Shown here: in pieces, positions 1-64,000 of the stretch
Numbering within the stretch: the first letter of the stretch is position 1
How the letters are laid out: every line of letters begins with the position of its first letter
Assembly (NCBI GenBank): GCA_016200915.1
Contig: JACQDV010000002.1
Coordinates: 1 to 64,000 of the forward strand
Length of the DNA: 64,000 nt
Source: Sphingobacteriales bacterium
Lineage (GTDB): Bacteria > Bacteroidota > Bacteroidia > Chitinophagales > Chitinophagaceae
Reading direction: 5' to 3'
Notes under the pieces: model-generated
The model's database searches: none
What the model was told of the DNA's origin: nothing
The model's input: only the letters and a program-made list of their open reading frames with translations
Program-made: the position numbers and the translations under genes

Positions 1-121
1 TAAAATTGCGAAAAAGAAGTTTTGTCAGGACATGGAAAGAGACATTATTTACAACGTTGTTATTTTATGCGGCGGGAATGCCAGAAAAGCAAAACAATTG
101 CTTTATCAAAATACTTCATAA
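1..121 (+). CDS. 3' end of an unidentified gene (partial)
   Basis: Reading from base 2, 39 codons stay open to a TAA at 119-121. The peptide is basic and ends in ARKAKQLLYQNTS. The start lies outside the window. No family is recognised: the stretch CGGNARKAKQLL faintly resembles the C-terminal helix of Fis-type activators, but that is only an impression. It runs towards the response regulator gene that ends at 167, so the two would be convergent. An open run this short can occur by chance, so the call is tentative. Confidence 0.35.
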   Translation, partial: KIAKKKFCQDMERDIIYNVVILCGGNARKAKQLLYQNTS

Positions 122-166
122 TCTTCCGAACACCTGTGGTCAGGCGACCAACAACGGCAGCCGAAA

Positions 167-1225
167 TTAGTACAGCAAACTGCTCAGCTTCTCCAAATTA
201 ATAATCTTAATTTTTCCATCTTTAATCTCAATCAGTTTTTCTGATTTGAAATCACTTAATGTGCGGATTAAAGATTCTGTAGCTGTACCGATGTATTGAG
301 CAATATCTTCCCGGGAAATATCAATAGACTTAACAGCGTCTTTTTCTTTATTAAACTTGGCATTTATATCTACCAGGGCCTTTGCTACTCTTTTTCTTAA
401 TGAGTCGTAAGCAAGGTGCAACAGTCTTTCCTCTTTCTCTTTAACATCGTTCGCAATTAAGCGGATGAACTTGCCGGCAATAGCCATATCATTATACACT
501 GCATTTAAAAAATCATCACTGGGCACCATCACTATTTCTGCTTCTTCCAGCACTTCTGCCGTATCATCATAACTACGGCTTTCTAATAAAGCAAGGTAGC
601 CGATGAAGTCTCCTTCGCTGTAAAGATTAGTAATGTACTCTTTTCCGTCATCATGCACTTTATAGGTTTTTACTTTCCCTTTTTTGAGATAGTATAAATA
701 TTTTGGTCTTTTACCTTCGTTATAAATGGTTTGCTTTTTGTATAATTCTTCTGAATCATAATTCTCCAGCTGCATATTGATTAAGCCGTGACCCTTCAGT
801 TCCCGCATAAACTCATTCGCTCCCTGTTCACCGGAAGAATATTTGTTTTGCAGTATATCTATCTTGCGTAAGCGTATTTCAATCGCTCTTAACAATTCCA
901 GATCATCAAATGGTTTGGTGATATAATCATCTGCCCCCATTTCCATTCCTTTGCGGAAATCGGTTCTTTCTGTTTTAGCTGTTAAAAAGATGAAAGGAAT
1001 ATTTTCTGTCTCCGGGTTTTTTTTCAACAGATGTAACACACCGTAACCGTCCAGTTCCGGCATCATAATATCACAAATAATAATAGATGGTTTTTCAGCT
1101 ATCGCTATCTCCACTCCTCTTTTTCCATTCTCGGCAGTAAACGTTTTATATCCTGCCAGTGAAAGTATCTCTGCTGTATTTTCCCTGATATCATTGTTAT
1201 CATCAATAACTAAAATGCTGTGCAT
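167..1225 (-). CDS. Response regulator with CRP/FNR-type output (REC + cNMP-binding fold + HTH_CRP)
   Basis: This 352-residue regulator joins a receiver domain to a CRP/FNR transcription factor. The receiver (about 1-120) has the acidic pocket DD at 8-9, phosphoacceptor D52 in CDIMMPELDG, T82 and K104. A cNMP-binding-like barrel follows (about 150-265), then a winged helix (about 270-345). The recognition helix reads GTATESLIRTLSDF; E317 and R321 occupy the positions of the DNA-contacting Glu and Arg of FNR and CRP. There is no FNR-like cysteine cluster, so it should not sense oxygen itself. It starts 3 nt after the histidine kinase gene upstream (same strand), clearly as an operon. Its position next to the cbb3 oxidase genes suggests it controls them, combining the roles split between FixJ and FixK in rhizobia. 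The domain call is firm; the target genes are inferred. Confidence 0.9.
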   Translation of the reverse strand: MHSILVIDDNNDIRENTAEILSLAGYKTFTAENGKRGVEIAIAEKPSIIICDIMMPELDGYGVLHLLKKNPETENIPFIFLTAKTERTDFRKGMEMGADDYITKPFDDLELLRAIEIRLRKIDILQNKYSSGEQGANEFMRELKGHGLINMQLENYDSEELYKKQTIYNEGKRPKYLYYLKKGKVKTYKVHDDGKEYITNLYSEGDFIGYLALLESRSYDDTAEVLEEAEIVMVPSDDFLNAVYNDMAIAGKFIRLIANDVKEKEERLLHLAYDSLRKRVAKALVDINAKFNKEKDAVKSIDISREDIAQYIGTATESLIRTLSDFKSEKLIEIKDGKIKIINLEKLSSLLY

Positions 1226-1228
1226 GTG

Positions 1229-2785
1229 TTATACGTTTTTCTTATTTGGTAAAGTTATGGTGATTGTTGTTCCCTTGCCCAATTCGCTGTCAATTTTTAC
1301 ATCGCCGTCCAGTAATTGCAGGTAGCGGCTCACAATATGTAACCCTAACCCGGTGCCCTGTATATTTTCTGCATTTCTTCCACGGAAGAAACTGCTGAAT
1401 AAATGCTGCTGGTCTTCTTTGGAAATACCTATTCCATTATCTTTTACTCCCACTTCCATATACTCATCTTTAATGCAGGCCATAACCTCAATTGCATCAT
1501 CTTCTTTTGAAAATTTAATGGCATTGCCTAACAGGTTAATCATTATATTTTTCAGCAGGCGTTTATCAGTGGTAAAACCACTGCCTTCTGAAACTTTTAA
1601 TTCTATATGCTGGCCATGTTTTAATATCGGCTTCATTTCATCCACTATATCCCGCAAAAAACCTTTGGCTTCAAAATAGGCAAAGTCTGCTGTTATCTTG
1701 CCTTCTTCTAATTTACCCAAATTCAAAAAGTCTTCAAGCAGTTCATTTAAATGTTTAACCGAATCTTTTATCTTATTGATATGTCTTTCTCTTTTATCCT
1801 GTTCATCGGTTTGGGTGTATTTTCCCAAAATAGCAGCAGAAGATAAAACCGTACTCAATGGAGTTCTGAATTCATGCGAAGCCATAGACACGAATCTTGA
1901 TTTTATCTCACTCAGTTCTTTTTCTTTTTCTAATGCCTCGCTCAGTTCCTGTTGCGAACGTTCCAGTTCCTGTAATGCTTCTTTTAAAATCAATGTTCTT
2001 TCTTCTACTTTATTCTCTAATTCAGCATTTAGTTTTTTTACATCTGATGTGATTCTTTCTAATTGTGCTTTTTGTTCCAGCAATTTTTTTTCTGATTCTT
2101 TACGTACTGTTATATCCACCAAAAAGGCAATTACATAAAACTCTTTCTTTTGCTGGTAATAACTCAAACTCACTTCCACCGGGAACTCATTACCATCTTT
2201 ACGACGGGCAAACAGGTCACGGCCATGCCCCATTTGTCTGCTTTGCGGATGTTGTTGAAAATTGTGCCGGTAATTTTCATGGTTTGGCACATAGCGTTGC
2301 GGTATCAGTTCTTCTACCTTTCTGCCAAGCAATTCTTCTTTATCATAACCAAACATTCTTTCCGCAGCCGGATTGATAAGCACAATTTCACCGGTTTTAT
2401 TGGCAAGGATAATTCCTTCGGTTGTATTATGAAAGAGAGCATTGATTTGTCTTTCTTCGGAATCCTTATCTCTTGATATTCTTTTTACAAATAGCACCAG
2501 TATAACAGCTCCGGCAATCAGGCTCATAGAAAACAAATGCTGAAACATAACCTGTGCGGGAGTAAGGTTATGGTCGAGAAAATATGTTGCAAAGACGAAA
2601 AGAAAACTTATCGCCCCGAATATATATGTATAATAATCTTCTTTAATAAAGATGGTAAGCATTACGAAAGTGAGCAGGCCACCGTCAAAAAAAGCAAAGT
2701 CGGGGAAACGAAACTCCAGCCATGCCGTAACAGCAAATACAAGCAGGCTGAAACCAAGAATATTTGCTTTCCTGAATTGATACAT
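1229..2785 (-). CDS. Membrane PAS sensor histidine kinase, FixL-like PAS
   Basis: 518 residues. Hydrophobic segments lie at about 7-22, 35-47, 53-70 and 84-101, followed by one PAS domain (about 113-230), a coiled coil (about 232-295), HisKA with H304 in SHEFRTP, and HATPase_c with N421, DNGIGIS (449-455) and GTGLGLHIV (477-485). The PAS core aligns without gaps to the heme-PAS of rhizobial FixL as I recall it: H169 (in NHENY) falls on the proximal heme histidine and R189 (in GHGRD) on the distal arginine. Many non-heme PAS domains share this general motif, so heme binding is possible, not proven. The likely partner is the REC-CRP regulator 3 nt downstream, and the pair diverges from ccoI. 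The start ATG at 2785 begins just before the first hydrophobic segment. Confidence 0.88.
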   Translation of the reverse strand: MYQFRKANILGFSLLVFAVTAWLEFRFPDFAFFDGGLLTFVMLTIFIKEDYYTYIFGAISFLFVFATYFLDHNLTPAQVMFQHLFSMSLIAGAVILVLFVKRISRDKDSEERQINALFHNTTEGIILANKTGEIVLINPAAERMFGYDKEELLGRKVEELIPQRYVPNHENYRHNFQQHPQSRQMGHGRDLFARRKDGNEFPVEVSLSYYQQKKEFYVIAFLVDITVRKESEKKLLEQKAQLERITSDVKKLNAELENKVEERTLILKEALQELERSQQELSEALEKEKELSEIKSRFVSMASHEFRTPLSTVLSSAAILGKYTQTDEQDKRERHINKIKDSVKHLNELLEDFLNLGKLEEGKITADFAYFEAKGFLRDIVDEMKPILKHGQHIELKVSEGSGFTTDKRLLKNIMINLLGNAIKFSKEDDAIEVMACIKDEYMEVGVKDNGIGISKEDQQHLFSSFFRGRNAENIQGTGLGLHIVSRYLQLLDGDVKIDSELGKGTTITITLPNKKNV

Positions 2786-2856
2786 TAGTTGGTGACTGTT
2801 AGGATGGTTCCTTTTTTTTGAAAATGCAAAGCAATATAATTGATTTTCTCATTAAC

Positions 2857-2870
2857 TGATGCTTATCAAT
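2857..2870. promoter_or_regulatory. FNR/CRP-type operator before ccoI
   Basis: The sequence is CTGAT-GCTT-ATCAA, one base away from the classic FNR site TTGAT-N4-ATCAA, with a perfect TGAT-N4-ATCA core. It lies in the divergent gap between the kinase/regulator pair and ccoI. A TATTTTAG stretch at 2914-2921, close to the Bacteroidota -7 consensus TAnnTTTG, begins 43 bp downstream of the site and could be the ccoI promoter. The site could serve both directions. Binding by the adjacent REC-CRP regulator is inferred. Confidence 0.6.
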
Positions 2871-2932
2871 ACACCGGCTGAGAAATCTCAATATTCAGCA
2901 GGGCAGCTAAAACTATTTTAGCGGCAATTTTT

Positions 2933-5329
2933 ATGCAGACACCAGCTACGGAGAACAAATTAGTGTGCACCCACTGCGGGGAAGATTGTATCACTACCAA
3001 TATAGTTTTGGGTGATAGCCACTTCTGCTGTGAGGGTTGTAAAATGGTTTACCAGCTGATAAACCAGAATGGCCTTTGCGAATATTATAACCTCAATGAA
3101 AATCCCGGTATCAACCAGCGCATCTCTGTCCGTAAGGATAAGTTTGCTTTTTTAGATGACCGGAAGATTGAACAGCAACTCATCTCTTTTAAGGACGATA
3201 CGCAAATTCATATTAGTTTTTATTTACCGCAAATGCACTGCAGTTCCTGCCTGTATCTGCTGGAAAATTTGCATAAGCTTAATAAAGGAGTCATTGCTTC
3301 CAAAGTAAACTTTACCCGTAAAGAAGCTACTGTACGGTTTAATCATAAAGAAGTTTCACTGAGGCAGGTGGCTGAATTACTTACTGCTATCGGTTATGAA
3401 CCATACATTAGTTTAAGTGATTTGAAACAGGCAAGACCCAGCGTAAACAAAACGATGATTTATCAGTTGGGTGTAGCTGGTTTTTGCTTTGCTAATATCA
3501 TGCTGATGAGTTTCCCTGAGTATTTGGGATTAGAATCAGCAGAGAAAAGTTTGCAGGGCGTATTCCGTACCCTCAATTTTATTTTATCGCTGCCGGTATT
3601 ATTATATAGTGCATTACCGTTTTATGAATCCTCCTGGAAAAGCATCAGGCATAAATTCCTCAATATAGATGCACCAATTGCTTTAGCAGTAATTATGACT
3701 TTTATCCGCAGTGCATATGAAGTGTTAAGCGGAACAGGTGCAGGATATTTTGACAGCATGACCGGTATTGTATTCTTTATGCTGGTGGGCAGAGTGCTGC
3801 AGCAAAAAACCTATCAGCAACTTTCGTTTGAAAGAGATTACACTTCTTATTTCCCGGTAGCTGTAAGTGTGCTGAAGAATAAAGAAGAAATTCCAACTGC
3901 GCTGCCTGATATCAAACTCAACGATACTTTATTAATACACAGCGAAGAGCTGATTCCGGCCGATGGCATTCTTACTAAAGGAAAAGCTTTTATTGATTAT
4001 AGTTTTGTTACTGGTGAATCATTACCGGTGATGAAAGAAGTGGGTGAATTTATTTATGCCGGTGGCAAACAAACCGGTGGCACTATTGAATTGCTGGTGA
4101 TGAAGGAAGTGGCACAAAGCTATCTTACCCGTTTATGGAATAAAGATGATAGCAAAGCCACCAGTGAAGAAAAAAGTCATTCGTTTGTTCATGCATTAGG
4201 TAAATACTTCACCTATATTGTTTTTGCACTGGCTTTAATTGGTGCTTTGTATTGGTACTTCCACGACAGCAGTAAAGCATGGAATGTAATTACTACTGTA
4301 TTGATTGTTGCCTGCCCCTGTGCTTTATTGCTCAGTAATAGTTTTACCAATGGAAATATCTTAACCATACTGGCCCGCAACAAATTTTATTTACGTAATG
4401 CACAGGCTATTGAAGATATTGCCAATATCAATCATATCGTATTTGATAAAACAGGAACGCTGACCAATCCTCATCACCAGGATATAGTGTATGAAGGTAC
4501 ACCGCTTACCAAAGAACAGGAGCAACTCGTTAGCACTTTGGCTGCTCAATCCACTCACCCGCTAAGTAAAGCTTTAGCTGCTTATCTCCACCGTAACAAT
4601 AAATTTGAGGTAATAGGTTTTAGTGAAGTGAAAGGTGAGGGAATTGAAGGTTTTGTAAATGGTGAGTTGGTAGCATTGGGTTCTAAAAAATTCATCAAAG
4701 GAAGATTTACACAACCCGACCAGGGAACAAGAGTATATGTAGCGATAGAAAACAAGCCGTTTGGTTATTTCAGTTTTCAAAACCATTACCGGGAAACATT
4801 ACCGCAGCTGGTGCATGACCTGAGAAAACAGTATGATTTATCTGTTATCTCCGGCGACAGCAATGCTGAAAGAGAAAATCTGCAAAACCTGATGGGAATA
4901 ACCAGCACCGTATTATTTGAACAATCACCTGCTGATAAACTCATTTACATACAACGCCTGCAAAACAAAAAAGAAAAAGTAATGATGATTGGCGATGGAT
5001 TAAATGATGCCGGTGCTTTAAAACAAAGTAATGTTGGAATAGCCCTCACTGAAAACACCAATAATTTCACCCCCGCCAGTGATGCTATCCTTGAAGCCGG
5101 TCAGTTATCCAAACTTTCCAGGTTTATTCAATTATGCAAAGCCAATAAACAAATTGTAATGGCGAGTTTTATTCTTTCCATTGTATATAATGTAATTGGA
5201 TTATTCTTTGCCCTGCAGGGAGTTCTTTCTCCAATGATTGCAGCCATATTAATGCCATCCAGTTCACTCAGCATTATATTACTAACATTTGGCAGCAGCA
5301 CACTGGCCGCTAAATGGCTGAGATTATAA
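2933..5329 (+). CDS. ccoI: CcoI: copper-exporting P1B-type ATPase for cbb3 oxidase assembly
   Basis: This 798-residue P-type ATPase supplies copper for maturation of cytochrome cbb3 oxidase. The N-terminus has a cysteine-rich metal module (C12, C15, C19, C32, C33, C36) and then an HMA-like domain with MHCSSC (C103, C106). Catalytic motifs are TGES (360-363), the membrane metal site CPC (461-463), the phosphorylation loop DKTGT (505-509) and GDGLND (686-691). The extra N-terminal cysteine module is typical of CcoI/FixI rather than CopA. It is separated from ccoS-ccoNO by a repeat-filled gap and probably has its own promoter. The start ATG is the first in frame and places the cysteine motif at the usual distance. 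Confidence 0.93.
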   Translation: MQTPATENKLVCTHCGEDCITTNIVLGDSHFCCEGCKMVYQLINQNGLCEYYNLNENPGINQRISVRKDKFAFLDDRKIEQQLISFKDDTQIHISFYLPQMHCSSCLYLLENLHKLNKGVIASKVNFTRKEATVRFNHKEVSLRQVAELLTAIGYEPYISLSDLKQARPSVNKTMIYQLGVAGFCFANIMLMSFPEYLGLESAEKSLQGVFRTLNFILSLPVLLYSALPFYESSWKSIRHKFLNIDAPIALAVIMTFIRSAYEVLSGTGAGYFDSMTGIVFFMLVGRVLQQKTYQQLSFERDYTSYFPVAVSVLKNKEEIPTALPDIKLNDTLLIHSEELIPADGILTKGKAFIDYSFVTGESLPVMKEVGEFIYAGGKQTGGTIELLVMKEVAQSYLTRLWNKDDSKATSEEKSHSFVHALGKYFTYIVFALALIGALYWYFHDSSKAWNVITTVLIVACPCALLLSNSFTNGNILTILARNKFYLRNAQAIEDIANINHIVFDKTGTLTNPHHQDIVYEGTPLTKEQEQLVSTLAAQSTHPLSKALAAYLHRNNKFEVIGFSEVKGEGIEGFVNGELVALGSKKFIKGRFTQPDQGTRVYVAIENKPFGYFSFQNHYRETLPQLVHDLRKQYDLSVISGDSNAERENLQNLMGITSTVLFEQSPADKLIYIQRLQNKKEKVMMIGDGLNDAGALKQSNVGIALTENTNNFTPASDAILEAGQLSKLSRFIQLCKANKQIVMASFILSIVYNVIGLFFALQGVLSPMIAAILMPSSSLSIILLTFGSSTLAAKWLRL

Positions 5330-5350
5330 TTAATTCAGGAAATCATCAGT

Positions 5351-5509
5351 ATGTTCCGTAGGAACATCTCGTGGGTAGCATTTTTATAAAATACGTTTAC
5401 GTTCCATAGGAACGTTTGGTGCATTTACCTGATTTATCACCATGCGTTCCTACGGAACGCTCCAATTCTTCACGCCATTTTCTACCCACGAAATGTCCCG
5501 ATGGGACAT
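5351..5509. repeat. REP-like cluster of four palindromes inside a larger inverted repeat
   Basis: Four 17-bp palindromes with 7-bp arms and a 3-nt centre lie in 160 bp: 5351-5367 (ATGTTCC arms), 5399-5415 (ACGTTCC), 5444-5460 (GCGTTCC) and 5493-5509 (ATGTCCC). The outer two are each flanked by GTGGGTAG or its complement CTACCCAC, so the whole block is also a large inverted repeat. Arms differ between copies, but each change is matched on the opposite arm (TTCC/GGAA against TCCC/GGGA). This is the look of a REP/BIME element mobilised by a RAYT transposase elsewhere in the genome. No transposase is present here. Confidence 0.75.
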
Positions 5510-5536
5510 TGCAGAACTTAAAAAGAATACCTGCTT

Positions 5537-5550
5537 TTGATAAAAATCAT
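5537..5550. promoter_or_regulatory. FNR/CRP-type operator before ccoS-ccoNOQP
   Basis: The sequence is TTGAT-AAAA-ATCAT, one base from TTGAT-N4-ATCAA, with the same perfect TGAT-N4-ATCA core as the site before ccoI. A TACATTTA box at 5595-5602 (one mismatch to TAnnTTTG) starts 44 bp downstream, almost the same spacing as at ccoI (43 bp), and lies 23 nt before the ccoS start. The matched geometry supports a shared activator at both promoters. Confidence 0.6.
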
Positions 5551-5625
5551 TTTGGGCGATGAGTTCTGTCATCTAACTGTCATCTGCGTCCAAATACATT
5601 TACGCCTTTAAAAGAAAGGAGAAAA

Positions 5626-5775
5626 ATGAGTGTAATAGTTGTACTACTACTGGCCAGTATATCTGTAGCCACCCTGTTTTTAGCTGCCTTCATCTGGAGC
5701 GTAAAAAGAGGCCAGTTTGATGATAATTATTCTCCCCCCCGCAGGATTCTTTTTGATGACACACCTCCTGAGTAA
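5626..5775 (+). CDS. ccoS: CcoS: small cbb3 oxidase assembly protein
   Basis: The gene encodes 49 residues: MSVIVVLLLASISVATLFLA as a single membrane segment, then the sequence WSVKRGQFDD, which is characteristic of CcoS (membrane helix, then a G-Q-F-D/E-D motif). CcoS is needed for cofactor insertion into cbb3 oxidase. It lies between ccoI and ccoNO, as in many bacteria. A purine-rich AAAGAAAGGAG stretch precedes the ATG, one of the few Shine-Dalgarno-like sites in this window. Confidence 0.88.
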   Translation: MSVIVVLLLASISVATLFLAAFIWSVKRGQFDDNYSPPRRILFDDTPPE

Positions 5776-5801
5776 TTAACCAGAAACAAGTAACCAGCAA
5801 C
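5776..5801 (+). repeat. A/C-rich leader repeat, copy 1 (before ccoNO)
   Basis: A 26-nt stretch beginning TTAACCAGAAACAAG recurs with 24 of 26 identities at 10973-10998, just before fixH. Both copies sit directly after one cco gene and run into the A/C-rich leader of the next. This may be a degenerate simple repeat or an unstructured translation-enhancing leader in an organism with few Shine-Dalgarno sites. Confidence 0.6.
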
Positions 5802-5838
5802 TAACAACCAAAACAACTTTAAACCCCCTACTAATAAT

Positions 5839-8010
5839 ATGCAATTAGAAAAATTTTATTACGACAACAAAATTGTAAGGTCATTTGCCTATGCAACTGT
5901 TCTTTGGGGTGTGGTAGGTATGATAGCCGGATTATGGGTGGCAATTCAGTTTTATGCACCCGGGGCATCGCTTAACTATGCCGGCACTACCTTTGGACGT
6001 CTTCGTCCCATCCACACCAATGCAGTGATCTTTGCATTTGTTGGTAACTGTATGTTTACCGGCGTTTATTATTCACTGCAGCGTTTGTGTAAAGCCCGTA
6101 TGTTCAGCGATCTGCTGAGCAAAATTCATTTCTGGGGCTGGCAATCTATTATTGTATTAGCGGCATTAACTCTTTTCTTTGGTATGACCACTGGCAAAGA
6201 ATATGCAGAGTTAGAATGGCCCATTGATATTTTAATCACTCTTATTTGGGTGGCATTTGGTATCAATATGTTTGGTACCATCATCAAGCGTCGTGAATCA
6301 CATATCTATGTAGCTATCTGGTTTTACATCGCTACATGGATCACCGTTGCCATGCTGCATATTGTTAACTCTTTTGAAATACCGGTGAACTTATTTAAAA
6401 GTTACAGCTGGTATGCGGGTGTACAAGATGCATTGGTACAATGGTGGTATGGTCACAATGCGGTGGCTTTCTTCTTAACTACTCCTATTTTAGGTTTGAT
6501 GTATTACTTCTTACCTAAAGCTGCTAACCGTCCTGTTTATTCATACCGTCTTTCTATCATTCACTTCTGGGCATTAATATTTTTATATATCTGGGCAGGA
6601 CCTCACCATTTATTATACACAGCGTTACCTGACTGGGCACAATCACTTGGTGTAGTATTTTCAGTTATGCTGATTGCACCAAGCTGGGGTGGTATGCTCA
6701 ATGGTTTATTCACTTTACGTGGTGCATGGGATAAAGTAAGAGAAGAACCCGTATTGAAATTTTTTGTGGTGGCAATTACCTGTTATGGTATGAGCACCTT
6801 TGAAGGCCCTTTGCTTTCTCTGAAAAATGTAAATGCTATCGCTCACTTTACTGACTGGATCATTGGTCACGTACACATTGGTGGTTTGGGATGGAATGGT
6901 TTCATGGCATTTGGTATGTTATACTACCTCATTCCAAAAATGTTTAATACACCATTGTATTCAAAAAAATTAGCTACTAATCACTTCTGGTTAGGTACCA
7001 TCGGTATCGTTTTATATGCTATCCCAATGTACTGGGCTGGTTTTACGCAAAGTTTAATGTGGAAACAGTTTACTGAAGATGGCGTCTTACAATATCCAAA
7101 TTTTTTGGAAACTGTTACACAGATCATCCCAATGTATATCACCCGTAGTATTGGTGGTGCATTATACTTAACCGGTGCTTTGTTTATGGTGTATAACCTG
7201 TACAAAACAGTTAAGCAGGGAAGTTTCATTGGTGATGAAGCGGCTGAAGCTGCTCCATTGGAAAAAGCTCACAGTCATGGTAAAGAATACTGGCACCGTG
7301 TTATTGAAAGAAAACCACTGCAAATGCTGGTAATAAGTTTAATAGTAGTAGCCATTGGTGGTTTAATTGAATTGATACCAACTTTCTTAGTGAAATCAAA
7401 TATTCCAACCATTGCATCTGTAAAACCATATACACCGCTTGAATTACAGGGTCGTGATATTTATGTCCGTGAAGGTTGTTATACCTGTCACTCACAAATG
7501 ATCCGTCCTTTCCGTGATGAAGTAGCGAGATATGGTGAATATTCCAAAGCCGGTGAATTTGTTTACGACCATCCATTCCAATGGGGAAGTAAGCGTACCG
7601 GACCAGATTTAGCAAGAGAAGGTGGTAAGAATCCTGATAGCTGGCACTTCATGCACATGTTTGATCCACGCCAGGTTTCTGATAAGAGCATCATGCCAAG
7701 ATATCCATGGTTATATCAAAATGATTTAGATATCAGCACCACTCCTGCTAAAATAAGAGCGATGCAAACATTAGGTGTTCCTTATGAAAAAGGTTACGAC
7801 CAGCTTGCCAATACAGAATTAGAAACACAGGCTAAGAAAATTGCGGATGGTTTGAAAGAAGATTCAAAAGTAAAACAACTAATGACTGTTGAAGGTATGG
7901 CTAATCCTGAGAAGAAAGAGATTGTGGCACTAATTGCTTACCTGCAACGCATTGGTAAAGACATAAAGGCCGAGCCAAAATCAACAACTGTACAGGCGTC
8001 ATTAAAATGA
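5839..8010 (+). CDS. ccoNO: CcoNO: fused cbb3 cytochrome c oxidase subunits I and II
   Basis: 723 residues. The first part (about 1-460) is a heme-copper oxidase subunit I with about a dozen membrane segments. Histidine motifs include RPIHTNAVIF, WYGHNAVAFF, the AGPHHLLY pair and GHVHIGG, which are expected to bind hemes b/b3 and CuB. After a short charged linker, the second part (about 490-723) is CcoO: one membrane anchor and a mono-heme cytochrome c domain with CYTCH at 547-551. CcoN and CcoO are separate proteins in Proteobacteria; the single-chain fusion is usual in Bacteroidota. It is the catalytic core of the high-affinity terminal oxidase that reduces oxygen under microaerobic conditions. 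The next genes are ccoQ and ccoP. Confidence 0.95.
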   Translation: MQLEKFYYDNKIVRSFAYATVLWGVVGMIAGLWVAIQFYAPGASLNYAGTTFGRLRPIHTNAVIFAFVGNCMFTGVYYSLQRLCKARMFSDLLSKIHFWGWQSIIVLAALTLFFGMTTGKEYAELEWPIDILITLIWVAFGINMFGTIIKRRESHIYVAIWFYIATWITVAMLHIVNSFEIPVNLFKSYSWYAGVQDALVQWWYGHNAVAFFLTTPILGLMYYFLPKAANRPVYSYRLSIIHFWALIFLYIWAGPHHLLYTALPDWAQSLGVVFSVMLIAPSWGGMLNGLFTLRGAWDKVREEPVLKFFVVAITCYGMSTFEGPLLSLKNVNAIAHFTDWIIGHVHIGGLGWNGFMAFGMLYYLIPKMFNTPLYSKKLATNHFWLGTIGIVLYAIPMYWAGFTQSLMWKQFTEDGVLQYPNFLETVTQIIPMYITRSIGGALYLTGALFMVYNLYKTVKQGSFIGDEAAEAAPLEKAHSHGKEYWHRVIERKPLQMLVISLIVVAIGGLIELIPTFLVKSNIPTIASVKPYTPLELQGRDIYVREGCYTCHSQMIRPFRDEVARYGEYSKAGEFVYDHPFQWGSKRTGPDLAREGGKNPDSWHFMHMFDPRQVSDKSIMPRYPWLYQNDLDISTTPAKIRAMQTLGVPYEKGYDQLANTELETQAKKIADGLKEDSKVKQLMTVEGMANPEKKEIVALIAYLQRIGKDIKAEPKSTTVQASLK

Positions 8011-8017
8011 CGTGAAT

Positions 8018-8068
8018 AGTGAATAGTCAATGGTCAATTCATTCATAATTCACCATTGACTATTCACT
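8018..8068 (+). repeat. Perfect 17-bp inverted repeat between ccoNO and ccoQ
   Basis: Arms at 8018-8034 and 8052-8068 are perfectly complementary around a 17-nt loop, starting 8 nt after the ccoNO stop. No T-run follows, so it is unlikely to be a strong terminator. A stable stem here could protect the 3' end of the ccoNO message or set the ratio of downstream subunits. The sequence resembles other degenerate ATAGTGAATAGTCAATGG-type repeats in the gaps of this window. Confidence 0.65.
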
Positions 8069-8096
8069 TAAAAACTTAACAACAAAAGAAACTACT

Positions 8097-8255
8097 ATGA
8101 AGTTCGTTCACTACCTGGAGAAGATAACCGATGTAAGCATTTACCCGGTTATATCATTCTGCATATTCGGTTTGTTTTTCCTTATTATGGCTGCTTATGT
8201 TATTAAGGCCGACAAAAAAGTTATGGAAGAAAGCAGCCGCATACCACTTGACTAA
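8097..8255 (+). CDS. ccoQ: CcoQ-like small subunit of cbb3 oxidase
   Basis: 52 residues with one membrane segment (about 17-36, YPVISFCIFGLFFLIMAAYV) followed by a charged tail (KADKKVMEESS). The size, the topology and the place between ccoNO and ccoP match subunit IV (CcoQ/FixQ), which stabilises the oxidase complex. Sequence conservation in this family is low, so the call rests mostly on position. Confidence 0.72.
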   Translation: MKFVHYLEKITDVSIYPVISFCIFGLFFLIMAAYVIKADKKVMEESSRIPLD

Positions 8256-8300
8256 CTAATAAAACTGATTGATATGTTCCGATACTTAAATACCATCAAC

Positions 8301-9473
8301 ATGAAAAAATTAAGCAGGGCAGTTATTATAATTGCCGCTATTATGGGAGCAGCTGTTCCGGCGATGGCGCAGGGACCCAAACCAGAGTCATCTTTAAACA
8401 ATCCATTAGCATTAACATTAGTGGTAATTATTGCTGCCCTGGCATTAATTATAGGATTGTTAGCAGTGGTTGTATATGGTGCTGCTGAAATAGAGTTAAA
8501 AAAACAAAAGACTTCAAAGCCTTCTGCTACAGCATTAACTATACTGGCATTATTAATAGCCACCGCTGCCGGAGCCCAGGATGCTGCTCCTGCAGCTACT
8601 GCTGCCGCCAGTGATAATGTAGGCGGGTTATCCGGCTCTACTTATTATATTTTAATGGCAGTATTGTTAGTGGAAGTAGCTGCTATCTTCTTCCTGTTAT
8701 TTCAATTACGTTTCTTATTGGGTGCAGCTAAGCCTAAGATCACTGAAGCCAGTACCAGTACAGAAGGCGCTGTTGAATATAAACCTGCTGCTCCACAATT
8801 AAGCTGGTGGGATAAATTCAATAAGTTCCGTCCGGTAGAAAAAGAAGCAGATATCGATTTAGGACATGAGTACGACGGCATCCGTGAACTGGATAACCGT
8901 TTACCACCATGGTGGCTTTATGGATTTTACATCACTATCATTTTCGCTGTTGTTTATTTCTATCGTGCAGAAGTTTCCCATGCTGCTCCGTCGAGTGCTG
9001 AAGAATACCAGGCTGCTGTAGCAAAAGCCAATGCACAACAGGAAGAAAGATTAAAAGACCAGAAGAACCGTGTGGATGAAAATACAGTGGTACTGATCAC
9101 TGATAAAGCTGAACTGGAAAAAGGTAAAACAGTATTTATGTCAACATGTACGCCTTGCCATGGTCAGCAGGCGCAGGGTATTGTTGGTCCTAACTTAACA
9201 GATGATTACTGGATACATGGTGGAAAAATCAATGATATTTTTAAAACAATTAAGTACGGTTATCCTGAAAAGAGTATGCAATCCTGGAAAGATCAGTTAA
9301 GTCCTGTACAGATTGCGGAGGTTGCCAGTTATATTAAATCATTGAGAGGAACCAATCCTCCCGGTGCTAAAGAAAAACAAGGAGAGTTATATACAGAAGA
9401 TGGTAGTAGTGCTCCAGCTGCTGACTCAACCGGTACAGCAAAAGCAGATTCTACCAAGCCGGCTGTAAAGTAG
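8301..9473 (+). CDS. ccoP: CcoP: cytochrome c subunit III of cbb3 oxidase, single heme
   Basis: 390 residues from the ATG at 8301; an in-frame ATG at 8274 would add nine residues before a clear signal sequence (MKKLSRAVIIIAAIMG ending at AMAQ), so the later start is preferred. The N-terminal third is unusual: after the signal come a hydrophobic segment, a second signal-like stretch ending in AAGAQ and another hydrophobic helix. Then comes a CcoP-like region with DNRLPPWW (typical of the FixP N-terminal domain), a further membrane helix and one cytochrome c domain with CTPCH at about 283-287. Proteobacterial CcoP carries two hemes; only one CxxCH is seen here. It accepts electrons from soluble or quinol-linked donors and passes them to CcoO. 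The tail is rich in A, D, S and T. Confidence 0.9.
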   Translation: MKKLSRAVIIIAAIMGAAVPAMAQGPKPESSLNNPLALTLVVIIAALALIIGLLAVVVYGAAEIELKKQKTSKPSATALTILALLIATAAGAQDAAPAATAAASDNVGGLSGSTYYILMAVLLVEVAAIFFLLFQLRFLLGAAKPKITEASTSTEGAVEYKPAAPQLSWWDKFNKFRPVEKEADIDLGHEYDGIRELDNRLPPWWLYGFYITIIFAVVYFYRAEVSHAAPSSAEEYQAAVAKANAQQEERLKDQKNRVDENTVVLITDKAELEKGKTVFMSTCTPCHGQQAQGIVGPNLTDDYWIHGGKINDIFKTIKYGYPEKSMQSWKDQLSPVQIAEVASYIKSLRGTNPPGAKEKQGELYTEDGSSAPAADSTGTAKADSTKPAVK

Positions 9474-9482
9474 TAAGTATTA

Positions 9483-10913
9483 ATGGAAACAACTAAAGAA
9501 ATAGTAAGAGTGAAAAAAGAAATTGACGATACCTCGTTTCGTGACCGGGTAGCAACGGTAGATGCCAAAGGGCACCGTAAATGGGTATTTGCACAAAAAC
9601 CCAAGGGCCGGTTTTACCGTGCACGTACTATTGTAAGCTGGGGATTCTTTTTACTCTTTCTCACCTTGCCTTTCATTTATGTAAAAGGAAGACCATTCTT
9701 TCTTTTTAACATACCAAAAGGTAAGTTCATTTTGTTCGGGCAAGTCTTTTGGCCGCATGATTTCTTTGTGTTTGCTATTGGTATGGTAACCTTCGTGGTA
9801 TTCATTGTGTTGTTCACGGCCGCTTTTGGGCGATTGTTCTGTGGCTGGGTTTGTCCGCAAACAAATTTTATGGAAATGGCTTTCCGTAAAATTGAATACC
9901 TGATTGATGGCGATGCGGCTTCACAGAAATTATTGAAGAATGGCCCCTGGAATGGAACTAAAATCCGCAAGCGTTTACTAAAGCATGGAGTTTTCTTTTT
10001 GCTTTCGTTCATTATTGCTAACTATTTCTTAGCCTATATCATTGGCGTAAAAGATTTGTGGAAGATTATCACTTCACCAGTAAGTGAACATTTTGGTGGT
10101 TTTGCCGCCATTACTATTTTTTCATTCGTATTCTATTCTGTATATGCCTTCTTTCGTGAACAGGCCTGTACCGTTGTTTGTCCTTACGGCAGATTGCAGG
10201 GAGTATTGCTCGACCGCAACTCCATGCTCGTTGCTTATGACTATAAACGTGGTGAACCAAGAGGTAAATATGATAAACGGGTTGAAAGAAATATTGGTGA
10301 TTGTATTGATTGCCATCAGTGTGTTAAAGTTTGTCCTACCGGAATTGATATCCGCAACGGTACACAATTAGAATGCGTAAACTGTACGGCTTGTATTGAT
10401 GCCTGTGATGCGATTATGACCAGCATCAGCAAACCCAAAGGTTTAATACGGTACGCCAGTGAAAACGGTATCGCTAATCATGAAAGTTTGCACTACACCA
10501 CCCGAATGAAGATGTACACCATTTTATTAGTGGTATTAGTGGGTATTCTTACCACACTTTTAGTTACCCGTGCAGAATTTGAAGCTACTGTTATGCGATC
10601 ACCCGGGTTACTGTACCAGGAGATGGGTAAAGACAGTGTGAGCAACCTGTACAATATCAGGATCGCTAACAAATCAGTAAAGAACATCCCAGTAAGCATT
10701 AAGCTGGAAGGTATACCCGGAAGAATACAGGTGATTGGTAATACCGGTACAGTAGATGTAAAAGAAGAAGCAGTAGGTTCAGGTTCCTTCTTTGTGATTT
10801 TACCAAAGAATGCTATCAAACAACCTAAATCAAAAATTATGTTAGGTGTATATGATAATGGCAAGAAGATAGATGAAGTGAATACTAACTTTTTAGGACC
10901 GGTGGGAGAATAA
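9483..10913 (+). CDS. ccoG: CcoG: cbb3 oxidase accessory protein with two [4Fe-4S] motifs
   Basis: 476 residues. Membrane helices lie at about 45-65, 85-110, 170-190, 205-225 and 340-360. Cysteine motifs include CGWVCPQTNFME, ACTVVCPYGRLQG and a ferredoxin-like pair, CIDCHQCVKVCPTG and CVNCTACIDACD. The C-terminal part is an immunoglobulin-like periplasmic domain. CcoG (FixG, RdxA) is thought to reduce copper during assembly of the binuclear centre. It starts 9 nt after ccoP, so it is co-transcribed. Confidence 0.93.
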   Translation: METTKEIVRVKKEIDDTSFRDRVATVDAKGHRKWVFAQKPKGRFYRARTIVSWGFFLLFLTLPFIYVKGRPFFLFNIPKGKFILFGQVFWPHDFFVFAIGMVTFVVFIVLFTAAFGRLFCGWVCPQTNFMEMAFRKIEYLIDGDAASQKLLKNGPWNGTKIRKRLLKHGVFFLLSFIIANYFLAYIIGVKDLWKIITSPVSEHFGGFAAITIFSFVFYSVYAFFREQACTVVCPYGRLQGVLLDRNSMLVAYDYKRGEPRGKYDKRVERNIGDCIDCHQCVKVCPTGIDIRNGTQLECVNCTACIDACDAIMTSISKPKGLIRYASENGIANHESLHYTTRMKMYTILLVVLVGILTTLLVTRAEFEATVMRSPGLLYQEMGKDSVSNLYNIRIANKSVKNIPVSIKLEGIPGRIQVIGNTGTVDVKEEAVGSGSFFVILPKNAIKQPKSKIMLGVYDNGKKIDEVNTNFLGPVGE

Positions 10914-10972
10914 TGGATAATGGAAAGTTGAAAATGGATAGTGAATAGACCCATTATGCCAATGAAAAATCA

Positions 10973-10998
10973 TTAACCAGAAACAAGCAACTAGCAAC
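10973..10998 (+). repeat. A/C-rich leader repeat, copy 2 (before fixH)
   Basis: It matches 24 of 26 bases of the copy at 5776-5801 before ccoNO. It is preceded by degenerate ATGGATAATGGAAAG-type repeat DNA that fills the gap after ccoG, and is followed by an A/C-rich run reaching the fixH start. Confidence 0.6.
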
Positions 10999-11018
10999 CA
11001 GAAACAAAACAAACAACT

Positions 11019-11456
11019 ATGAATTGGGGAAACAAATTATTAGTAACCTTTATTGTATTCGGAGGTTTTATGTCATTCCTCGTTTACAAAAGTGTAAACA
11101 CCCGGTTTGAGCTTGTAACCAAAGATTACTATAAAGATGAACTGGCATACCAGCAGGTAATTGATGGAACAAAAAATGCCAATGCACTTTCAGGTAAAGT
11201 AGTTATCACAAAAAATGAAAAAAATATTGTGCTGCAATTACCTGAAGATTTAAAAGGAAAAACTATCAGTGGCAACATCTGGTTTTACAGTGCCGCTGAT
11301 GAAAATAAAGACCGCAAGTTTGAATTAAAAACAGATGCGGATGGCAAACAGCTCTTTGAAAAAAGCATGTTCTTCCCAATCAATTATAAAATAAAGATTG
11401 ACTGGAAGGCTAATAATCAACATTATTATACAGAAAAAGATTTTAGTAATAAATGA
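11019..11456 (+). CDS. fixH: FixH family protein (CcoH)
   Basis: 145 residues with one N-terminal membrane anchor (about 5-24), the sequence FELVTKDYYKDELAYQQ typical of FixH, and a beta-rich domain outside the membrane. FixH/CcoH is a membrane-anchored factor needed for stable assembly of cbb3 oxidase and is normally encoded with ccoG, as here. The ATG at 11019 follows an A/C-rich leader without a Shine-Dalgarno motif. Confidence 0.85.
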   Translation: MNWGNKLLVTFIVFGGFMSFLVYKSVNTRFELVTKDYYKDELAYQQVIDGTKNANALSGKVVITKNEKNIVLQLPEDLKGKTISGNIWFYSAADENKDRKFELKTDADGKQLFEKSMFFPINYKIKIDWKANNQHYYTEKDFSNK

Positions 11457-11462
11457 GTGGCA

Positions 11463-11494
11463 AAAGTGAGCCACTCCTGAGAGTGGTTCACTTT
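11463..11494 (+). repeat. Hairpin between fixH and safE
   Basis: Arms AAAGTGAGCCACT (11463-11475) and AGTGGTTCACTTT (11482-11494) pair with one G-T wobble around a 6-nt loop, starting 7 nt after the fixH stop. No T-rich tail follows. It is probably an internal operon hairpin affecting message stability, or a weak attenuator before the last gene. Confidence 0.55.
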
Positions 11495-11512
11495 GCAGCC
11501 CGGCAATAGACA

Positions 11513-12220
11513 ATGTCAGCAACACACATTATAGCAGGTTTATCATTAGGCATCATCAGCAGTGCACACTGTATTGGTATGTGCGGACCGTTATCACTGG
11601 CGTTGCCTGTAACTAATCTTTCACCTGCTAAAAAATGGTTCGCTTTGTTCACCTATAATCTTGGAAGAGTAATTACCTACTCAGCCATGGGTTTATTATT
11701 CGGGTTGATGGGAAGAAAAATATATTTAGCAGGCTTTCAGCAAAAGTTCTCTATTGTATTAGGGGTTGCGGTTATTCTTTTAGTGATACAGTATTATGTA
11801 TTCCGTAAGAATAATCAACCGGCACTTATTAAAAATATTTATCAGCCTGTACAACGGTGGATATTTAAGTTGTGGAGCAATCCTGCTAAAGCAAATTATA
11901 TATTATTGGGTATGGCCAATGGTTTATTGCCTTGTGCTATGGTGTATATCGCTATTGCGGGTGCATTAAGTACCAGTGATGTGAGTAATGCAGTAGTATT
12001 TATGGCCATGTTTGGAGCTGGTACTTTACCGGCCATGATGGTGTTCACTTATGCTGGCTCCTTTTTAAAAGTATCAGCAAGAAACACCATTAAAAAAACA
12101 ATGCCATTCCTGTTTGCAGCAATGGCGGTGTTATTGATATTAAGAGGAATGAATTTGGGAATACCATTTATAAGCCCGATAATGGAAAGTGGGCCAAAGG
12201 AAGTAATGAGTTGTCATTAA
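11513..12220 (+). CDS. SafE-type membrane protein (sulfite exporter TauE/SafE family, COG2836)
   Basis: 235 residues and about six membrane segments. The N-terminus carries SSAHCIGMCGPLSLALP, the conserved HCxGMCGP motif of the COG2836 family; the second half repeats the fold with NGLLPCAMVY. Members of this family at the end of cco operons are thought to take part in copper handling for oxidase assembly; the exact substrate is not settled. It is the last gene of the cco cluster and overlaps by 4 nt the 3' end of a small convergent gene. Confidence 0.82.
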   Translation: MSATHIIAGLSLGIISSAHCIGMCGPLSLALPVTNLSPAKKWFALFTYNLGRVITYSAMGLLFGLMGRKIYLAGFQQKFSIVLGVAVILLVIQYYVFRKNNQPALIKNIYQPVQRWIFKLWSNPAKANYILLGMANGLLPCAMVYIAIAGALSTSDVSNAVVFMAMFGAGTLPAMMVFTYAGSFLKVSARNTIKKTMPFLFAAMAVLLILRGMNLGIPFISPIMESGPKEVMSCH

Positions 12221-12459
12221 AACATGCCGAGTTCGTCACGTTTTTTATCCTGGTAACCCCATTCCTCCTTATCATCAAGTTCTTTACCATTATATTTTCC
12301 AAAGCGGAGAATAGTATAAACCATCCATATCATTAAAAAAGGTGAAGCGATGAAAATAATACCGGCCAGTGTGAAGGAATCTGTTAACTGCGGAAGGATG
12401 TTGTACAGCACAACAGCGATTGTGGTGATTAAAACTGCAAAAGCCGGTTTCTTCAACAT
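12217..12459 (-). CDS. Small hypothetical membrane protein
   Basis: 80 residues with two membrane segments (about 5-22 and 30-52) and a charged tail (KYNGKELDDKEEWGYQDKKRDE). No family is recognised. It is convergent with the SafE gene and overlaps its last 4 nt. The compositional contrast between membrane helices and acidic/basic tail looks like a real protein. It may be linked to the oxidase cluster only by position. Confidence 0.6.
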   Translation of the reverse strand: MLKKPAFAVLITTIAVVLYNILPQLTDSFTLAGIIFIASPFLMIWMVYTILRFGKYNGKELDDKEEWGYQDKKRDELGMF

Positions 12460-12549
12460 AACATCGTTTTTAAAAGTATAACACCTGTTTTGAGAAATAG
12501 TTTATAAAGTTGACTTACCTCTCTCCTTTCTATAGTTGGTTTCTGAAAG

Positions 12550-12579
12550 CGCCTCGCATCTGCGGGGCGTTTTATTTTT
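12550..12579 (+). terminator. Possible terminator hairpin (GC-rich, T-rich tail)
   Basis: CGCCTCGC (12550-12557) and GCGGGGCG (12562-12569) form an 8-bp stem with one G-T pair and a 4-nt loop, followed by TTTTATTTTT on the plus strand. It overlaps the 3' end of the minus-strand lipoprotein gene, so it would act on plus-strand read-through from the cco operon. The minus-strand side lacks a T-run. Its role is uncertain. Confidence 0.4.
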
Positions 12580-13564
12580 CAGCAACCGGTAAATCACTAT
12601 TGGAGAAAAACTCGTTTTCAATGGTGAGTAATACTTTATCTGAATTTCCGGCTGTGCGGATGATTTTGGCACAGCGATCTTTTTCATCATATACAAATTT
12701 TTCCCGCCATATTACTGACTTCTTCAACACTAATTTCTTTTCATTCAGCAATCCCCTGCGGTCAAAATTTAAATACACATTCCCCATATTGGTGGTTACC
12801 GACGGCATATCTGTTTTCACTTTTACATAATCAATTAAACCGTCAGTAGCATAATAATATTGGTAATGGATGATGTCATACGTATTTAATTGAAATCTCT
12901 TCGATAGTAGTTTGCCTGTTCCTGGTTCCGTTGAAATGCTCCATCCTTTGCCCCATGTTTCGTATGCTTTTACAATATCATATGGCAATACTTGCTGATA
13001 ATATTTTTGAAAACTGGTTGAAACATAATCATTCCATACATTACCATGCCAGTCGAAGCGGATGCTAAAACTATCGTTGGGTATATTATTACCGTATAAT
13101 TTTACTGTTGATTTTTTTACAATCGTATCCAGGTAATTGATAGTTGAAACATATTTAAGTCCAATCCCCGTCATACGCTGGTAAGGATTAGCTACCTGAC
13201 GATTGATGCTGGTGGTGGTATCTTTTAAATAAACCGTTTCACTCACATCCGAATAACCTGTTTCCTGTTTGGAATCGAGATAAATAATTCCATCCATTCC
13301 TTCTTCCAAAGCTTTTTGTTTTAACAGGGCCAGCATTTCATTATAGCTGGTGTAAGGCCGCCCCATTACTTCCACAATCTTTATTTTGTAAAAAGGTTGT
13401 ACCGGTCGTTCATTATTAAAATACAAATCCATTTTACCCGTTACCTGCTTTAACGGTATATCGGTAATGGAAGGTTTATGCTGAAATTCATTATACGTAT
13501 AATAATTATTGCAGGAGATGAATAAAACAGTAACGAATAATGAAGAGGTAAATTTGGATAACAT
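12572..13564 (-). CDS. Lipoprotein of unknown function
   Basis: 330 residues beginning with a type II signal peptide (hydrophobic core then LFISC, lipid-modified C18). The rest is soluble and rich in Y, T, K and N, with no recognised domain. It should be anchored to the inner or outer membrane. It diverges from trmD with an 87-bp gap that must hold both promoters. Nothing in the neighbours suggests a function. Confidence 0.75.
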   Translation of the reverse strand: MLSKFTSSLFVTVLFISCNNYYTYNEFQHKPSITDIPLKQVTGKMDLYFNNERPVQPFYKIKIVEVMGRPYTSYNEMLALLKQKALEEGMDGIIYLDSKQETGYSDVSETVYLKDTTTSINRQVANPYQRMTGIGLKYVSTINYLDTIVKKSTVKLYGNNIPNDSFSIRFDWHGNVWNDYVSTSFQKYYQQVLPYDIVKAYETWGKGWSISTEPGTGKLLSKRFQLNTYDIIHYQYYYATDGLIDYVKVKTDMPSVTTNMGNVYLNFDRRGLLNEKKLVLKKSVIWREKFVYDEKDRCAKIIRTAGNSDKVLLTIENEFFSNSDLPVAEK

Positions 13565-13639
13565 AGGCGAGATAGTTTACATAAATAGACACAAATATTA
13601 AACCTGACCATTATATCCCGTATTCAAATTTTTGTTAAT

Positions 13640-13647
13640 TAAATTTG
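13640..13647 (+). promoter_or_regulatory. -7 promoter box directly before trmD
   Basis: TAAATTTG is an exact match to TAnnTTTG and ends 4 nt before the trmD ATG, which would put the transcript start at or next to the start codon. No clear -33 TTTG lies at the right distance, so this is only a candidate. Confidence 0.35.
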
Positions 13648-13651
13648 CCCC

Positions 13652-14329
13652 ATGCGAATAGACATCATTACTGTTTTACCCGAGTTACTGGAGAGTCCGC
13701 TCAACCATTCCATCATGAAGAGGGCAAAGGATAAAGGTTTGCTGGAAGTACACATTCACCAGTTACGAACCTGGGCCGTGAATGAATATGGTCAGGTGGA
13801 TGATTACCAGTATGGTGGCGGAGCCGGTATGGTGATGATGTGTGAACCATTGGTGAATGCGATTGAATCGCTGCAAAAAGAAAGAACCTATGACGAAATA
13901 ATTTTTTTAACTCCTGATGGAGAAAGGTTCAATCAAAAAAAAGCAAATCAGCTTTCGCTTAAAAAGAATTTGATTTTAATCTGCGGACATTATAAAGGAA
14001 TTGATGAACGTGTGAGAGAACATTTTATCACCAAAGAAATTTCTATTGGAGATTTTGTATTGAGTGGTGGTGAAATAGCAGCCGCTGTTGTAGTAGATGC
14101 AGTTGGCCGTTTATTACCCGGCGTGTTGAATGATGAAACTTCTGCCCTTTTTGATTCTTTCCAGGATAATTTATTAGCTCCTCCCGTTTATACAAGACCG
14201 GCAGAATTTCGTGAATGGAAAGTGCCTGATATTTTATTGAGTGGCGATTTAAAAAAGATCGAAGACTGGCGTCACGAACAGGCGGTTGAACGCACCAAAC
14301 AAAGAAGACCTGATTTGCTGGAAGATTAA
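13652..14329 (+). CDS. trmD: TrmD: tRNA (guanine-37 N1)-methyltransferase
   Basis: 225 residues, the normal size. TrmD methylates G37 next to the anticodon of certain tRNAs and prevents frameshifting. Family motifs include [12 protein letters not shown] at the start, [12 protein letters not shown], the SAM-binding trefoil-knot sequences [11 protein letters not shown] and [13 protein letters not shown], and the C-terminal RRPDLL. In many bacteria it lies with rpsP, rimM and rplS; here it stands alone. A -7 box ends 4 nt before the ATG. Confidence 0.96.
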
Positions 14330-14403
14330 ATACACTAACACTTTCCTATTAAACTTTTAACAGCTGGTATATTGTATCTTTAATTGAATAAATATGCCTG
14401 TCT

Positions 14404-15072
14404 ATGAGTGAACATGTTGTAAAAATCATTGAAGCAACTTATATCAACCACGATGTAAAACGCTTTTTGGTGGAGAAACCAAATGGCTTTACTTATATAC
14501 CCGGCCAGGCCACTGATGTTTCTATCAATTTACCTCAATGGAAAAATGAGTTGCGGCCATTTACTTTTACTTCGCTGGTGGAGTGGCCAATGCTTGAGTT
14601 TACCATAAAAATTTACAATGACCATGATGGTGTTACCAAGCAGCTTGGCAAAACCAACGCCGGTGCAGAATTAATTCTACATGATGTGTTTGGAACTATC
14701 CAGTATCGTGGCCCCGGTGTATTTATTGCCGGTGGTGCCGGCATCACTCCTTTTATTGCTATATTAAGAACATTGCATAAAATGGAAAATCTTAGTGGTA
14801 ACCTGCTTATCAATTCCAATAAAACGGTGGATGATATTATACTGGCACAGGAGTTACAGCAAATGCTCGGCGATAATTTTATTAATGTACTTACGAGGGA
14901 AGGCGTAATAGGGTTTATGGAAAGAAGGATAGATAAAAATCTTTTAATAGACCTTATACATGATTTCAGCCGTTACTTTTATGTATGCGGTACTGAAAAA
15001 TTTGTACAGGATATAACGGGCATACTTTTATCGCTGGGAGTTTCAGCTGAATCACTGGTGGTGGAAAAATAA
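14404..15072 (+). CDS. Flavodoxin/ferredoxin-NADP reductase-like flavoprotein
   Basis: 222 residues. The N-terminal beta-barrel carries LRPFTFTS, the RxYS/T-type FAD-binding motif, and the C-terminal Rossmann part has FIAGGAGITPFIAILR, the nucleotide-binding signature of the FNR superfamily; VCGTEKF near the end is the typical NAD(P)-site turn. There is no fused 2Fe-2S or globin domain, so it is a stand-alone reductase whose partner is unknown. It stands between trmD and a membrane glycosyltransferase-like gene with no functional link visible. Confidence 0.82.
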   Translation: MSEHVVKIIEATYINHDVKRFLVEKPNGFTYIPGQATDVSINLPQWKNELRPFTFTSLVEWPMLEFTIKIYNDHDGVTKQLGKTNAGAELILHDVFGTIQYRGPGVFIAGGAGITPFIAILRTLHKMENLSGNLLINSNKTVDDIILAQELQQMLGDNFINVLTREGVIGFMERRIDKNLLIDLIHDFSRYFYVCGTEKFVQDITGILLSLGVSAESLVVEK

Positions 15073-15106
15073 ACGTCACTAAACTGAATCATTTATCTTT
15101 ATCCCG

Positions 15107-16873
15107 ATGAACTCAACTGCTCACAAATCCGATTTTTCCAGGCTGGCTTTATTTCTTTCTGCGGTATGGATATTAGCTGTTGGTTTTTTCTATTATCCCA
15201 AATGGGAACAAAAAGGAACAGAAGCTGCTATCAGCTGGGATGTATCGGGCTACTACCATTATCTGCCTGCAATTTTTATTTATAAAAGTTTACGGCAACA
15301 GCAATATAAAGACACATTGCTGGATAAATATCAGCCAACACCTTTAGGCAATCATTACGAAGCGTACAAGCATAGCAGTGGTAATTATGTAATGAAGTAT
15401 TCAATCGGGCAGTCTTTCTTTTTTGCACCATTCTTTTTAATTGCACATGTATCAGCTAATTCACTGGGATGTGCTGCTGATGGTTATTCTTATCCTTACC
15501 AGGCAGCAATAGGTGTGGGGGAATTATTGATTGCATTAGTTGGATTATTTTTTTTGCGATTGATTTTAATAAAATATTTTAATCCGTTTACAACCGGTAT
15601 TGTATTATTACTTTATGTGCTTGGTACCAATTACCTGGAATATGCTTCCATTTCCAATGCAATGACTCACAATAACCTCTTCACTCTTTATTGTGTTTTG
15701 ATATGGGTCACTATAAAATTTTACGATCAGCCAACATTATTGAAAGCTGCGGGCATTGGTTTATTAACCGGCTGGGCAGTGCTTACAAGACCATCAGAAA
15801 TTATAAGTGTGGTGATACCGGTTTGCTGGAGAATCAGTTCATTAAGTGAAATTAATAACCGTCTTCAATTTTTCAGGAATCATTTACCCAAAATAATTAT
15901 TGCTTCTGTATTGGCTGCATTGGTAATCAGCATTCAGTTGTTCTACTGGAAATATGTTACCGGCGACTGGATCGTTTACAGCTATCAAAAAGAAAAATAT
16001 CATTTGTTACATCCATACTTAGCTGAATGTTTATGGCAGTTTCGCAAAGGTTGGCTGATTTATACTCCATTGATGATCCTTGCAGTTATAGGCTTTTATT
16101 TTCTTTACAAACAGTACCGGCAACTATTTTGGGTGAGTTTATTATTTGCCGTTCCTTTTACTTATTTATGTTTCAGCTGGGAAATATGGTGGTATGGTGG
16201 TAGTATTGGTCAGCGGGCCATGGTGCAATCGTACCCAATGCTTGCATTCCCTTTCGCCGCAGCCATTAATTATCTTCTTAATAAAAAATTGTTTGTTATT
16301 CCTGTCAGCTTGTTCATATTGCTTTGTTGTTACTACAATATCTGGCTTACTCACCAGGCACATAAAGGCGGATTGCTGGATGCAGAAAACATGACCCGTG
16401 CTTACTGGCAAAAAATATTATTTAAATACTCCGTTCCGGTTGATGCAAAAAAATTGCTGGACAGTGATGAAGAATTTATTGGTGAAAGAACCAATGTAGC
16501 AGTTATTAAAAGCAATAGCGATACTATACAGCTAAATAAAGATCATCAGTACTCAGAAGAGATGCATATACAGGTGCCCAATCGTTTTTATAAATGGATA
16601 AGAGTATCTGCTACAATAGCTTTCCCGCAAAAAGAATGGGATGTTTGGAAAATGACTCAACTGATTGTTAAGTTCAAAAGCGGAGGAAAAACGATTAAAG
16701 AAAAAAGCATAAGAATACAACGGCTAATGAATGAGACATCCGGAACATCCGTTTATATAGATGTAAAAATTCCCAAACAGTTTGATGATGCTATTATCTT
16801 ACTGTGGAATGGCGAAAGCAAAAAACCAGTAACATTCACTAACCTGAAAGCAGAAGTATTCAATGAACAGTGA
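15107..16873 (+). CDS. Polytopic membrane protein, GT-C glycosyltransferase-like
   Basis: 588 residues: roughly ten membrane segments between 12 and 425, then a soluble beta-rich tail (about 440-588). The overall build, a large hydrophilic loop after the first helix and WDVSGYYHYLPAIF near the N-terminus, resembles GT-C enzymes that use polyprenyl-phosphate sugars. A clear DD/DE catalytic motif was not identified, so the enzyme class is inferred. The next gene is a GT2 of the polyprenol-phosphate mannose synthase type, which would make the lipid-linked donor such an enzyme uses. A TATCTTTA box ends 5 nt before the ATG. Confidence 0.7.
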   Translation: MNSTAHKSDFSRLALFLSAVWILAVGFFYYPKWEQKGTEAAISWDVSGYYHYLPAIFIYKSLRQQQYKDTLLDKYQPTPLGNHYEAYKHSSGNYVMKYSIGQSFFFAPFFLIAHVSANSLGCAADGYSYPYQAAIGVGELLIALVGLFFLRLILIKYFNPFTTGIVLLLYVLGTNYLEYASISNAMTHNNLFTLYCVLIWVTIKFYDQPTLLKAAGIGLLTGWAVLTRPSEIISVVIPVCWRISSLSEINNRLQFFRNHLPKIIIASVLAALVISIQLFYWKYVTGDWIVYSYQKEKYHLLHPYLAECLWQFRKGWLIYTPLMILAVIGFYFLYKQYRQLFWVSLLFAVPFTYLCFSWEIWWYGGSIGQRAMVQSYPMLAFPFAAAINYLLNKKLFVIPVSLFILLCCYYNIWLTHQAHKGGLLDAENMTRAYWQKILFKYSVPVDAKKLLDSDEEFIGERTNVAVIKSNSDTIQLNKDHQYSEEMHIQVPNRFYKWIRVSATIAFPQKEWDVWKMTQLIVKFKSGGKTIKEKSIRIQRLMNETSGTSVYIDVKIPKQFDDAIILLWNGESKKPVTFTNLKAEVFNEQ

Positions 16874-16879
16874 TTCCGT

Positions 16880-16910
16880 TTTGAATCACCCGTAATTCAT
16901 ATTATATTGG
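16880..16910 (+). promoter_or_regulatory. Bacteroidota-type promoter before the GT2 gene, likely leaderless
   Basis: TTTG (16880-16883), a 19-bp spacer and TATATTGG (16903-16910; one mismatch to TAnnTTTG) match the -33/-7 arrangement of Bacteroidota housekeeping promoters. The -7 box ends 4 nt before the ATG at 16915, so transcription should begin at or very near the start codon. Confidence 0.5.
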
Positions 16911-16914
16911 CAGC

Positions 16915-17640
16915 ATGAATCATTTTAAAAAATTATCAGTCATCATTCCGGTGTACAATGAAGCGGCAACTGTTGAGGTATTACTTGACAGGGTAGCTGA
17001 AGTGGTGTTGAAAAACAACATAGAAAAGGAAATGGTGATTGTGAATGATTGCAGTACAGATAATACAAAACAGGTAGTGGGACAATACATCCAAAAAAAT
17101 CCTCACTTACAAATACGGTTGTTCAGCCATGAAGTAAATAAAGGAAAAGGAGCAGCACTGCACACAGGCATTAAAGAAGCTACTGGCGAATATATTATTG
17201 TGCAGGATGCAGATCTTGAATACGATCCCAATGATTATAATCAATTATTAGAACCGGTTTTAAAAGGAGCCGCGGATGTAGTATTCGGATCAAGATTTAT
17301 GGGCAGTAAACCGCATCGTGTTTTATTGTTTTATCACTACATGGCTAACCGTTCTCTTACATTCTTATCCAATCTTTTTACCAACCTCAATCTTACTGAT
17401 ATGGAAACCTGCTACAAATTATTTGATGCAGGCATGCTTAAATCACTTACACTAAAAGAAAAACGTTTTGGCTTTGAACCGGAAGTTACTGCCAAAATAT
17501 CCCGTATAAAAAAAGTCCGCATTTATGAAGTAGGCATCTCCTATTATGGCCGTACTTACGATGAGGGTAAGAAGATCAACTGGAAAGATGGTCTTAAGGC
17601 AATTTGGTGCATTTTAAAATATAATATCTGGTCCAGGTGA
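16915..17640 (+). CDS. Family 2 glycosyltransferase (polyprenol-phosphate mannose/glucose synthase type)
   Basis: 241 residues. The GT-A fold is evident from VIIPVYNEAATVEVLL, VNDCSTDNT, NKGKGAALHTGI and the metal-binding QDADLEYDP; the middle region (DMETCYKLF, RFGFEPEV) matches the DPM1-like subgroup. No membrane helices are present. It would move a sugar from a nucleotide donor to a polyprenyl phosphate, providing substrate for the membrane GT-C-like protein encoded 41 nt upstream. Confidence 0.88.
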   Translation: MNHFKKLSVIIPVYNEAATVEVLLDRVAEVVLKNNIEKEMVIVNDCSTDNTKQVVGQYIQKNPHLQIRLFSHEVNKGKGAALHTGIKEATGEYIIVQDADLEYDPNDYNQLLEPVLKGAADVVFGSRFMGSKPHRVLLFYHYMANRSLTFLSNLFTNLNLTDMETCYKLFDAGMLKSLTLKEKRFGFEPEVTAKISRIKKVRIYEVGISYYGRTYDEGKKINWKDGLKAIWCILKYNIWSR

Positions 17641-17753
17641 TACTCATAGGTTGTATAAACCGCTCGTCAAAAAAATCATCATTTGTTCTGTTTTTAACGA
17701 TTTTTCCCTGAAAAAATAAAGAATCTTGCAATAATTATAAACTAGCTACCAAC

Positions 17754-19958
17754 GTGAGATTTTTTTTAATACTGCTACTCTGCTGTCCCCTGTTTGTTTT
17801 GTCGCAAGGCACTTCTGCCTTTCAAAAAGATTATCAGCTTCATATTACAAAAACGAATACACCCGTAAAAATTGATGGTGAGTTAAATGATGCTATTTGG
17901 GCTACTGCTGAAAAAACTTCTGACTTCTGGAGAAAGTATCCAACCGATGGAGGACGACCTAAAAAGAACACCATTGCACAGGTAGCGTTTGATGATAAAT
18001 TTTTTTACGTTGGTTTTACTGTTTTTGATTCAGGCAAAGCATTAATCACCAGCTTAAAAAGAGATGTGGGTCATGATAGCAACGATGGTGTTGCTTTGAT
18101 TCTTGATCCGCTTAATGAAAAAGCAAATGGTTTCTTCTTTGTAGTGAATGCATACAATGCCCAGTCAGAAGATCAGTTAAGTCCGGGTACCCAGGTAACA
18201 TTTAACTGGGACAATAAATGGTATTCAGCTACTAAAAGATATACTGACAGATGGACTGCTGAGTTTGCTATTCCATTAAAAACATTGCGATACAGTGCAG
18301 ATAAAAAAATTTGGGGAATAAATTTTTTAAGAATATCAGCTAAAGACAATGAATATTCCTGCTGGACAAAAGTTCCCGTAAATTTTCGTAGTTACGATTT
18401 AGGATATACAGGCGCTTTGATATGGAATGAAACTCCACCTCCTGCCGGAACCAATATTTCTGTTCTGCCTTACATAACAGCAGATGTACAATCGGATAAA
18501 GAAAATGGAAAGGGTACTAAAACAAGTGCCAATGCAGGCTTTGACAGTAAGATTGCATTAAATTCTTCACTGAATCTCGATCTGACAGTCAATCCTGATT
18601 TTTCACAGGTAGAAGTAGATCAGCAAGTGACGAACTTAACCCGTTTCAATATTTTCTTCCCCGAAAAAAGAGGATTCTTTTTAGAAAATTCTGATCTCTA
18701 TTCAGCTTATGGAATAGATCCTATTCGTCCATTTTATTCAAGGAGGATTGGATTAGATAAAAATGGTAACCGCATCCCTATTTTATTTGGTGCAAGGTTA
18801 ACAGGTAATATCACCAAGAGTACACGTATTGGAATAATGAATATGCAAACAGGAAGAAAAGGTGATTACGATCCTGAAAATTATACTGCTGTTTCTATTA
18901 ATCAAAAAGTATTTAAACGCTCTGTCATTCGTGGATTATTTTTAAACCGGCAGGCTTCATTAACAGATGCGGAAAAAAAGGCTGATCCATTAAGTGAATA
19001 CGGAAGAAATGCAGGAACTGAGTTTTCCTACACCAATGAAAAAGGAACCTGGAATGGATGGGGTGCCTATCATCAGTCGTTTAAACCAGGCATAAGTGAT
19101 AAAGATAAATACCTGGAAGCAGGTGGCTCTTACAACGGAAGAAATTTCAGTTTAACTATCGATCTTGTTTCATTAGGCACCAATTATTATACCGACATGG
19201 GCTATGTGCAACGGATAGAAAACTATGATGCTGTAAGGGATACTGTAATAAGAGTTGGGTTTAAGCATGCCTTCACCAATGCTATGTATAAAATTTTCCC
19301 GAAAAAAGGGCCTATTAACACTCACACTTTACTCGTTGAAAATTACGTGGTATTTAATCCAAACAATACTTTTAATGAAAGAAACACCAGTCTTACTTAT
19401 AATGCTCAATTCAACAGTACGGCCTCTATCTTTACTTCAATCAATAACAATAGTGTAGATCTTCTGTTTCCAACAGCGTTTACAGATAAAACGCCTTTAC
19501 CTATAGGGAAATATAGTTATACCAATATTTATGCTGAATATGATTCGGATTTCAGAAAGAAGCTTAGCTGGTTTATTGGCGGGTCTGCCGGTGAGTTCTA
19601 TAATGGCACTACACAGCAAGCATCTGTTGGTTTAAATTTCAGAAGTATTCCACACGTAAATATTGGCATCAAGGCTAATTATTATAAACTCAAATTTCCT
19701 GACCCGCATGGTTCTACGGAATTATTTCTTGTTTCACCAAAAATTGAAATCAATTTCAGTACGAAAATATTCTGGACTACCTTCCTGCAATACTATACAC
19801 AGGGGAACAACTTTAATATCAACAGTCGTTTTCAATGGAGATATAAACCAATGAGTGATCTGTTTCTTGTTTATACCGATAATTATTTTACTGATCCTTT
19901 ATTCAGGAATAAAAACAGGGCTGTGGTGCTGAAGATGAACTACTGGCTGAATTTATAA
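17754..19958 (+). CDS. DUF5916 outer-membrane protein with N-terminal CBM9-like domain
   Basis: 734 residues from a GTG start that begins directly with a signal peptide (hydrophobic core, LFVLSQG). Residues about 30-215 look like a CBM9-type beta-sandwich (KIDGELNDAIWATAE and FYVGFTVFDS); the remainder alternates short beta strands and turns like a large beta-barrel, matching the DUF5916 C-terminal domain. Such proteins are common in Bacteroidota envelopes; the substrate is unknown. It is convergent with a methyltransferase gene 15 nt away. Confidence 0.78.
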   Translation: MRFFLILLLCCPLFVLSQGTSAFQKDYQLHITKTNTPVKIDGELNDAIWATAEKTSDFWRKYPTDGGRPKKNTIAQVAFDDKFFYVGFTVFDSGKALITSLKRDVGHDSNDGVALILDPLNEKANGFFFVVNAYNAQSEDQLSPGTQVTFNWDNKWYSATKRYTDRWTAEFAIPLKTLRYSADKKIWGINFLRISAKDNEYSCWTKVPVNFRSYDLGYTGALIWNETPPPAGTNISVLPYITADVQSDKENGKGTKTSANAGFDSKIALNSSLNLDLTVNPDFSQVEVDQQVTNLTRFNIFFPEKRGFFLENSDLYSAYGIDPIRPFYSRRIGLDKNGNRIPILFGARLTGNITKSTRIGIMNMQTGRKGDYDPENYTAVSINQKVFKRSVIRGLFLNRQASLTDAEKKADPLSEYGRNAGTEFSYTNEKGTWNGWGAYHQSFKPGISDKDKYLEAGGSYNGRNFSLTIDLVSLGTNYYTDMGYVQRIENYDAVRDTVIRVGFKHAFTNAMYKIFPKKGPINTHTLLVENYVVFNPNNTFNERNTSLTYNAQFNSTASIFTSINNNSVDLLFPTAFTDKTPLPIGKYSYTNIYAEYDSDFRKKLSWFIGGSAGEFYNGTTQQASVGLNFRSIPHVNIGIKANYYKLKFPDPHGSTELFLVSPKIEINFSTKIFWTTFLQYYTQGNNFNINSRFQWRYKPMSDLFLVYTDNYFTDPLFRNKNRAVVLKMNYWLNL

Positions 19959-19973
19959 AGCCGGGCAAGGCTG

Positions 19974-20807
19974 TTATCTTTTATGAGCAATAAAATTTAT
20001 TCCAAAGAAAAAATACTTCCGGAGAAAGGGATTATTAATACGCTGTTCTTTACCCGCAAGTTGTTCCGCATTATTTTTATTATACATAAATGGCAAATAG
20101 TATCGGATATATTGAACAGATTTTTCATCCGGTTCAAAAGAAGCGGTTTTAAGAAGTCTTTTCCATTTATCAAAAGGGCGGATATTTTCGTTTCCCATAA
20201 TTACTTCCCGCTGTAATTTCTCATCAAATGTTTTAATGATTCTGATCCCGCCTCTTTGTTTATATAATTTTGCCCGTTGAATAATGTTGCCGCCATTTTC
20301 CTCAATTACTATCAGCATCCCTCCGGGTTTTAAAGTTGTCCATAAAATTTCCAACGCCTTGTCAATTGGTTCAAGATGATGAAGGGTGTCCTGCACAATA
20401 ATAATATCAACAGAATTTTTCTGTAGTTTATTTTCGTAAATATCTTCATAATCTGCACAAAATAAATTGCTGTTACCAAACTGGTTCCAGTAACTGCGCC
20501 GCTTTTCTATTAAGGGGAAATAATATTCAAGTGTTGATCCATAACTTGCAAGTCCGTTCATTGCCAGGAAAAAAGCAGTTGTGCCGAAACCACAGCCACA
20601 ATCCCAAATTACCGGCTTTTTATTATGAGTTTCTACATACCGGTTAAAAGTGCCATCTATATATTTTAATCTTTGTAAAAAATAGTTTTTACGAAACCCA
20701 AATTTTTTATTGCTGGTCAAAAATTTATAGTAATCCTGCAGTTCAGGTAAGTTCTTTAATTCTTCAATAAATAAATTAAAAAAAACATCCGGGGACATAT
20801 TATGCAA
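19974..20807 (-). CDS. Class I SAM-dependent methyltransferase
   Basis: 277 residues. Motif I is IWDCGCGFGTTAFFLAMNG, the acidic motif II lies in the strand before YYFPLIEKRR, and the post-motifs are VDIIIVQDTLHHLEP and LKPGGMLIVIEE. The C-terminal half has an aromatic/basic region (KSVQYIRYYLPF) that may bind a substrate. The fold is certain, the substrate unknown: small molecule or glycan are both possible. It stands alone after a 412-bp gap. Confidence 0.8.
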   Translation of the reverse strand: MHNMSPDVFFNLFIEELKNLPELQDYYKFLTSNKKFGFRKNYFLQRLKYIDGTFNRYVETHNKKPVIWDCGCGFGTTAFFLAMNGLASYGSTLEYYFPLIEKRRSYWNQFGNSNLFCADYEDIYENKLQKNSVDIIIVQDTLHHLEPIDKALEILWTTLKPGGMLIVIEENGGNIIQRAKLYKQRGGIRIIKTFDEKLQREVIMGNENIRPFDKWKRLLKTASFEPDEKSVQYIRYYLPFMYNKNNAEQLAGKEQRINNPFLRKYFFFGINFIAHKR

Positions 20808-20989
20808 AATACAGCATAATCACAACATTATCTAAACTCCGGATTATAAAATGATCAGAATGAAGATACATTTGGTATCTGTATTTTTTTCCGCAACCAG
20901 AAAGGTTTACTTCCAAACGATTTCTTATACCAGTAATAGTTTATAGAGTTAATATACCTGCGTATCCTGCATAAATTCAACACATGAAA

Positions 20990-21073
20990 CTATAATCTGC
21001 TTAATGCTATTAAAAACACCAGTGAAATATACAATGCTAAAAACATGAGGTTACAAACAATTGTCTTTTTCAT
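20990..21073 (-). CDS. Possible 27-residue membrane peptide
   Basis: The peptide begins MKKTIVCNLMFLALYISLVF and is a basic start followed by one hydrophobic helix. It lies inside the 412-bp gap 20808-21219, which otherwise holds only a terminator and unassigned DNA. No clear ribosome site or promoter is seen. Equally, it could be the decayed start of a larger gene with a signal peptide. Confidence 0.25.
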   Translation of the reverse strand: MKKTIVCNLMFLALYISLVFLIALSRL

Positions 21074-21165
21074 AGGGTTGATTTTAATGATTATACAGTC
21101 AAAATGATGCCAGATGATTTAACCGGCTATTGAATTTTTACGATGCCTGCATGTTTTTTCAACAA

Positions 21166-21194
21166 AAAACCGCTGTAAAATATACAGCGGTTTT
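21166..21194 (-). terminator. Terminator of the VPS10/Asp-box gene
   Basis: A perfect 12-bp stem (AAAACCGCTGTA / TACAGCGGTTTT) with a 5-nt loop lies 26 nt after the stop of the minus-strand gene that ends at 21220. On the minus strand it runs into a T-rich stretch. The stem could also work in the plus direction. Confidence 0.8.
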
Positions 21195-21219
21195 CGTTGT
21201 TATAATTTGCAAGATTGGA

Positions 21220-24200
21220 TTAATCAGCCTTCAATCCAATCACCGGCAATGTTTTATCTCTTATCAATTGGTTTAATTTGGGTACATCATCGGTTAATAC
21301 CGCTTTGTATTTAGCAATTTCCGCATCAATCAATCCGGAAGTAACGGCGTATGATTCCTTTACCTGTTTGCTTGGAGCACCATTCCCTGCTGAAGCATTA
21401 CCAAATATATTGCTCAGCTTATCGTCTAAGCGAATTGGATAATTTAATACATCCTGACCACTCTTAGCTTTGGTTTGATGCAATGCTTCTTCCACTGCAG
21501 TCAGTTTTTTATTAATCGCTTCCACTGATTCCTTTACTTCCTTTGGACATTCTTTACCCAATCTTGCAGTAAAACCGTTCATCTGGTCTCTGAGTGTTTT
21601 AATATTCTTTAGCGTCTTGATAGTTTCACTAAATTTATCACGAATGGTAATGAGCATGTTGAACTGGTCTTCATATTCAGCTTGTGTTACATTATAATTC
21701 GGATCAGCTTTTACTGTAAAGGGAACTTCTGCAGAGTCTTTGCCTGAAATAAATTTTGCATAGTATGTTCCCGGGGCAGCTAAAATGCCATCCACATCAC
21801 CATTCCATAAAATCATTCCTTCTGGTGCTTTTTCTGCATCCGGGTAATTCAAATTCCATACAAACTGGTTTAATCCTTTATTTACTGTTACCTTATCATC
21901 TTTTGAATCGGTACTGAATGTTTTTATCAATGCATGATTCTTATCCATCACTTTAACAGTTAGTTTGGTTGAATCATTTACTTCTTTCATATAGAATGGA
22001 ATAACGGCACCTTTAGGAGGGTTTTGCCCAACATTTTTTCCTCCACCTGCTCCACCGCCACCAAAGAATCCACCTCCCTGCATACGATAACTGGCATCCG
22101 GTGTAAATACATGCAGATTTTTATTGGCAATTTCGTTGGTTGACTGCTGCAATGCACTCAAATCATCCAGGATATAAATACTTCTTCCTTGAGTACCTAC
22201 GATCAGATCATTATTCTTAATGTATAAGTCAGTAACAGGTACCATTGGCAAATTCAACTGAAATGATTTCCAGTTAGCTCCATCATCATAACTGATGTAC
22301 ATACCAAATTCTGTTCCTGCATATAAAATTCCCTGTTTCTTCCTGTCAGCTCTTAATGCCCTGGTAAAATGCATGCGATTGATACCTGCATCAATTCGTT
22401 TCCATGTTTTACCATAGTCTTCTGTTTTATAGATGTATGGTGTATAATCATCCAGTTTATATCTTGTACCTACAAAATAAGCAGCACCTTTTTTAAATGG
22501 ATCAGGCTCCACGCAATTCCACATCATCCACTGCGGACAATCTTTGGGTGTAACATTCTCCCAGTTCTTACCGCCATCTTTACTTACATTAATCAATCCA
22601 TCATCACTGCCACTCCATAATAAATCTTTTTCATATTCACTTTCTGTTGCTGTGAAAATGGTGCAATAATATTCCACACCGGTGTTGTCTTTTGTAATTG
22701 GGCCACCGCTGGATGTTTGTCTTGATTTATCATTGGTAGTTAAATCAGGGCTGATCATTTCCCAGCTCTTTCCTTCATTTTCCGTAACAAATAAATGGTT
22801 ACCTGCGGCATATAATTTTTTTGGATTATGCGGAGAATAGAAGATAGGATAGTTCCACTGGAAACGATATTTCTGTACATCTGCTCCTGCTCCTATACCA
22901 TCATCAGGCCATACATTGATCAGTTTAAATTCATTTGTTTTATGATCAATTCTTGCAAGGAAGCCCATATAACTACCACCATAAGTAATATCAGGATTTA
23001 ATGGATCAGCTACTACATAACCACTTTCACCGCCAGCAGCATTCTGAAAATCGTTTTGTGTAATAGCATTACCATAAGAGCGGGAACGAATGCGGAAGGC
23101 ACTGTTATCCTGCTGACCACCAAGAATACGATAAGGAAATGCATTATCTGTACTTAACCGGTAAACCTGTACCGTTGGTTGATTAAGATACGTACTCCAG
23201 TTGGCAGTTGCATCAAAACTAATTTGTGCACCACCATCATCTGAAATGATCATACGGTTGCCATCTTCAGGATCGATCCACATATCATGATGATCTCCGT
23301 GTGGAGCATTAGTACCTTTAAATGTTTTACCGCCATCGCTGCTGATCATTAAACTAACATTGGGACAATACACTTTATTTTCATTCTTAGGATCAACAAA
23401 TACTCTTGAATAATACCATGCTCTTTGACGGATATTATTATCATTGCTGGCCTGTGTCCATGTTTCACCTGCATCATTACTTACAAACAATCCGCCTTTT
23501 TCATTTTCAATCAACGCATACACTTTATCCGTATTAGAAGGAGCAACACTTACGCCAACAATTCCCCATGTTCCTTTTGGTAATCCTTTGCTCGTTGAAA
23601 TATTCTTCCATGTTTCGCCACCATCGGTACTCTTCCACAATCCGCTGCCATCACCACCACTTTCCATACTATTAGGAGTACGAATCACTCTCCATGTTCC
23701 TGCATACAATACAGATGGATTACCTGGTTCCATTATTAAATCACAAGCACCGGTTTGATTATTGACAAACAAAACCTGCTTCCAGCTTTTACCACCATTT
23801 TCTGTTTTATAAATACCACGATCATTGTTAGGTCCGAATAGATGTCCCATTACCGCCACCCATGCAATATCAGGATTGCGTGGATGCACTACAATCTTTA
23901 CAATATGCCGTCCATCTTTTATTCCAATATTTTTCCAGCTACGGCCACCATCTTCGCTTCGCCACATACCATTCAAGCCTTCACTAACATTACCACGTAA
24001 TGTCGCTTCTCCTTCTCCAACATAGATCACAGATTCGTCACTTGGAGCAACAGCTACTGAGCCAATTGAACCACCAAAATATTTATCACTGATGTTGGTC
24101 CAGTTGCTACCACCGTCCATTGTTTTCCAAACACCACCACCCGTTCCACCGAAATAGAAAGTGTTTTTGTTTTTGTAACTGCCCGCAACAGCGCCACTTC

Positions 24201-24354
24201 TTCCACCACGGAAAGGACCGATCAAACGGTATTTTAATTTACCAACGATGGCTTCTTTGTCATCTGCGGGAGCTGGTGCTACTGTTTTTGTTTTTTGGGA
24301 AAATGAATTGAATGCAATGCTTATGCTAATAAGCAGGAAAGAAAGTTTTCTCAT
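21220..24354 (-). CDS. VPS10/sortilin-like protein with Asp-box repeats (first paralogue)
   Basis: 1044 residues with a signal peptide (MRKLSFLLISISIAFNSFSQ). Many Asp-box (BNR) turns are visible, such as TMDGGSNW, SEDGGRSW, TENGGKSW, STDGGETW and SNDAGETW, building one or two large beta-propellers up to about residue 740. A Gly-rich linker (GGGFFGGGGAGGG), a beta-sandwich-like domain and a helical C-terminal region follow. There is no type IX secretion tail. Bacteroidota relatives are often annotated as glycosyl hydrolase or VPS10 proteins, but Asp boxes alone do not prove enzymatic activity. It shares architecture with the gene at 27015-30089, and a GH31 enzyme lies between them. Confidence 0.82.
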   Translation of the reverse strand: MRKLSFLLISISIAFNSFSQKTKTVAPAPADDKEAIVGKLKYRLIGPFRGGRSGAVAGSYKNKNTFYFGGTGGGVWKTMDGGSNWTNISDKYFGGSIGSVAVAPSDESVIYVGEGEATLRGNVSEGLNGMWRSEDGGRSWKNIGIKDGRHIVKIVVHPRNPDIAWVAVMGHLFGPNNDRGIYKTENGGKSWKQVLFVNNQTGACDLIMEPGNPSVLYAGTWRVIRTPNSMESGGDGSGLWKSTDGGETWKNISTSKGLPKGTWGIVGVSVAPSNTDKVYALIENEKGGLFVSNDAGETWTQASNDNNIRQRAWYYSRVFVDPKNENKVYCPNVSLMISSDGGKTFKGTNAPHGDHHDMWIDPEDGNRMIISDDGGAQISFDATANWSTYLNQPTVQVYRLSTDNAFPYRILGGQQDNSAFRIRSRSYGNAITQNDFQNAAGGESGYVVADPLNPDITYGGSYMGFLARIDHKTNEFKLINVWPDDGIGAGADVQKYRFQWNYPIFYSPHNPKKLYAAGNHLFVTENEGKSWEMISPDLTTNDKSRQTSSGGPITKDNTGVEYYCTIFTATESEYEKDLLWSGSDDGLINVSKDGGKNWENVTPKDCPQWMMWNCVEPDPFKKGAAYFVGTRYKLDDYTPYIYKTEDYGKTWKRIDAGINRMHFTRALRADRKKQGILYAGTEFGMYISYDDGANWKSFQLNLPMVPVTDLYIKNNDLIVGTQGRSIYILDDLSALQQSTNEIANKNLHVFTPDASYRMQGGGFFGGGGAGGGKNVGQNPPKGAVIPFYMKEVNDSTKLTVKVMDKNHALIKTFSTDSKDDKVTVNKGLNQFVWNLNYPDAEKAPEGMILWNGDVDGILAAPGTYYAKFISGKDSAEVPFTVKADPNYNVTQAEYEDQFNMLITIRDKFSETIKTLKNIKTLRDQMNGFTARLGKECPKEVKESVEAINKKLTAVEEALHQTKAKSGQDVLNYPIRLDDKLSNIFGNASAGNGAPSKQVKESYAVTSGLIDAEIAKYKAVLTDDVPKLNQLIRDKTLPVIGLKAD

Positions 24355-24433
24355 ACAGCATAAAAATTAAGGCTTCAATTTACGAAAAGAAGCCCCATGA
24401 AATACAGCATGAAAAAATAATTGATGAATGGTG

Positions 24434-26893
24434 TTATTTAGACATTTCTATTTGCAGCGGTTTATCTGTAAACTCCAACAATATCAGTACCCCTTTCTTT
24501 TCAAATATGTATATAGCGGCTCCTGGCTTCCACTTTCTAAACCAATCCATTTCTTCGTTAATTATTGGTATTGTTTTACCATTTACTTTAATAATAGCAG
24601 GTTTTGTGTTAATATCTAAAATATAGATTTGTACTTCTCTTTTATTTGGTCTCCCTTTAAATTTCCCACCATTTGATTTTATTTCCAACTTGACCTTCCC
24701 TCCTTTATCCTGCCCACTCATTTGTAATAATTCAAATTGTTTTTTTTCTAATGGCTTATTGGTTAATCCATCATCATCATACATTTCATAATATGTTTTT
24801 TCAGCTGAAGGAAAGTAATGAATAATAAGATCAGATGTGTTGTATTTATCCATTGTATTAAATCCTGAAACCATCGGAACAAAACCACCCTCTTTCATAA
24901 AGAAGGGAATTTCATTAATGGCTGCTGAATCCGTAATCCATTGCCCACCTTCGTAATATTTGTTGCGGACAAAGTCCCACCATTTGCCTTTGGGGAAATA
25001 GATGTCTTTGGTAACAGCCCCTTGTTTAATCACAGGTGCTACCAAAATATTATCACCCCACATAAATTGTTCATCTGCTTTCAGCAAATTAGAATCAGCA
25101 AAACTTTCATAGAACATTGGGCGGACTAACAATTTACCATACTTAGCCTGCTGATAAGCAAGAGTATAATTATATGGAGTAAGATTATACCGCAATTGAA
25201 TTAAATTTCTTGCTATTGATTTCGTTGGTTCATCCCACAATGCGGGTTCGCTGGGAACATCCAATGAACCGGGAGGATTTAAATCTCCCAAGGCATCAGC
25301 ATGCGGACGAAAGATAGGTGTGAATGTTGACAGCTCTAACCAACGGGTGTATAGTTCAGCATCTTTGCTGTAGGCAGTGGTGAATCCACCGGCATCACTA
25401 TGCGTATAAGGAATACCGCTCAGGTTCATTCCCAATATCACCGGCAATTGTGCTTTTAATCCATTCCAGCTTCTGCTGATATCGCCAGTCCATGGAAAGA
25501 TGCTGTATCGTGGACTGCCTGCATAACCGGAGCGGTTCAAATGAAACAATCTTGTATTGGGATGTTCTTTGGTATAATAATCAAACAACATTTTATTCCA
25601 ATAATGACCAAAGATGTTATGCACTTCATCTGCTTTGAATAAGCGTTTAAATCCTAGATCTTTCAGATTGTGATATAAATTGGATGGATGTTTTTCCGGT
25701 TCACCTAAATCTGTCCACCATCCACTTACTCCATTAGCAGTTTGTGTACGATATACTTTTTTAAACCATTCCTGCGCATCTTTACGAAACACATCTACAA
25801 TACCGCCATATCCAAAATAAAAATCAGTCAGGGTATATGGATTACCCAAACTATCAACCGCATGATACTTCAATGATTCGTTATAAGTTCTTGTATTTTT
25901 CAGAATAAATGGTTCAGTGATGATGACTGTTTTTAAATTTTGTTTTCTCCAGTCAGCAATCATCTTTTTGGGATTGGGCCATTTGGTTTTATTTACCCAA
26001 TCTAAATTGCCCAATGTTCTTTGAATACTATCGCCAAACCAAAAGAGATCGAGAATAATTCCATCGGCAGGAAATTGTTCTTCTTTCATTTTTTGAATTA
26101 CTGAATCAGCCTGCGCCTGTGAACGATAGCCAAACCGTGAAATAAAATTTCCCATTGCCCAGCGGGGAGGAATAGGTTGTGTGCCTACGAGTTGCTGATA
26201 ATGCTGTAATATTTCATCTGCATTTTTTCCAAATACAATGTAATAAGTTAACTCACCACTAACGAAAGCCGCTTCCAGTGCATTGGGGTTAGATAAGCCA
26301 ATATCAAAATAACCTTTGGATGGGTTGTCAAAAAAAATTGCATATCCTTTTGAAGACATGATGAACGGAACAGAATAATTCAAATTATCTGCACCATATT
26401 CATAACCATACCAGGGATTATTATACAAAACCAATTTCCTTCCTCTGCGGTTTTGAGGTAATGCTCTCTCTCCTGCCCCATAAAATTGTTCTGTGCTATC
26501 AGCAATCAAAAAAGTTACTCCTTTGTATTGATTATTTAAATAAGCACCGGTAGCAGTTACTTTCGTTCCGTTATTAATATATTCCACTTTAGCTGATGAA
26601 ACATTCAGCGTAATTGTTTTTCCATAAGCAACTGTTTTTATATCTGCTCCTGTAACAACAGGTTTGGCAAGAGATGGTTTTAAAACAACTGCATTGGAAA
26701 TCTGTTCTCCATTCTTCTCATGCCTGTTTTTAATAGTTGTTTTGATGATATAATTGCCGAATGGCTGAAAGGTCCATTCTGTATTCAGCTTGGTTAAAAT
26801 AGTTTTGCTGCCGCTGGTTTTAAATCCATTGATCTGTGCAGCAACAACAATCGTAAACAGTAAAAAAATAATCAGCAGGAAGTTCTTTTTCAT
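24434..26893 (-). CDS. GH31 alpha-glucosidase/alpha-xylosidase family enzyme
   Basis: 819 residues from the ATG at 26893, which begins a signal peptide (MKKNFLLIIFLLFTIVVAAQ). The reading frame is open 54 codons further, but that stretch spans the terminator hairpins of the next gene and is not coding. After a GH31 N-terminal beta-sandwich (GAGERALPQN) comes the TIM barrel with the nucleophile region GWWTDLGEPE (D395) and acid/base region PWTGDISRSW (D471). A C-terminal DUF5110-like domain follows (YEMYDDDGLT). It should hydrolyse alpha-glucosides or alpha-xylosides in the periplasm. The exact linkage cannot be read from the sequence. Confidence 0.9.
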   Translation of the reverse strand: MKKNFLLIIFLLFTIVVAAQINGFKTSGSKTILTKLNTEWTFQPFGNYIIKTTIKNRHEKNGEQISNAVVLKPSLAKPVVTGADIKTVAYGKTITLNVSSAKVEYINNGTKVTATGAYLNNQYKGVTFLIADSTEQFYGAGERALPQNRRGRKLVLYNNPWYGYEYGADNLNYSVPFIMSSKGYAIFFDNPSKGYFDIGLSNPNALEAAFVSGELTYYIVFGKNADEILQHYQQLVGTQPIPPRWAMGNFISRFGYRSQAQADSVIQKMKEEQFPADGIILDLFWFGDSIQRTLGNLDWVNKTKWPNPKKMIADWRKQNLKTVIITEPFILKNTRTYNESLKYHAVDSLGNPYTLTDFYFGYGGIVDVFRKDAQEWFKKVYRTQTANGVSGWWTDLGEPEKHPSNLYHNLKDLGFKRLFKADEVHNIFGHYWNKMLFDYYTKEHPNTRLFHLNRSGYAGSPRYSIFPWTGDISRSWNGLKAQLPVILGMNLSGIPYTHSDAGGFTTAYSKDAELYTRWLELSTFTPIFRPHADALGDLNPPGSLDVPSEPALWDEPTKSIARNLIQLRYNLTPYNYTLAYQQAKYGKLLVRPMFYESFADSNLLKADEQFMWGDNILVAPVIKQGAVTKDIYFPKGKWWDFVRNKYYEGGQWITDSAAINEIPFFMKEGGFVPMVSGFNTMDKYNTSDLIIHYFPSAEKTYYEMYDDDGLTNKPLEKKQFELLQMSGQDKGGKVKLEIKSNGGKFKGRPNKREVQIYILDINTKPAIIKVNGKTIPIINEEMDWFRKWKPGAAIYIFEKKGVLILLEFTDKPLQIEMSK

Positions 26894-26920
26894 AGTACCG
26901 TGTTGAACGTTCAAGTTACA

Positions 26921-26956
26921 AAAAAACAAAAGGTGCTGATGAATTACCAGCACCTT
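26921..26956 (-). terminator. Terminator of the second VPS10/Asp-box gene
   Basis: The 9-bp perfect stem AAGGTGCTG / CAGCACCTT with a 9-nt loop is followed on the minus strand by TTGTTTTTTT, a classic intrinsic terminator. It lies 27-37 nt upstream of the GH31 start, so GH31 needs its own promoter or read-through. Confidence 0.85.
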
Positions 26957-26974
26957 AATAATAAGTTCAACTTT

Positions 26975-27011
26975 CAACAACCTGTCCGACGTTCCGTCTG
27001 ACAGGTTGTTG
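26975..27011 (-). repeat. Second perfect inverted repeat after the VPS10/Asp-box gene
   Basis: CAACAACCTGTC and GACAGGTTGTTG form a 12-bp perfect stem with a 13-nt loop, 4 nt past the stop codon at 27015. It stands in tandem with the terminator at 26921-26956, and may be an additional processing or stabilising hairpin. Confidence 0.7.
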
Positions 27012-27014
27012 AGT

Positions 27015-30000
27015 TTATTGATTGGCTTTATTCTCAACCTTGGGTTTATTATCACCCAATCCTTCTTTCACCAGAGCAGCTTTTATCTTTTCAGCATATT
27101 GCTGCGTAAGCGCTTTATCCTTATCAACTGCTTTAGTTACTTCGGTTTTCAATCCATCCACTCTTGCTACCTGCAGGTTAGATGGTGCAGCTTCCTGCCC
27201 GCACAAAGCCTGATAGACATCGCTGATGTCTTCTCTCAGTCTTTTCTCATCTGCAAAGAAGGAAGTTTGTTTAGTAGGCACTAATGTTCCTCTTAACTCT
27301 TCCAGTTTATCAATGTATTCCTGGATGAGTTTTTTTACTTTATCACTTTTAACTTTTGCCAAATCTGCTTTTAATACCTGTTGTTTATTAGTAATGCCCT
27401 CTGTTAATGTTGCTAATTGTTCATGCAGGTTAAACAACTTCATGGCTGTTTCATACTGCACTTTGCGGTCTGCCATAGTGAATGTTGGTTTTTCTTCAGC
27501 CACCAACTGCATTTTATTATCATAGGTTTTATCACCTACTTTAATTTTTATACTGTATTCACCGGGTAATACTTGTGGAGCCGTCAAACCACTAAAATCT
27601 GGTTTAGTACCATTGGCAACTTTTGGCGGTGTGCTGCGCATATTCCAGTAAACCACGTTGATCCCTTTACGTTTTGTGCCGGGGATAGACTGAACCAGCT
27701 TACCTTCTTTATTATACACTTCTACTTTTACATCACCTACATTCAACCGGTTTTTAAAATAGTATTGAATAGGCGCCTGCTGGGAAGTATTACCACCATA
27801 CCAGCCATCGCCCTGTGTACCGCCAGTTTGCAGCTTGCCCATTGTAAGGTTCACCGGCTTGCCGGGAAATATCAACACTTCCTGTGAAGCAATATCCGAT
27901 GTCATGTTACGCATAGCAGTAATATTATCAACAATGATGATACCACGGCCATGGGTTGCCAAAATCAGATCATTCGTTACCGGGTTAATTTGTATGTCTC
28001 TTACTAATGCTTTCCATGGAATATTATTCTTCATACGAAACCATTTGTTACCACCATCTACGGTGGCAAACAAACCCATTTCTGTTCCAAGAAATAATAA
28101 ATCTTTATTCAGCAAGTCTTCCCTGATCTTATGTGCAAAGCCTGTAAACTCATCGCTGGTGAATCGTTTCCATGTTTTACCCATATCGGTTGATTTGGCT
28201 GCATATGTTCTGTGATCACCATACATATGGTTTTCAAAAGTGGCATACACAATATTTTTATCATAACGGCTTGGCTCAATACTGCTCACCCATGTTTGTG
28301 CCGGAATACCGGCAGCAGCATAATTAGCCGCAACATTGGTCCATGTTTTACCACCATCGGTTGTGTATTGAAGGTTACCATCATCGGTTCCCACCCAAAC
28401 AATATTATCATCCAAAGGAGATTCTGCGATAGTGAAAATAGTACAGTGATTTTCTGCTGAAGTATTATCTGCACTTAATCCACCAGATTTTTCCTGCTCC
28501 TGTTTCTTTTTATCATTGGTAGTTAAATCAGGAGATATTTTTGTCCATGTTGATCCTTTATCAGAAGAACGATATAAATATTGTGCACCCATATAAAGGT
28601 TCTTTTTATTTTTCGTTCCAATTACAATAGGAGTATTCCAGTTGAAACGAAGCTTTTCTTCACCTGCTCCCTGCTGAGGTTTAATTGTTACTGATGTTCC
28701 TTCTTTTACATCAATCCTTCCAATTTCGCCGCCCTGTGATTCAGCATAAACAAAATTATCATCAACTCCATCTGGCTGCACCCAAAAACCATCGCCACCA
28801 TACAAAGCTTTCCAATCTGCATTTTTTATTCCAAAAGGACTTTGACTGGGAGCATACCAGCTACCATTATCCTGCAAACCACCATATACATTGTAAGGAA
28901 TTTTACTGTCAAATGCTACATGATAGAATTGTGATACGGGCAGGGTTGCCAGTTGAATCCATGAAGCGCCTCTGTCAGTACTCATATATACACCGCCATC
29001 AGTTCCTAAATACAGTTGATTAGTATAAACCGGATTTACCCATAAAGCATGATGATCACTATGCACACCTGCACTGCTAAATCCGCCATCGGCAAAAGAA
29101 TAACCACCATCATCACTATAACTAAACTGGAAGCCGGGACGATAAACTCTTTTTGAATCTTTTGGATCAATTACCAGGCAAGAGAAATAGAAAGGACGGG
29201 AAACTACATTTACAGTTGAACTCTGCGATTTCCAGGTTTCCCCTCCATCATTAGAAATATATAAACCTGTTTTCTCTGCTTCAATAATCGCTACTAAGTG
29301 ATTAGGTTCACTTGGTGCCAATGCAATAGCAGTACGGCCGATTGGTTTTTTAGGAATACCATTGGTTAGTTCTTTCCATGTTTTACCACCATCAGTACTT
29401 TTAAAAATTCCGCTATTCGTGCCACCTGAACTAAAGGCATAAGGCTTACGGCGAAATTCCCAGGTAGTGGCATAGATGATACTGGTGTTAGATGGATCAA
29501 CAGCGATATCGGCGCAGCCTGTTTTTTCATTGATATAAAAAATCTTTTCAAAAGTTTTACCACCATCGGTTGATTTATATAATCCACGATGTTTGCTGTC
29601 ACTCCACAACGGGCCGGGTGCTGCGACGTAAACTGTATTTGAATTTTTAGGATCAATGATGATCTTACTGATATGCTCCGTACTATCTAATCCGCCAACT
29701 CTTGACCAGTTATCACCACCATCTGTTGTTTTATACAAACCTTCGCCGATAGAAACGGTATTACGCATATTGCTTTCACCCGTTCCCACATACACTGTTT
29801 TGGGATGCTGCTGATCTACTGCAATCGCACCAATGGACTGACAATATTTATCAAACACTGAATTAAAGGTTACACCGGCATTGGTTGTTTTCCATACACC
29901 ACCACCGGCTGTTCCTATATAGATCGTTCTGGGTTCATTGTCCACACCCTGTATTACAGTAGTTCTTCCACCCATCACAGCAGGGCCAATCTGTCTTGCC

Positions 30001-30089
30001 TGCATGGCGCCGAATGTTGCAGAAGTAACCTGTGCTGTTGAAATTTTTGAAAGGGAAACTATGGTTATAAAGAAAAATATCTTTTTCAT
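27015..30089 (-). CDS. VPS10/sortilin-like protein with Asp-box repeats (second paralogue)
   Basis: 1024 residues; the ATG at 30089 is preferred over one two codons upstream because it opens the signal peptide MKKIFFFITIVSLSKISTAQ. Asp-box motifs include TTDGGDNW, STDGGKTF, STDGGKTW, SNDGGETW, STDRGASW and TTDGGKTW. The order of parts (propeller, Ig-like segment around KVEVYNKEGKLVQ, helical tail) parallels the protein at 21220-24354, so the two are paralogues. The tail carries many K, E and Q, and no type IX sorting domain is seen. Function is unknown; placement around a GH31 enzyme suggests a role in glycan or polymer use. Confidence 0.82.
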   Translation of the reverse strand: MKKIFFFITIVSLSKISTAQVTSATFGAMQARQIGPAVMGGRTTVIQGVDNEPRTIYIGTAGGGVWKTTNAGVTFNSVFDKYCQSIGAIAVDQQHPKTVYVGTGESNMRNTVSIGEGLYKTTDGGDNWSRVGGLDSTEHISKIIIDPKNSNTVYVAAPGPLWSDSKHRGLYKSTDGGKTFEKIFYINEKTGCADIAVDPSNTSIIYATTWEFRRKPYAFSSGGTNSGIFKSTDGGKTWKELTNGIPKKPIGRTAIALAPSEPNHLVAIIEAEKTGLYISNDGGETWKSQSSTVNVVSRPFYFSCLVIDPKDSKRVYRPGFQFSYSDDGGYSFADGGFSSAGVHSDHHALWVNPVYTNQLYLGTDGGVYMSTDRGASWIQLATLPVSQFYHVAFDSKIPYNVYGGLQDNGSWYAPSQSPFGIKNADWKALYGGDGFWVQPDGVDDNFVYAESQGGEIGRIDVKEGTSVTIKPQQGAGEEKLRFNWNTPIVIGTKNKKNLYMGAQYLYRSSDKGSTWTKISPDLTTNDKKKQEQEKSGGLSADNTSAENHCTIFTIAESPLDDNIVWVGTDDGNLQYTTDGGKTWTNVAANYAAAGIPAQTWVSSIEPSRYDKNIVYATFENHMYGDHRTYAAKSTDMGKTWKRFTSDEFTGFAHKIREDLLNKDLLFLGTEMGLFATVDGGNKWFRMKNNIPWKALVRDIQINPVTNDLILATHGRGIIIVDNITAMRNMTSDIASQEVLIFPGKPVNLTMGKLQTGGTQGDGWYGGNTSQQAPIQYYFKNRLNVGDVKVEVYNKEGKLVQSIPGTKRKGINVVYWNMRSTPPKVANGTKPDFSGLTAPQVLPGEYSIKIKVGDKTYDNKMQLVAEEKPTFTMADRKVQYETAMKLFNLHEQLATLTEGITNKQQVLKADLAKVKSDKVKKLIQEYIDKLEELRGTLVPTKQTSFFADEKRLREDISDVYQALCGQEAAPSNLQVARVDGLKTEVTKAVDKDKALTQQYAEKIKAALVKEGLGDNKPKVENKANQ

Positions 30090-30121
30090 AAACATTTTAT
30101 TAATTGGTTGAACGAAAAGGT

Positions 30122-30814
30122 TTACTTTTTGGATTCAAATAATTTGTTATCGATGTCTTTATTCAGTTCAATGGTATCGAAGCTGACATTATCAATAACA
30201 AAAGCGAACAATATTCCTTCTTTTGTTTTTTGGAAATTGTAGTAATTGGAAATGTTTGTGAATTCCTGCCCGTTGCTGATGCCTTTTACTTTAGTGCGGA
30301 TGACATAATAATTTTCCGGATCGATATAAAAGAAAATAGTTTTACCATTGTTAAGACTTGCTTTCAGCTGAACCGCATCCACCCCATCCACATCTTCAGG
30401 ATCCATTAATTCAAGTGTATGTCCTTTAGCTGCATAATCGAGCAATACCGTTTGCTGATCCAGTTCATCCTGTGCCAGCTTAACATCTTCCGCTGTCATG
30501 CGTTCAGGATTAGCCATCCCGTTAAAAGGACTGAAATTAAAACCGGAATCTTTTAATACGATTTGAAATGCTGTTAATCCATTAAAACTATAATCTGTTC
30601 TTTCGGCTTTGCCGTTAACACAATAATAGTTGAAAGGAATCTTCTGGCCGCCAATGTCGAGGCTGCCTAATTTTTTTACTGTTTTAATAGTGAGCAATTT
30701 TTCTTTTCCGCCCATTGCATCAATTACTTTAGCGGCTACTTCATCTGCCGTTTTTTGTGCCATTGCCGATGCTATAAAAAACAGCAGGGCAATCGTTGTG
30801 AATGTCCGTTTCAT
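30122..30814 (-). CDS. LolA-like outer-membrane lipoprotein-sorting family protein (paralogue A)
   Basis: 230 residues from the ATG at 30814, which starts the signal peptide MKRTFTTIALLFFIASAMAQ; an ATG seven codons upstream is less likely. The mature part begins with an amphipathic helix (DEVAAKVIDAMGGKEKLLTI) and continues with alternating beta strands, as in LolA/LolB-like folds. It shares DYAAKGHTLELMDPED and a Tyr-rich segment with the next gene. It would be periplasmic. Family assignment is by pattern, not by a unique motif. Confidence 0.7.
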   Translation of the reverse strand: MKRTFTTIALLFFIASAMAQKTADEVAAKVIDAMGGKEKLLTIKTVKKLGSLDIGGQKIPFNYYCVNGKAERTDYSFNGLTAFQIVLKDSGFNFSPFNGMANPERMTAEDVKLAQDELDQQTVLLDYAAKGHTLELMDPEDVDGVDAVQLKASLNNGKTIFFYIDPENYYVIRTKVKGISNGQEFTNISNYYNFQKTKEGILFAFVIDNVSFDTIELNKDIDNKLFESKK

Positions 30815-30854
30815 GTTCATGGTTTTATATGTCAAATATTCAAAGAATATATTA

Positions 30855-30889
30855 CAAAAAATGGCAGTCCATCATAGGGAACTGCCATT
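30855..30889 (-). terminator. Terminator between the two LolA-like genes
   Basis: AATGGCAGT / ACTGCCATT forms a 9-bp perfect stem with a 12-nt loop; on the minus strand TTTTTTG follows directly. It terminates the gene ending at 30917, so the downstream paralogue probably has a separate promoter. Confidence 0.8.
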
Positions 30890-30916
30890 CATATAAATAA
30901 AATTATCCAGTACTCA

Positions 30917-31642
30917 TTACTGAGCTTTGTATTTGCTTTCCTCAACCGGCTTGTTTACCTCAATTTTTTCATAATTGAGGCTTCCTCCAAATCCACCTGT
31001 TGTAGTGGTGGTAAAAGGAAAGATATAACCATCATCTGTTTTGGCATAGTTGGAATATTTCACCACAATTTCTGCGTCAGGATTCATGCCCGGGCCACCG
31101 CCCATTCCTGTACTGCCAGCTTTAAAACTTAAATGATCCAAATAGTAAGTGGATGCTTCAATAAAATAAAACTGCTCATTACCACCTTTGAGTGTGAGTT
31201 TGATCTTGTAATAATCTTTGCCATCAGCAGTTTCTTTTCCCATCAATTCTGCTTTATGTCCTTTCGCTGCATAATCAACTAAAGGACTTTGGCAATCCAA
31301 CTGAAATTCCTGGCGATGATATTGCTCATCTTTCATTGGATTTACATTTCCCTGGCGATCGGTATTCCATCCGCCTTTATCAGTTATCAGCGTAATACCG
31401 GTTCCCATTCCAAAATTTATTTCACGACGAAAAAGTTTATTATGTTCTTTCCAGATACTGATGGTAATTTCATTTCCATTGGCACCTACTATCACTCCTT
31501 CCATATGAATCGTTTTAATAGAAGCCAGTTTATCTTTTCCGCCCATTGCCTCAATATGTTTACTGATAATTTCGTCAAGTGTTTGAGCTTTAGCAACTGT
31601 CACGGCCATCAGCGTCATGGCAAACAAACATATCTTTTTCAT
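30917..31642 (-). CDS. LolA-like outer-membrane lipoprotein-sorting family protein (paralogue B)
   Basis: 241 residues from the ATG at 31642, which opens the signal peptide MKKICLFAMTLMAVTVAKAQ; the frame is open 25 codons further without a better start. TLDEIISKHIEAMGGKDKLA and DYAAKGHKAELMGKE show it is a paralogue of the protein at 30122-30814. A Gly/Met-rich loop (GSTGMGGGPGMNPD) is distinctive. Predicted periplasmic beta-fold; ligand unknown. Confidence 0.7.
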   Translation of the reverse strand: MKKICLFAMTLMAVTVAKAQTLDEIISKHIEAMGGKDKLASIKTIHMEGVIVGANGNEITISIWKEHNKLFRREINFGMGTGITLITDKGGWNTDRQGNVNPMKDEQYHRQEFQLDCQSPLVDYAAKGHKAELMGKETADGKDYYKIKLTLKGGNEQFYFIEASTYYLDHLSFKAGSTGMGGGPGMNPDAEIVVKYSNYAKTDDGYIFPFTTTTTGGFGGSLNYEKIEVNKPVEESKYKAQ

Positions 31643-31733
31643 TTTTTTGAAATTTAGAACATCAAATGTAGCAAACATTGCTGCAGATAAACCAATAATA
31701 TTTAACTTGACCACCAATTAACAAAAACCGGCT

Positions 31734-33410
31734 ATGAGCAGCTTTTCAATACAGGGAAATATTGTTGACATTTTTAATAAAACTATTTATTACGGTGAGG
31801 TTACTGTGGAAAATGGAAAGATAAAATCCATTCAACCACAAACCACAAACCATAAACCACAAACGCATTTTATTCTTCCCGGCTTTATTGACAGTCATGT
31901 CCATATTGAAAGTTCCATGCTGGTACCATCTGAATTTGCCAAACTGGCCGTAGTGCATGGAACGGTTGCTACCATTAGTGATCCGCATGAAATAGCCAAT
32001 GTGTGCGGAATGAAAGGTGTGGAGTTCATGATTGAAAACGGAAAAACTGTTCCTTTCAAATTCAATTTTGGTGCACCCAGTTGTGTGCCTGCTACCACTT
32101 TTGAAACAGCCGGTGCAACTCTAAATGCTGATGATGTAAAAAAATTATTAGAGAGAGATGAAATAAAATATCTGAGTGAGATGATGAACTTCCCAGGCGT
32201 GTTGCATAAGGATGAAGAGGTGATGAAAAAGATTGCAGCTGCACATGCATTGGGAAAACCAGTTGATGGTCATGCGCCGGGTCTTCGTGGCGAAGATGCC
32301 AGAAAATATATCGAAGGCATTACTCCCTCTTCAGGGGGCCAGGGGGCTACCGACCACGAATGTTTTACTGCCGAAGAAGCATTGGGTAAGTTGAAATATG
32401 GAATGAAGATTTTGATCCGTGAAGGAAGTGCTGCTAAAAATTTTGAAGCATTAATTGGTTTGATGAATGATCATTATGAAATGATGATGTTTTGCAGCGA
32501 TGATAAACATCCGGATAGTTTAGTGGCAGGTCATATCAATCAACTTTGTGCAAGAGCAGTAGCGAAAGGCATTGATGTATTTAAAGTATTGCAGGCAGCC
32601 TGTGTTAATCCGGTGTTGCATTATAAATTAGATGTTGGTTTATTGAGAGAAGGTGATGCGGCTGATTTTATTGTAGCTGAAGATTTGACAAACTTCAACA
32701 TCATTCAAACTTATATTAATGGAAAATTAGTAGCAGAGAACGGAATATCGTCCATCGTCAGTCGTCCATCGTCTATCATTAATAATTTTTCCTGTGACAA
32801 AAAACCAATTGACGCTTTCAAATACAAATTAGATAAATGGGGCGAAGAAGAAAGTTATGAACAGGTGAATGTGATTGAAGCATTAGATGGTCAGCTCATC
32901 ACCAATCGTTTGATAAGGGACATCAACGATGTGATCATTAAAAATGGTTATTTAGAAAGCAATCCGGCAACGGATATTTTAAAAATAGTTGTAGTAAACC
33001 GTTACAACAATGCGCCTGTCGCCAAATCATTTATTAAAAACTTTGGGTTTAAGAAAGGAGCGATTGCTTCATCAGTGGCGCATGATTCACATAATATTGT
33101 TGCTGTGGGTGTGGATGATGAAAGTTTATGCAGAGCTGTGAACCTGGTAATTGAAGCGAATGGTGGCGTTAGCTGTGTGGATGGAAATAAAGAAATGATT
33201 TTATCACTTCCTGTCGCTGGTTTAATGAGCAACGAAGATGGATATAAAATTGCTGATGATTACACTGCTATTGATGCGATGGCTAAATCACTTGGCTCAT
33301 CTTTAGCAGCACCATTTATGACATTATCATTTATGGCATTGCTCGTAATCCCTCATATAAAATTAAGTGACAAAGGTTTGTTCGACGGAGATGCTTTTCG
33401 GTTTGTATAA
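31734..33410 (+). CDS. ade: Adenine deaminase
   Basis: 558 residues, within the family range. It converts adenine to hypoxanthine for purine salvage. Metal-binding amidohydrolase motifs are visible: [34 protein letters not shown] and SDDKHPD. The C-terminal half has [12 protein letters not shown] and the typical [20 protein letters not shown] ending. Two short stretches look foreign: [12 protein letters not shown], made of a CCACAAA-type repeat at 31834-31864, and [13 protein letters not shown], made of a CGTCCATCGTC repeat at 32748-32777. Both keep the frame and lie at loop positions. The gene is divergent from the LolA-like pair. Confidence 0.93.
31834..31864 (+). repeat. In-frame CCACAAAC-type repeat inside ade
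   Basis: A 31-nt run of AACCACAAAC/AACCATAAAC units lies within the ade reading frame and encodes [10 protein letters not shown] between the first strand and the [10 protein letters not shown] motif. The same type of repeat is found inside anmK at 53729-53762. Confidence 0.75.
32748..32777 (+). repeat. In-frame CGTCCATCGTC repeat inside ade
   Basis: TCGTCCATCGTCAG is followed at once by TCGTCCATCGTCTA. It encodes [10 protein letters not shown] just after the GKLVAENG strand of ade, a second apparent repeat insertion in the same gene. Confidence 0.65.
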
Positions 33411-33455
33411 ACCGCTCTTTTCTTTACAAAATTTATTTTGTGTTATCTTTATACT

Positions 33456-33758
33456 ATGTCTGTAAAACAAAAACCAATATTTGACAAAAGGATTTTTTGG
33501 GATGTTGATTTTGAAAAAATCAACTACGATACAAAAGCCAATTTTGTGATAGAGCGGGTATTTGAACGGGGCGATGTGGAAGACATCCGCAACTGCCGCC
33601 GTTATTATGGCGATGAAAAAGTTGCAGAGGCCTTATTAAATGCAAAATTTCTTCCTGAAACAACAATGTATTTAGCCAGCGCTGTTATAAACAGACCATT
33701 AAAAGATTTCAGATGTTACACACTGAGACAGTTGAACCCCCGACTTTTTCCTTATTAG
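33456..33758 (+). CDS. Putative antitoxin of an AbiEii-type pair (DUF6922-like)
   Basis: 100 residues from the ATG at 33456. The sequence (KRIFWDVDFEKINYD, RVFERGDVEDIRNCRRYYGD, RFPLKD-like end) resembles the small proteins that accompany AbiEii nucleotidyltransferases in Bacteroidota. The C-terminus overlaps the toxin gene by 46 nt in another frame, implying translational coupling. A TATCTTTA box ends 4 nt before the ATG. The role as antitoxin is inferred from gene order. Confidence 0.65.
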   Translation: MSVKQKPIFDKRIFWDVDFEKINYDTKANFVIERVFERGDVEDIRNCRRYYGDEKVAEALLNAKFLPETTMYLASAVINRPLKDFRCYTLRQLNPRLFPY

Positions 33759-34339
33759 CTGAATTAATGAACATGCCTGCATTAAAGGGTTTCTCCCTGG
33801 TTGGCGGTACAGCATTATCACTTTTATATGGGCACCGAAAATCAGATGACCTGGATTTATTTTCAACTGAACTATTTGAAAATGCAGAAGTAATTGCTGC
33901 CCTTGAAAATAAATTTAAGTCATCATTTACTTACCGCACCACCAACCCACGATTTGGTGTGTTTTGTTTTATTGACAACATAAAAGTTGATGTAATCCGT
34001 CACCCTCATCCGCTAATAAGACCCGTGAATACAATTGATGCTCTTCGTTTTTTTTCTTCTGAAGATATCATCGCCATGAAAGTACAGGCCGTTTTAGGGC
34101 GGGCTAAGAAAAAAGATTTTTGGGACATAGCTGAACTGCTGCAGCATTTTTCGGTGAATGATTTTATCCAGTTTCATAAAGAAAAATACACCTCACAAAA
34201 TTTACTCATTACCGTTCCGCAAGCCATCACCTATTTTGCAGACGCTGAAGATGGCGAAGACCCCATCAGCTTAAAAAATCAAACATGGGATACAGTGAAA
34301 GCTTTTATTAATTCAAAGGTAAGTGCCTATTTAAAATAA
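33713..34339 (+). CDS. AbiEii/AbiGii-family nucleotidyltransferase (putative toxin)
   Basis: 208 residues. The nucleotidyltransferase signature is clear: LVGGTALSLLYGHRKSDDLDLFS, with the GG, the helix-borne serine and the DLD metal ligands, and then EDIIAMKVQAVLGRAKKKDFWDIAELL. AbiEii proteins act as toxins of type IV-like toxin-antitoxin systems and can give abortive phage infection; this is family knowledge, not shown here. The gene overlaps the putative antitoxin by 46 nt. The pair is followed by an Oar-like receptor gene with its own promoter. Confidence 0.85.
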   Translation: MLHTETVEPPTFSLLAELMNMPALKGFSLVGGTALSLLYGHRKSDDLDLFSTELFENAEVIAALENKFKSSFTYRTTNPRFGVFCFIDNIKVDVIRHPHPLIRPVNTIDALRFFSSEDIIAMKVQAVLGRAKKKDFWDIAELLQHFSVNDFIQFHKEKYTSQNLLITVPQAITYFADAEDGEDPISLKNQTWDTVKAFINSKVSAYLK

Positions 34340-34484
34340 AGCGGCAAAGATTTGTTCTACGGAGACACCTTTTCTTTCGTCTGATACAAAAAAATTTGCA
34401 ATTCCAATATTAATTTTTCAAAATTTTATCGCAGGGTTTACAATCTGTGTAAAACGCAGTAAATAACAATTTGTTAATCTCTCC

Positions 34485-34492
34485 TACCTTTG
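34485..34492 (+). promoter_or_regulatory. -7 promoter box before the TonB-dependent receptor
   Basis: TACCTTTG is an exact TAnnTTTG match 17 nt before the ATG at 34510. It lies downstream of an alternative TTG start at 34471, which rules that start out. No good -33 TTTG is seen at the right distance. Confidence 0.5.
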
Positions 34493-34509
34493 CAGCAAAT
34501 TTTACTGTT

Positions 34510-37500
34510 ATGAGAAACTTCAACCGGCTAAAAAAGGCTGTTGTCTTTTTTATCTTCCTCTTCATTAGCATCAATCAATTATTAGCTCAGGTAACAACGG
34601 CTACTTTAAGCGGTATTGTAAAAGACCCAAAAGGTGCACCGTTATCTTCCGCCACCATTTTATTGGAGTTTCCGGATGCCGGTATCAGGCAATCGGTTAC
34701 TACCAAATCTGACGGGCGGTTTACTATTCCCAACCTTCGGGTGGGCGGCCCATACAAGGTTACGGTTACGCATGTAACTTACCAGCAACAGGTGCAGGAA
34801 AATATTTTCCTGGAATTGGGTCAAAACTCTGCCCTTGAATTTTTATTAAAAGAAAAAACCACCGAACTGGAAAAAGTAGTGGTAACAGGTTCAAGAGTAT
34901 TTGACAATAAAAGAACCGGCGCTTCTACCAATATCAACAGCCGGCTTTTAAAGGCATTACCTACCATCTCCCGATCAGCTGATGATTTTCTTCGTTTAAC
35001 ACCATCTGCTTCTGCTACCTACAACGGTATCTCCTTTGCAGGAAGAAACGGGCAGTACAATAATTTTTCTTTGGATGGTGCGGTATTCAACAATCCTTTT
35101 GGTTTGGATGCACCAACACCCGGCGGACAAACCAATGCACAGCCCATTTCATTGGACGCTATTGACCAGATACAGGTAAACATTGCACCGTATGATATTA
35201 CACAAGCTGGTTTCACCGGTGCTGGTGTAAACACTGTAACAAAATCCGGCAGCAACAACTACAGCGGAACTGTATATGCATTTTACCGTAACCAGGATTT
35301 TAGTGGTAAAAAAGTAGATAAGAATAAAATTGTTGTTCCTGATCTGAGTCAATTACAGGCAGGATTTACTTCTGGCGGCGCTATCAAAAAAAATAAGTTG
35401 TTCTACTTCCTCAGTTTTGAAACAGAACAGCGTAGAGATCAACCCACCAGTTATGTAGCCCGTACTGCCAACAATGCCAACAATGCAAACACTTCCCGTG
35501 TATTGGAATCTGACCTGATTGCAGTAAGTAATATTTTAAAACAAAAGTTTGGATATGAAACTGGTCCATACCAGGGTTTCACCTATGATCAGAAGAATTA
35601 TAAGTGGCTGGCCAAATTAGACTGGAACATTAATTCTATTTCCAAGCTTTCTTTTACTTATAATGGATTAAATGCCATCAAAGGTAAACCTGCTCACCCA
35701 AGTGCTATTCGCCGCCGTGGGCCGGATTACACCACTATGCAATACAAGAATTCTGGTTATGAAATTCAAAACATACTTCACTCCTTTAACGCAGAATTAA
35801 AATCTAACTGGCAGGGAAACTATGCTAATAAATTAAGAGTAGTGTATAGTGTTTTCAGAGACAGAAGAAATCCATTCTCCTCTCCTTTCCCTGTATTGAA
35901 CATTACCAAGAATGGAACAATGTATATAGCAGCAGGTCATGAACCTTTTTCTATTCATAACCGTTTAACGCAGGATGCATTGCAGTTAACAGACAACTTC
36001 AACATCTTTGCTAAAAATCATACACTCACTTTTGGCGCATCCTTTGAATCATTCAAATTTGGCAACTCATTTAATTTAGTAGGTTATGGCCCTGCATTAT
36101 TCAGTGATGCAGACATACAAACTTTTAAAGACAGTGTACCTGTCAGCGGTAAATATGTATTCGGCGCTTATCCTTTGGATGTGGATGTGGCCGGTGCCGC
36201 TGCTGCTGCCAAAGCTGATAAATGGGCATGGTATTATTTAACTGTTGGACAACTATCTGCTTACGCACAGGATGAATGGCAGGTATCAGATAAATTCAGA
36301 TTAACTTATGGAATAAGGGCAGATGCTCCTCAATATTACAATGCTAAATATGTTGCTCCTGATGGATCAACCAGCAAACCAACTGTTCAAAATAATGATA
36401 ACCTTACTTTGTTTGATAAAGATGGTAAACCCATAACTAACGGTGCCGGTAAACAGTTAGATAATACCAAATTCCCCAGCAAAAAATTGTTACTCTCTCC
36501 ACGTGTAGGATTTAATTTTGATGTTACCGGTGATAAAACAATTCAAATCAGGGGAGGAAGTGGTTTATTTACTGGTCGCTTCCCGTTTGTATGGGTAGGC
36601 AACCAGGTGGGTAATCCTTTTAGCTTTTTTTATTGTGTAACTGATAAAAGCTTTAAATGGCCACAGGTTTGGCGTTCAAATCTTGGTGCAGATTTTAAAT
36701 TAAAAACAGGAACAGTTATTACCACAGATATTGCATATACCAAAGATGTAAATGCAATGATGGTTCGCAACTATAACTTAGGTACTCCTACCGGTACACT
36801 CAACAGTGGCACTGGAGATAACCGCAAAGTCTATAAAGCAAGCGATAAAGGTACTGACGGTTTATTTTCAACAACAAATGCTTATGTATTTACTAATACC
36901 AAAGTTGGATATCAATTTAACTGGTCAGTACAGGCACAACAGAATTTTAAAAATGGATGGTATGCGATGGCAGGATATAATTTCCTCATTGCAAAAGATG
37001 CCAGCTCTGTATCTGCTGAAATTTCCAGTGATGCATTTGACCGCAATCCCATTCTTAATAACGCTAACCAGGCCATTGAATCCAATTCATTGTATGGTAA
37101 CAAGCATCGTTTTATTGCTGCGGCTACCAAACGGTTTGAATATGGACAAGATAAAAAATATGCTACAACCATTTCACTCTTTGGTTCCTGGACCAGCGGT
37201 AACCGTTTTGCTTATATCTATGGCGGAGATATTAATAATGATGGTACGGCTTCAAATGATCTTTTATATGTGCCAACGGATGGTGAAATCGATAACATGA
37301 CCTTTGCACCATTAACCGATGTAAATGGTAATACACAATCTGCGGCGGCACAAAAGGCTGCTTATAAAGCTTTCATCGCACAGGATAAATATCTTAGCGG
37401 ACGCAGAGGTAAACATACAGAAAAATATGCCGGTGAAAATCCATGGTTTAACCAGGTGGATATGCGCATATTACAGGACTTCAATTTTAAAAATGGTTCT

Positions 37501-37755
37501 AAAAAGCAAACCATCCAGCTAAGTCTTGACTTTGTAAACATTGGTAATTTAATCAGCAGTAAATGGGGTGTTTACAAATATGCTACTACTTCCGGGTATT
37601 ATCAGCCTATCTCAGTAAGCACATTTGATGGGGCTGGCAAATTCACAAATAATCCTATTTACCAGTTTGATCCTTCAACTAAATCAACTTTTACTTCCAG
37701 TCCTGATATTATCAGCCGCTGGCAATTACAGTTTGGTGTGAGATATATTTTCTAA
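34510..37755 (+). CDS. Oar-like TonB-dependent outer-membrane receptor
   Basis: 1081 residues from the ATG at 34510, which starts a signal peptide (KKAVVFFIFLFISINQLLAQ). Residues about 32-115 form a carboxypeptidase-regulatory/CNA-B-like domain (TATLSGIVKDPKGAPLSSAT), followed by a plug domain (LEKVVVTGSRVFDNK, and YNNFSLDGAVFNNPFG) and a large beta-barrel ending in RWQLQFGVRYIF with a terminal aromatic. This matches the Oar-type branch of TonB-dependent transporters found widely in Bacteroidota. No SusD partner lies next to it, so it is not a standard polysaccharide locus. Substrate unknown. A strong terminator follows. Confidence 0.9.
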   Translation: MRNFNRLKKAVVFFIFLFISINQLLAQVTTATLSGIVKDPKGAPLSSATILLEFPDAGIRQSVTTKSDGRFTIPNLRVGGPYKVTVTHVTYQQQVQENIFLELGQNSALEFLLKEKTTELEKVVVTGSRVFDNKRTGASTNINSRLLKALPTISRSADDFLRLTPSASATYNGISFAGRNGQYNNFSLDGAVFNNPFGLDAPTPGGQTNAQPISLDAIDQIQVNIAPYDITQAGFTGAGVNTVTKSGSNNYSGTVYAFYRNQDFSGKKVDKNKIVVPDLSQLQAGFTSGGAIKKNKLFYFLSFETEQRRDQPTSYVARTANNANNANTSRVLESDLIAVSNILKQKFGYETGPYQGFTYDQKNYKWLAKLDWNINSISKLSFTYNGLNAIKGKPAHPSAIRRRGPDYTTMQYKNSGYEIQNILHSFNAELKSNWQGNYANKLRVVYSVFRDRRNPFSSPFPVLNITKNGTMYIAAGHEPFSIHNRLTQDALQLTDNFNIFAKNHTLTFGASFESFKFGNSFNLVGYGPALFSDADIQTFKDSVPVSGKYVFGAYPLDVDVAGAAAAAKADKWAWYYLTVGQLSAYAQDEWQVSDKFRLTYGIRADAPQYYNAKYVAPDGSTSKPTVQNNDNLTLFDKDGKPITNGAGKQLDNTKFPSKKLLLSPRVGFNFDVTGDKTIQIRGGSGLFTGRFPFVWVGNQVGNPFSFFYCVTDKSFKWPQVWRSNLGADFKLKTGTVITTDIAYTKDVNAMMVRNYNLGTPTGTLNSGTGDNRKVYKASDKGTDGLFSTTNAYVFTNTKVGYQFNWSVQAQQNFKNGWYAMAGYNFLIAKDASSVSAEISSDAFDRNPILNNANQAIESNSLYGNKHRFIAAATKRFEYGQDKKYATTISLFGSWTSGNRFAYIYGGDINNDGTASNDLLYVPTDGEIDNMTFAPLTDVNGNTQSAAAQKAAYKAFIAQDKYLSGRRGKHTEKYAGENPWFNQVDMRILQDFNFKNGSKKQTIQLSLDFVNIGNLISSKWGVYKYATTSGYYQPISVSTFDGAGKFTNNPIYQFDPSTKSTFTSSPDIISRWQLQFGVRYIF

Positions 37756-37779
37756 ATCCCTGACCCATTAAAATTCCAT

Positions 37780-37813
37780 GAAGCTGTCTCCCCAAAGAGG
37801 CAGCTTCTTTTTT
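37780..37813 (+). terminator. Terminator of the TonB-dependent receptor gene
   Basis: An 11-bp stem (GAAGCTGTCTC / GAGGCAGCTTC, one G-T pair) with a 6-nt loop is followed by TTTTTT, 24 nt after the stop codon. Confidence 0.9.
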
Positions 37814-37867
37814 ACCGACCATTCTCCCCCTTTTACCGAGAATATTTCCTTTAAAACATATTCATCA

Positions 37868-37898
37868 TTGACCATTTACCATTCACATCTTAGCTTTG
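37868..37898 (+). promoter_or_regulatory. Bacteroidota-type promoter of the LiaF-like/LytS/LytTR cluster
   Basis: TTG (37868-37870), a 20-bp spacer and TAGCTTTG (37891-37898, an exact TAnnTTTG) fit the -33/-7 arrangement. It lies 16 nt before the ATG at 37915 and is the only good promoter seen for the four genes that follow. Confidence 0.6.
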
Positions 37899-37914
37899 GT
37901 TAAAATTATTTGAT

Positions 37915-38742
37915 ATGAACGATTACAGGAAATGGGAAGAAAACTGGGGACAGAAATGGAAAGAAAGATGGGAGGAAAAGAAAAGACGTCAGAATCCCAA
38001 CAGCCATCTCTGGCTCGGCGCCATATTAATAATAGTAGGTATTGCAGCAATTGCTAAATCTGCCTTTTTTGATTTGCCCTACTGGTTATTTACCTGGCCG
38101 ATGATTTTGATATTGATCGGTCTCTTTAGTGGCATCAAACATAATTTTTGCAATAATACCTGGTGGATACTGATGCTGATTGGTGGCTATTTTTTATCCA
38201 ATGAAATATTTCCCGGTTTAGTTGAGCGGCAATATTTCTGGCCTGTAGGAATTATCATCGTCGGCATAGTAATGATATTAAAGCCCAAAAGAAAATGGGA
38301 CGACTGGAGCAACTGGGACAAAGGGCAGCCAAAAACAAGCAATGCTTCAACAACAAATGATACTGCTAATAATACCAGCGCATCGCAAAATACCAGCAGT
38401 TCAGTTGAAGACTATCTGGATATTGCTGCAGTATTTGGAGGTATAAAAAAATCAGTGTATTCAAAAAATTTCAAAGGCGGCAAAGTAAGTTGTGTATTTG
38501 GCGGAGGAGAGATCAATTTATTACAGGCTGATTTTACAGGCACTGCTGTTTTAGAAATGAATGCAATATTTGGCGGATGTACATTGATCATTCCTTCCAA
38601 CTGGCAGTTAAAAATCAACACCAGTCCTTTCTTTGGCGGAATTGATGACAAGCGGCAACAACCCAATGTGATCAGTTATGATAAAACATTAGTAATAACC
38701 GGAGGCGTAGTGTTTGGAGGAGTTGAAATAAAAAGTTACTAA
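37915..38742 (+). CDS. LiaF-like membrane protein
   Basis: 275 residues. A very charged start (KWEENWGQKWKERWEEKKRR) is followed by about four membrane segments (about 30-120), a Ser/Thr/Asn-rich linker and a C-terminal beta-helix-like domain with repeated FGG motifs (AVFGGIKKS, VFGGGEINL, IFGGCTLI, PFFGGIDD, VVFGGVEIK). This domain matches the LiaF C-terminal family, which in Firmicutes regulates a cell-envelope stress two-component system. Here it heads a cluster with a LytS-type kinase and a LytTR regulator, which suggests a similar partner role. Confidence 0.8.
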   Translation: MNDYRKWEENWGQKWKERWEEKKRRQNPNSHLWLGAILIIVGIAAIAKSAFFDLPYWLFTWPMILILIGLFSGIKHNFCNNTWWILMLIGGYFLSNEIFPGLVERQYFWPVGIIIVGIVMILKPKRKWDDWSNWDKGQPKTSNASTTNDTANNTSASQNTSSSVEDYLDIAAVFGGIKKSVYSKNFKGGKVSCVFGGGEINLLQADFTGTAVLEMNAIFGGCTLIIPSNWQLKINTSPFFGGIDDKRQQPNVISYDKTLVITGGVVFGGVEIKSY

Positions 38743-38793
38743 CGTTATACTTTAAAACCATTAACAATTTTTCCAACTGTAAAAATAGCTGCT

Positions 38794-39153
38794 ATGAACT
38801 GGTATTTAGCCAAGATAGTTTACCGCATCATTTGCGGCAACGGAGAACACACCGCTCAGTTTGATGAACAACTCCGCTTAATTGCCGCAGATAATGAAGA
38901 AGTCGCTTTTGATAAAGCACAACAAATAGGGCAAAAGGAACAGGATTGTTTTGCCAACGTTAACCAGGAAATGGTGCAATGGAAATTTATTAATGTGGCC
39001 GAGTTGTATAAACTCCAGGATTTAATTGATGGTGCAGAATTGTATTCCATGATAAAGGAAACTGGCGATGCACACAGTTATATCCGGTTCATTGAAGAAA
39101 AATCCAAACATATTCAGCAAAGAACCACACACCAGATTTTACAACTGCTTTAA
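38794..39153 (+). CDS. DUF4288 protein
   Basis: 119 residues; WYLAKIVYRIICGNGEHTAQFDEQLRLI and the following acidic stretch match the small DUF4288 family as I recall it. No membrane segment or catalytic motif is seen. It is enclosed between the LiaF-like and LytS-like genes with 51-nt and 9-nt gaps, so it is probably in the same operon. Function unknown. Confidence 0.65.
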   Translation: MNWYLAKIVYRIICGNGEHTAQFDEQLRLIAADNEEVAFDKAQQIGQKEQDCFANVNQEMVQWKFINVAELYKLQDLIDGAELYSMIKETGDAHSYIRFIEEKSKHIQQRTTHQILQLL

Positions 39154-39162
39154 TTACTACTT

Positions 39163-40197
39163 GTGCGTAAACCATTATTTGGTTCATATAAAAACAAATT
39201 ACTTTTTGTATCGCTGGTATTAATGATAATGCTGGCCAATTATCTAGTTTTATTATACACCGGGTTCCAGTGGAAAACAGCAGTAATTGACAGTATCGTT
39301 ACCAATTCTATTCTTGTGGCTGGTTGCCTGGTATTAGCGACCATTATACGTTATTATCTGCCTAAAAACAGTGATTACTTCAATCTTATAGGAATTGGAT
39401 TTGTTATTACTTTAATCTGGCTATTCCTTAGTCGCTCAGTTTTGGTTTATGTTTCTGGTATGGAGGAATACAATCACTTCTTTACAAAATCATTTCCCAT
39501 ACGTTTTACTTACGGTTTGCTGATGATTGGTTTTATGGGATTGCTTTGTGTGTTGTGGTACACACAGCAGGATCAGAAAGAAAATGAAAAAAGAAGAATT
39601 GAAGCTGAACAGTTAACTAAAGAAGCAGAGTTATTCAAACTCCGTCAGCAATTACAACCGCATTTTTTATTTAATAGTTTAAACTCCATTAGCGCCTTAG
39701 TTGGTACAAGACCGGATGAAGCAAGAAAGATGATACAACAGTTATCAGATTTTTTGAGAGGGACATTAAAGAGAGAAGAACACCAATGGATAACCCTGAA
39801 GGAAGAATTGCAATACCTGCAGCTTTATTTGGAAATAGAACAGGTAAGATTTGGCAACAGGCTTACTACCAAAATTGAAAGTGATGACAAAACCTGCGAG
39901 ATGAAAATTCCGGCACTCTTATTACAACCATTAGTAGAAAATGCCATCAAGTTTGGCTTGTACGATACAACAGGCGAAACCCTGATCATTTTACATGCTT
40001 CAGCTGTAGATAACGTTTTACAAATAACTGTACAAAATCCATTTGATCCCGAAACTTCTTCACCCAAACAGGGAACAGGTTTTGGTTTAAGTTCTGTGCA
40101 AAGAAGATTGTACCTTTTGTTTGGCAGAAATGATTTGGTGAATACTAAAGCAGATAATAATCTTTTTATAACTACGGTTAAAATACCGCAGACATAA
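39163..40197 (+). CDS. LytS-type sensor histidine kinase
   Basis: 344 residues from a GTG start, 9 nt after the previous gene. Four hydrophobic segments (about 11-32, 42-62, 72-95, 112-132) precede a His_kinase domain with LRQQLQPHFLFNSLNSISAL (phosphoacceptor His in QPHFLFN) and an HATPase region with PLVENAIKFGL and GTGFGLSSVQRRL. There is no separate extracellular sensor domain. It is paired with the LytTR regulator 35 nt downstream. The signal may be the envelope state sensed together with the LiaF-like protein. Confidence 0.88.
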   Translation: MRKPLFGSYKNKLLFVSLVLMIMLANYLVLLYTGFQWKTAVIDSIVTNSILVAGCLVLATIIRYYLPKNSDYFNLIGIGFVITLIWLFLSRSVLVYVSGMEEYNHFFTKSFPIRFTYGLLMIGFMGLLCVLWYTQQDQKENEKRRIEAEQLTKEAELFKLRQQLQPHFLFNSLNSISALVGTRPDEARKMIQQLSDFLRGTLKREEHQWITLKEELQYLQLYLEIEQVRFGNRLTTKIESDDKTCEMKIPALLLQPLVENAIKFGLYDTTGETLIILHASAVDNVLQITVQNPFDPETSSPKQGTGFGLSSVQRRLYLLFGRNDLVNTKADNNLFITTVKIPQT

Positions 40198-40232
40198 CTG
40201 AGGTGTAAGACACCCGAACAAAAAATAATATT

Positions 40233-40970
40233 ATGAGCAAAGTAGTACTGATTGATGACGAGCCATTAGCAAGGATGATTGTAAAAGAATATTTGCAAAA
40301 GCATCCTTCATTAGAAGTAGTGGCAGAATGTGGTGATGGTTTTGAAGGGGTGAAAGCTATTCAGCAATACCAGCCTGATTTGATTTTCTTAGACATACAA
40401 ATGCCAAAGATCAACGGCTTTGAAATGCTGGAGTTGCTGGATGAAAAACCATCCGTAATTTTTGCTACGGCCTTTGATGAATATGCCATTAAAGCTTTTG
40501 ATGCCCATGCGGTGGATTATTTATTAAAACCCTTCAGCCAGGAACGTTTTAATAAAGCCATCGAAAAATGGCAACAGCAACAACCGGCTCCAAAAAATAA
40601 TTTGAATGAATTGTTAGATACCGCTGCGCAATCACCAACTCAAAACAATCGTATAGTAGTAAAGAATGGCAGTAAAATAAAAATCATTCCTGCACATGAT
40701 ATCTGGTACCTGGAAGCAGCTGATGATTATGTAAAGGTTCATACACAGGAAGGATATTTTCTTAAGAACAAAACGATGAGTTTCTTTGAACAGAGTTTGG
40801 ATACAGCACAATTTGTCCGCAGCCATCGTTCATACATCATCAACATACAGCAAATAACCAGGATTGATCCCTACGAAAAAGACAATCATATTGCCATTTT
40901 AAAATCTGGTGCAAAGGTGCCGGTAAGCCGCAGTGGTTATGTAAAACTGCGGCAGGTGTTAGGGCTTTAG
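40233..40970 (+). CDS. LytTR-family response regulator
   Basis: 245 residues. The receiver domain has DDE at 8-10, D54 in FLDIQMPKING and KPF near residue 110; a LytTR DNA-binding domain fills about 140-245 (IWYLEAADDYVKVHT, FVRSHRSYIINIQQI). It follows the LytS-type kinase and completes the two-component pair. LytTR regulators bind two direct repeats upstream of target promoters; none was identified with confidence in this window. Confidence 0.92.
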   Translation: MSKVVLIDDEPLARMIVKEYLQKHPSLEVVAECGDGFEGVKAIQQYQPDLIFLDIQMPKINGFEMLELLDEKPSVIFATAFDEYAIKAFDAHAVDYLLKPFSQERFNKAIEKWQQQQPAPKNNLNELLDTAAQSPTQNNRIVVKNGSKIKIIPAHDIWYLEAADDYVKVHTQEGYFLKNKTMSFFEQSLDTAQFVRSHRSYIINIQQITRIDPYEKDNHIAILKSGAKVPVSRSGYVKLRQVLGL

Positions 40971-41007
40971 TTTATTGGCTTTTCGTTTATTGCTTTAACT
41001 GGCAGTG

Positions 41008-41020
41008 TCTCATTTTGAAA
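41008..41020 (-). promoter_or_regulatory. Third copy of the TTTCAAAATGAnA dyad, before the sigma-54 activator
   Basis: On the minus strand the sequence is TTTCAAAATGAGA, matching 12 of 13 bases in each of the two dyads before kdp (43391-43403 and 43413-43425). It lies in the gap upstream of the activator gene that starts at 41219. It may be an autoregulatory site of the same protein. Confidence 0.4.
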
Positions 41021-41048
41021 TTCAGCTTGCCGCTGCTTTGTTTTTTTC

Positions 41049-41129
41049 TGAACCACAGCGACAGGGGGGCACAAAGTTTCACAGAGAAGAATTCTGTGCA
41101 GCTCGGTGTCTATGTGCCTCCGTGGTTCA
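41049..41129. repeat. Palindromic intergenic repeat (TGAACCAC...GTGGTTCA)
   Basis: Ends TGAACCAC and GTGGTTCA are perfectly inverted, and inside them GGGGGGCAC faces GTGCCTCC. The interior has the CACAGAG / CTCTGTG character of a dispersed repeat family I recall from many bacterial genomes. It lies in the 248-bp gap 40971-41218, whose remaining part is AT-rich. Confidence 0.65.
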
Positions 41130-41218
41130 TTTTTTTTTAATTGATACACTGCCCTTTAATTGTTTTTAGAAAAAGTAAATGCTAATGGTGCTAAATTTAC
41201 AGCCTTAATCACTACTAC

Positions 41219-42559
41219 TTGAACAGTGTTTTAATTATAGACGATGAAGAAAAACTCCGCAACCTGCTGGCGAAGATTATTGCGCTGGAAGGGTTTGATG
41301 TGCAACAGGCGGCAGACTGCAAATCTGGATTTAAAAAACTGGAGCAGTCGGAAGTTGATGTGGTGCTCTGTGATGTAAAACTTCCCGATGGTAATGGTGT
41401 GGAGCTTTCAAAAACCATTAAAGAAAAATATTCTTCCACTGAAATCATTCTTTTAACTGCTTATGGCAATATACCGGATGGTGTGCAGGCTATTAAAAAT
41501 GGTGCTTTCGATTATATTATCAAAGGTGATGATAATAATAAAATTATTCCGCTGCTCAACAGGGCAATGGAAAAAGTGGCTCTTGCCAAAAGAGTACAAC
41601 AGTTAGAAAAACAATTAGGCAATAAATATTCATTCAGCAGTATTATTGGCAAATCAAAAAAAATTACTGCTGCAGTGGAGGCGGCTACTAAAGTAGCGGT
41701 AACGGATGCCACTGTTTTATTAACAGGAGAAACAGGCACAGGAAAAGAAGTATTTGCACAAGCCATTCATAACAACAGCCACCGCAAACAAAAAACATTT
41801 TTCGCCGTTAACTGCTCTGCCTTCAGCAAAGAATTATTAGAGAATGAATTGTTTGGTCACAAAGCCGGAGCATTTACCGGCGCCATTAAAGACAGTAAAG
41901 GAATTTTTGAAGAAGCCAATGGTGGTACTGTTTTTTTAGATGAGATTGGTGAAATGCCTTTAGAATTGCAGGCAAAGTTGTTGCGGGTTTTGGAAACAGG
42001 TGAGTTTTTAAAAGTAGGCGACAGTAAATCAACCAAAATTGATGTACGCATAATTGCTGCTACTAACCGTGATCTGCAAAAAGAAATTGCTGCTGGAAAC
42101 TTCAGAGAAGATTTATATTACCGTATTGCCGTTTTCACTATTCCTTTGCCTTCCTTAAAAGAAAGAGTAAGTGATATTGAAGAACTGGCTAACTTCTTCA
42201 CCATACATTTTACTGCTAAAACAAATAAGAAGTCAATACAAATATCAAAACCTTACCTGCAGGCATTGCAACTGCATAACTGGAAAGGAAATATCCGTGA
42301 ACTGAAAAATGTAATTGAACGCAGCGTTATCCTCACCGATGGCAATGAATTATTGCCCGATAGTTTGCCAAATGAATTTCAGCAATCAACCACCACTCAA
42401 GGGAAAACACTTTCTGCATTTGACTTAGCCAGTGCCGAAAAACTGCATATTCAAAAAGTACTGAATTATACCAATGGTAATAAAACAGAAACTGCCCGGC
42501 TGCTAAATATTGGCTTAACTACGTTGTATCGTAAAATGCAGGAATATAAAATTGGCTAA
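41219..42559 (+). CDS. Sigma-54-dependent response regulator (NtrC family), probable KdpE replacement
   Basis: 446 residues from a TTG start; no ATG lies between it and the upstream in-frame stop. The receiver has D52 in CDVKLPDGNG. The AAA+ domain shows Walker A GETGTGKE (170-177), the sigma-54-contacting GAFTGA loop (217-222) and Walker B FLDEIGE (239-245). A Fis-type helix-turn-helix closes the protein (NKTETARLLNIGLTTLYRKM). It should activate sigma-54 promoters from upstream sites when phosphorylated. It is the only response regulator in the kdp neighbourhood, and a perfect -24/-12 element stands before the kdp genes, so it is probably the partner of the kinase at 49284-51014. Confidence 0.92.
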   Translation: MNSVLIIDDEEKLRNLLAKIIALEGFDVQQAADCKSGFKKLEQSEVDVVLCDVKLPDGNGVELSKTIKEKYSSTEIILLTAYGNIPDGVQAIKNGAFDYIIKGDDNNKIIPLLNRAMEKVALAKRVQQLEKQLGNKYSFSSIIGKSKKITAAVEAATKVAVTDATVLLTGETGTGKEVFAQAIHNNSHRKQKTFFAVNCSAFSKELLENELFGHKAGAFTGAIKDSKGIFEEANGGTVFLDEIGEMPLELQAKLLRVLETGEFLKVGDSKSTKIDVRIIAATNRDLQKEIAAGNFREDLYYRIAVFTIPLPSLKERVSDIEELANFFTIHFTAKTNKKSIQISKPYLQALQLHNWKGNIRELKNVIERSVILTDGNELLPDSLPNEFQQSTTTQGKTLSAFDLASAEKLHIQKVLNYTNGNKTETARLLNIGLTTLYRKMQEYKIG

Positions 42560-42571
42560 TGAATAAAAATG

Positions 42572-42579
42572 TATCTTTG
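42572..42579 (+). promoter_or_regulatory. -7 promoter box before the hypothetical/PD-(D/E)XK pair
   Basis: TATCTTTG is an exact TAnnTTTG box 13 nt before the ATG at 42593, with a TTGG 16 nt upstream of it. It gives the two-gene insert its own promoter, independent of the activator gene. Confidence 0.5.
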
Positions 42580-42592
42580 ACAAAATAGCAGT

Positions 42593-42889
42593 ATGAAAGA
42601 TCTGCATATAAATATTTCCGAAAATCTTGATGGCGTAGTTTTTGGTTTATCAGTAGCAACACGAATGGAAATTAAAAAAGAGGTTCCGGGTGCCATACCA
42701 GTTGCCAGGATTTTTGTTGCCTATGATACTAAGTCAGACTTCGAATCCTATCATGGTAAAATTGAAAAACAAATTGTTCCGGCACTTACCGGTGTAGACC
42801 TCTCTGCAATTCAAAAACATTTTAGGAAGATTGTATTTATAAATACAGAAACCAATGAAAAATATCAGTTAGATGCAACTTTAGTCTGA
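42593..42889 (+). CDS. Hypothetical protein, first of a two-gene insert
   Basis: 98 residues, no recognised family and no membrane segment. It has a mixed alpha/beta look (DGVVFGLSVATRMEIKKEV, ARIFVAYDTKSD). It starts 33 nt after the sigma-54 activator and ends 2 nt before a PD-(D/E)XK-like gene, so those two form a unit with their own promoter. The pair separates the activator from the kdp genes it probably controls. Confidence 0.6.
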   Translation: MKDLHINISENLDGVVFGLSVATRMEIKKEVPGAIPVARIFVAYDTKSDFESYHGKIEKQIVPALTGVDLSAIQKHFRKIVFINTETNEKYQLDATLV

Positions 42890-42891
42890 GT

Positions 42892-43386
42892 ATGATAAAA
42901 CAAAACGAAAAAACATACAAAGGTAAAGCAGCCCAATTGCATGTAATGTCTTTATTGTTACTAAAAGGTTGGAACGTAGCAACCCCCGAAATAGATACAG
43001 GTGATGATATTCTGGTATTAAAAGATGAGAGCGGTGACCTGAGAAAAATACAGGTTAAATCAACCTATACTATTCTTAAAAAAAAGAATCAACAATTTCA
43101 GGTTAAATTTAATGTACCTGGCAGGCAACTTACCAAAGCTCAACCAATAGAATTAACCTATTTTTTCGTTTTACTCAAAAATAATGTATGGCACAACAAA
43201 ATATTAATAATTGAAAGGACTCAATTAGAGTATCAACTTTCAAAGCTTAATAAAAAACTTGGTAGCGGGAATATAAATTTTTACTTAACCTTTTCAGGTA
43301 AAAAAGTTTTTTCAACTTCTAAAAATATATCCATTGACCTGGTGAAGTTTGTAAACGATTACTCAAATTTTCCCACTCAGTTTTAA
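42892..43386 (+). CDS. PD-(D/E)XK nuclease-like protein
   Basis: 164 residues. The pattern GKAAQLHVMSLLLLKGW, TPEIDTGDDILVL and RKIQVKST gives the helix, Asp and Q-V-K arrangement of the PD-(D/E)XK superfamily core (D in DTGDDILVL, K in QVKST). The remaining half is basic and Asn/Lys-rich. Such small proteins occur as Holliday-junction-resolvase-like, restriction or group-specific nucleases; which one cannot be said. A toxin or defence role is possible because it is paired with a small unknown gene, but this is speculation. Confidence 0.65.
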   Translation: MIKQNEKTYKGKAAQLHVMSLLLLKGWNVATPEIDTGDDILVLKDESGDLRKIQVKSTYTILKKKNQQFQVKFNVPGRQLTKAQPIELTYFFVLLKNNVWHNKILIIERTQLEYQLSKLNKKLGSGNINFYLTFSGKKVFSTSKNISIDLVKFVNDYSNFPTQF

Positions 43387-43390
43387 CCTC

Positions 43391-43425
43391 TTTCAAAATG
43401 ATAGTGTCACCCTTTCAAAATGAAA
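43391..43425 (+). promoter_or_regulatory. Two 13-bp dyads: candidate upstream activator sites for kdp
   Basis: TTTCAAAATGATA (43391-43403) and TTTCAAAATGAAA (43413-43425) are near-perfect dyads (TTTCA-N3-TGAAA). Their centres are 22 bp apart, about two helical turns, and lie about 85 and 107 bp upstream of the -24 GG at 43504. This is the layout expected for an NtrC-type activator. The second dyad is also part of a hairpin (ACCCTTTC...GAAAGGGT then TTTTC), so a terminator role for the gene upstream is the alternative. Confidence 0.5.
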
Positions 43426-43502
43426 GGGTTTTCTATTTCTCTTCAATCCCCAAAATTCACGGAATCCCCACCTGCAAAGGCTTTAACGTTATCTACCAGC
43501 TT

Positions 43503-43517
43503 TGGCTTATGGCTTGC
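43503..43517 (+). promoter_or_regulatory. Sigma-54 (-24/-12) promoter of the kdp operon
   Basis: TGGCTT-ATGGC-TTGC matches the sigma-54 consensus TGGCAC-N5-TTGC with the invariant GG and GC 12 bp apart. It lies 31 nt upstream of the first tiny kdp gene (ATG at 43549), giving a predicted start near 43528. A sigma-54 activator gene lies just upstream. No TAnnTTTG box is seen in this gap. Confidence 0.7.
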
Positions 43518-43548
43518 CAGCTAATTGGCATACCAAACACTATTTAAT

Positions 43549-43650
43549 ATGGAACGTTACAGTAAAGTGATTAAATCCTGGCATTTATTAGCAGGTGTTT
43601 ACAGCCTCATCATTATTGCCGGAATTATTTATAGAATCTTAAATGCATAA
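43549..43650 (+). CDS. Tiny membrane protein before kdpF (33 residues)
   Basis: The protein starts MERYSKVIKSWHLLAGVYSL and continues as one hydrophobic helix ending RILNA. It is the first gene after the sigma-54 promoter. No family is recognised. The clean reading frame, the membrane helix and the 3-nt distance to the next tiny gene argue for a real product, possibly a small subunit of the potassium pump. Confidence 0.6.
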   Translation: MERYSKVIKSWHLLAGVYSLIIIAGIIYRILNA

Positions 43651-43653
43651 ACT

Positions 43654-43737
43654 ATGATGACGATAATATTAACCGCAGCCGGTATTGTGGGTTTTATCCT
43701 CTTTTATAAAGTCATTAATTACTTCGAAAAAATATAA
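43654..43737 (+). CDS. Tiny membrane protein before kdpF (27 residues)
   Basis: The start is ATGATG, so 27 or 26 residues; one hydrophobic helix (TIILTAAGIVGFILFYKVIN) ends in YFEKI. The C-terminal FEKI resembles the PEKF end of KdpF, so this may be a second KdpF-like subunit. It lies between another tiny gene and kdpF with 3-nt spacing on both sides. Confidence 0.6.
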   Translation: MMTIILTAAGIVGFILFYKVINYFEKI

Positions 43738-43740
43738 GTT

Positions 43741-43818
43741 ATGATTTACCTGTTCCTCATAGCCATAGCCGTGTTTGTTTATATGTGCTATGTATTACTA
43801 AAACCCGAAAAATTTTAA
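43741..43818 (+). CDS. kdpF: KdpF: small subunit of the potassium-transporting ATPase
   Basis: 25 residues: MIYLFLIAIAVFVYMCYVLL then KPEKF. One helix followed by the K-P-E-K/R-F ending is the KdpF signature. KdpF stabilises the KdpABC complex. It lies 3 nt before kdpA. Confidence 0.85.
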   Translation: MIYLFLIAIAVFVYMCYVLLKPEKF

Positions 43819-43821
43819 GCC

Positions 43822-45522
43822 ATGAGCACTGAAATAACCGGTATATCAATAATGTTTGTTCTTTTGATTTTACTTGCTATTCCGCTGGGTAAATACATAG
43901 GCAAAGTGTACAGTAATGAAAAAACATGGTTGGATGGTTTATTAAATCCAATAGACCGATTTTTTTTCAAACTCGGTGGTGTTAACCCATTAAAAGAAAT
44001 GAACTGGAAGCAGCACCTGCTGGCTTTATTAACGATAAACTTTATTTGGTTTCTTCTTTCCATGTTTGTGCTGATGAACATGAGTTGGTTGCCACTCAAT
44101 CCTGATCATAACCCATCCATGCCGGCTGACCTGGCATTCAATACCACTATCAGCTTTATCAGCAACACTAACCTGCAGCACTATTCCGGTGAAACAGGCA
44201 TGTCTTATTTTGGGCAACTAACAGTAATGTTGTTTCAATTCATCAGTGCAGGTTGCGGTATGGCAATGGCAGCAGTAGTGTTTTTTGCAATGAAAGAAAA
44301 AGCTACGGACAAGCTGGGCAATTTTTATTTTTTCTTTATAAGAACCTGCTCCCGCATTTTATTACCACTTGCTTTAGTGGCAGCGGTAATATTTGCTTTT
44401 AACGGCGTACCAATGACGTTTAAAGGAAAAGATACCATCACAAGTTTGCAGGGCGATACTGTACAGGTGAGCCGAGGGCCTGTTGCAGCATTTGTTGCTA
44501 TCAAACAATTAGGCACCAACGGTGGTGGTTTTTTTGGGCCTAATTCCGCACATCCATTGGAGAATCCATCTTATTTCACCAACATTATTCAAACCATTTA
44601 TATTCTGCTTATTCCCATTGCTATGGTATTTACCATGGGCTATATATTGAAACGAAGAAAATTAGCCTGGGTGATATTTGGTGTGATGCTGACAGGCTTT
44701 CTGTTATTATTGATTCCCACCATCATTAATGAAATGAATGGCAATATGGCCATTACCAAAATGGGTATAGCACAGCCATTGGGAAGTATGGAAGGAAAAG
44801 AAATTCGTTTTGGCTCTGCCGCCTCTGCCTACTGGGCAATCAATACCACTTGTACGAGCAATGGTTCTGTCAATGCGATGCATGATAGTTTAACACCACT
44901 CTCGGGTATGTTTGTCATGCTGGGTATGATGGTAAACTCGTTGTTTGGTGGTGTAGGCGTTGGTTTTTTAAATTTCTACATCTTCATCATCCTCGCTGTA
45001 TTCATCAGCGGATTAATGGTGGGAAGAACACCGGAGTTTTTAGGAAAGAAAATCGAAGCAAGAGAGATGAAAATTGCGATGATCATTGCTTTGTTACACC
45101 CGTTGCTCATTTTAGCAGGCACTGCTATTTCCAGCTATCTGTATGCACATAATTCCACCGCTTATGCTTCGTGGTTAAACAATCCCGGTTATCACGGATT
45201 TAGTGAGATGCTGTATGAATATACTTCGTCCAGTGCCAACAACGGTAGTGGCTTTGAAGGGTTGGGAGATAATACTCCTTTCTGGAACATCACCTGTGGA
45301 ATAGTAATGTTGCTGGGAAGATATTTACCCATCATCGGGCCGGTTGCTATTGCTGGTATCCTCGCCAATAAAAAATATATTCCCGAAAGTGCAGGCACAT
45401 TAAAAACAGATACAGGAACATTTGGATTGATGGTTTTTGCTGTGATTGTTATTGTTGCTGCACTATCCTTCTTCCCTGCACTGGCATTAGGACCTATAGC
45501 TGAACATTTTTCTATTCATTAA
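43822..45522 (+). CDS. kdpA: KdpA: potassium-binding and translocating subunit
   Basis: 566 residues with about ten membrane segments. Selectivity-filter regions of the SKT superfamily are seen: [34 protein letters not shown] and [11 protein letters not shown]. Together with KdpB and KdpC it forms a high-affinity, ATP-driven K+ uptake system used when potassium is scarce. It follows kdpF by 3 nt and precedes kdpB by 10 nt. Confidence 0.96.
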
Positions 45523-45532
45523 TCATCGAATC

Positions 45533-47575
45533 ATGAAACAAAGAACTCCTAATAAATTATTTCAATCAGACCTGGTGAAAGAAGCATTGAGGGATTCCTT
45601 TATCAAACTGAGCCCGGCCAAAATGTTTCGTAACCCGGTAATGTTCACCGTATGGATTGGCACCATTGTAATGATTGGTGTTTGTATTTGGATTGCCACC
45701 GGCGAACAAAGCCAGGGCAATCTTACTTATAACATCATTGTAACCGGTGTTTTATTTATCACCTTACTCTTCGCCAATTTTGCAGAAGCTATTGCCGAAG
45801 CAAGAGGTAAAGCACAGGCTAATAGTTTGCGCAAAACAAGAGAAGAAACTCGGGCCAAATTATTACAGCAGGTAGGTGAAGTATTTATGAATGAAATAAA
45901 GATCATTCCATCTTCTTATTTAAAAAAAGGAGATGTATTTGTTTGTGAAGCCGGAGATATTATTCCTTCTGATGGCGAAATCATTGAAGGATTGGCCACT
46001 ATTGATGAAAGTGCCATTACCGGTGAAAGTGCCCCGGTAATAAGAGAAGCCGGTGGTGATAAAAGCAGTGTTACCGGTGGCACCAAAGTATTAAGCGATA
46101 AAATAAAAGTGAAAGTAACTACTGAGCAGGGAGAAAGTTTTTTAGATAAAATGATTGCGCTGGTTGAAGGTGCATCAAGACAAAAAACTCCCAATGAAAT
46201 TGCACTAACTATCTTACTGGCAGGTTTTACCCTGGTATTTATCATTGTAACAGTTACATTAAAACCATTTGGTGATTATGCACACACACCTATCACCATA
46301 GCCGCTTTTATTTCTTTATTTGTTTGTTTAATACCTACTACTATTGGCGGTTTATTATCTGCCATTGGTATTGCCGGTATGGACAGGGCATTAAGGGCTA
46401 ATGTAATTACAAAAAGCGGTAAAGCAGTAGAAACGGCAGGCGATATAGATGTATTGTTATTGGATAAAACCGGAACCATCACTATTGGCAACCGTAAAGC
46501 CACCAATTTTTATCCGGCACATGGAGTGGATGAAGCACATTTTATTCAATCGGTTGTACTAAGTTCACTGGCAGATGAAACACCTGAAGGAAAATCAATC
46601 ATTGAACTGGCAGGTATTGACATAAAAAATTTTACACTTACTAATCCCAGATTCATCAAGTTTACCGCAGAAACAAAAAGCTCCGGTATTGATGTGGATA
46701 ATGTTAGAATACGAAAAGGCGCTGCCGATGCTATCCGCCAATTATGTGAAAGAAATGGCAATACCTTTCCTGAAGAAACCGGCAAAATTGTAAAAGGCAT
46801 TTCCAGCAATGGCGGAACTCCGTTAGTAGTTTCAGAAAATGAAAAAGTTATTGGCGTAATAGAATTGCAGGATATTATTAAACCAGGCATACAGGAACGC
46901 TTTCAGCGTTTACGCAAAATGGGTATTAAAACAGTAATGGTTACCGGCGATAATCCTTTAACCGCAAAATACATTGCTGAAAAAGCAGGAGTGGATGATT
47001 TTATTGCCGAAGCCAAACCGGAAGATAAAATGAATTACATCCGCAAAGAACAAAAAGAAGGAAGATTAGTGGCGATGATGGGCGATGGCACTAATGATGC
47101 CCCGGCATTAGCACAGGCAGATGTAGGCGTGGCAATGAACAGCGGTACACAAGCCGCTAAAGAAGCCGGCAATATGGTTGACCTGGATAATGACCCCACT
47201 AAACTGATTGAAGTAGTAGAGATAGGCAAACAGTTGCTGATGACAAGAGGAACATTAACTACCTTCAGCATTGCCAATGACGTGGCAAAATATTTTGCTA
47301 TTGTTCCGGCCTTATTCATTACTTCTATTCCTGCATTGCAGGCATTGAATATTATGAAGCTGCACAGCCCGGAAACTGCTATACTTTCCGCAGTAATTTT
47401 CAATGCCATTATTATACCGCTGTTAATTCCATTAGCATTAAAAGGGGTTACCTATAAACCAATTGGCGCCAGTGCACTATTAAGAAGGAATTTATTTATT
47501 TATGGGTTGGGTGGTGTTGTTGTTCCGTTTATTGGTATCAAACTGATTGATGTACTGGTAGCACTATTCATTTAA
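45533..47575 (+). CDS. kdpB: KdpB: ATP-hydrolysing P-type subunit
   Basis: 680 residues. P-type ATPase motifs: TGES (163-166), DKTGT with phosphoacceptor D311, KGAADAI in the nucleotide domain, [10 protein letters not shown] and [17 protein letters not shown]. The length and the membrane layout fit KdpB. It couples ATP hydrolysis to K+ transport through KdpA. Confidence 0.96.
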
Positions 47576-47586
47576 AACTTACAATT

Positions 47587-48147
47587 ATGAAAGAACATAT
47601 TTTTCCGGCCATAAAAATTACATTTGTTTCATTGCTGTTTTTCTCCGGCATCTATACATTGATTGTATTGGGTGTGGTACAATTCTCCACCAATAAAGGA
47701 GATGGAAGTATTATAAAAGAAAATGGCAAAAAATATTACAGTAATGTTGGACAGAAGTTTACAGATGATAAATATTTCTGGAGCCGCCCATCGGCCGTTG
47801 ATTATAATGCTGCCAGTGCAGGCGGAAGCAACAAAGGGCCAACCAATCCTCAATACTTAGCACAGGTACAAGCAAGAACTGATACATTCTTAGTACATAA
47901 TCCCGGTGTTAAAAAAGAAGATATCCCGTCAGACTTAGTTACGTCAAGCGGCAGCGGATTAGATCCGCACATTTCGGTTCAGGCAGCTAACGTACAGATA
48001 GATCGTATTGCTAAAATAAGGGGTATTGCTGCCGCCAATATTGAACAACTTATTTTAAGTAATACCGAAAAACCTTTGCTTTGTTTTATGGGAACAGAAA
48101 GAATAAATGTTTTAAAATTAAATTTAGCGTTGGATAACCTGAAATAA
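47587..48147 (+). CDS. kdpC: KdpC: stabilising subunit of the K+ ATPase
   Basis: 186 residues with a single N-terminal membrane helix (about 8-30). Motifs KFTDDKYFWSRPSA, SAGGSNKGPTNP and PSDLVTSSGSGLDPHIS are typical of KdpC. It assists nucleotide binding by KdpB. It follows kdpB by 11 nt. Confidence 0.95.
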   Translation: MKEHIFPAIKITFVSLLFFSGIYTLIVLGVVQFSTNKGDGSIIKENGKKYYSNVGQKFTDDKYFWSRPSAVDYNAASAGGSNKGPTNPQYLAQVQARTDTFLVHNPGVKKEDIPSDLVTSSGSGLDPHISVQAANVQIDRIAKIRGIAAANIEQLILSNTEKPLLCFMGTERINVLKLNLALDNLK

Positions 48148-48159
48148 AAATCAGTATCA

Positions 48160-49284
48160 ATGGCCGATAAAGAACAAACAGTACAGCATTTTTTAGACCT
48201 CATTAAAAAGTCAAGAAGAGGTAAGTTTAAAATTTACATTGGCATGAGTGCCGGTGTGGGAAAGACTTACCGAATGTTGCAGGAAGCCCATGCTTTATTA
48301 AGAAACGGAATTGATGTAAAGATTGGTTACATTGAAACACATCACCGAAAAGAAACACATGAACTGCTGGATGGCCTGCCGGTGATACCAAGAAGAAAAT
48401 TATTTTATAAAGGAAAAGAGTTAGAAGAATTAGATGTGCAGGCGGTGATTAATTTAAGACCGGAAGTGGTAGTGGTGGATGAACTGGCGCATACCAATAT
48501 TGAAGGCAGTAAAAACAGTAAACGCTGGCAGGATGTGGTTGAAATACTCGAAGCCGGCATCAATGTAATCAGTGCCGTAAATATCCAACATATTGAAAGC
48601 CTCAATGAAGAAGTAAAAGAGATAACCGGTGTGGAAGTAAAAGAACGCATACCCGACAGTGTGGTGGCAGAAGCAGATGAAGTAGTAAACATTGACCTGA
48701 CAGCGGATGAGCTTATTACCAGACTGAAAGAAGGAAAAATTTATGATGCAGCCAAAATAGAAACGGCTTTAAAAAACTTCTTTAAAAGTGAGCACATTCT
48801 TCAACTACGGGAGTTAGCATTAAAAGAAGTGGCCTCGCAGGTAGAAAGAAAAGTGGAGAGTGAAGTGACTAAAACTACCGCCATGAAACATGAACGCTTC
48901 CTGGCCTGCATCAGTTCCAATGATGAAACTGCCAAAACCGTTATCCGCAAAACAGCGAGGTTAGCCAATTATTACAACAGTAAATGGTATGTACTGTATG
49001 TACAAACGCCTGACGAAAAGCCAGATAAAATTCCATTAGATAAACAACGTCATTTAATCAATAATTTTAAGCTGGCTACTGAACTGGGGGCCGAGATTAT
49101 TAAAACAGAAAATGATAATGTGTCCAAAGCCATTATTGAACAGTGTGATGAAAGGAGCATTACCACCATTTGCATTGGCAAACCGCATTTGAATTTGTTC
49201 AGGGTAATACTGGCTACAAACGTATTCAATGAACTGTTAAAAAAATTATCGGCCAGCAGTATTGACTTAGTAATTTTAAGCTGA
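48160..49284 (+). CDS. kdpD: KdpD N-terminal sensor protein without kinase (KdpD + USP domains)
   Basis: 374 residues against about 890 in full-length KdpD. The N-terminal KdpD domain has Walker A GMSAGVGKTY and Walker B VVVVDELAHTN; a universal-stress-protein-like domain fills about 245-374 (RFLACISSNDETAKTVIR). The four membrane helices, GAF and kinase domains of KdpD are missing and the gene ends in a proper stop that overlaps the next start by one base. The kinase function is provided by the separate protein downstream. Such split KdpD proteins are known in Bacteroidota and cyanobacteria. It probably relays the potassium or turgor signal to that kinase by direct contact. Confidence 0.9.
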   Translation: MADKEQTVQHFLDLIKKSRRGKFKIYIGMSAGVGKTYRMLQEAHALLRNGIDVKIGYIETHHRKETHELLDGLPVIPRRKLFYKGKELEELDVQAVINLRPEVVVVDELAHTNIEGSKNSKRWQDVVEILEAGINVISAVNIQHIESLNEEVKEITGVEVKERIPDSVVAEADEVVNIDLTADELITRLKEGKIYDAAKIETALKNFFKSEHILQLRELALKEVASQVERKVESEVTKTTAMKHERFLACISSNDETAKTVIRKTARLANYYNSKWYVLYVQTPDEKPDKIPLDKQRHLINNFKLATELGAEIIKTENDNVSKAIIEQCDERSITTICIGKPHLNLFRVILATNVFNELLKKLSASSIDLVILS

Positions 49285-51014
49285 TGAAAATTAAAACCAA
49301 ATTATTACTCGGTGTGGGGCTACTGTTTGCCATGGTCATTGCTATTACTATTGTAAGTGCCCTGCTTATTAACCGGCTTACCGATGATACTAAAAAAATA
49401 CTGGTAGCCAATTATAATTCGATTGACTATTCCCGCATCATGCTTCATGCTTTTAATAATGATACTATTGATATTGCCGAGCAAAAAATCTTTGCAGATA
49501 ATCTAAAAAAACAACAGCAGAACATTACCGAGACAGGCGAACAGGACCTCACCGATAAGTTAGCAGCAGATTATTTATTGTTGTCAAAAAACTACAGCGA
49601 TATTAACCTGATGAAAAGCATTCGTAATGATATTTCTGATATTATGCTGCTCAACATGCAGGCCATAAAGCGGAAAGAGAAACAGGCGGAAACTACTGCG
49701 GAAAATGCCATCACATTAATCACATTGGTAGGAACAGTTTGTTTTATTATAGCCCTTGTGCTGTTTTTTAATTTACCGGGAAATATTGCTAATCCTATTA
49801 AAGAACTTACTTCCAGCATTAAACAAATTGCTCAAAGAAATTATTCCCAGCGGGTACATTTTGAAAAGAAAAACGAGTTTGGGGACCTGGCAGAGTCATT
49901 TAATACCATGGCAGAAAAACTGGAAGAATTCCAGGCAAGCAGTTTACAGAAACTGATGATTGAAAAGAAGCGGATTGAAACACTCATCAACAATATGAAC
50001 GACCCGGTGATAGGTTTGGATGATAGTAAGAAAGTGCTGTTCATGAATGATGTAGCGTTGAAAATATCCGGATTGAAAACGGAAGAAGTGGCCGGCAAAC
50101 CGATACAGGATATTGCGGTGAACAATGACCTGATACGTTCTTTAATACAGGATTTATTTGCTGATAATAAAGAAGCAGCAGAAAAAATTCCTGTTAAGAT
50201 TTATGCAGATAATAAAGAGAGTTACTTTGAGAAAGAAATCATTCCTATCAAAATTATCCCTACCGGCGAAAAAGAAGAAAAACTAATTGGCAATGTAATC
50301 TTCTTACAAAACATTACTCCCTATAAAGAATTGGATTTTGCCAAAACCAATTTTATTGCAACCGTTTCACATGAATTAAAAACACCGATTGCCTCTATTA
50401 AAATGAGTTCTCAGTTATTGGAGAATAAGCAGGTAGGCGAACTGAATGAAGAACAGTTAAGTCTTGTACAAAGTATTAAAGAAGATGCGGGAAGATTATT
50501 GAAAATAACCGGTGAATTACTCAATATGACACAGGTAGAAACCGGAACGATTCAATTATCTGCTTTACCGGCTTCTCCAAAAGAAATTATTGATTATGCA
50601 GTGAATGCCAACAAAACACTGGCGGATGAAAAAAACATCAAACTGCAGGTTTCCGTACCCAGTGAAATAACTAATGTACTGGCTGATAAAGACAAAACAG
50701 CCTGGGTACTTACTAATCTTATTTCTAATGCCATCCGGTATAGTTATGATAATTCGGTGGTGCGCATTGAAGCAGCGCCTGAAAATAACTACATCAAATT
50801 TTCAGTAACGGATACAGGCCAGGGAATAGAACCACAATATGTAAATAAAATCTTCGATCGTTACTTCCGTATTCCCGGCACTAAAAAAGAAGGCACCGGT
50901 TTGGGACTCAGCATCAGTAAAGAATTTATTGAAGCCCAGGGTGGAACAATTACTGTACAAAGTGAATTTGGAGCAGGAAGTATTTTTTCCTTCTCCCTCA
51001 CAAAAGCAAGTTAA
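49284..51014 (+). CDS. HAMP-PAS sensor histidine kinase of the kdp locus
   Basis: 576 residues. Two membrane helices (about 8-30 and 142-163) bound a helical periplasmic sensor (about 31-140). A HAMP (164-217), a PAS (about 225-345), HisKA with H363 in TVSHELKTP and HATPase_c (NLISNAIRYS, DTGQGIEP, GTGLGLSISKEF) follow. Its start overlaps the KdpD-N stop by one base (TGATG arrangement), so the two are translationally coupled and likely form one sensing unit. The probable partner regulator is the sigma-54 activator at 41219-42559; no OmpR-type KdpE is present here. Confidence 0.9.
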   Translation: MKIKTKLLLGVGLLFAMVIAITIVSALLINRLTDDTKKILVANYNSIDYSRIMLHAFNNDTIDIAEQKIFADNLKKQQQNITETGEQDLTDKLAADYLLLSKNYSDINLMKSIRNDISDIMLLNMQAIKRKEKQAETTAENAITLITLVGTVCFIIALVLFFNLPGNIANPIKELTSSIKQIAQRNYSQRVHFEKKNEFGDLAESFNTMAEKLEEFQASSLQKLMIEKKRIETLINNMNDPVIGLDDSKKVLFMNDVALKISGLKTEEVAGKPIQDIAVNNDLIRSLIQDLFADNKEAAEKIPVKIYADNKESYFEKEIIPIKIIPTGEKEEKLIGNVIFLQNITPYKELDFAKTNFIATVSHELKTPIASIKMSSQLLENKQVGELNEEQLSLVQSIKEDAGRLLKITGELLNMTQVETGTIQLSALPASPKEIIDYAVNANKTLADEKNIKLQVSVPSEITNVLADKDKTAWVLTNLISNAIRYSYDNSVVRIEAAPENNYIKFSVTDTGQGIEPQYVNKIFDRYFRIPGTKKEGTGLGLSISKEFIEAQGGTITVQSEFGAGSIFSFSLTKAS

Positions 51015-51022
51015 CTCATTGA

Positions 51023-51637
51023 TTATTTTTGCAGCACTACGGTAATATCGGCACTTTGTTTAACGGTTGCCATAATACCATTATCATCTTCCTGAAATGA
51101 ATTAGTGAACTTGCTGGTTAAAGTAAGTTTATTACCGGAAATAACATATTTGTATCCAATCGGCTTTGATTCCATTGAATCAAGACCAATAGCTATGAAA
51201 CCACCTGTGAAGTATAATGAATCAGTTCCAACCAGTTTATACGAGCCTGATGAATTACCTGGAGGAAGTGTAAAAGAAAAAGGCATGTCCAAACTATCTT
51301 CCAGCACACCATTGGTATAGAATTTACCATATGCTGTAGTACTCAAATCATATCCAATACCTGTTCCTGTAAATGTATTAGTGGCAAACGTAATTGTTCC
51401 TTTATTATTGGTAGTAGAATAATCAGCAGTTGTGATGGCCCTTACAACATCAGTCCCGTCGGTTTCAGATACATCTGATTTTGTATTGGCAGAGAGCCCA
51501 GCAAAATTCCATGTTCCTGATACAGAACCGGATCCGGTGCCACCCGCAGAAGTGTCAATGCTATGTTCTTTTGAACATGAGAAGATGGTAACGCTGATTA
51601 ACATCCATAAGGTTAATTTGACAAAGGAATACTTCAT
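51023..51637 (-). CDS. Lipoprotein of unknown function
   Basis: 204 residues with a type II signal peptide (TIFSC, lipid-modified C21). The mature protein is Ser/Thr/Gly-rich and beta-like (GSGSVSGTWNFAGLSANTKS; GNKLTLTSKFT), similar to small lipocalin-like lipoproteins of Bacteroidota, without a definite family. It is convergent with the kinase gene, 8 nt apart. Confidence 0.7.
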   Translation of the reverse strand: MKYSFVKLTLWMLISVTIFSCSKEHSIDTSAGGTGSGSVSGTWNFAGLSANTKSDVSETDGTDVVRAITTADYSTTNNKGTITFATNTFTGTGIGYDLSTTAYGKFYTNGVLEDSLDMPFSFTLPPGNSSGSYKLVGTDSLYFTGGFIAIGLDSMESKPIGYKYVISGNKLTLTSKFTNSFQEDDNGIMATVKQSADITVVLQK

Positions 51638-51742
51638 ACGAATTATTTTTTTTCGAAATTACAGTTTATACTTCAAAAAAAAGAAGCTACCGGCTTTTTT
51701 AATAGTGTATCAGTTTCAAAATTTGACCGCTGAATGCTTTGA

Positions 51743-51818
51743 TTTCACGCCAGGACGCAAAGAAAATAAGCCTCAAAAAATCCTGGCGCCTTTGCTCCTT
51801 ATATTTCTTTGCCTGAAA
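51743..51818. repeat. Degenerate palindromic repeat (TTTCACGCCAGGACGCAAAG type)
   Basis: TTTCACGCCAGGACGCAAAG at one end is answered by CTTTG and CCTGAAA at the other, and an inner pair CGCCAGGA / TCCTGGCG is perfect. The composition recalls the dispersed TTCACGCAAAG / CTTTGCGTGAA repeats seen in many bacterial genomes. It fills much of the 207-bp gap 51638-51844. Confidence 0.55.
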
Positions 51819-51844
51819 AGTTCAAACTTATACACAACTTTTTT

Positions 51845-53407
51845 TTATTGCAACGCCTCTTTTAACAGCACATCCACAGTTCTTTCATATAATGCATAAG
51901 CCCTTTGAGGTGAACTGCCAATACAAACCAATCCAATTTTCCCGTATTGCGACATAGCACCTATTAAATGAAACATCACCCCTTCCTGTGATGATCCATC
52001 ATACATCAATCCATTATACATAGCTATATCAATCAAATCATGCGGAGTTAGTCCTTTGTAAACATCATTCTTTAAATTATCGGTAGCATAATAATACCTG
52101 GTTTGTCCGTTAGCGGTTTTATAAATACCTGTGGCCGAATCATAATTACCATCAGTAAGAAACTGCAGCATTAAATAAGGGTGCGTAGTGCCTCCTTTAC
52201 GGAGGTTGATTTCAATAGCGTAGTGTTTCCACCGGTCATTTTCTTTTACAGATATAAAGTCGATACCAAATCTTCCTATTACGCCATAATGCTTTAATAC
52301 CTCCGCCACTCTTTTTCCCATCTCCCCTATTTCAACCGCATAATCTTTATTAGCCGGAAAGCTGGCACCCATAAATACCTGTCCGCTTTCTCCTCCTAAT
52401 TCCTGGTCGTGTGTGGAAATAACATCTACCATTCCTAATGGATTAACACGGCATTGAACAGAAGGGGAATTAATGATCTCCCCTTCGATAAAGGCTTCCA
52501 CAATACCACCCATATTCTGAAACTTATAAAAATATTTTTCATAGCTCAATTCATCCGCCACAATGCGAAATGTTTTTTTGAACATGGCATTTATCCATCT
52601 CCTCAAATCATCATTTGCAGGTGCCCCATCGTAATGAAATACTCCATTCCCTTCACCGGAAAATCCATCATTCATCTTTACTACTGCTTTTTTTACCCAT
52701 GGGTAATTAATTTTCAATTCAACAAGTGCATTAATTACTTCTTCTTCATTTTTTAAATTTTCATAACCGGGCGGAACAGGAATATTACATTCTTTAAAAA
52801 TTTTACGGCTGCCGCTTTTGGTTCCTGAAAAATATAAATCAGGATCACAACCATATAACGGCATATTTAATCTCACCGCTAAAGACCGCTCATGTTCCGT
52901 TACATTAAAACAAGCCAGATGACAAATATTACCTTCAGGGATATACATGCGGATACGCTGCATCAATCTTGGCCTGGCTAATATTTTTTCAGTGAGTGAT
53001 TTATGTGAAGCATCAAAACAACTCAGCAAGATCAACCGCTGCCTTGCATGATAACCGGTAATGCCGGGAAGCAAATGCAAATAATAATCAATAATCACCG
53101 GATCAATCGGCACACTGGTAATGTAAATAATTTGTGTGCGGGGCATCCGCAGCAACATCAATAAACACAATAATCTTTCTTCATAATGCAGCACTCCATT
53201 TATTTTGGAGAGAATTTCCTGGTCAAGTGTAAGACTTGGAATGATCACTACTGTTTTAGCGGCGAGTTTATCCGGAAATGAATTTTCGTACTCCTTAGTA
53301 AATCGTTTTTGTAATTGGTGGAACAAAGCAATTTCTTCCACCGAACCCTGCGGAGGATGATGAAACCCGTTTACAGATCCCAATACATATTCAGCGGTAA
53401 AAGGCAT
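51845..53407 (-). CDS. ATP-grasp ligase with pre-ATP-grasp domain (PGM1-related)
   Basis: 520 residues. The first 190 look like a pre-ATP-grasp domain (VVIIPSLTLDQEILSKI). The ATP-grasp core follows: VVKMNDGFSGEGNGVF (nucleotide-binding Lys and Gly-rich loop), GGIVEAFIEGE, and YAIEINLRKGGTTHP with the Mg-binding Glu and Asn. The build resembles the peptide-ligase PGM1 family, which joins amino acids or peptides by forming acyl-phosphates. No peptide precursor, transporter or amidohydrolase partner lies next to it, so the substrate is open. It is single and preceded by a gap without other genes. Confidence 0.75.
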   Translation of the reverse strand: MPFTAEYVLGSVNGFHHPPQGSVEEIALFHQLQKRFTKEYENSFPDKLAAKTVVIIPSLTLDQEILSKINGVLHYEERLLCLLMLLRMPRTQIIYITSVPIDPVIIDYYLHLLPGITGYHARQRLILLSCFDASHKSLTEKILARPRLMQRIRMYIPEGNICHLACFNVTEHERSLAVRLNMPLYGCDPDLYFSGTKSGSRKIFKECNIPVPPGYENLKNEEEVINALVELKINYPWVKKAVVKMNDGFSGEGNGVFHYDGAPANDDLRRWINAMFKKTFRIVADELSYEKYFYKFQNMGGIVEAFIEGEIINSPSVQCRVNPLGMVDVISTHDQELGGESGQVFMGASFPANKDYAVEIGEMGKRVAEVLKHYGVIGRFGIDFISVKENDRWKHYAIEINLRKGGTTHPYLMLQFLTDGNYDSATGIYKTANGQTRYYYATDNLKNDVYKGLTPHDLIDIAMYNGLMYDGSSQEGVMFHLIGAMSQYGKIGLVCIGSSPQRAYALYERTVDVLLKEALQ

Positions 53408-53487
53408 GCAAGCTTTATTACCCTTACAAGTTATACGTTAGATACGACAGTAGTGTTGAGTTGAATCGTTCAGGTTAATGACATTTA

Positions 53488-54588
53488 TCAGGCATCCTGC
53501 CCAATCCACACAGCGCCGTTAATGCTGTTTCGGGAAGCACCGGTTACGGAAGCAAGTACATTGTATTCTTCCCGCCACCTTAATACTCCTATTAATGCCA
53601 TTACTAAAGCTTCTTTATAGTTAACCAATTTTTCATCGGGCACTATTACGTCTATATTTACTTCCGTCAACATTTCGTTTAAGCGATGAATGAGAAATTT
53701 GTTGTTAGCACCGCCGCCAGTAATAAGTAGTTTGTGGTTTGTTGTTTGTGGTTTGTTGTTGGAAGAAAATGAAAGAATTGAGTTTTTTATCTGCTGACAA
53801 ATATGCTCAACATAAGTTCTTAATGCATCCTGCACATCAATACCGGCTTCTTTAATAATAGGATAAACTATATCGGTTCCAAAATCATTGGCGAGTGATT
53901 TGGGCCATGATTTTTTGTAATAATCTAATGCATTTAATTTATCCAATAAATTTTCATCTGCTTCTCCACCGGCTGCTATCATTCCATTTTCATCATATTC
54001 TTTCCCTGCATCTATAGCCAGCATATTTAATACACGGTTAGCTGAACATACATCAAAAGCGACATACGCATCTGCATTGATTGAAATATTAGCAATGCCT
54101 CCAATATTTAGAAACAAAGAATAATCTCCCAACAATAATTTTTCACCTATAGGAACAATGGGTGCACCTTGTCCGCCCAATGCAATATCCATAGCTCTTA
54201 GGTCAGACACTACATTAATTCCCGTTTCAGCAGCGATAGCAGCACCATCTCCAATTTGTCCTGTCATTTGCTGTGCCGGTGAATGAAAAGTGGTGTGACC
54301 ATGTGAGGCGATCAATTGAACTTTATAATGCAACTGATGGGCTTCAATAAAACGATTAACTTCCCTGCCCAGGTAATGCCCATAAGCAGTGTGCAGCAAC
54401 TGGTAATCCAATGCAGGCAGATGAACAGCATTTTTTAATTTCTCTTTCCATTCAACAGTATATGGATAACAGTCTGCGGCTAATATCTCATAACTCCATT
54501 TGCCGCCATTTTCGTGTATTTCTGCAAACACTATATCCAGTCCATCCAGCGAACTGCCGCTCATTAAACCAATTGCCCGGTACAGCAT
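53488..54588 (-). CDS. anmK: AnmK: anhydro-N-acetylmuramic acid kinase
   Basis: 366 residues. AnmK phosphorylates and opens 1,6-anhydro-MurNAc to recycle cell-wall sugars. The signature start AIGLMSGSSLDGLDIV, the motif SHGHTTFHSP, IGDGAAIAAETGINVVSDLR and the C-terminal ITGGGANNKFL are all present. Between SFSSN and LLITGGG the protein has KPQTTNHK, encoded by a CCACAAAC-type repeat, the same peptide as in adenine deaminase. The insertion keeps the frame. Confidence 0.93.
   Translation of the reverse strand: MLYRAIGLMSGSSLDGLDIVFAEIHENGGKWSYEILAADCYPYTVEWKEKLKNAVHLPALDYQLLHTAYGHYLGREVNRFIEAHQLHYKVQLIASHGHTTFHSPAQQMTGQIGDGAAIAAETGINVVSDLRAMDIALGGQGAPIVPIGEKLLLGDYSLFLNIGGIANISINADAYVAFDVCSANRVLNMLAIDAGKEYDENGMIAAGGEADENLLDKLNALDYYKKSWPKSLANDFGTDIVYPIIKEAGIDVQDALRTYVEHICQQIKNSILSFSSNNKPQTTNHKLLITGGGANNKFLIHRLNEMLTEVNIDVIVPDEKLVNYKEALVMALIGVLRWREEYNVLASVTGASRNSINGAVWIGQDA
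53729..53762 (-). repeat. In-frame CCACAAAC-type repeat inside anmK
   Basis: Read on the minus strand, AACAACAAACCACAAAC is followed by a second, slightly shifted copy. It encodes NNKPQTTNHK immediately before the ITGGG motif of AnmK. It is the same repeat family as 31834-31864 in ade, which is read on the plus strand. Confidence 0.75.
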
Positions 54589-54720
54589 AAATTATATTTC
54601 AGATTTCAGATTGGAGAATTTAGATTTGTTGGGCAAAATACGAAGAAGAGTTGGCAGTTGACAGTTGGCAGCCCTCAACAAGATTTATAAATACTTTTTT
54701 ATTATTGTTTGATGATTGAT

Positions 54721-54786
54721 TGTTTGATTGTTTTTTTAAACTTACAATCCGGCAATTCAACAAACAAACAATAGAACAATCAAACA
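54721..54786 (+). repeat. Inverted repeat in the upp leader
   Basis: TGTTTGATTGTT (54721-54732) and AACAATCAAACA (54775-54786) form a perfect 12-bp stem with a 42-nt loop, ending 2 nt before the upp ATG at 54789. If transcribed it could cover the translation start. It belongs to a TTGTTTGATTG-type repeat-rich gap (54640-54788), so it could be neutral. Confidence 0.5.
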
Positions 54787-54788
54787 CC

Positions 54789-55439
54789 ATGGTCATCAAT
54801 TTAAGCGAAAATCATTCACTGATCAGCAACTGGATAGCTGAATTACGGGATGTGGATATTCAAACCAACCGGATGCGTTTTCGCCGCAACCTTGAACGTA
54901 TTGGAGAAGTAGCTGCTTACGAGATAAGCAAAACATTGGAGTGGGAAGAAAAAGAAATTCAAACTCCATTGGGAATTTCCAGCACTAAAATGCTGAAAGT
55001 TCAACCAGTGCTTGCCACTATTTTAAGAGCCGGGTTACCATTACACCAGGGAATATTAAATTATTTTGATAAAGCAGATAATGCTTACATCTCCGCTTAC
55101 CGCAAACACAAACCGGATGGTTCATTTGAGATCAGCCTTGAATATATTGCCTGTCCTGATTTAGAAAATAAAGTACTTATAATATCAGATCCAATGCTGG
55201 CAACCGGTTCCTCACTCGTAAAAACCATTCAATATTTGCGGGAAGAAGGTAAGCCAAAAGAAATTCATATTGTAGCGGCTATTGCCTGCAGCGTAGGTAT
55301 TGAATATGTGCGGCGGGAAGAACCTAATGTAAGAATCTGGTGCGGAGATATTGATGAAGAGCTTACGGCTAAGGGTTATATAGTACCGGGATTAGGCGAT
55401 GCCGGTGATCTTTCCTTTGGAAGTAAAGTACAGATGTAA
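54789..55439 (+). CDS. upp: Uracil phosphoribosyltransferase
   Basis: 216 residues from the ATG at 54789; the frame is open 23 codons further into repeat DNA, which is unlikely to be coding. It makes UMP from uracil and PRPP. Motifs: LRAGLPLHQGILNYF, YISAYR, and the PRPP loop VLIISDPMLATGSS; the end IVPGLGDAGDLSFG is a uracil-binding signature. It diverges from anmK. Confidence 0.94.
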   Translation: MVINLSENHSLISNWIAELRDVDIQTNRMRFRRNLERIGEVAAYEISKTLEWEEKEIQTPLGISSTKMLKVQPVLATILRAGLPLHQGILNYFDKADNAYISAYRKHKPDGSFEISLEYIACPDLENKVLIISDPMLATGSSLVKTIQYLREEGKPKEIHIVAAIACSVGIEYVRREEPNVRIWCGDIDEELTAKGYIVPGLGDAGDLSFGSKVQM

Positions 55440-55578
55440 TTCTTTTAACATCTTTTAGCTCATTTTTGTTACGCTCAGCTATCATTTTATTGTAAATTGA
55501 TGTAATTTACCTGCTCATTATGCAGCGGTGCCGGCTTTCTAAGAGTCATATCTGAAAGCTAGCGGAAAACTTAACTGG

Positions 55579-56601
55579 ATGAAAAAGATAATTGTTGCCT
55601 TATTGATTGGCGGATTGATCAGCTCAGGTGTGATAGCACAGGATCCGCATTTTTCCCAATTCTTTGCCTCTCCGCTTACTTTAAATCCTGCTTTTACCGG
55701 CAAGTTTGATGGTGCATTACGGGTAGCAGGTAACTATCGTAATCAATGGCCTTCTATTAACAATGCCTACACTACCGGAACCATATCTGTAGATTTTCCC
55801 ATACTGGAAAAACGCATTCCTGAAACTGACCGTTTTGGTATTGGCTTTTTAGGATTGACAGACAGAAACGGTAATGGAATTTTGCAAAACAATTTTGTAG
55901 GTGCATCATTGGCTTATCACAAAGGATTAGATGAAAGCGGTTATCACCAGCTGGGTATTGGGTTCCAGGGAATGTATGTAAACAAAAGACTGGATCTTAC
56001 TCAAGCCAAGTTTGAAGACATGTTAACGACCAGTGGCTTTACAGGTGTAACACAGGAGATATTCAGCAATTACAATGAGTTGAAGTTAAATTATGCCGAT
56101 TTGAATGCCGGCATCATGTACACTGGCTCTACAACAGACGATAATTTCTTTTACGTTGGTGTTTCCGGCTATCATTTAAACAGACCTAAAGAAAGTTTTC
56201 GTGGTGCCGATTATATTTTAAATACCCGTTATACTATTCATGGTGGTGCTTATTTTCCAGTAGGGGATAATTTGAGTTTGCATACCAGCATCATTCATCA
56301 ACGCCAGGCTACCAGTGCTAATGAAACAGTAATTGGAGCTGCTTTAGGATATACCGTACCGGGTGGAACGGCTTATCAAACGCCAACGGTATTTTACTTT
56401 GGCTCCTGGTACCGGCTGAAAGATGCTATTATTCCATACGTTGGTATGGAGTGGAATAATTTTAGATTAGGCATAACCTATGATGTAAATACCTCTTCTT
56501 TAAAAACTGCCTCTAATCTCAAAGGGGGATTAGAAGTATCGCTCATCTACACCAAACCATACAGGGAAGGTGGTAAGGCTATTAAGTGTCCAAAGTTTTA
56601 A
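55579..56601 (+). CDS. PorP/SprF family outer-membrane protein
   Basis: 340 residues with a signal peptide ending in GVIAQ, followed by DPHFSQFFASPLTLNPAFTG, the clear PorP/SprF start. The rest is a beta-barrel with alternating strands. Members of this family work with type IX secretion, anchoring or exporting a cognate large adhesin or surface protein; here no such partner lies nearby. In the gap before it, GTAAATT-N5-AATTTAC at 55492-55510 may be an operator. It is convergent with the symporter gene, 3 nt apart. Confidence 0.9.
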   Translation: MKKIIVALLIGGLISSGVIAQDPHFSQFFASPLTLNPAFTGKFDGALRVAGNYRNQWPSINNAYTTGTISVDFPILEKRIPETDRFGIGFLGLTDRNGNGILQNNFVGASLAYHKGLDESGYHQLGIGFQGMYVNKRLDLTQAKFEDMLTTSGFTGVTQEIFSNYNELKLNYADLNAGIMYTGSTTDDNFFYVGVSGYHLNRPKESFRGADYILNTRYTIHGGAYFPVGDNLSLHTSIIHQRQATSANETVIGAALGYTVPGGTAYQTPTVFYFGSWYRLKDAIIPYVGMEWNNFRLGITYDVNTSSLKTASNLKGGLEVSLIYTKPYREGGKAIKCPKF

Positions 56602-56604
56602 TTA

Positions 56605-57789
56605 CTAATCAACTTTCATAAACTCTTTCTCACTCTTAGCAATTACAATAGTAGCTACTCCGTTACCAATGATGTTAGTAATTGCCCTTGCTTCACTCAT
56701 AAATTTATCTACACCTAATAAAAAAGCTAATCCTTCCAATGGAATTTTATGAATAGCAGTTAAAGTAGATGCCAGTACAATAAACCCACTGCCGGTTACA
56801 CCAGCTGCTCCTTTAGATGTGATCATTAAAATACCAATGATGGCTAATATTTCCCCGCTATTTAAGTGTACATTATATAACTGTGCCAGGAAGATCACTG
56901 CCATTGATAAATAAATTGAAGTGCCGTCTAAATTAAAAGAATAACCAGTTGGAACTACTAATCCTACAACAGGTTTGCTGCAACCCATCTGCTCCAGTTT
57001 TTTCATTATAGAAGGCAGTGCTGCTTCTGATGAAGAAGTTCCTAATACAATCAGCAGTTCTTCTTTTATTTTTCCTAAAAATTGCCAGATACTTTCTTTG
57101 TAATAACGCATGATCAATCCCAACACTCCAAAAATGAAAACTGCCATCGTGCAATAGACGGTCAGCATCAATTTGGCCAATGGGATTAAAGTATGTAACC
57201 CAAATTTCCCAACAGTATAAGCCATACCACCAAAAGCACCAACCGGTGCTAAATACATTACATACTTCAAACCAAGGAATACATAATGAGATGCTTGTTT
57301 AAGTACAAAAATCGTTTTTGTATTATTCCTGACGAGTCCTAAAATAATACCGGTAATAATAGCAACGATCAATACCTGCAAAGTAAAATTGTTCATGAAA
57401 AATTTATACCAGTCAATGCCAGCAGATGGTTTATTGGTGTACTTACTGGCATCCTGCATCAACAATCCGGTTTTATTGATCTTTCCGGGTTGAATAATGT
57501 TGGCGATTACAATACCGATGATAAGTGCCAGTGTAGTTACTACTTCAAAATATAAAAGAGCCTTCAACCCAATTCTTCCTACTTTACCAAGACTTTCCAT
57601 TCCGGCAATACCTAACACAATGGTAAGAAATATGATAGGACCGATAAACGCTTTGATGATATTTATGAAATAAGTTCCCACCTTTTCCATCTTCACGCCC
57701 GTTACCGGATAGTAATGCCCAAGCAACACACCAATGATGACTGCTATCAACACCCAAAAAGTAAGATTCTTTAAAACTTTTTTGATCAT
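56605..57789 (-). CDS. Dicarboxylate/amino acid:cation symporter (DAACS family)
   Basis: 394 residues with about eight membrane segments and two re-entrant loops. The motifs LLIVLGTSSSEAALP, PTGYSFNLDGTSIYLSM and SKGAAGVTGSGFIVLAST are diagnostic for GltP/DctA-type carriers. It takes up glutamate, aspartate or C4-dicarboxylates with H+ or Na+; the specificity cannot be read with certainty. It lies 8 nt downstream of the glycosylase gene in the same direction. Confidence 0.93.
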   Translation of the reverse strand: MIKKVLKNLTFWVLIAVIIGVLLGHYYPVTGVKMEKVGTYFINIIKAFIGPIIFLTIVLGIAGMESLGKVGRIGLKALLYFEVVTTLALIIGIVIANIIQPGKINKTGLLMQDASKYTNKPSAGIDWYKFFMNNFTLQVLIVAIITGIILGLVRNNTKTIFVLKQASHYVFLGLKYVMYLAPVGAFGGMAYTVGKFGLHTLIPLAKLMLTVYCTMAVFIFGVLGLIMRYYKESIWQFLGKIKEELLIVLGTSSSEAALPSIMKKLEQMGCSKPVVGLVVPTGYSFNLDGTSIYLSMAVIFLAQLYNVHLNSGEILAIIGILMITSKGAAGVTGSGFIVLASTLTAIHKIPLEGLAFLLGVDKFMSEARAITNIIGNGVATIVIAKSEKEFMKVD

Positions 57790-57797
57790 TACAATGA

Positions 57798-58403
57798 TTA
57801 TTGTTTTTTACCGCTTACGTACTTGCTATTCTTGATAATAAACCGATAGAGAAGTTTAGCATCTTCACCAGCATAATCAACTCCAATTCTTGGAGTAGCT
57901 GCTATCATACTCTTTATGATTTTAAATCCATCATCAGCAATATAGATTTCATCACTCAGCAAATTCAAACCACTATGTTTTGCAAAAATGCCTAACGCTT
58001 TCGCCACATTACCCGGACCTTTTGTTAAAGTAAAATCAGCTTTTTTCTTTTTTGTTCTCATCAGCATAGTTGCTATTCCTTCAACCGGCTCAGCTGCTCT
58101 TATTAAAATAGCATGCGGTGCATCCAATTTATTAGTCACCACATTAAATAAATGATGAATCCCATAACACAGATAAACATAAGCAGTACCACCGGTTGCA
58201 TACATAATTTCGGTACGGTTGGTTCTTCTTCCATTCCATGCATGTGATGCTTTATCCATAACTCCGGCATAAGCTTCTGTCTCCACAATTCTTGCTGAAG
58301 TATATAAACCATCAAATGTTGTTATCAGCACTTTGCCCAGCAGGTCCTGTGCTATTTTCAGCACATCGCCTCTTTCATAAAAGCTTTTTGGTAACTTACG
58401 CAT
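57798..58403 (-). CDS. DNA-3-methyladenine glycosylase (AAG/MPG type)
   Basis: 201 residues from the ATG at 58403. An upstream in-frame TTG at 58433 falls inside a -7 promoter box and is rejected. AAG motifs: LGKVLITTF, IVETEAYAG with the catalytic Glu, DKASHAWNGRRTNRT, YVYLCYGIHHLFNVVT and LTKGPGNVAKALGI. It excises alkylated bases to begin base-excision repair. It is followed by the symporter gene. Confidence 0.92.
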   Translation of the reverse strand: MRKLPKSFYERGDVLKIAQDLLGKVLITTFDGLYTSARIVETEAYAGVMDKASHAWNGRRTNRTEIMYATGGTAYVYLCYGIHHLFNVVTNKLDAPHAILIRAAEPVEGIATMLMRTKKKKADFTLTKGPGNVAKALGIFAKHSGLNLLSDEIYIADDGFKIIKSMIAATPRIGVDYAGEDAKLLYRFIIKNSKYVSGKKQ

Positions 58404-58430
58404 CGCTTGTGTAAATTCGCCTATAATTAC

Positions 58431-58438
58431 CAAACATA
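58431..58438 (-). promoter_or_regulatory. -7 promoter box of the glycosylase gene
   Basis: On the minus strand TATGTTTG matches TAnnTTTG exactly; predicted transcription start is near 58426, about 23 nt before the ATG at 58403. This decides the start of the glycosylase gene. Confidence 0.5.
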
Positions 58439-58451
58439 AAAAAATTTACGG

Positions 58452-59213
58452 TTGCTCAAGGAATTAGTTATTGCCATCCAATCCTATTACAAAGCTCACC
58501 GGTTTATCATTAAGCATAAACTGTGGAAATGGATCCTTATTCCCGGAATTATTTATGCGTTGCTTTTCTTTAGCGGTATGTGGTTGTTCTGGAGCAGCAG
58601 TACAGAAGCCATCACCTGGCTTAGTGGCAAATTAGGTGTGATACAATGGCTGAAAGAATCTGATAACTCCTTTCTCAACTTCCTTTTTATTTTCAGCAGC
58701 ATCGTTTTCCGGCTGATATTAATGTTCTTCTATTTTTCATTGTTCAAGTATATTTTTCTCATCGTTGGTTCGCCGGTATTTGCCTACCTGAGCGAAAAAA
58801 CAGAAGCCATATTAGAAGGAAGAGATTATCCCTTTAATTTTTCCCAACTGCTAAAAGATATTGTACGGGGAATAAAACTCGCATTAAGAAATACGTTGTG
58901 GCAAACAGTATATACCATTGCTATTCTGATTTTATCAATGATACCGGTAGTAGGATGGATAATGCCAGTGATTGCATTTGTAATAGAATGTTATTACTAT
59001 GGATTTTCAATGCTTGATTATAGTTGTGAACGACACAAATTAACGCCATCGCAAAGTATTGATTTTATTGGGCGGCATAAAGGTTTGGCCATTGGTAATG
59101 GTATTGTTTTCTTTTTAATGCACGGTGTATTATTCATTGGCTGGATACTGGCTCCGGCTTATGCAGTAGTAGCCGCCACTATAAGTTTGTATCATCAAAA
59201 AGATGAATATTGA
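58452..59213 (+). CDS. EI24-domain membrane protein
   Basis: 253 residues from a TTG start. About four to five membrane segments. The order, with IFRLILMFFYFSLFKYIFL-like helix, GSPVFAYLSEKTEAIL and a late CSCERHKLTPSQS-like region (YSCERHKLTPSQ), is that of CysZ/EI24 proteins. In Gammaproteobacteria CysZ imports sulfate; in this lineage no sulfate genes are near and the substrate is unknown. It diverges from the glycosylase. Confidence 0.78.
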   Translation: MLKELVIAIQSYYKAHRFIIKHKLWKWILIPGIIYALLFFSGMWLFWSSSTEAITWLSGKLGVIQWLKESDNSFLNFLFIFSSIVFRLILMFFYFSLFKYIFLIVGSPVFAYLSEKTEAILEGRDYPFNFSQLLKDIVRGIKLALRNTLWQTVYTIAILILSMIPVVGWIMPVIAFVIECYYYGFSMLDYSCERHKLTPSQSIDFIGRHKGLAIGNGIVFFLMHGVLFIGWILAPAYAVVAATISLYHQKDEY

Positions 59214-59224
59214 CCCCACCCCGG

Positions 59225-59244
59225 CCCTCCCCTAAAGGAGAGGG
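59225..59244. repeat. Short GC-rich inverted repeat
   Basis: CCCTCCCCT and AGGAGAGGG pair (with one mismatch) around AA. It lies in the 48-nt gap after the EI24 gene in a GACCCCACCCCGG setting. A similar element stands at 60034-60049, after the RsmI-like gene. Confidence 0.5.
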
Positions 59245-59261
59245 AGAAAATTGAAAAAAAA

Positions 59262-59960
59262 TTGAAAAGCATTGTTTATCTCATACCAACTGTTTTAAGT
59301 GAAGACGCTACGGCAACTATTCCTGCTTATGTAATGGAAGCTGTAAAGCAATGCACAGTTTTTTTTGTGGAGAATGAACGTACTGCCCGTCGCTTTCTAA
59401 AATCATTATGGAAAGAAATGGTGATTGATGATTATGAATGGCATGCAATTCATAAAGCCGAGGAAGAAGTACTTTCAATTTTCAAACAACGAATAAAAGA
59501 AGGCAAAACAATTGGCATCATCAGTGAAGCAGGCTGTCCGGGTATTGCAGATCCGGGACAGATATTGATTGAAGCCGCACAACAATTAAATGCTACTATA
59601 AAACCATTGGTAGGGCCAAGCTCTATTTTATTAGCATTGATGGGTAGCGGTATGAATGGTCAGCAATTCCAGTTTGTGGGTTATTTGCCTATCGATAATC
59701 AGGAAAAATTTAAAACACTGAAAGAACTGGAAGCCGAAAGCAAAAAGAAAAACTGTACACAAATTTTTATTGAAACTCCTTATCGTAACAATCAACTCAT
59801 TGAAACAATTTTAAAAACCTGTCAGCCATCAACCAGGTTATGTATTGCTGCTGAACTTACTGGTGCCAATGAATTAATCAGAACAAAAACGATTGCTGAA
59901 TGGAAGAAAGAAAAAACCGACTTTCATAAGAAGCCGGTTATATTTTGTTTACATGCATAA
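59262..59960 (+). CDS. RsmI-like tetrapyrrole-methylase-fold SAM methyltransferase
   Basis: 232 residues from a TTG start. The TP-methylase fold shows LIPTVLSED, GIISEAGCPGIADPG (SAM loop), VGPSSILLALMGSGMNGQQF and QIFIETPYRNNQL, which are the signature sites of RsmI (16S rRNA 2'-O-methyltransferase of C1402). It is shorter than E. coli RsmI (about 286 residues) because the C-terminal extension is absent, as in other Bacteroidota. Its rRNA target is inferred from the family. Confidence 0.85.
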   Translation: MKSIVYLIPTVLSEDATATIPAYVMEAVKQCTVFFVENERTARRFLKSLWKEMVIDDYEWHAIHKAEEEVLSIFKQRIKEGKTIGIISEAGCPGIADPGQILIEAAQQLNATIKPLVGPSSILLALMGSGMNGQQFQFVGYLPIDNQEKFKTLKELEAESKKKNCTQIFIETPYRNNQLIETILKTCQPSTRLCIAAELTGANELIRTKTIAEWKKEKTDFHKKPVIFCLHA

Positions 59961-60033
59961 TGCTGGTGTATTTAAAATTTTCGTACTTGACACCCACCCC
60001 TATCAAATAGCCTTTTATTTTAAACCACTACTG

Positions 60034-60049
60034 CCCCTCCCTGGAGGGG
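60034..60049. repeat. Short GC-rich inverted repeat
   Basis: CCCCTCC / GGAGGGG is a perfect 7-bp stem with a 2-nt loop in the gap after the RsmI-like gene, the same type as at 59225-59244. It is not followed by a proper T-run. Confidence 0.5.
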
Positions 60050-60117
60050 ATAAAACAACTGCAAATTGAAACTGAAAAAGGTTAAAAAATACGAAAATTT
60101 TAAATGCGCCTTGCATG

Positions 60118-60474
60118 TTATTTTACCCGTTCATAACCCACAATCAGGTATTCACTATCTCCCCGCCAGGGTAATGTACGGCGGTACTGTTTGTACTTCA
60201 ACTGCACACATTCATCCTGTAATTTTTCCAGCGAATCAGCAATGCTTTTATCCGCAATAGAAAATAAAAACTTTTCTGCATTCACCGTTTGCCGGCAACT
60301 CAGCCACATTTCCCCTTCATATGTTTTAAATACATTTCCTTTTTTAGAAATTTTAATTAATGAACCTTTACGTTCGCCTTCACTAAAAGGATTATAATAA
60401 AACCAGTAAATAAGGAGTGAACCAACCAACAGAAGAATAAGTACTGTTGTCCATCCAATTCTTTTAAAACTCAT
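60118..60474 (-). CDS. Hypothetical membrane-anchored protein
   Basis: 118 residues with one N-terminal helix (TTVLILLLVGSLLIYWFYY) and a basic soluble domain outside the membrane (KGNVFKTYEGEMWLSCRQ). No family is recognised. The start places the helix at residues 8-27. It is downstream of the M28 peptidase gene on the same strand, 23 nt after its own upstream neighbour ends, and might be expressed with it. Confidence 0.65.
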   Translation of the reverse strand: MSFKRIGWTTVLILLLVGSLLIYWFYYNPFSEGERKGSLIKISKKGNVFKTYEGEMWLSCRQTVNAEKFLFSIADKSIADSLEKLQDECVQLKYKQYRRTLPWRGDSEYLIVGYERVK

Positions 60475-60497
60475 ATTGCAGTTATTAATAAGTTAGT

Positions 60498-61865
60498 TTA
60501 TAAACCATACTTATCCACCAGGTAAATAAATGCGGCCATCATTGCAGCACTTAGTTTCAGCTCCCTTTCACTTACTGCTTCTAATTTATCTGTTGCCGCA
60601 TGATGTACATCAAAATACCGTTGCGAGTCAGGGTAAATATTTGAAAGTACTGTTCCCAGCTGTTTCAGGTCACCAATATCAGCACCGCCACCACCTTCAT
60701 GCATTTCATACAACCCGTATGGATGAAATAATGGCATCCATCCTTTTACTTTCTCTACTACTTCTTTTGAACCGCTTACACCAAAACCACGTGGCGTAAA
60801 ACCACCTTCGTCGCTTTCCATGGCAAACAAATGCTTTTCTCCTTTTGCTTTTGCTTCTTCATAATATTTATCGCCGCCTTTGCCTCCATTCTCTTCATTC
60901 ATAAACATTACTGCTCTTATTGTTCGCTTAGGTTTATATCCCAATGCTTTTAATACACGTAACACTTCTATACTCTGCACACAACCAGCACCATCATCAT
61001 GTGCACCTTCAGCTAAATCCCATGAATCCAAATGACCACCAACAGTAATAATCTCATCAGGAAATTCTGTTCCTTTTAATTCACCAATCACATTGTAAGA
61101 TTTTACACTATCCAGCATTTGACTGTTGGTACGTAAATAAACCTGTTTCATAATTCTTGTCTTCAATGCTTTGCTTAAATACTCTGCGTCCAATGTGCTG
61201 ATGGCAACAGCAGGAATTTTTGGGAACGAATCATTATAAGCCATCGCTCCTGTATGCGGAAAATCGTTCACATTACTTGCCATTGAGCGAACGATACAAC
61301 CAATTGCGCCATATTTAGCAGCCTGACTGGCACCTGCAAAACGATACTTGCCTGCTTCCCCATAAGCCTGGAATGTATTGACAAAGGTTGATACAAAAGG
61401 ATGGTTATAGAAAACAATATTTCCTTTGATCACTTTTTCTCCTAATGTTTTCAGCTCATCAAAATCTTTTACTTCAATCACATTGGCCGTAACACCTTTA
61501 TCTCCGCTTCCTAATGAATTTCCCAAAGCCGTTACATCTAACGGATACGTTTTGCCTCCTGCATAAATAATTTTCGCTTCTTCTTTTTTGCCACGTACCC
61601 AGTGAGGCACCATACATTCCTGTAACCATACTTTATCTGCCCCTAAATCTTCCATCATCTTTTTTGTTACTTCCACTGCTTTTGCGGCTTGTGGCGAACC
61701 GCTCAATCGTGGGCCAACCTGTTTGCACAATACCCGCAGGTATTCATAAGCTTTCCCGTTAGTTAAAACTTCATCTGTAATTTTTTTGATCATTACTGAA
61801 TCGTCCTGCGCCATGGATGAGATAGAAAACAATAATCCTGTCAGTAAATAAATAAGTTTCTTCAT
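60498..61865 (-). CDS. Secreted M28-family zinc peptidase
   Basis: 455 residues with a signal peptide (MKKLIYLLTGLLFSISSMAQ). A PA-like insert fills about 130-245. The M28 core shows VGGHLDSWDLAEGAHDDGAGC (first metal ligands), FMNEENGGKGG (catalytic Glu pair), SDEGGFTPRGFG and YFDVHHAATD. It is an aminopeptidase/carboxypeptidase-type metallopeptidase likely acting in the periplasm or on the surface; substrate unknown. Confidence 0.92.
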   Translation of the reverse strand: MKKLIYLLTGLLFSISSMAQDDSVMIKKITDEVLTNGKAYEYLRVLCKQVGPRLSGSPQAAKAVEVTKKMMEDLGADKVWLQECMVPHWVRGKKEEAKIIYAGGKTYPLDVTALGNSLGSGDKGVTANVIEVKDFDELKTLGEKVIKGNIVFYNHPFVSTFVNTFQAYGEAGKYRFAGASQAAKYGAIGCIVRSMASNVNDFPHTGAMAYNDSFPKIPAVAISTLDAEYLSKALKTRIMKQVYLRTNSQMLDSVKSYNVIGELKGTEFPDEIITVGGHLDSWDLAEGAHDDGAGCVQSIEVLRVLKALGYKPKRTIRAVMFMNEENGGKGGDKYYEEAKAKGEKHLFAMESDEGGFTPRGFGVSGSKEVVEKVKGWMPLFHPYGLYEMHEGGGGADIGDLKQLGTVLSNIYPDSQRYFDVHHAATDKLEAVSERELKLSAAMMAAFIYLVDKYGL

Positions 61866-62042
61866 GTTAATGTGATTAAAAATGGAAATTACGATTTTTT
61901 GAAATGCAGGAAATAAGCAATGAATATAAACCGTCCATCACTTATGAAAAGCATTAATAACAATTAACATATCAGGCTTCTTAGGCACGACCTTACACTT
62001 CGTTTTTTCTGCCTAACTTAGCGCCTCATAAAAAAACTGACG

Positions 62043-63164
62043 ATGAACATAGGCATTGCCTGCTACCCTACTTTCGGCGGAAGTGGTGTGTTAGCAACAG
62101 AATTAGGAAAAGCTTTAGCAGAAAAAGGACACAACGTACATTTCATTACTTACCAGCAACCGGTACGGTTAAATGAATTTCACGCCAATATATTTTATCA
62201 CGAAGTACAGGTGCCAACTTATCCTTTATTTGATTATCCACCATACGAAACCGCATTGGCCAGTACGATGGTAGATGTGATTATGAATAATAATTTAGAT
62301 ATCATTCATGCACATTATGCTATTCCGCATGCATCAGCAGCCTATATGGCTAAACAAATTGTACAGAAGCAGGGAAGAAACGTAACGGTAATCACTACAC
62401 TGCACGGAACAGATATTACGTTGGTGGGAAGAGATAAAACCTATGCTCCTGTAGTTACTTTTTCTATTAACCAGAGTGATGTGATCACTGCTGTATCTGA
62501 CAATCTTCGCAATGAAACATTCAAATCATTCAAGATTGAAAAAGAAATTGAGGTGATCCACAACTTTGTAGATGTAAAACGTTTTCACAAAAAACCAATT
62601 GACGCTTTTAAAAAAGTTATTGCTCCCAATAAAGAAAGAGTGATACTGCATGCTTCCAACTTTCGTAAAATAAAAAGAGTGGATGATGTGGTAAAGATAT
62701 TTTACGAGATCAATAAAGTAATTCCTTCCAAATTAATTATGATTGGTGATGGGCCTGAAAGACCAAAGGCAGAAGAGCTTTGCCGTGAATTACATTTATG
62801 TGACGAGATTCGCTTTGTTGGTAAACAGGTGGAGATGGAAGATGTGCTGGCGATTGGCGATTTGTTTTTGCTGACCTCGGAATATGAAAGTTTTGGTTTG
62901 GCTGCCTTAGAAGCTATGGCGGCTGAAGTACCAGTAGTAAGCACCAACGCCGGAGGCTTACCGGAAATTATTATTGATGGCGATTGTGGTTATATGGGCA
63001 ATGTGGGTGATGTGGCTGATATGAGCCAGAAAGCCATCAGCATTTTAAAAGATGATGAAACGCTTAAAAAATTTAAAGCTGGCGCCATGAAACAGGCTGA
63101 ACGATTTGATATACACAATATCGTTCCGCAATATGAAAAGCTTTATGCCTGTTATGCAAAATGA
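62043..63164 (+). CDS. bshA: BshA: N-acetyl-alpha-glucosaminyl L-malate synthase
   Basis: 373 residues of GT4 (GT-B fold). The start MNIGIACYPTFGGSGVLATE, IIHAHYAIPHASAAYMAKQ, LHGTDITLVG and the C-terminal YESFGLAALEAMAAEVPVVS are the BshA pattern. It joins UDP-GlcNAc to L-malate in the first step of bacillithiol synthesis. bshB and bshC are not in this window. Its stop abuts the 3' end of the convergent EnvC-like gene with no spacer. Confidence 0.93.
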   Translation: MNIGIACYPTFGGSGVLATELGKALAEKGHNVHFITYQQPVRLNEFHANIFYHEVQVPTYPLFDYPPYETALASTMVDVIMNNNLDIIHAHYAIPHASAAYMAKQIVQKQGRNVTVITTLHGTDITLVGRDKTYAPVVTFSINQSDVITAVSDNLRNETFKSFKIEKEIEVIHNFVDVKRFHKKPIDAFKKVIAPNKERVILHASNFRKIKRVDDVVKIFYEINKVIPSKLIMIGDGPERPKAEELCRELHLCDEIRFVGKQVEMEDVLAIGDLFLLTSEYESFGLAALEAMAAEVPVVSTNAGGLPEIIIDGDCGYMGNVGDVADMSQKAISILKDDETLKKFKAGAMKQAERFDIHNIVPQYEKLYACYAK

Positions 63165-64000
63165 TTAATGCCTGTCTCTTAACCAGGATTCAGGATTGAG
63201 ATAGCTGGTTTCTTTCATTACCATAAATTCTACCTGGCCTCTTCCATCTTCAGAATCACTATCGCCGGCACGGCCAATTGCCTGCCCTGCTTTTACAATA
63301 GCATTTTTAGCAACAGAAACAGAACCGAGGTTACCATAAGTAGTATAATAGTTACCATGACGGATGATAACACCATAATTACCTTCTACATTAAATACTG
63401 ATGCTACTTCCCCATCAAATATTGCTTTTACATTCGCATTCGTGTTGGTTGAGATGGTGATACCAGAAGAGTTCCAGTGAATTTTTGTTCCTTCAATTAC
63501 ATTATCACCAAAGTGAGCAGTTAAATAACCATTATCCACCGGCCATGGTAAGCGGTTTTGATTTCCTCTAAATTCAGATGCTAATGCATAATCAGCTTCA
63601 CTTAAATTAAAATCAATTGCTTTTTTCTCAACAACCGGTTTGCTTTTGGGTGCACTAGCTTTATTTTCAGATTTAGGAACAACAGCTGTTACCGGATTAG
63701 TTTTTTCTTTTTCTTTTTCCAGTTTAGCTAATCTCTCTCTTTCCAATCTTGCTTTTTCCTGTGCTTCTTTTACTTCTCTTCTAACAATGGCGTCAATCTG
63801 TTTTTTATAATTGGCTAATTGCTTCTTTTTATTAGCTACAACAGCGCCTAATTCTTTTTCCTGGGATTTAAAACGAGATACTATCTGATCTTTCTCCTGT
63901 TTTTCCTGTGCTAATTTCTCTGCTTCTTTGTTCTGATCCTGTAATGATTCACCTTTCTTTTGCTTGTTAGCTTTTAATAGGCCAAGCTTTTCATTTATCT
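63165..64000 (-). CDS. EnvC-like murein hydrolase activator (partial, start beyond the window)
   Basis: At least 278 codons: the frame is open through base 64000, so the start lies outside. The visible N-terminal side is a long coiled coil very rich in K, E, Q and A. The last 130 residues are an M23/LytM-like domain (LTAHFGDN, KIHWNSSGITI, VIIRHGNYYTTYGNLGSV, GRGQVEFMVMK). The His residues of an active M23 site are mostly replaced (YGNL in place of YxHL, VEFMV in place of LHFEI), so it should be a regulator of amidases rather than a hydrolase. It is convergent with bshA. Confidence 0.88.
   Translation of the reverse strand, partial: INEKLGLLKANKQKKGESLQDQNKEAEKLAQEKQEKDQIVSRFKSQEKELGAVVANKKKQLANYKKQIDAIVRREVKEAQEKARLERERLAKLEKEKEKTNPVTAVVPKSENKASAPKSKPVVEKKAIDFNLSEADYALASEFRGNQNRLPWPVDNGYLTAHFGDNVIEGTKIHWNSSGITISTNTNANVKAIFDGEVASVFNVEGNYGVIIRHGNYYTTYGNLGSVSVAKNAIVKAGQAIGRAGDSDSEDGRGQVEFMVMKETSYLNPESWLRDRH

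Follow-up and report, generated by a model that had tools for sequence, protein, structure and literature searches.

The window, meaning the whole stretch of 64,000 nucleotides that was analysed, contains a cco gene cluster beside genes for a REC-CRP response regulator and its partner histidine kinase (Table 1).

Table 1. Features of the cco locus, with position in the window, strand and basis of assignment.
Feature	Position	Strand	Basis or remark
REC-CRP response regulator, 352 aa	167..1225	-	Pfam Response_reg, cNMP_binding, HTH_Crp_2
Partner histidine kinase, PAS-HisKA-HATPase	1229..2785	-	Pfam; PAS resembles heme-PAS sensors DosP/FixL (H169, R189)
ccoI promoter, upstream dyad TGATGCTTATCA	2857..2868	+	Shuffle, tandem and promoter scans
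ccoI promoter, downstream dyad TGAGAAATCTCA	2879..2890	+	Start-to-start distance of 22 bp from upstream dyad
ccoI -7-like box TATTTTAG	2914..2921	+	23 nt past second dyad
ccoI-like copper P-type ATPase	2933..5329	+	Pfam ATPase-cat_bd, E1-E2_ATPase
ccoS promoter, upstream dyad TGATAAAAATCA	5538..5549	+	Shuffle, tandem and promoter scans
ccoS promoter, downstream dyad TGAGTTCTGTCA	5560..5571	+	Tandem and promoter scans
ccoS -7-like box TACATTTA	5595..5602	+	23 nt past second dyad
ccoS (FixS)	5626..5775	+	Pfam FixS 5.9e-19
ccoN-ccoO fusion, cbb3 oxidase	5839..8010	+	Pfam COX1 and FixO; NCBIfam PRK14485 above cut-off
ccoQ-like short protein	8097..8255	+	Position; homologues at the same place in relatives; no Pfam match
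ccoP	8274..9473	+	Pfam FixP_N, Cytochrome_CBB3
ccoG	9483..10913	+	Pfam Fer4_18, FixG_C
ccoH-like ORF	11019..11456	+	Named by position; homologues at the same place in relatives
DsbD_2-type membrane protein of the cco cluster	11513..12220	+	Pfam DsbD_2

As the preliminary description had stated, both cco promoters carry a 14-mer, upstream of low-oxygen genes, with one mismatch to the FNR-type site TTGAT-N4-ATCAA. The ccoS copy, TTGATAAAAATCAT, is located at 5537-5550 exactly as reported, whereas the ccoI copy, CTGATGCTTATCAA, is located at 2856-2869, one base off the reported 2857-2870. A TAnnTTTG-like box, which we take to be the -7 box of the Bacteroidota type, was found 44 bp after each 14-mer, in agreement with the 43-44 bp given before. 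The second dyads, TGAGAAATCTCA at ccoI and TGAGTTCTGTCA at ccoS, had been missed, however; in both promoters a second TGA-N6-TCA dyad begins exactly 22 bp downstream of the first and is followed by the box after 23 nt. The full element is a 34 bp tandem and then the box, and its downstream dyad is at class II distance. The core TGAT-N4-ATCA named earlier is present in the window sites, but the conserved core is the looser TGA-N6-TCA. A regular -33 TTTG element was not seen, TTTG occurring within 15 nt past the second dyad in 18 of 116 promoters.

The preliminary description had relied on the rarity of the single core (about one per 30-65 kb by chance). Five TGATN4ATCA cores were observed in the window compared with 2.21 in shuffles, or about one per 29 kb, and 7 of 100 window shuffles reached five; the whole genome contained the pattern at 176 places, compared with 45 for a reversed control pattern. 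Counting single cores was rejected as the main argument because the pattern is too frequent in both window and genome. Being common, a single core is weak evidence, whereas the tandem is strong evidence.

Conservation in relatives that share the gene order, proposed earlier as a check, was borne out, hold-out loci included. The main set of 28 ccoI and ccoS promoters came from the window and the 14 cco-type loci holding ccoI (ccoS was missing for L065 and L069); seven other cco-type loci had no ccoI within the fetched stretch and were left out of promoter scoring. All 28 matched 11-12 of the 12 fixed tandem bases, and 27 had TAnnTT at +23. The spacing was rigid: the distance within dyad pairs had a single peak, with 75 pairs at 22 bp where all other distances averaged 0.85, and the TAnnTT offset in these 75 tandems peaked at 23 (57, against at most 7 elsewhere). 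A directional tandem pattern gave 234 matches in 60 of 99 genomes, and its control gave 0. Cultured relatives carrying the element include Longitalea luteola (L315) and Chitinophaga rupis (L351). For the hold-out, the 26 of 80 named loci with a usable ccoI start were scored, and three of them repeated earlier promoters, leaving 23. Nineteen of these scored 12/12 tandem bases, among them all 12 with a regulator identity of at least 60%, and four had no tandem. Paralogue-type loci, with one ccoI start outside the stretch, were scored apart from the cco-type loci; where ccoI or ccoS was present, the tandem was detected at 0/4 ccoI and 3/4 ccoS promoters. In one comparison, 109 of 114 downstream references were used, four same-genus copies and one repeat being left out.

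The 4.5-Mb genome contained nine perfect tandems (control, one), two at the cco promoters and seven elsewhere, so that the regulon, contrary to what had been supposed, is not self-contained. One tandem lies in a divergent promoter adjoining a nosZ-like gene and another between hem-like genes (gene names by eye), and one is about 5 kb from the second REC-CRP/kinase pair of the genome. In three of the nine, TAnnTT was absent at +23 on both sides. The genes near the other tandem loci include nos-like, heme and stress genes. G002, a genome of the same genus rated 100% complete, has nine tandems matching these nine by eye and one REC-CRP; the second REC-CRP and the 4-Cys (NC4) protein were absent from it at the thresholds used (1e-40 for NC4).

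The sites had been described as promoter elements tied to the REC-CRP regulator, and tandem counts indeed followed REC-CRP presence. Genomes with REC-CRP averaged 6.17 tandems (n=64) and those without it 1.00 (n=35; p=3e-10), and tandem density per Mb also differed (p=4e-8), phylogeny being ignored in both cases. Among fresh genomes of the class (63 new family, order or class genomes among 296, other classes of the phylum being left out), the means were 3.06 (n=34) and 0.55 (n=29), respectively (p=7e-5, phylogeny again ignored). The left-out classes mostly had 0-3 tandems; one genome, G361, had 7, with a match covering the CRP part alone. In a single genus, chosen after the data had been seen for containing both kinds of genome, at least two tandems occurred in 4/4 genomes with REC-CRP and in 0/13 without. 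Just 0 or 1 tandem was carried by 11 of the 64 REC-CRP-positive relatives, and 10 of 15 REC-CRP-positive genomes in one family (f25) had none. Conversely, 2-4 tandems were present in 8 of the 35 genomes without REC-CRP, indicating that the tandem is not exclusive to genomes with REC-CRP; six of these eight have FNR-like proteins (limit E<1e-50, chosen after the data had been seen). Genomes with FNR only averaged 1.56 tandems (n=16), compared with 0.53 for those with neither (n=19; p=0.01), and were rejected as equal tandem users on account of this weaker mean.

In the window regulator, a receiver with the phospho-acceptor Asp (D52) is joined to a cNMP-binding domain and a Crp-type HTH; this output is unlike that of FixJ, in which a receiver is joined to a LuxR-type HTH. 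D52, E317 and R321 were kept in 61 aligned REC-CRP sequences (window included), so that Glu317 and Arg321 stand where the preliminary description had placed them. The E and R of the recognition helix serve in half-site reading by FNR and CRP. The CRP parts of the 61 proteins fell on one branch (99/100, a bootstrap not fully settled). The only cysteine, C51, is located beside the receiver Asp, and an FNR-type N-terminal cluster plus internal cysteine for a [4Fe-4S] centre was absent; the receiver domain and single cysteine imply a regulator without a direct iron-sulfur sensor. The position of the cAMP-binding Arg-Ser of CRP looks like D-T, judged by eye against CRP. The NCBIfam FixK model gave 67.9 bits, far under its 300-bit cut-off, and iron-sulfur cysteines were absent. 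A cco-type REC-CRP was found in 22 and an FNR-like Cys protein in 29 of 99 genomes, and none had both. Within this lineage, the REC-CRP/kinase pair seems to occupy the role that an FNR-like regulator, with cysteines at its N-terminus, plays in other members of the family.

The earlier account had not mentioned that the kinase resembles heme-PAS sensors. The 13 best PDB matches of its PAS stretch were all DosP or FixL, and alignment with DosP matched the His and Arg columns. FixL binds heme, its kinase is switched off by O2, and its PAS contains a heme-ligand His and a distal Arg. The H169 and R189 columns were His in 19/19 and Arg in 19/19 of the cco-type kinase set, whereas the Arg column held Arg in 12 and Met in 14 of 36 paralogue partner kinases. 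The FixL model NF041777 scored 99.2 bits against the kinase (best stretch, residues 90-245), below its cut-off of 850. The two residues and the PAS similarity suggest that the kinase PAS is probably heme-bearing, as in FixL.

On sequence grounds, we consider it likely that both cco promoters depend on activation by the neighbouring REC-CRP regulator, itself switched at low oxygen via a probable heme-PAS kinase. Low oxygen would be the signal on which the PAS kinase phosphorylates the regulator at D52. Each of the two TGA-N6-TCA dyads, which lie two helical turns apart, would then receive one regulator dimer, the downstream dimer at about -41 (class II) beside RNA polymerase and the upstream dimer at about -63. 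The predicted direction is activation, in which the ccoI and ccoS-NOQP units would be switched on along with part of the other seven tandem loci. Because the kinase would phosphorylate an FNR-like activator, the usual oxygen-sensing iron-sulfur protein would not be needed.

Compatible with this reading, the two REC-CRP paralogues may both act at these sites and combine two signals, which we regard as possible but tentative. The recognition stretch is the same in both, and tandems were most numerous where both are present (mean 9.00, n=9, compared with 7.15 for cco-type only, n=13, and 4.41 for paralogue only, n=29; the split by identity was chosen after the data had been seen). The Arg of the cco-type kinases is also less regular in the paralogue set, and its Met-bearing members may sense something else. 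However, at the limit applied the paralogue is missing from 13 of the 22 cco-type genomes, indicating that the sites do not require it.

It is unlikely that another CRP/FNR-type protein mainly reads the sites while the adjacent pair serves otherwise. The genome encodes 11 cNMP-binding proteins, among them a 4-Cys CRP (G000:C54:264282) with a cysteine-rich N-terminus and the recognition-helix E and R (by eye), and the second REC-CRP (C23), which has the identical recognition stretch GTATESLIRTLSDF and the nearby tandem mentioned above. Genomes with the 4-Cys family averaged 6.26 tandems compared with 3.89 without it, but the difference was not significant (p=0.21), G002 keeps all nine tandems (by eye) with neither protein, and genomes with only the cco-type REC-CRP average 7.15 tandems. 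The 4-Cys family was absent at 1e-40 from G002 and from G001 (81% complete), and the 4-Cys CRP was rejected as the required regulator for the genus. Finally, that the cores are chance matches to a common eight-base pattern, as the shuffles reaching five might suggest, was rejected as virtually impossible, since tandem and box recur at fixed offsets in the sampled relatives that share this gene order, and control patterns were near zero.

Low-oxygen sensing and the switching-on of cbb3 seem little described in Bacteroidota. In the open-access literature searched, we recognised no description of this regulator or element, and searches for REC-CRP or FNR in Bacteroidota gave no paper. A MalR-like character is predicted for the CRP homologues in MAGs of Flavobacteriales and Saprospiraceae in PMC8510549, the main text of which contains neither 'TTGA' nor 'tandem'. 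In Flavobacterium psychrophilum, cbb3 was up under oxygen limitation and heme synthesis was up-regulated according to PMC9723704, whose main text contains neither 'crp' nor 'fnr'. The 34-bp element with its box can now be searched in any genome of the group, and the regulator and kinase are named as candidates to test.

The window regulator is similar to FNR in its site core, its recognition-helix E and R and the kinds of its putative target genes (cbb3, HemN-like radical SAM, stress), but differs in its receiver domain and single cysteine. By sequence, the heme-PAS domains of DosP and FixL are the nearest solved relatives of the kinase PAS, whereas the other domains of the kinase and its REC-CRP partner are unlike theirs. 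The FixL-FixJ-FixK system of Alphaproteobacteria resembles the proposed pathway in placing a heme-PAS kinase above a CRP/FNR-family output without iron-sulfur cysteines, with cbb3 (cco/fixNOQP) and hemN among its targets and boxes very like those of FnrN. In contrast, FixK is a stand-alone protein without a receiver and FixJ switches on a separate fixK, whereas the window regulator combines receiver and CRP output in a single protein that could act directly at the cco promoters; the sites here are also tandem at a fixed 22 bp, and the box is of the Bacteroidota type. For Caulobacterales, PMC4999443 infers the loss of FnrN and its substitution by FixLJ and FixK. Another rewiring, from an oxygen kinase through a FixK-type activator to fixNOQP, is outlined for Rhizobium hFixL-FxkR-FixKf in PMC7888657. 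Candidate FxkR sites upstream of both fxkR and the cco operon were predicted in PMC4999443, implying a proposed direct response-regulator route to cco in Rhizobium; FxkR, however, is a stand-alone response regulator for which that paper gives a distinct type of site (GTTACA-N4-GTTACA), not a receiver-CRP fusion on FNR-like dyads. We see an even chance that some Chitinophagaceae have exchanged FNR, with its direct iron-sulfur oxygen sensing, for a heme-PAS kinase plus an FNR-like activator fused to a receiver at the same promoter family, one protein combining FixJ and FixK and acting as two dimers locked at a distance of 22 bp, with 23 nt to the -7 box. This would give a case from outside Alphaproteobacteria of FNR and a kinase-driven regulator apparently taking each other's place.

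The preliminary description had placed one FNR-type TGAT-N4-ATCA core before ccoI and another before ccoS, and had read them as a self-contained regulon. Both sites were present in the window, the first at 2856-2869, one base ahead of where it had been placed; the single core was not rare, occurring five times in the window (2.21 in shuffles) and 176 times in the genome (45 in the reversed control). In 14 relatives with the response regulator (REC-CRP) beside ccoI, a second TGA-N6-TCA dyad was seen 22 bp past the first in the ccoI and ccoS upstream stretches. We compared 28 promoters (15 ccoI and 13 ccoS) from the window and the 14 loci. All 12 fixed bases of TGA-N6-TCA-N10-TGA-N6-TCA were found in 22 promoters and 11 in the other six. 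TAnnTT started exactly 23 nt past dyad 2 in 27 promoters and one base later in the remaining one. Random 170-bp draws from the same loci mostly gave a top match of 7-8; 12 was reached in 40/2800 draws, some of which presumably fell on the real sites.

Features of the regulator and cco region in the window
Feature	Position	Strand, orientation or sequence
Receiver-CRP response regulator	167-1225	minus strand
PAS histidine kinase	1229-2785	minus strand
Dyad 2, ccoI promoter	2879-2890	TGAGAAATCTCA
Dyad 2, ccoS promoter	5560-5571	TGAGTTCTGTCA
ccoI, ccoS, fused ccoNO, ccoQ-like, ccoP, ccoG and two more cluster genes		divergent from regulator/kinase pair

Across 61 stretches (the window and regulator neighbourhoods, 1.07 Mb), 75 dyad pairs lay at a distance of 22, against a mean of 0.85 at other distances, and five alternative inner spacings of the dyad gave no distance peak there. 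With both sides counted, TAnnTT stood at offset 23 in 57 of these 75 tandems and in at most 7 at every other offset. If the TAnnTTTG box is the -7 element, dyad 2 would be centred at about -40 to -41 and dyad 1 at about -62 to -63, positions that would fit a class II arrangement with a second dimer bound upstream on the same face. A regular -33 TTTG was not seen (18/116 promoters), as expected of activator-dependent promoters. The ccoI start codon lies only 11 nt past the -7-like box (window 2914-2933), which would leave the transcript almost without a leader; relatives had similarly short leaders. Between ccoI and the ccoS promoter, window 5353-5520 carries REP-like palindromes, GTTCCTACGGAAC three times (at most one mismatch) and GTCCCGATGGGAC by eye, and locus L058 has other palindromes in the equivalent place.

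A scan of named genome contigs yielded 80 hold-out loci, 26 with a usable ccoI start; three were earlier promoters, leaving 23. All 12 tandem bases were found in 19/23, with TAnnTT at +23 in 13/19. At regulator identities of at least 60%, 12/12 promoters had all 12 bases and 10/12 the box, and the four misses (L363, L380, L382, and L387) each had a regulator below 60%. Among the named carriers are Longitalea luteola, Niastella sp. OAS944, and Chitinophaga rupis DSM 21039. Paralogue-type loci fetched earlier had the tandem at 0/4 ccoI and 3/4 ccoS promoters, indicating that it is less regular outside the cco-type set, chiefly at ccoI.

The window's own genome held nine perfect tandems (one control), and 99 genomes including it held 430 (13 controls). 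Tandems averaged 6.17 per genome where REC-CRP was matched (n=64) and 1.00 where it was not (n=35; p=3e-10; per Mb, p=4e-8), and 63 more genomes from the family, order, and class gave 3.06 (n=34) versus 0.55 (n=29; p=7e-5), these p-values treating related genomes as independent. Within one genus, picked for containing both kinds, 4/4 REC-CRP-positive genomes had 2-4 tandems and 13/13 negative ones 0-1. Against this link, 11/64 positive relatives had only 0 or 1 tandem, and 10/15 positive genomes of one family (f25) had none. The same-genus genome G002 has one REC-CRP and nine tandems matching our nine by eye; the cysteine-rich 4-Cys CRP protein was not found in it at the limits used. One genome, G037 (L075), carried 29 tandems, one of them upstream of the gene for the kinase itself.

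REC-CRP-negative genomes with tandems often encoded a stand-alone CRP protein whose N-terminal part has CX2C, with more cysteines and a recognition helix nearly the same as that of REC-CRP (14 genomes inspected). This FNR-like protein occurred in 29/99 genomes at E<1e-50, a limit chosen after the list was seen; an alignment of 30 rows, these 29 plus a weaker match, kept CX2C in 28, and the remaining cysteines varied. Cco-type REC-CRP (64% identity or more; 22 genomes) and the FNR-like protein never occurred together: 22 and 29 genomes had one alone and 48 neither (Fisher p=0.0003); within the family, 22 and 13 had one alone and 25 neither (p=0.001). The cco-type proteins formed one branch (100/99), also containing one long-branched paralogue row, so this avoidance may stem from few events. 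Paralogous REC-CRP showed no avoidance of the FNR-like protein (both in 13 genomes; p=0.51). In G008, the place taken by the kinase/regulator pair in the window is occupied by the FNR-like gene, whose end immediately precedes the ccoI tandem.

Of 18 PDB rows for the kinase PAS stretch, the best 13 were DosP or FixL, both heme-based sensors of oxygen. Compared with DosP at residue level, H169 and R189 align with a His and an Arg, which serve as heme ligand and O2 contact; heme in the window kinase is putative. Kinases of cco-type loci had the His and the Arg in 19/19 each; those of paralogue loci (L035-L094) had His in 34/36, Arg in 12/36, and Met in 14/36 at the FixL distal-Arg position, possibly reflecting a different ligand. 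In several cco-type loci the whole cco cluster separates the kinase from the regulator's end, and four (L036, L065, L069, and L072) had none in the fetched stretch. At E<=1e-6, no proteins of the own genome other than the two kinases partnered with REC-CRPs had this PAS type. The second REC-CRP, which has a kinase of its own, lies at C23:7329-8372 (L035), with a boxed tandem at C23:2258, about 5 kb off.

Other own tandems, with genes named by eye, lay at a divergent promoter, with a lipoprotein gene and a nosZ-like gene to one side and an Rrf2-like regulator to the other, and beside baeRF-like, DoxX-like, and other genes. In 6/9 own tandems, TAnnTT stood at +23 on one side or both; those on C25, C40, and C75 had none on either side and may not be promoters of the cco kind. 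The perfect tandem at C25:47232-47265 (L111) lies between hemA/hemC-like and hemH/hemJ-like genes (by eye). At C20:8596-8629 (L110), a single tandem is flanked by two -7-like boxes, one at +23 in each direction, and is perhaps one element for two divergent promoters. We sampled 109 downstream proteins in the window and in relatives, taking the longest ORF with its start inside 320 nt, by which rule ccoNO represents ccoS. The 25 of 75 Pfam families listed for them included COX1/FixO (18), ccoI-type ATPase (14), cytochrome c (7), Rrf2 (5), baeRF family 3 (5), Pyridox_ox_2 (4), Usp (3), and radical SAM (2, HemN-like by eye), a sample skewed to cco because many stretches came from around the regulator.

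The regulator is not an FNR member, since the cysteines are absent, nor a FixJ member, since its output differs. The evidence is computational throughout, and the regulator's binding, its phosphorylation, heme, oxygen dependence, and the sign of control are predictions. PMC4999443 describes very similar FnrN and FixK sites in Alphaproteobacteria, an inferred loss of FnrN in Caulobacterales with FixLJ and FixK in its stead, and predicted FxkR sites before the cco operon too; PMC7888657 presents hFixL-FxkR-FixK as another rewiring. Compared with the FixLJ-FixK and hFixL-FxkR-FixK cascades, the window system looks like a shorter circuit, in which receiver and CRP output are fused.
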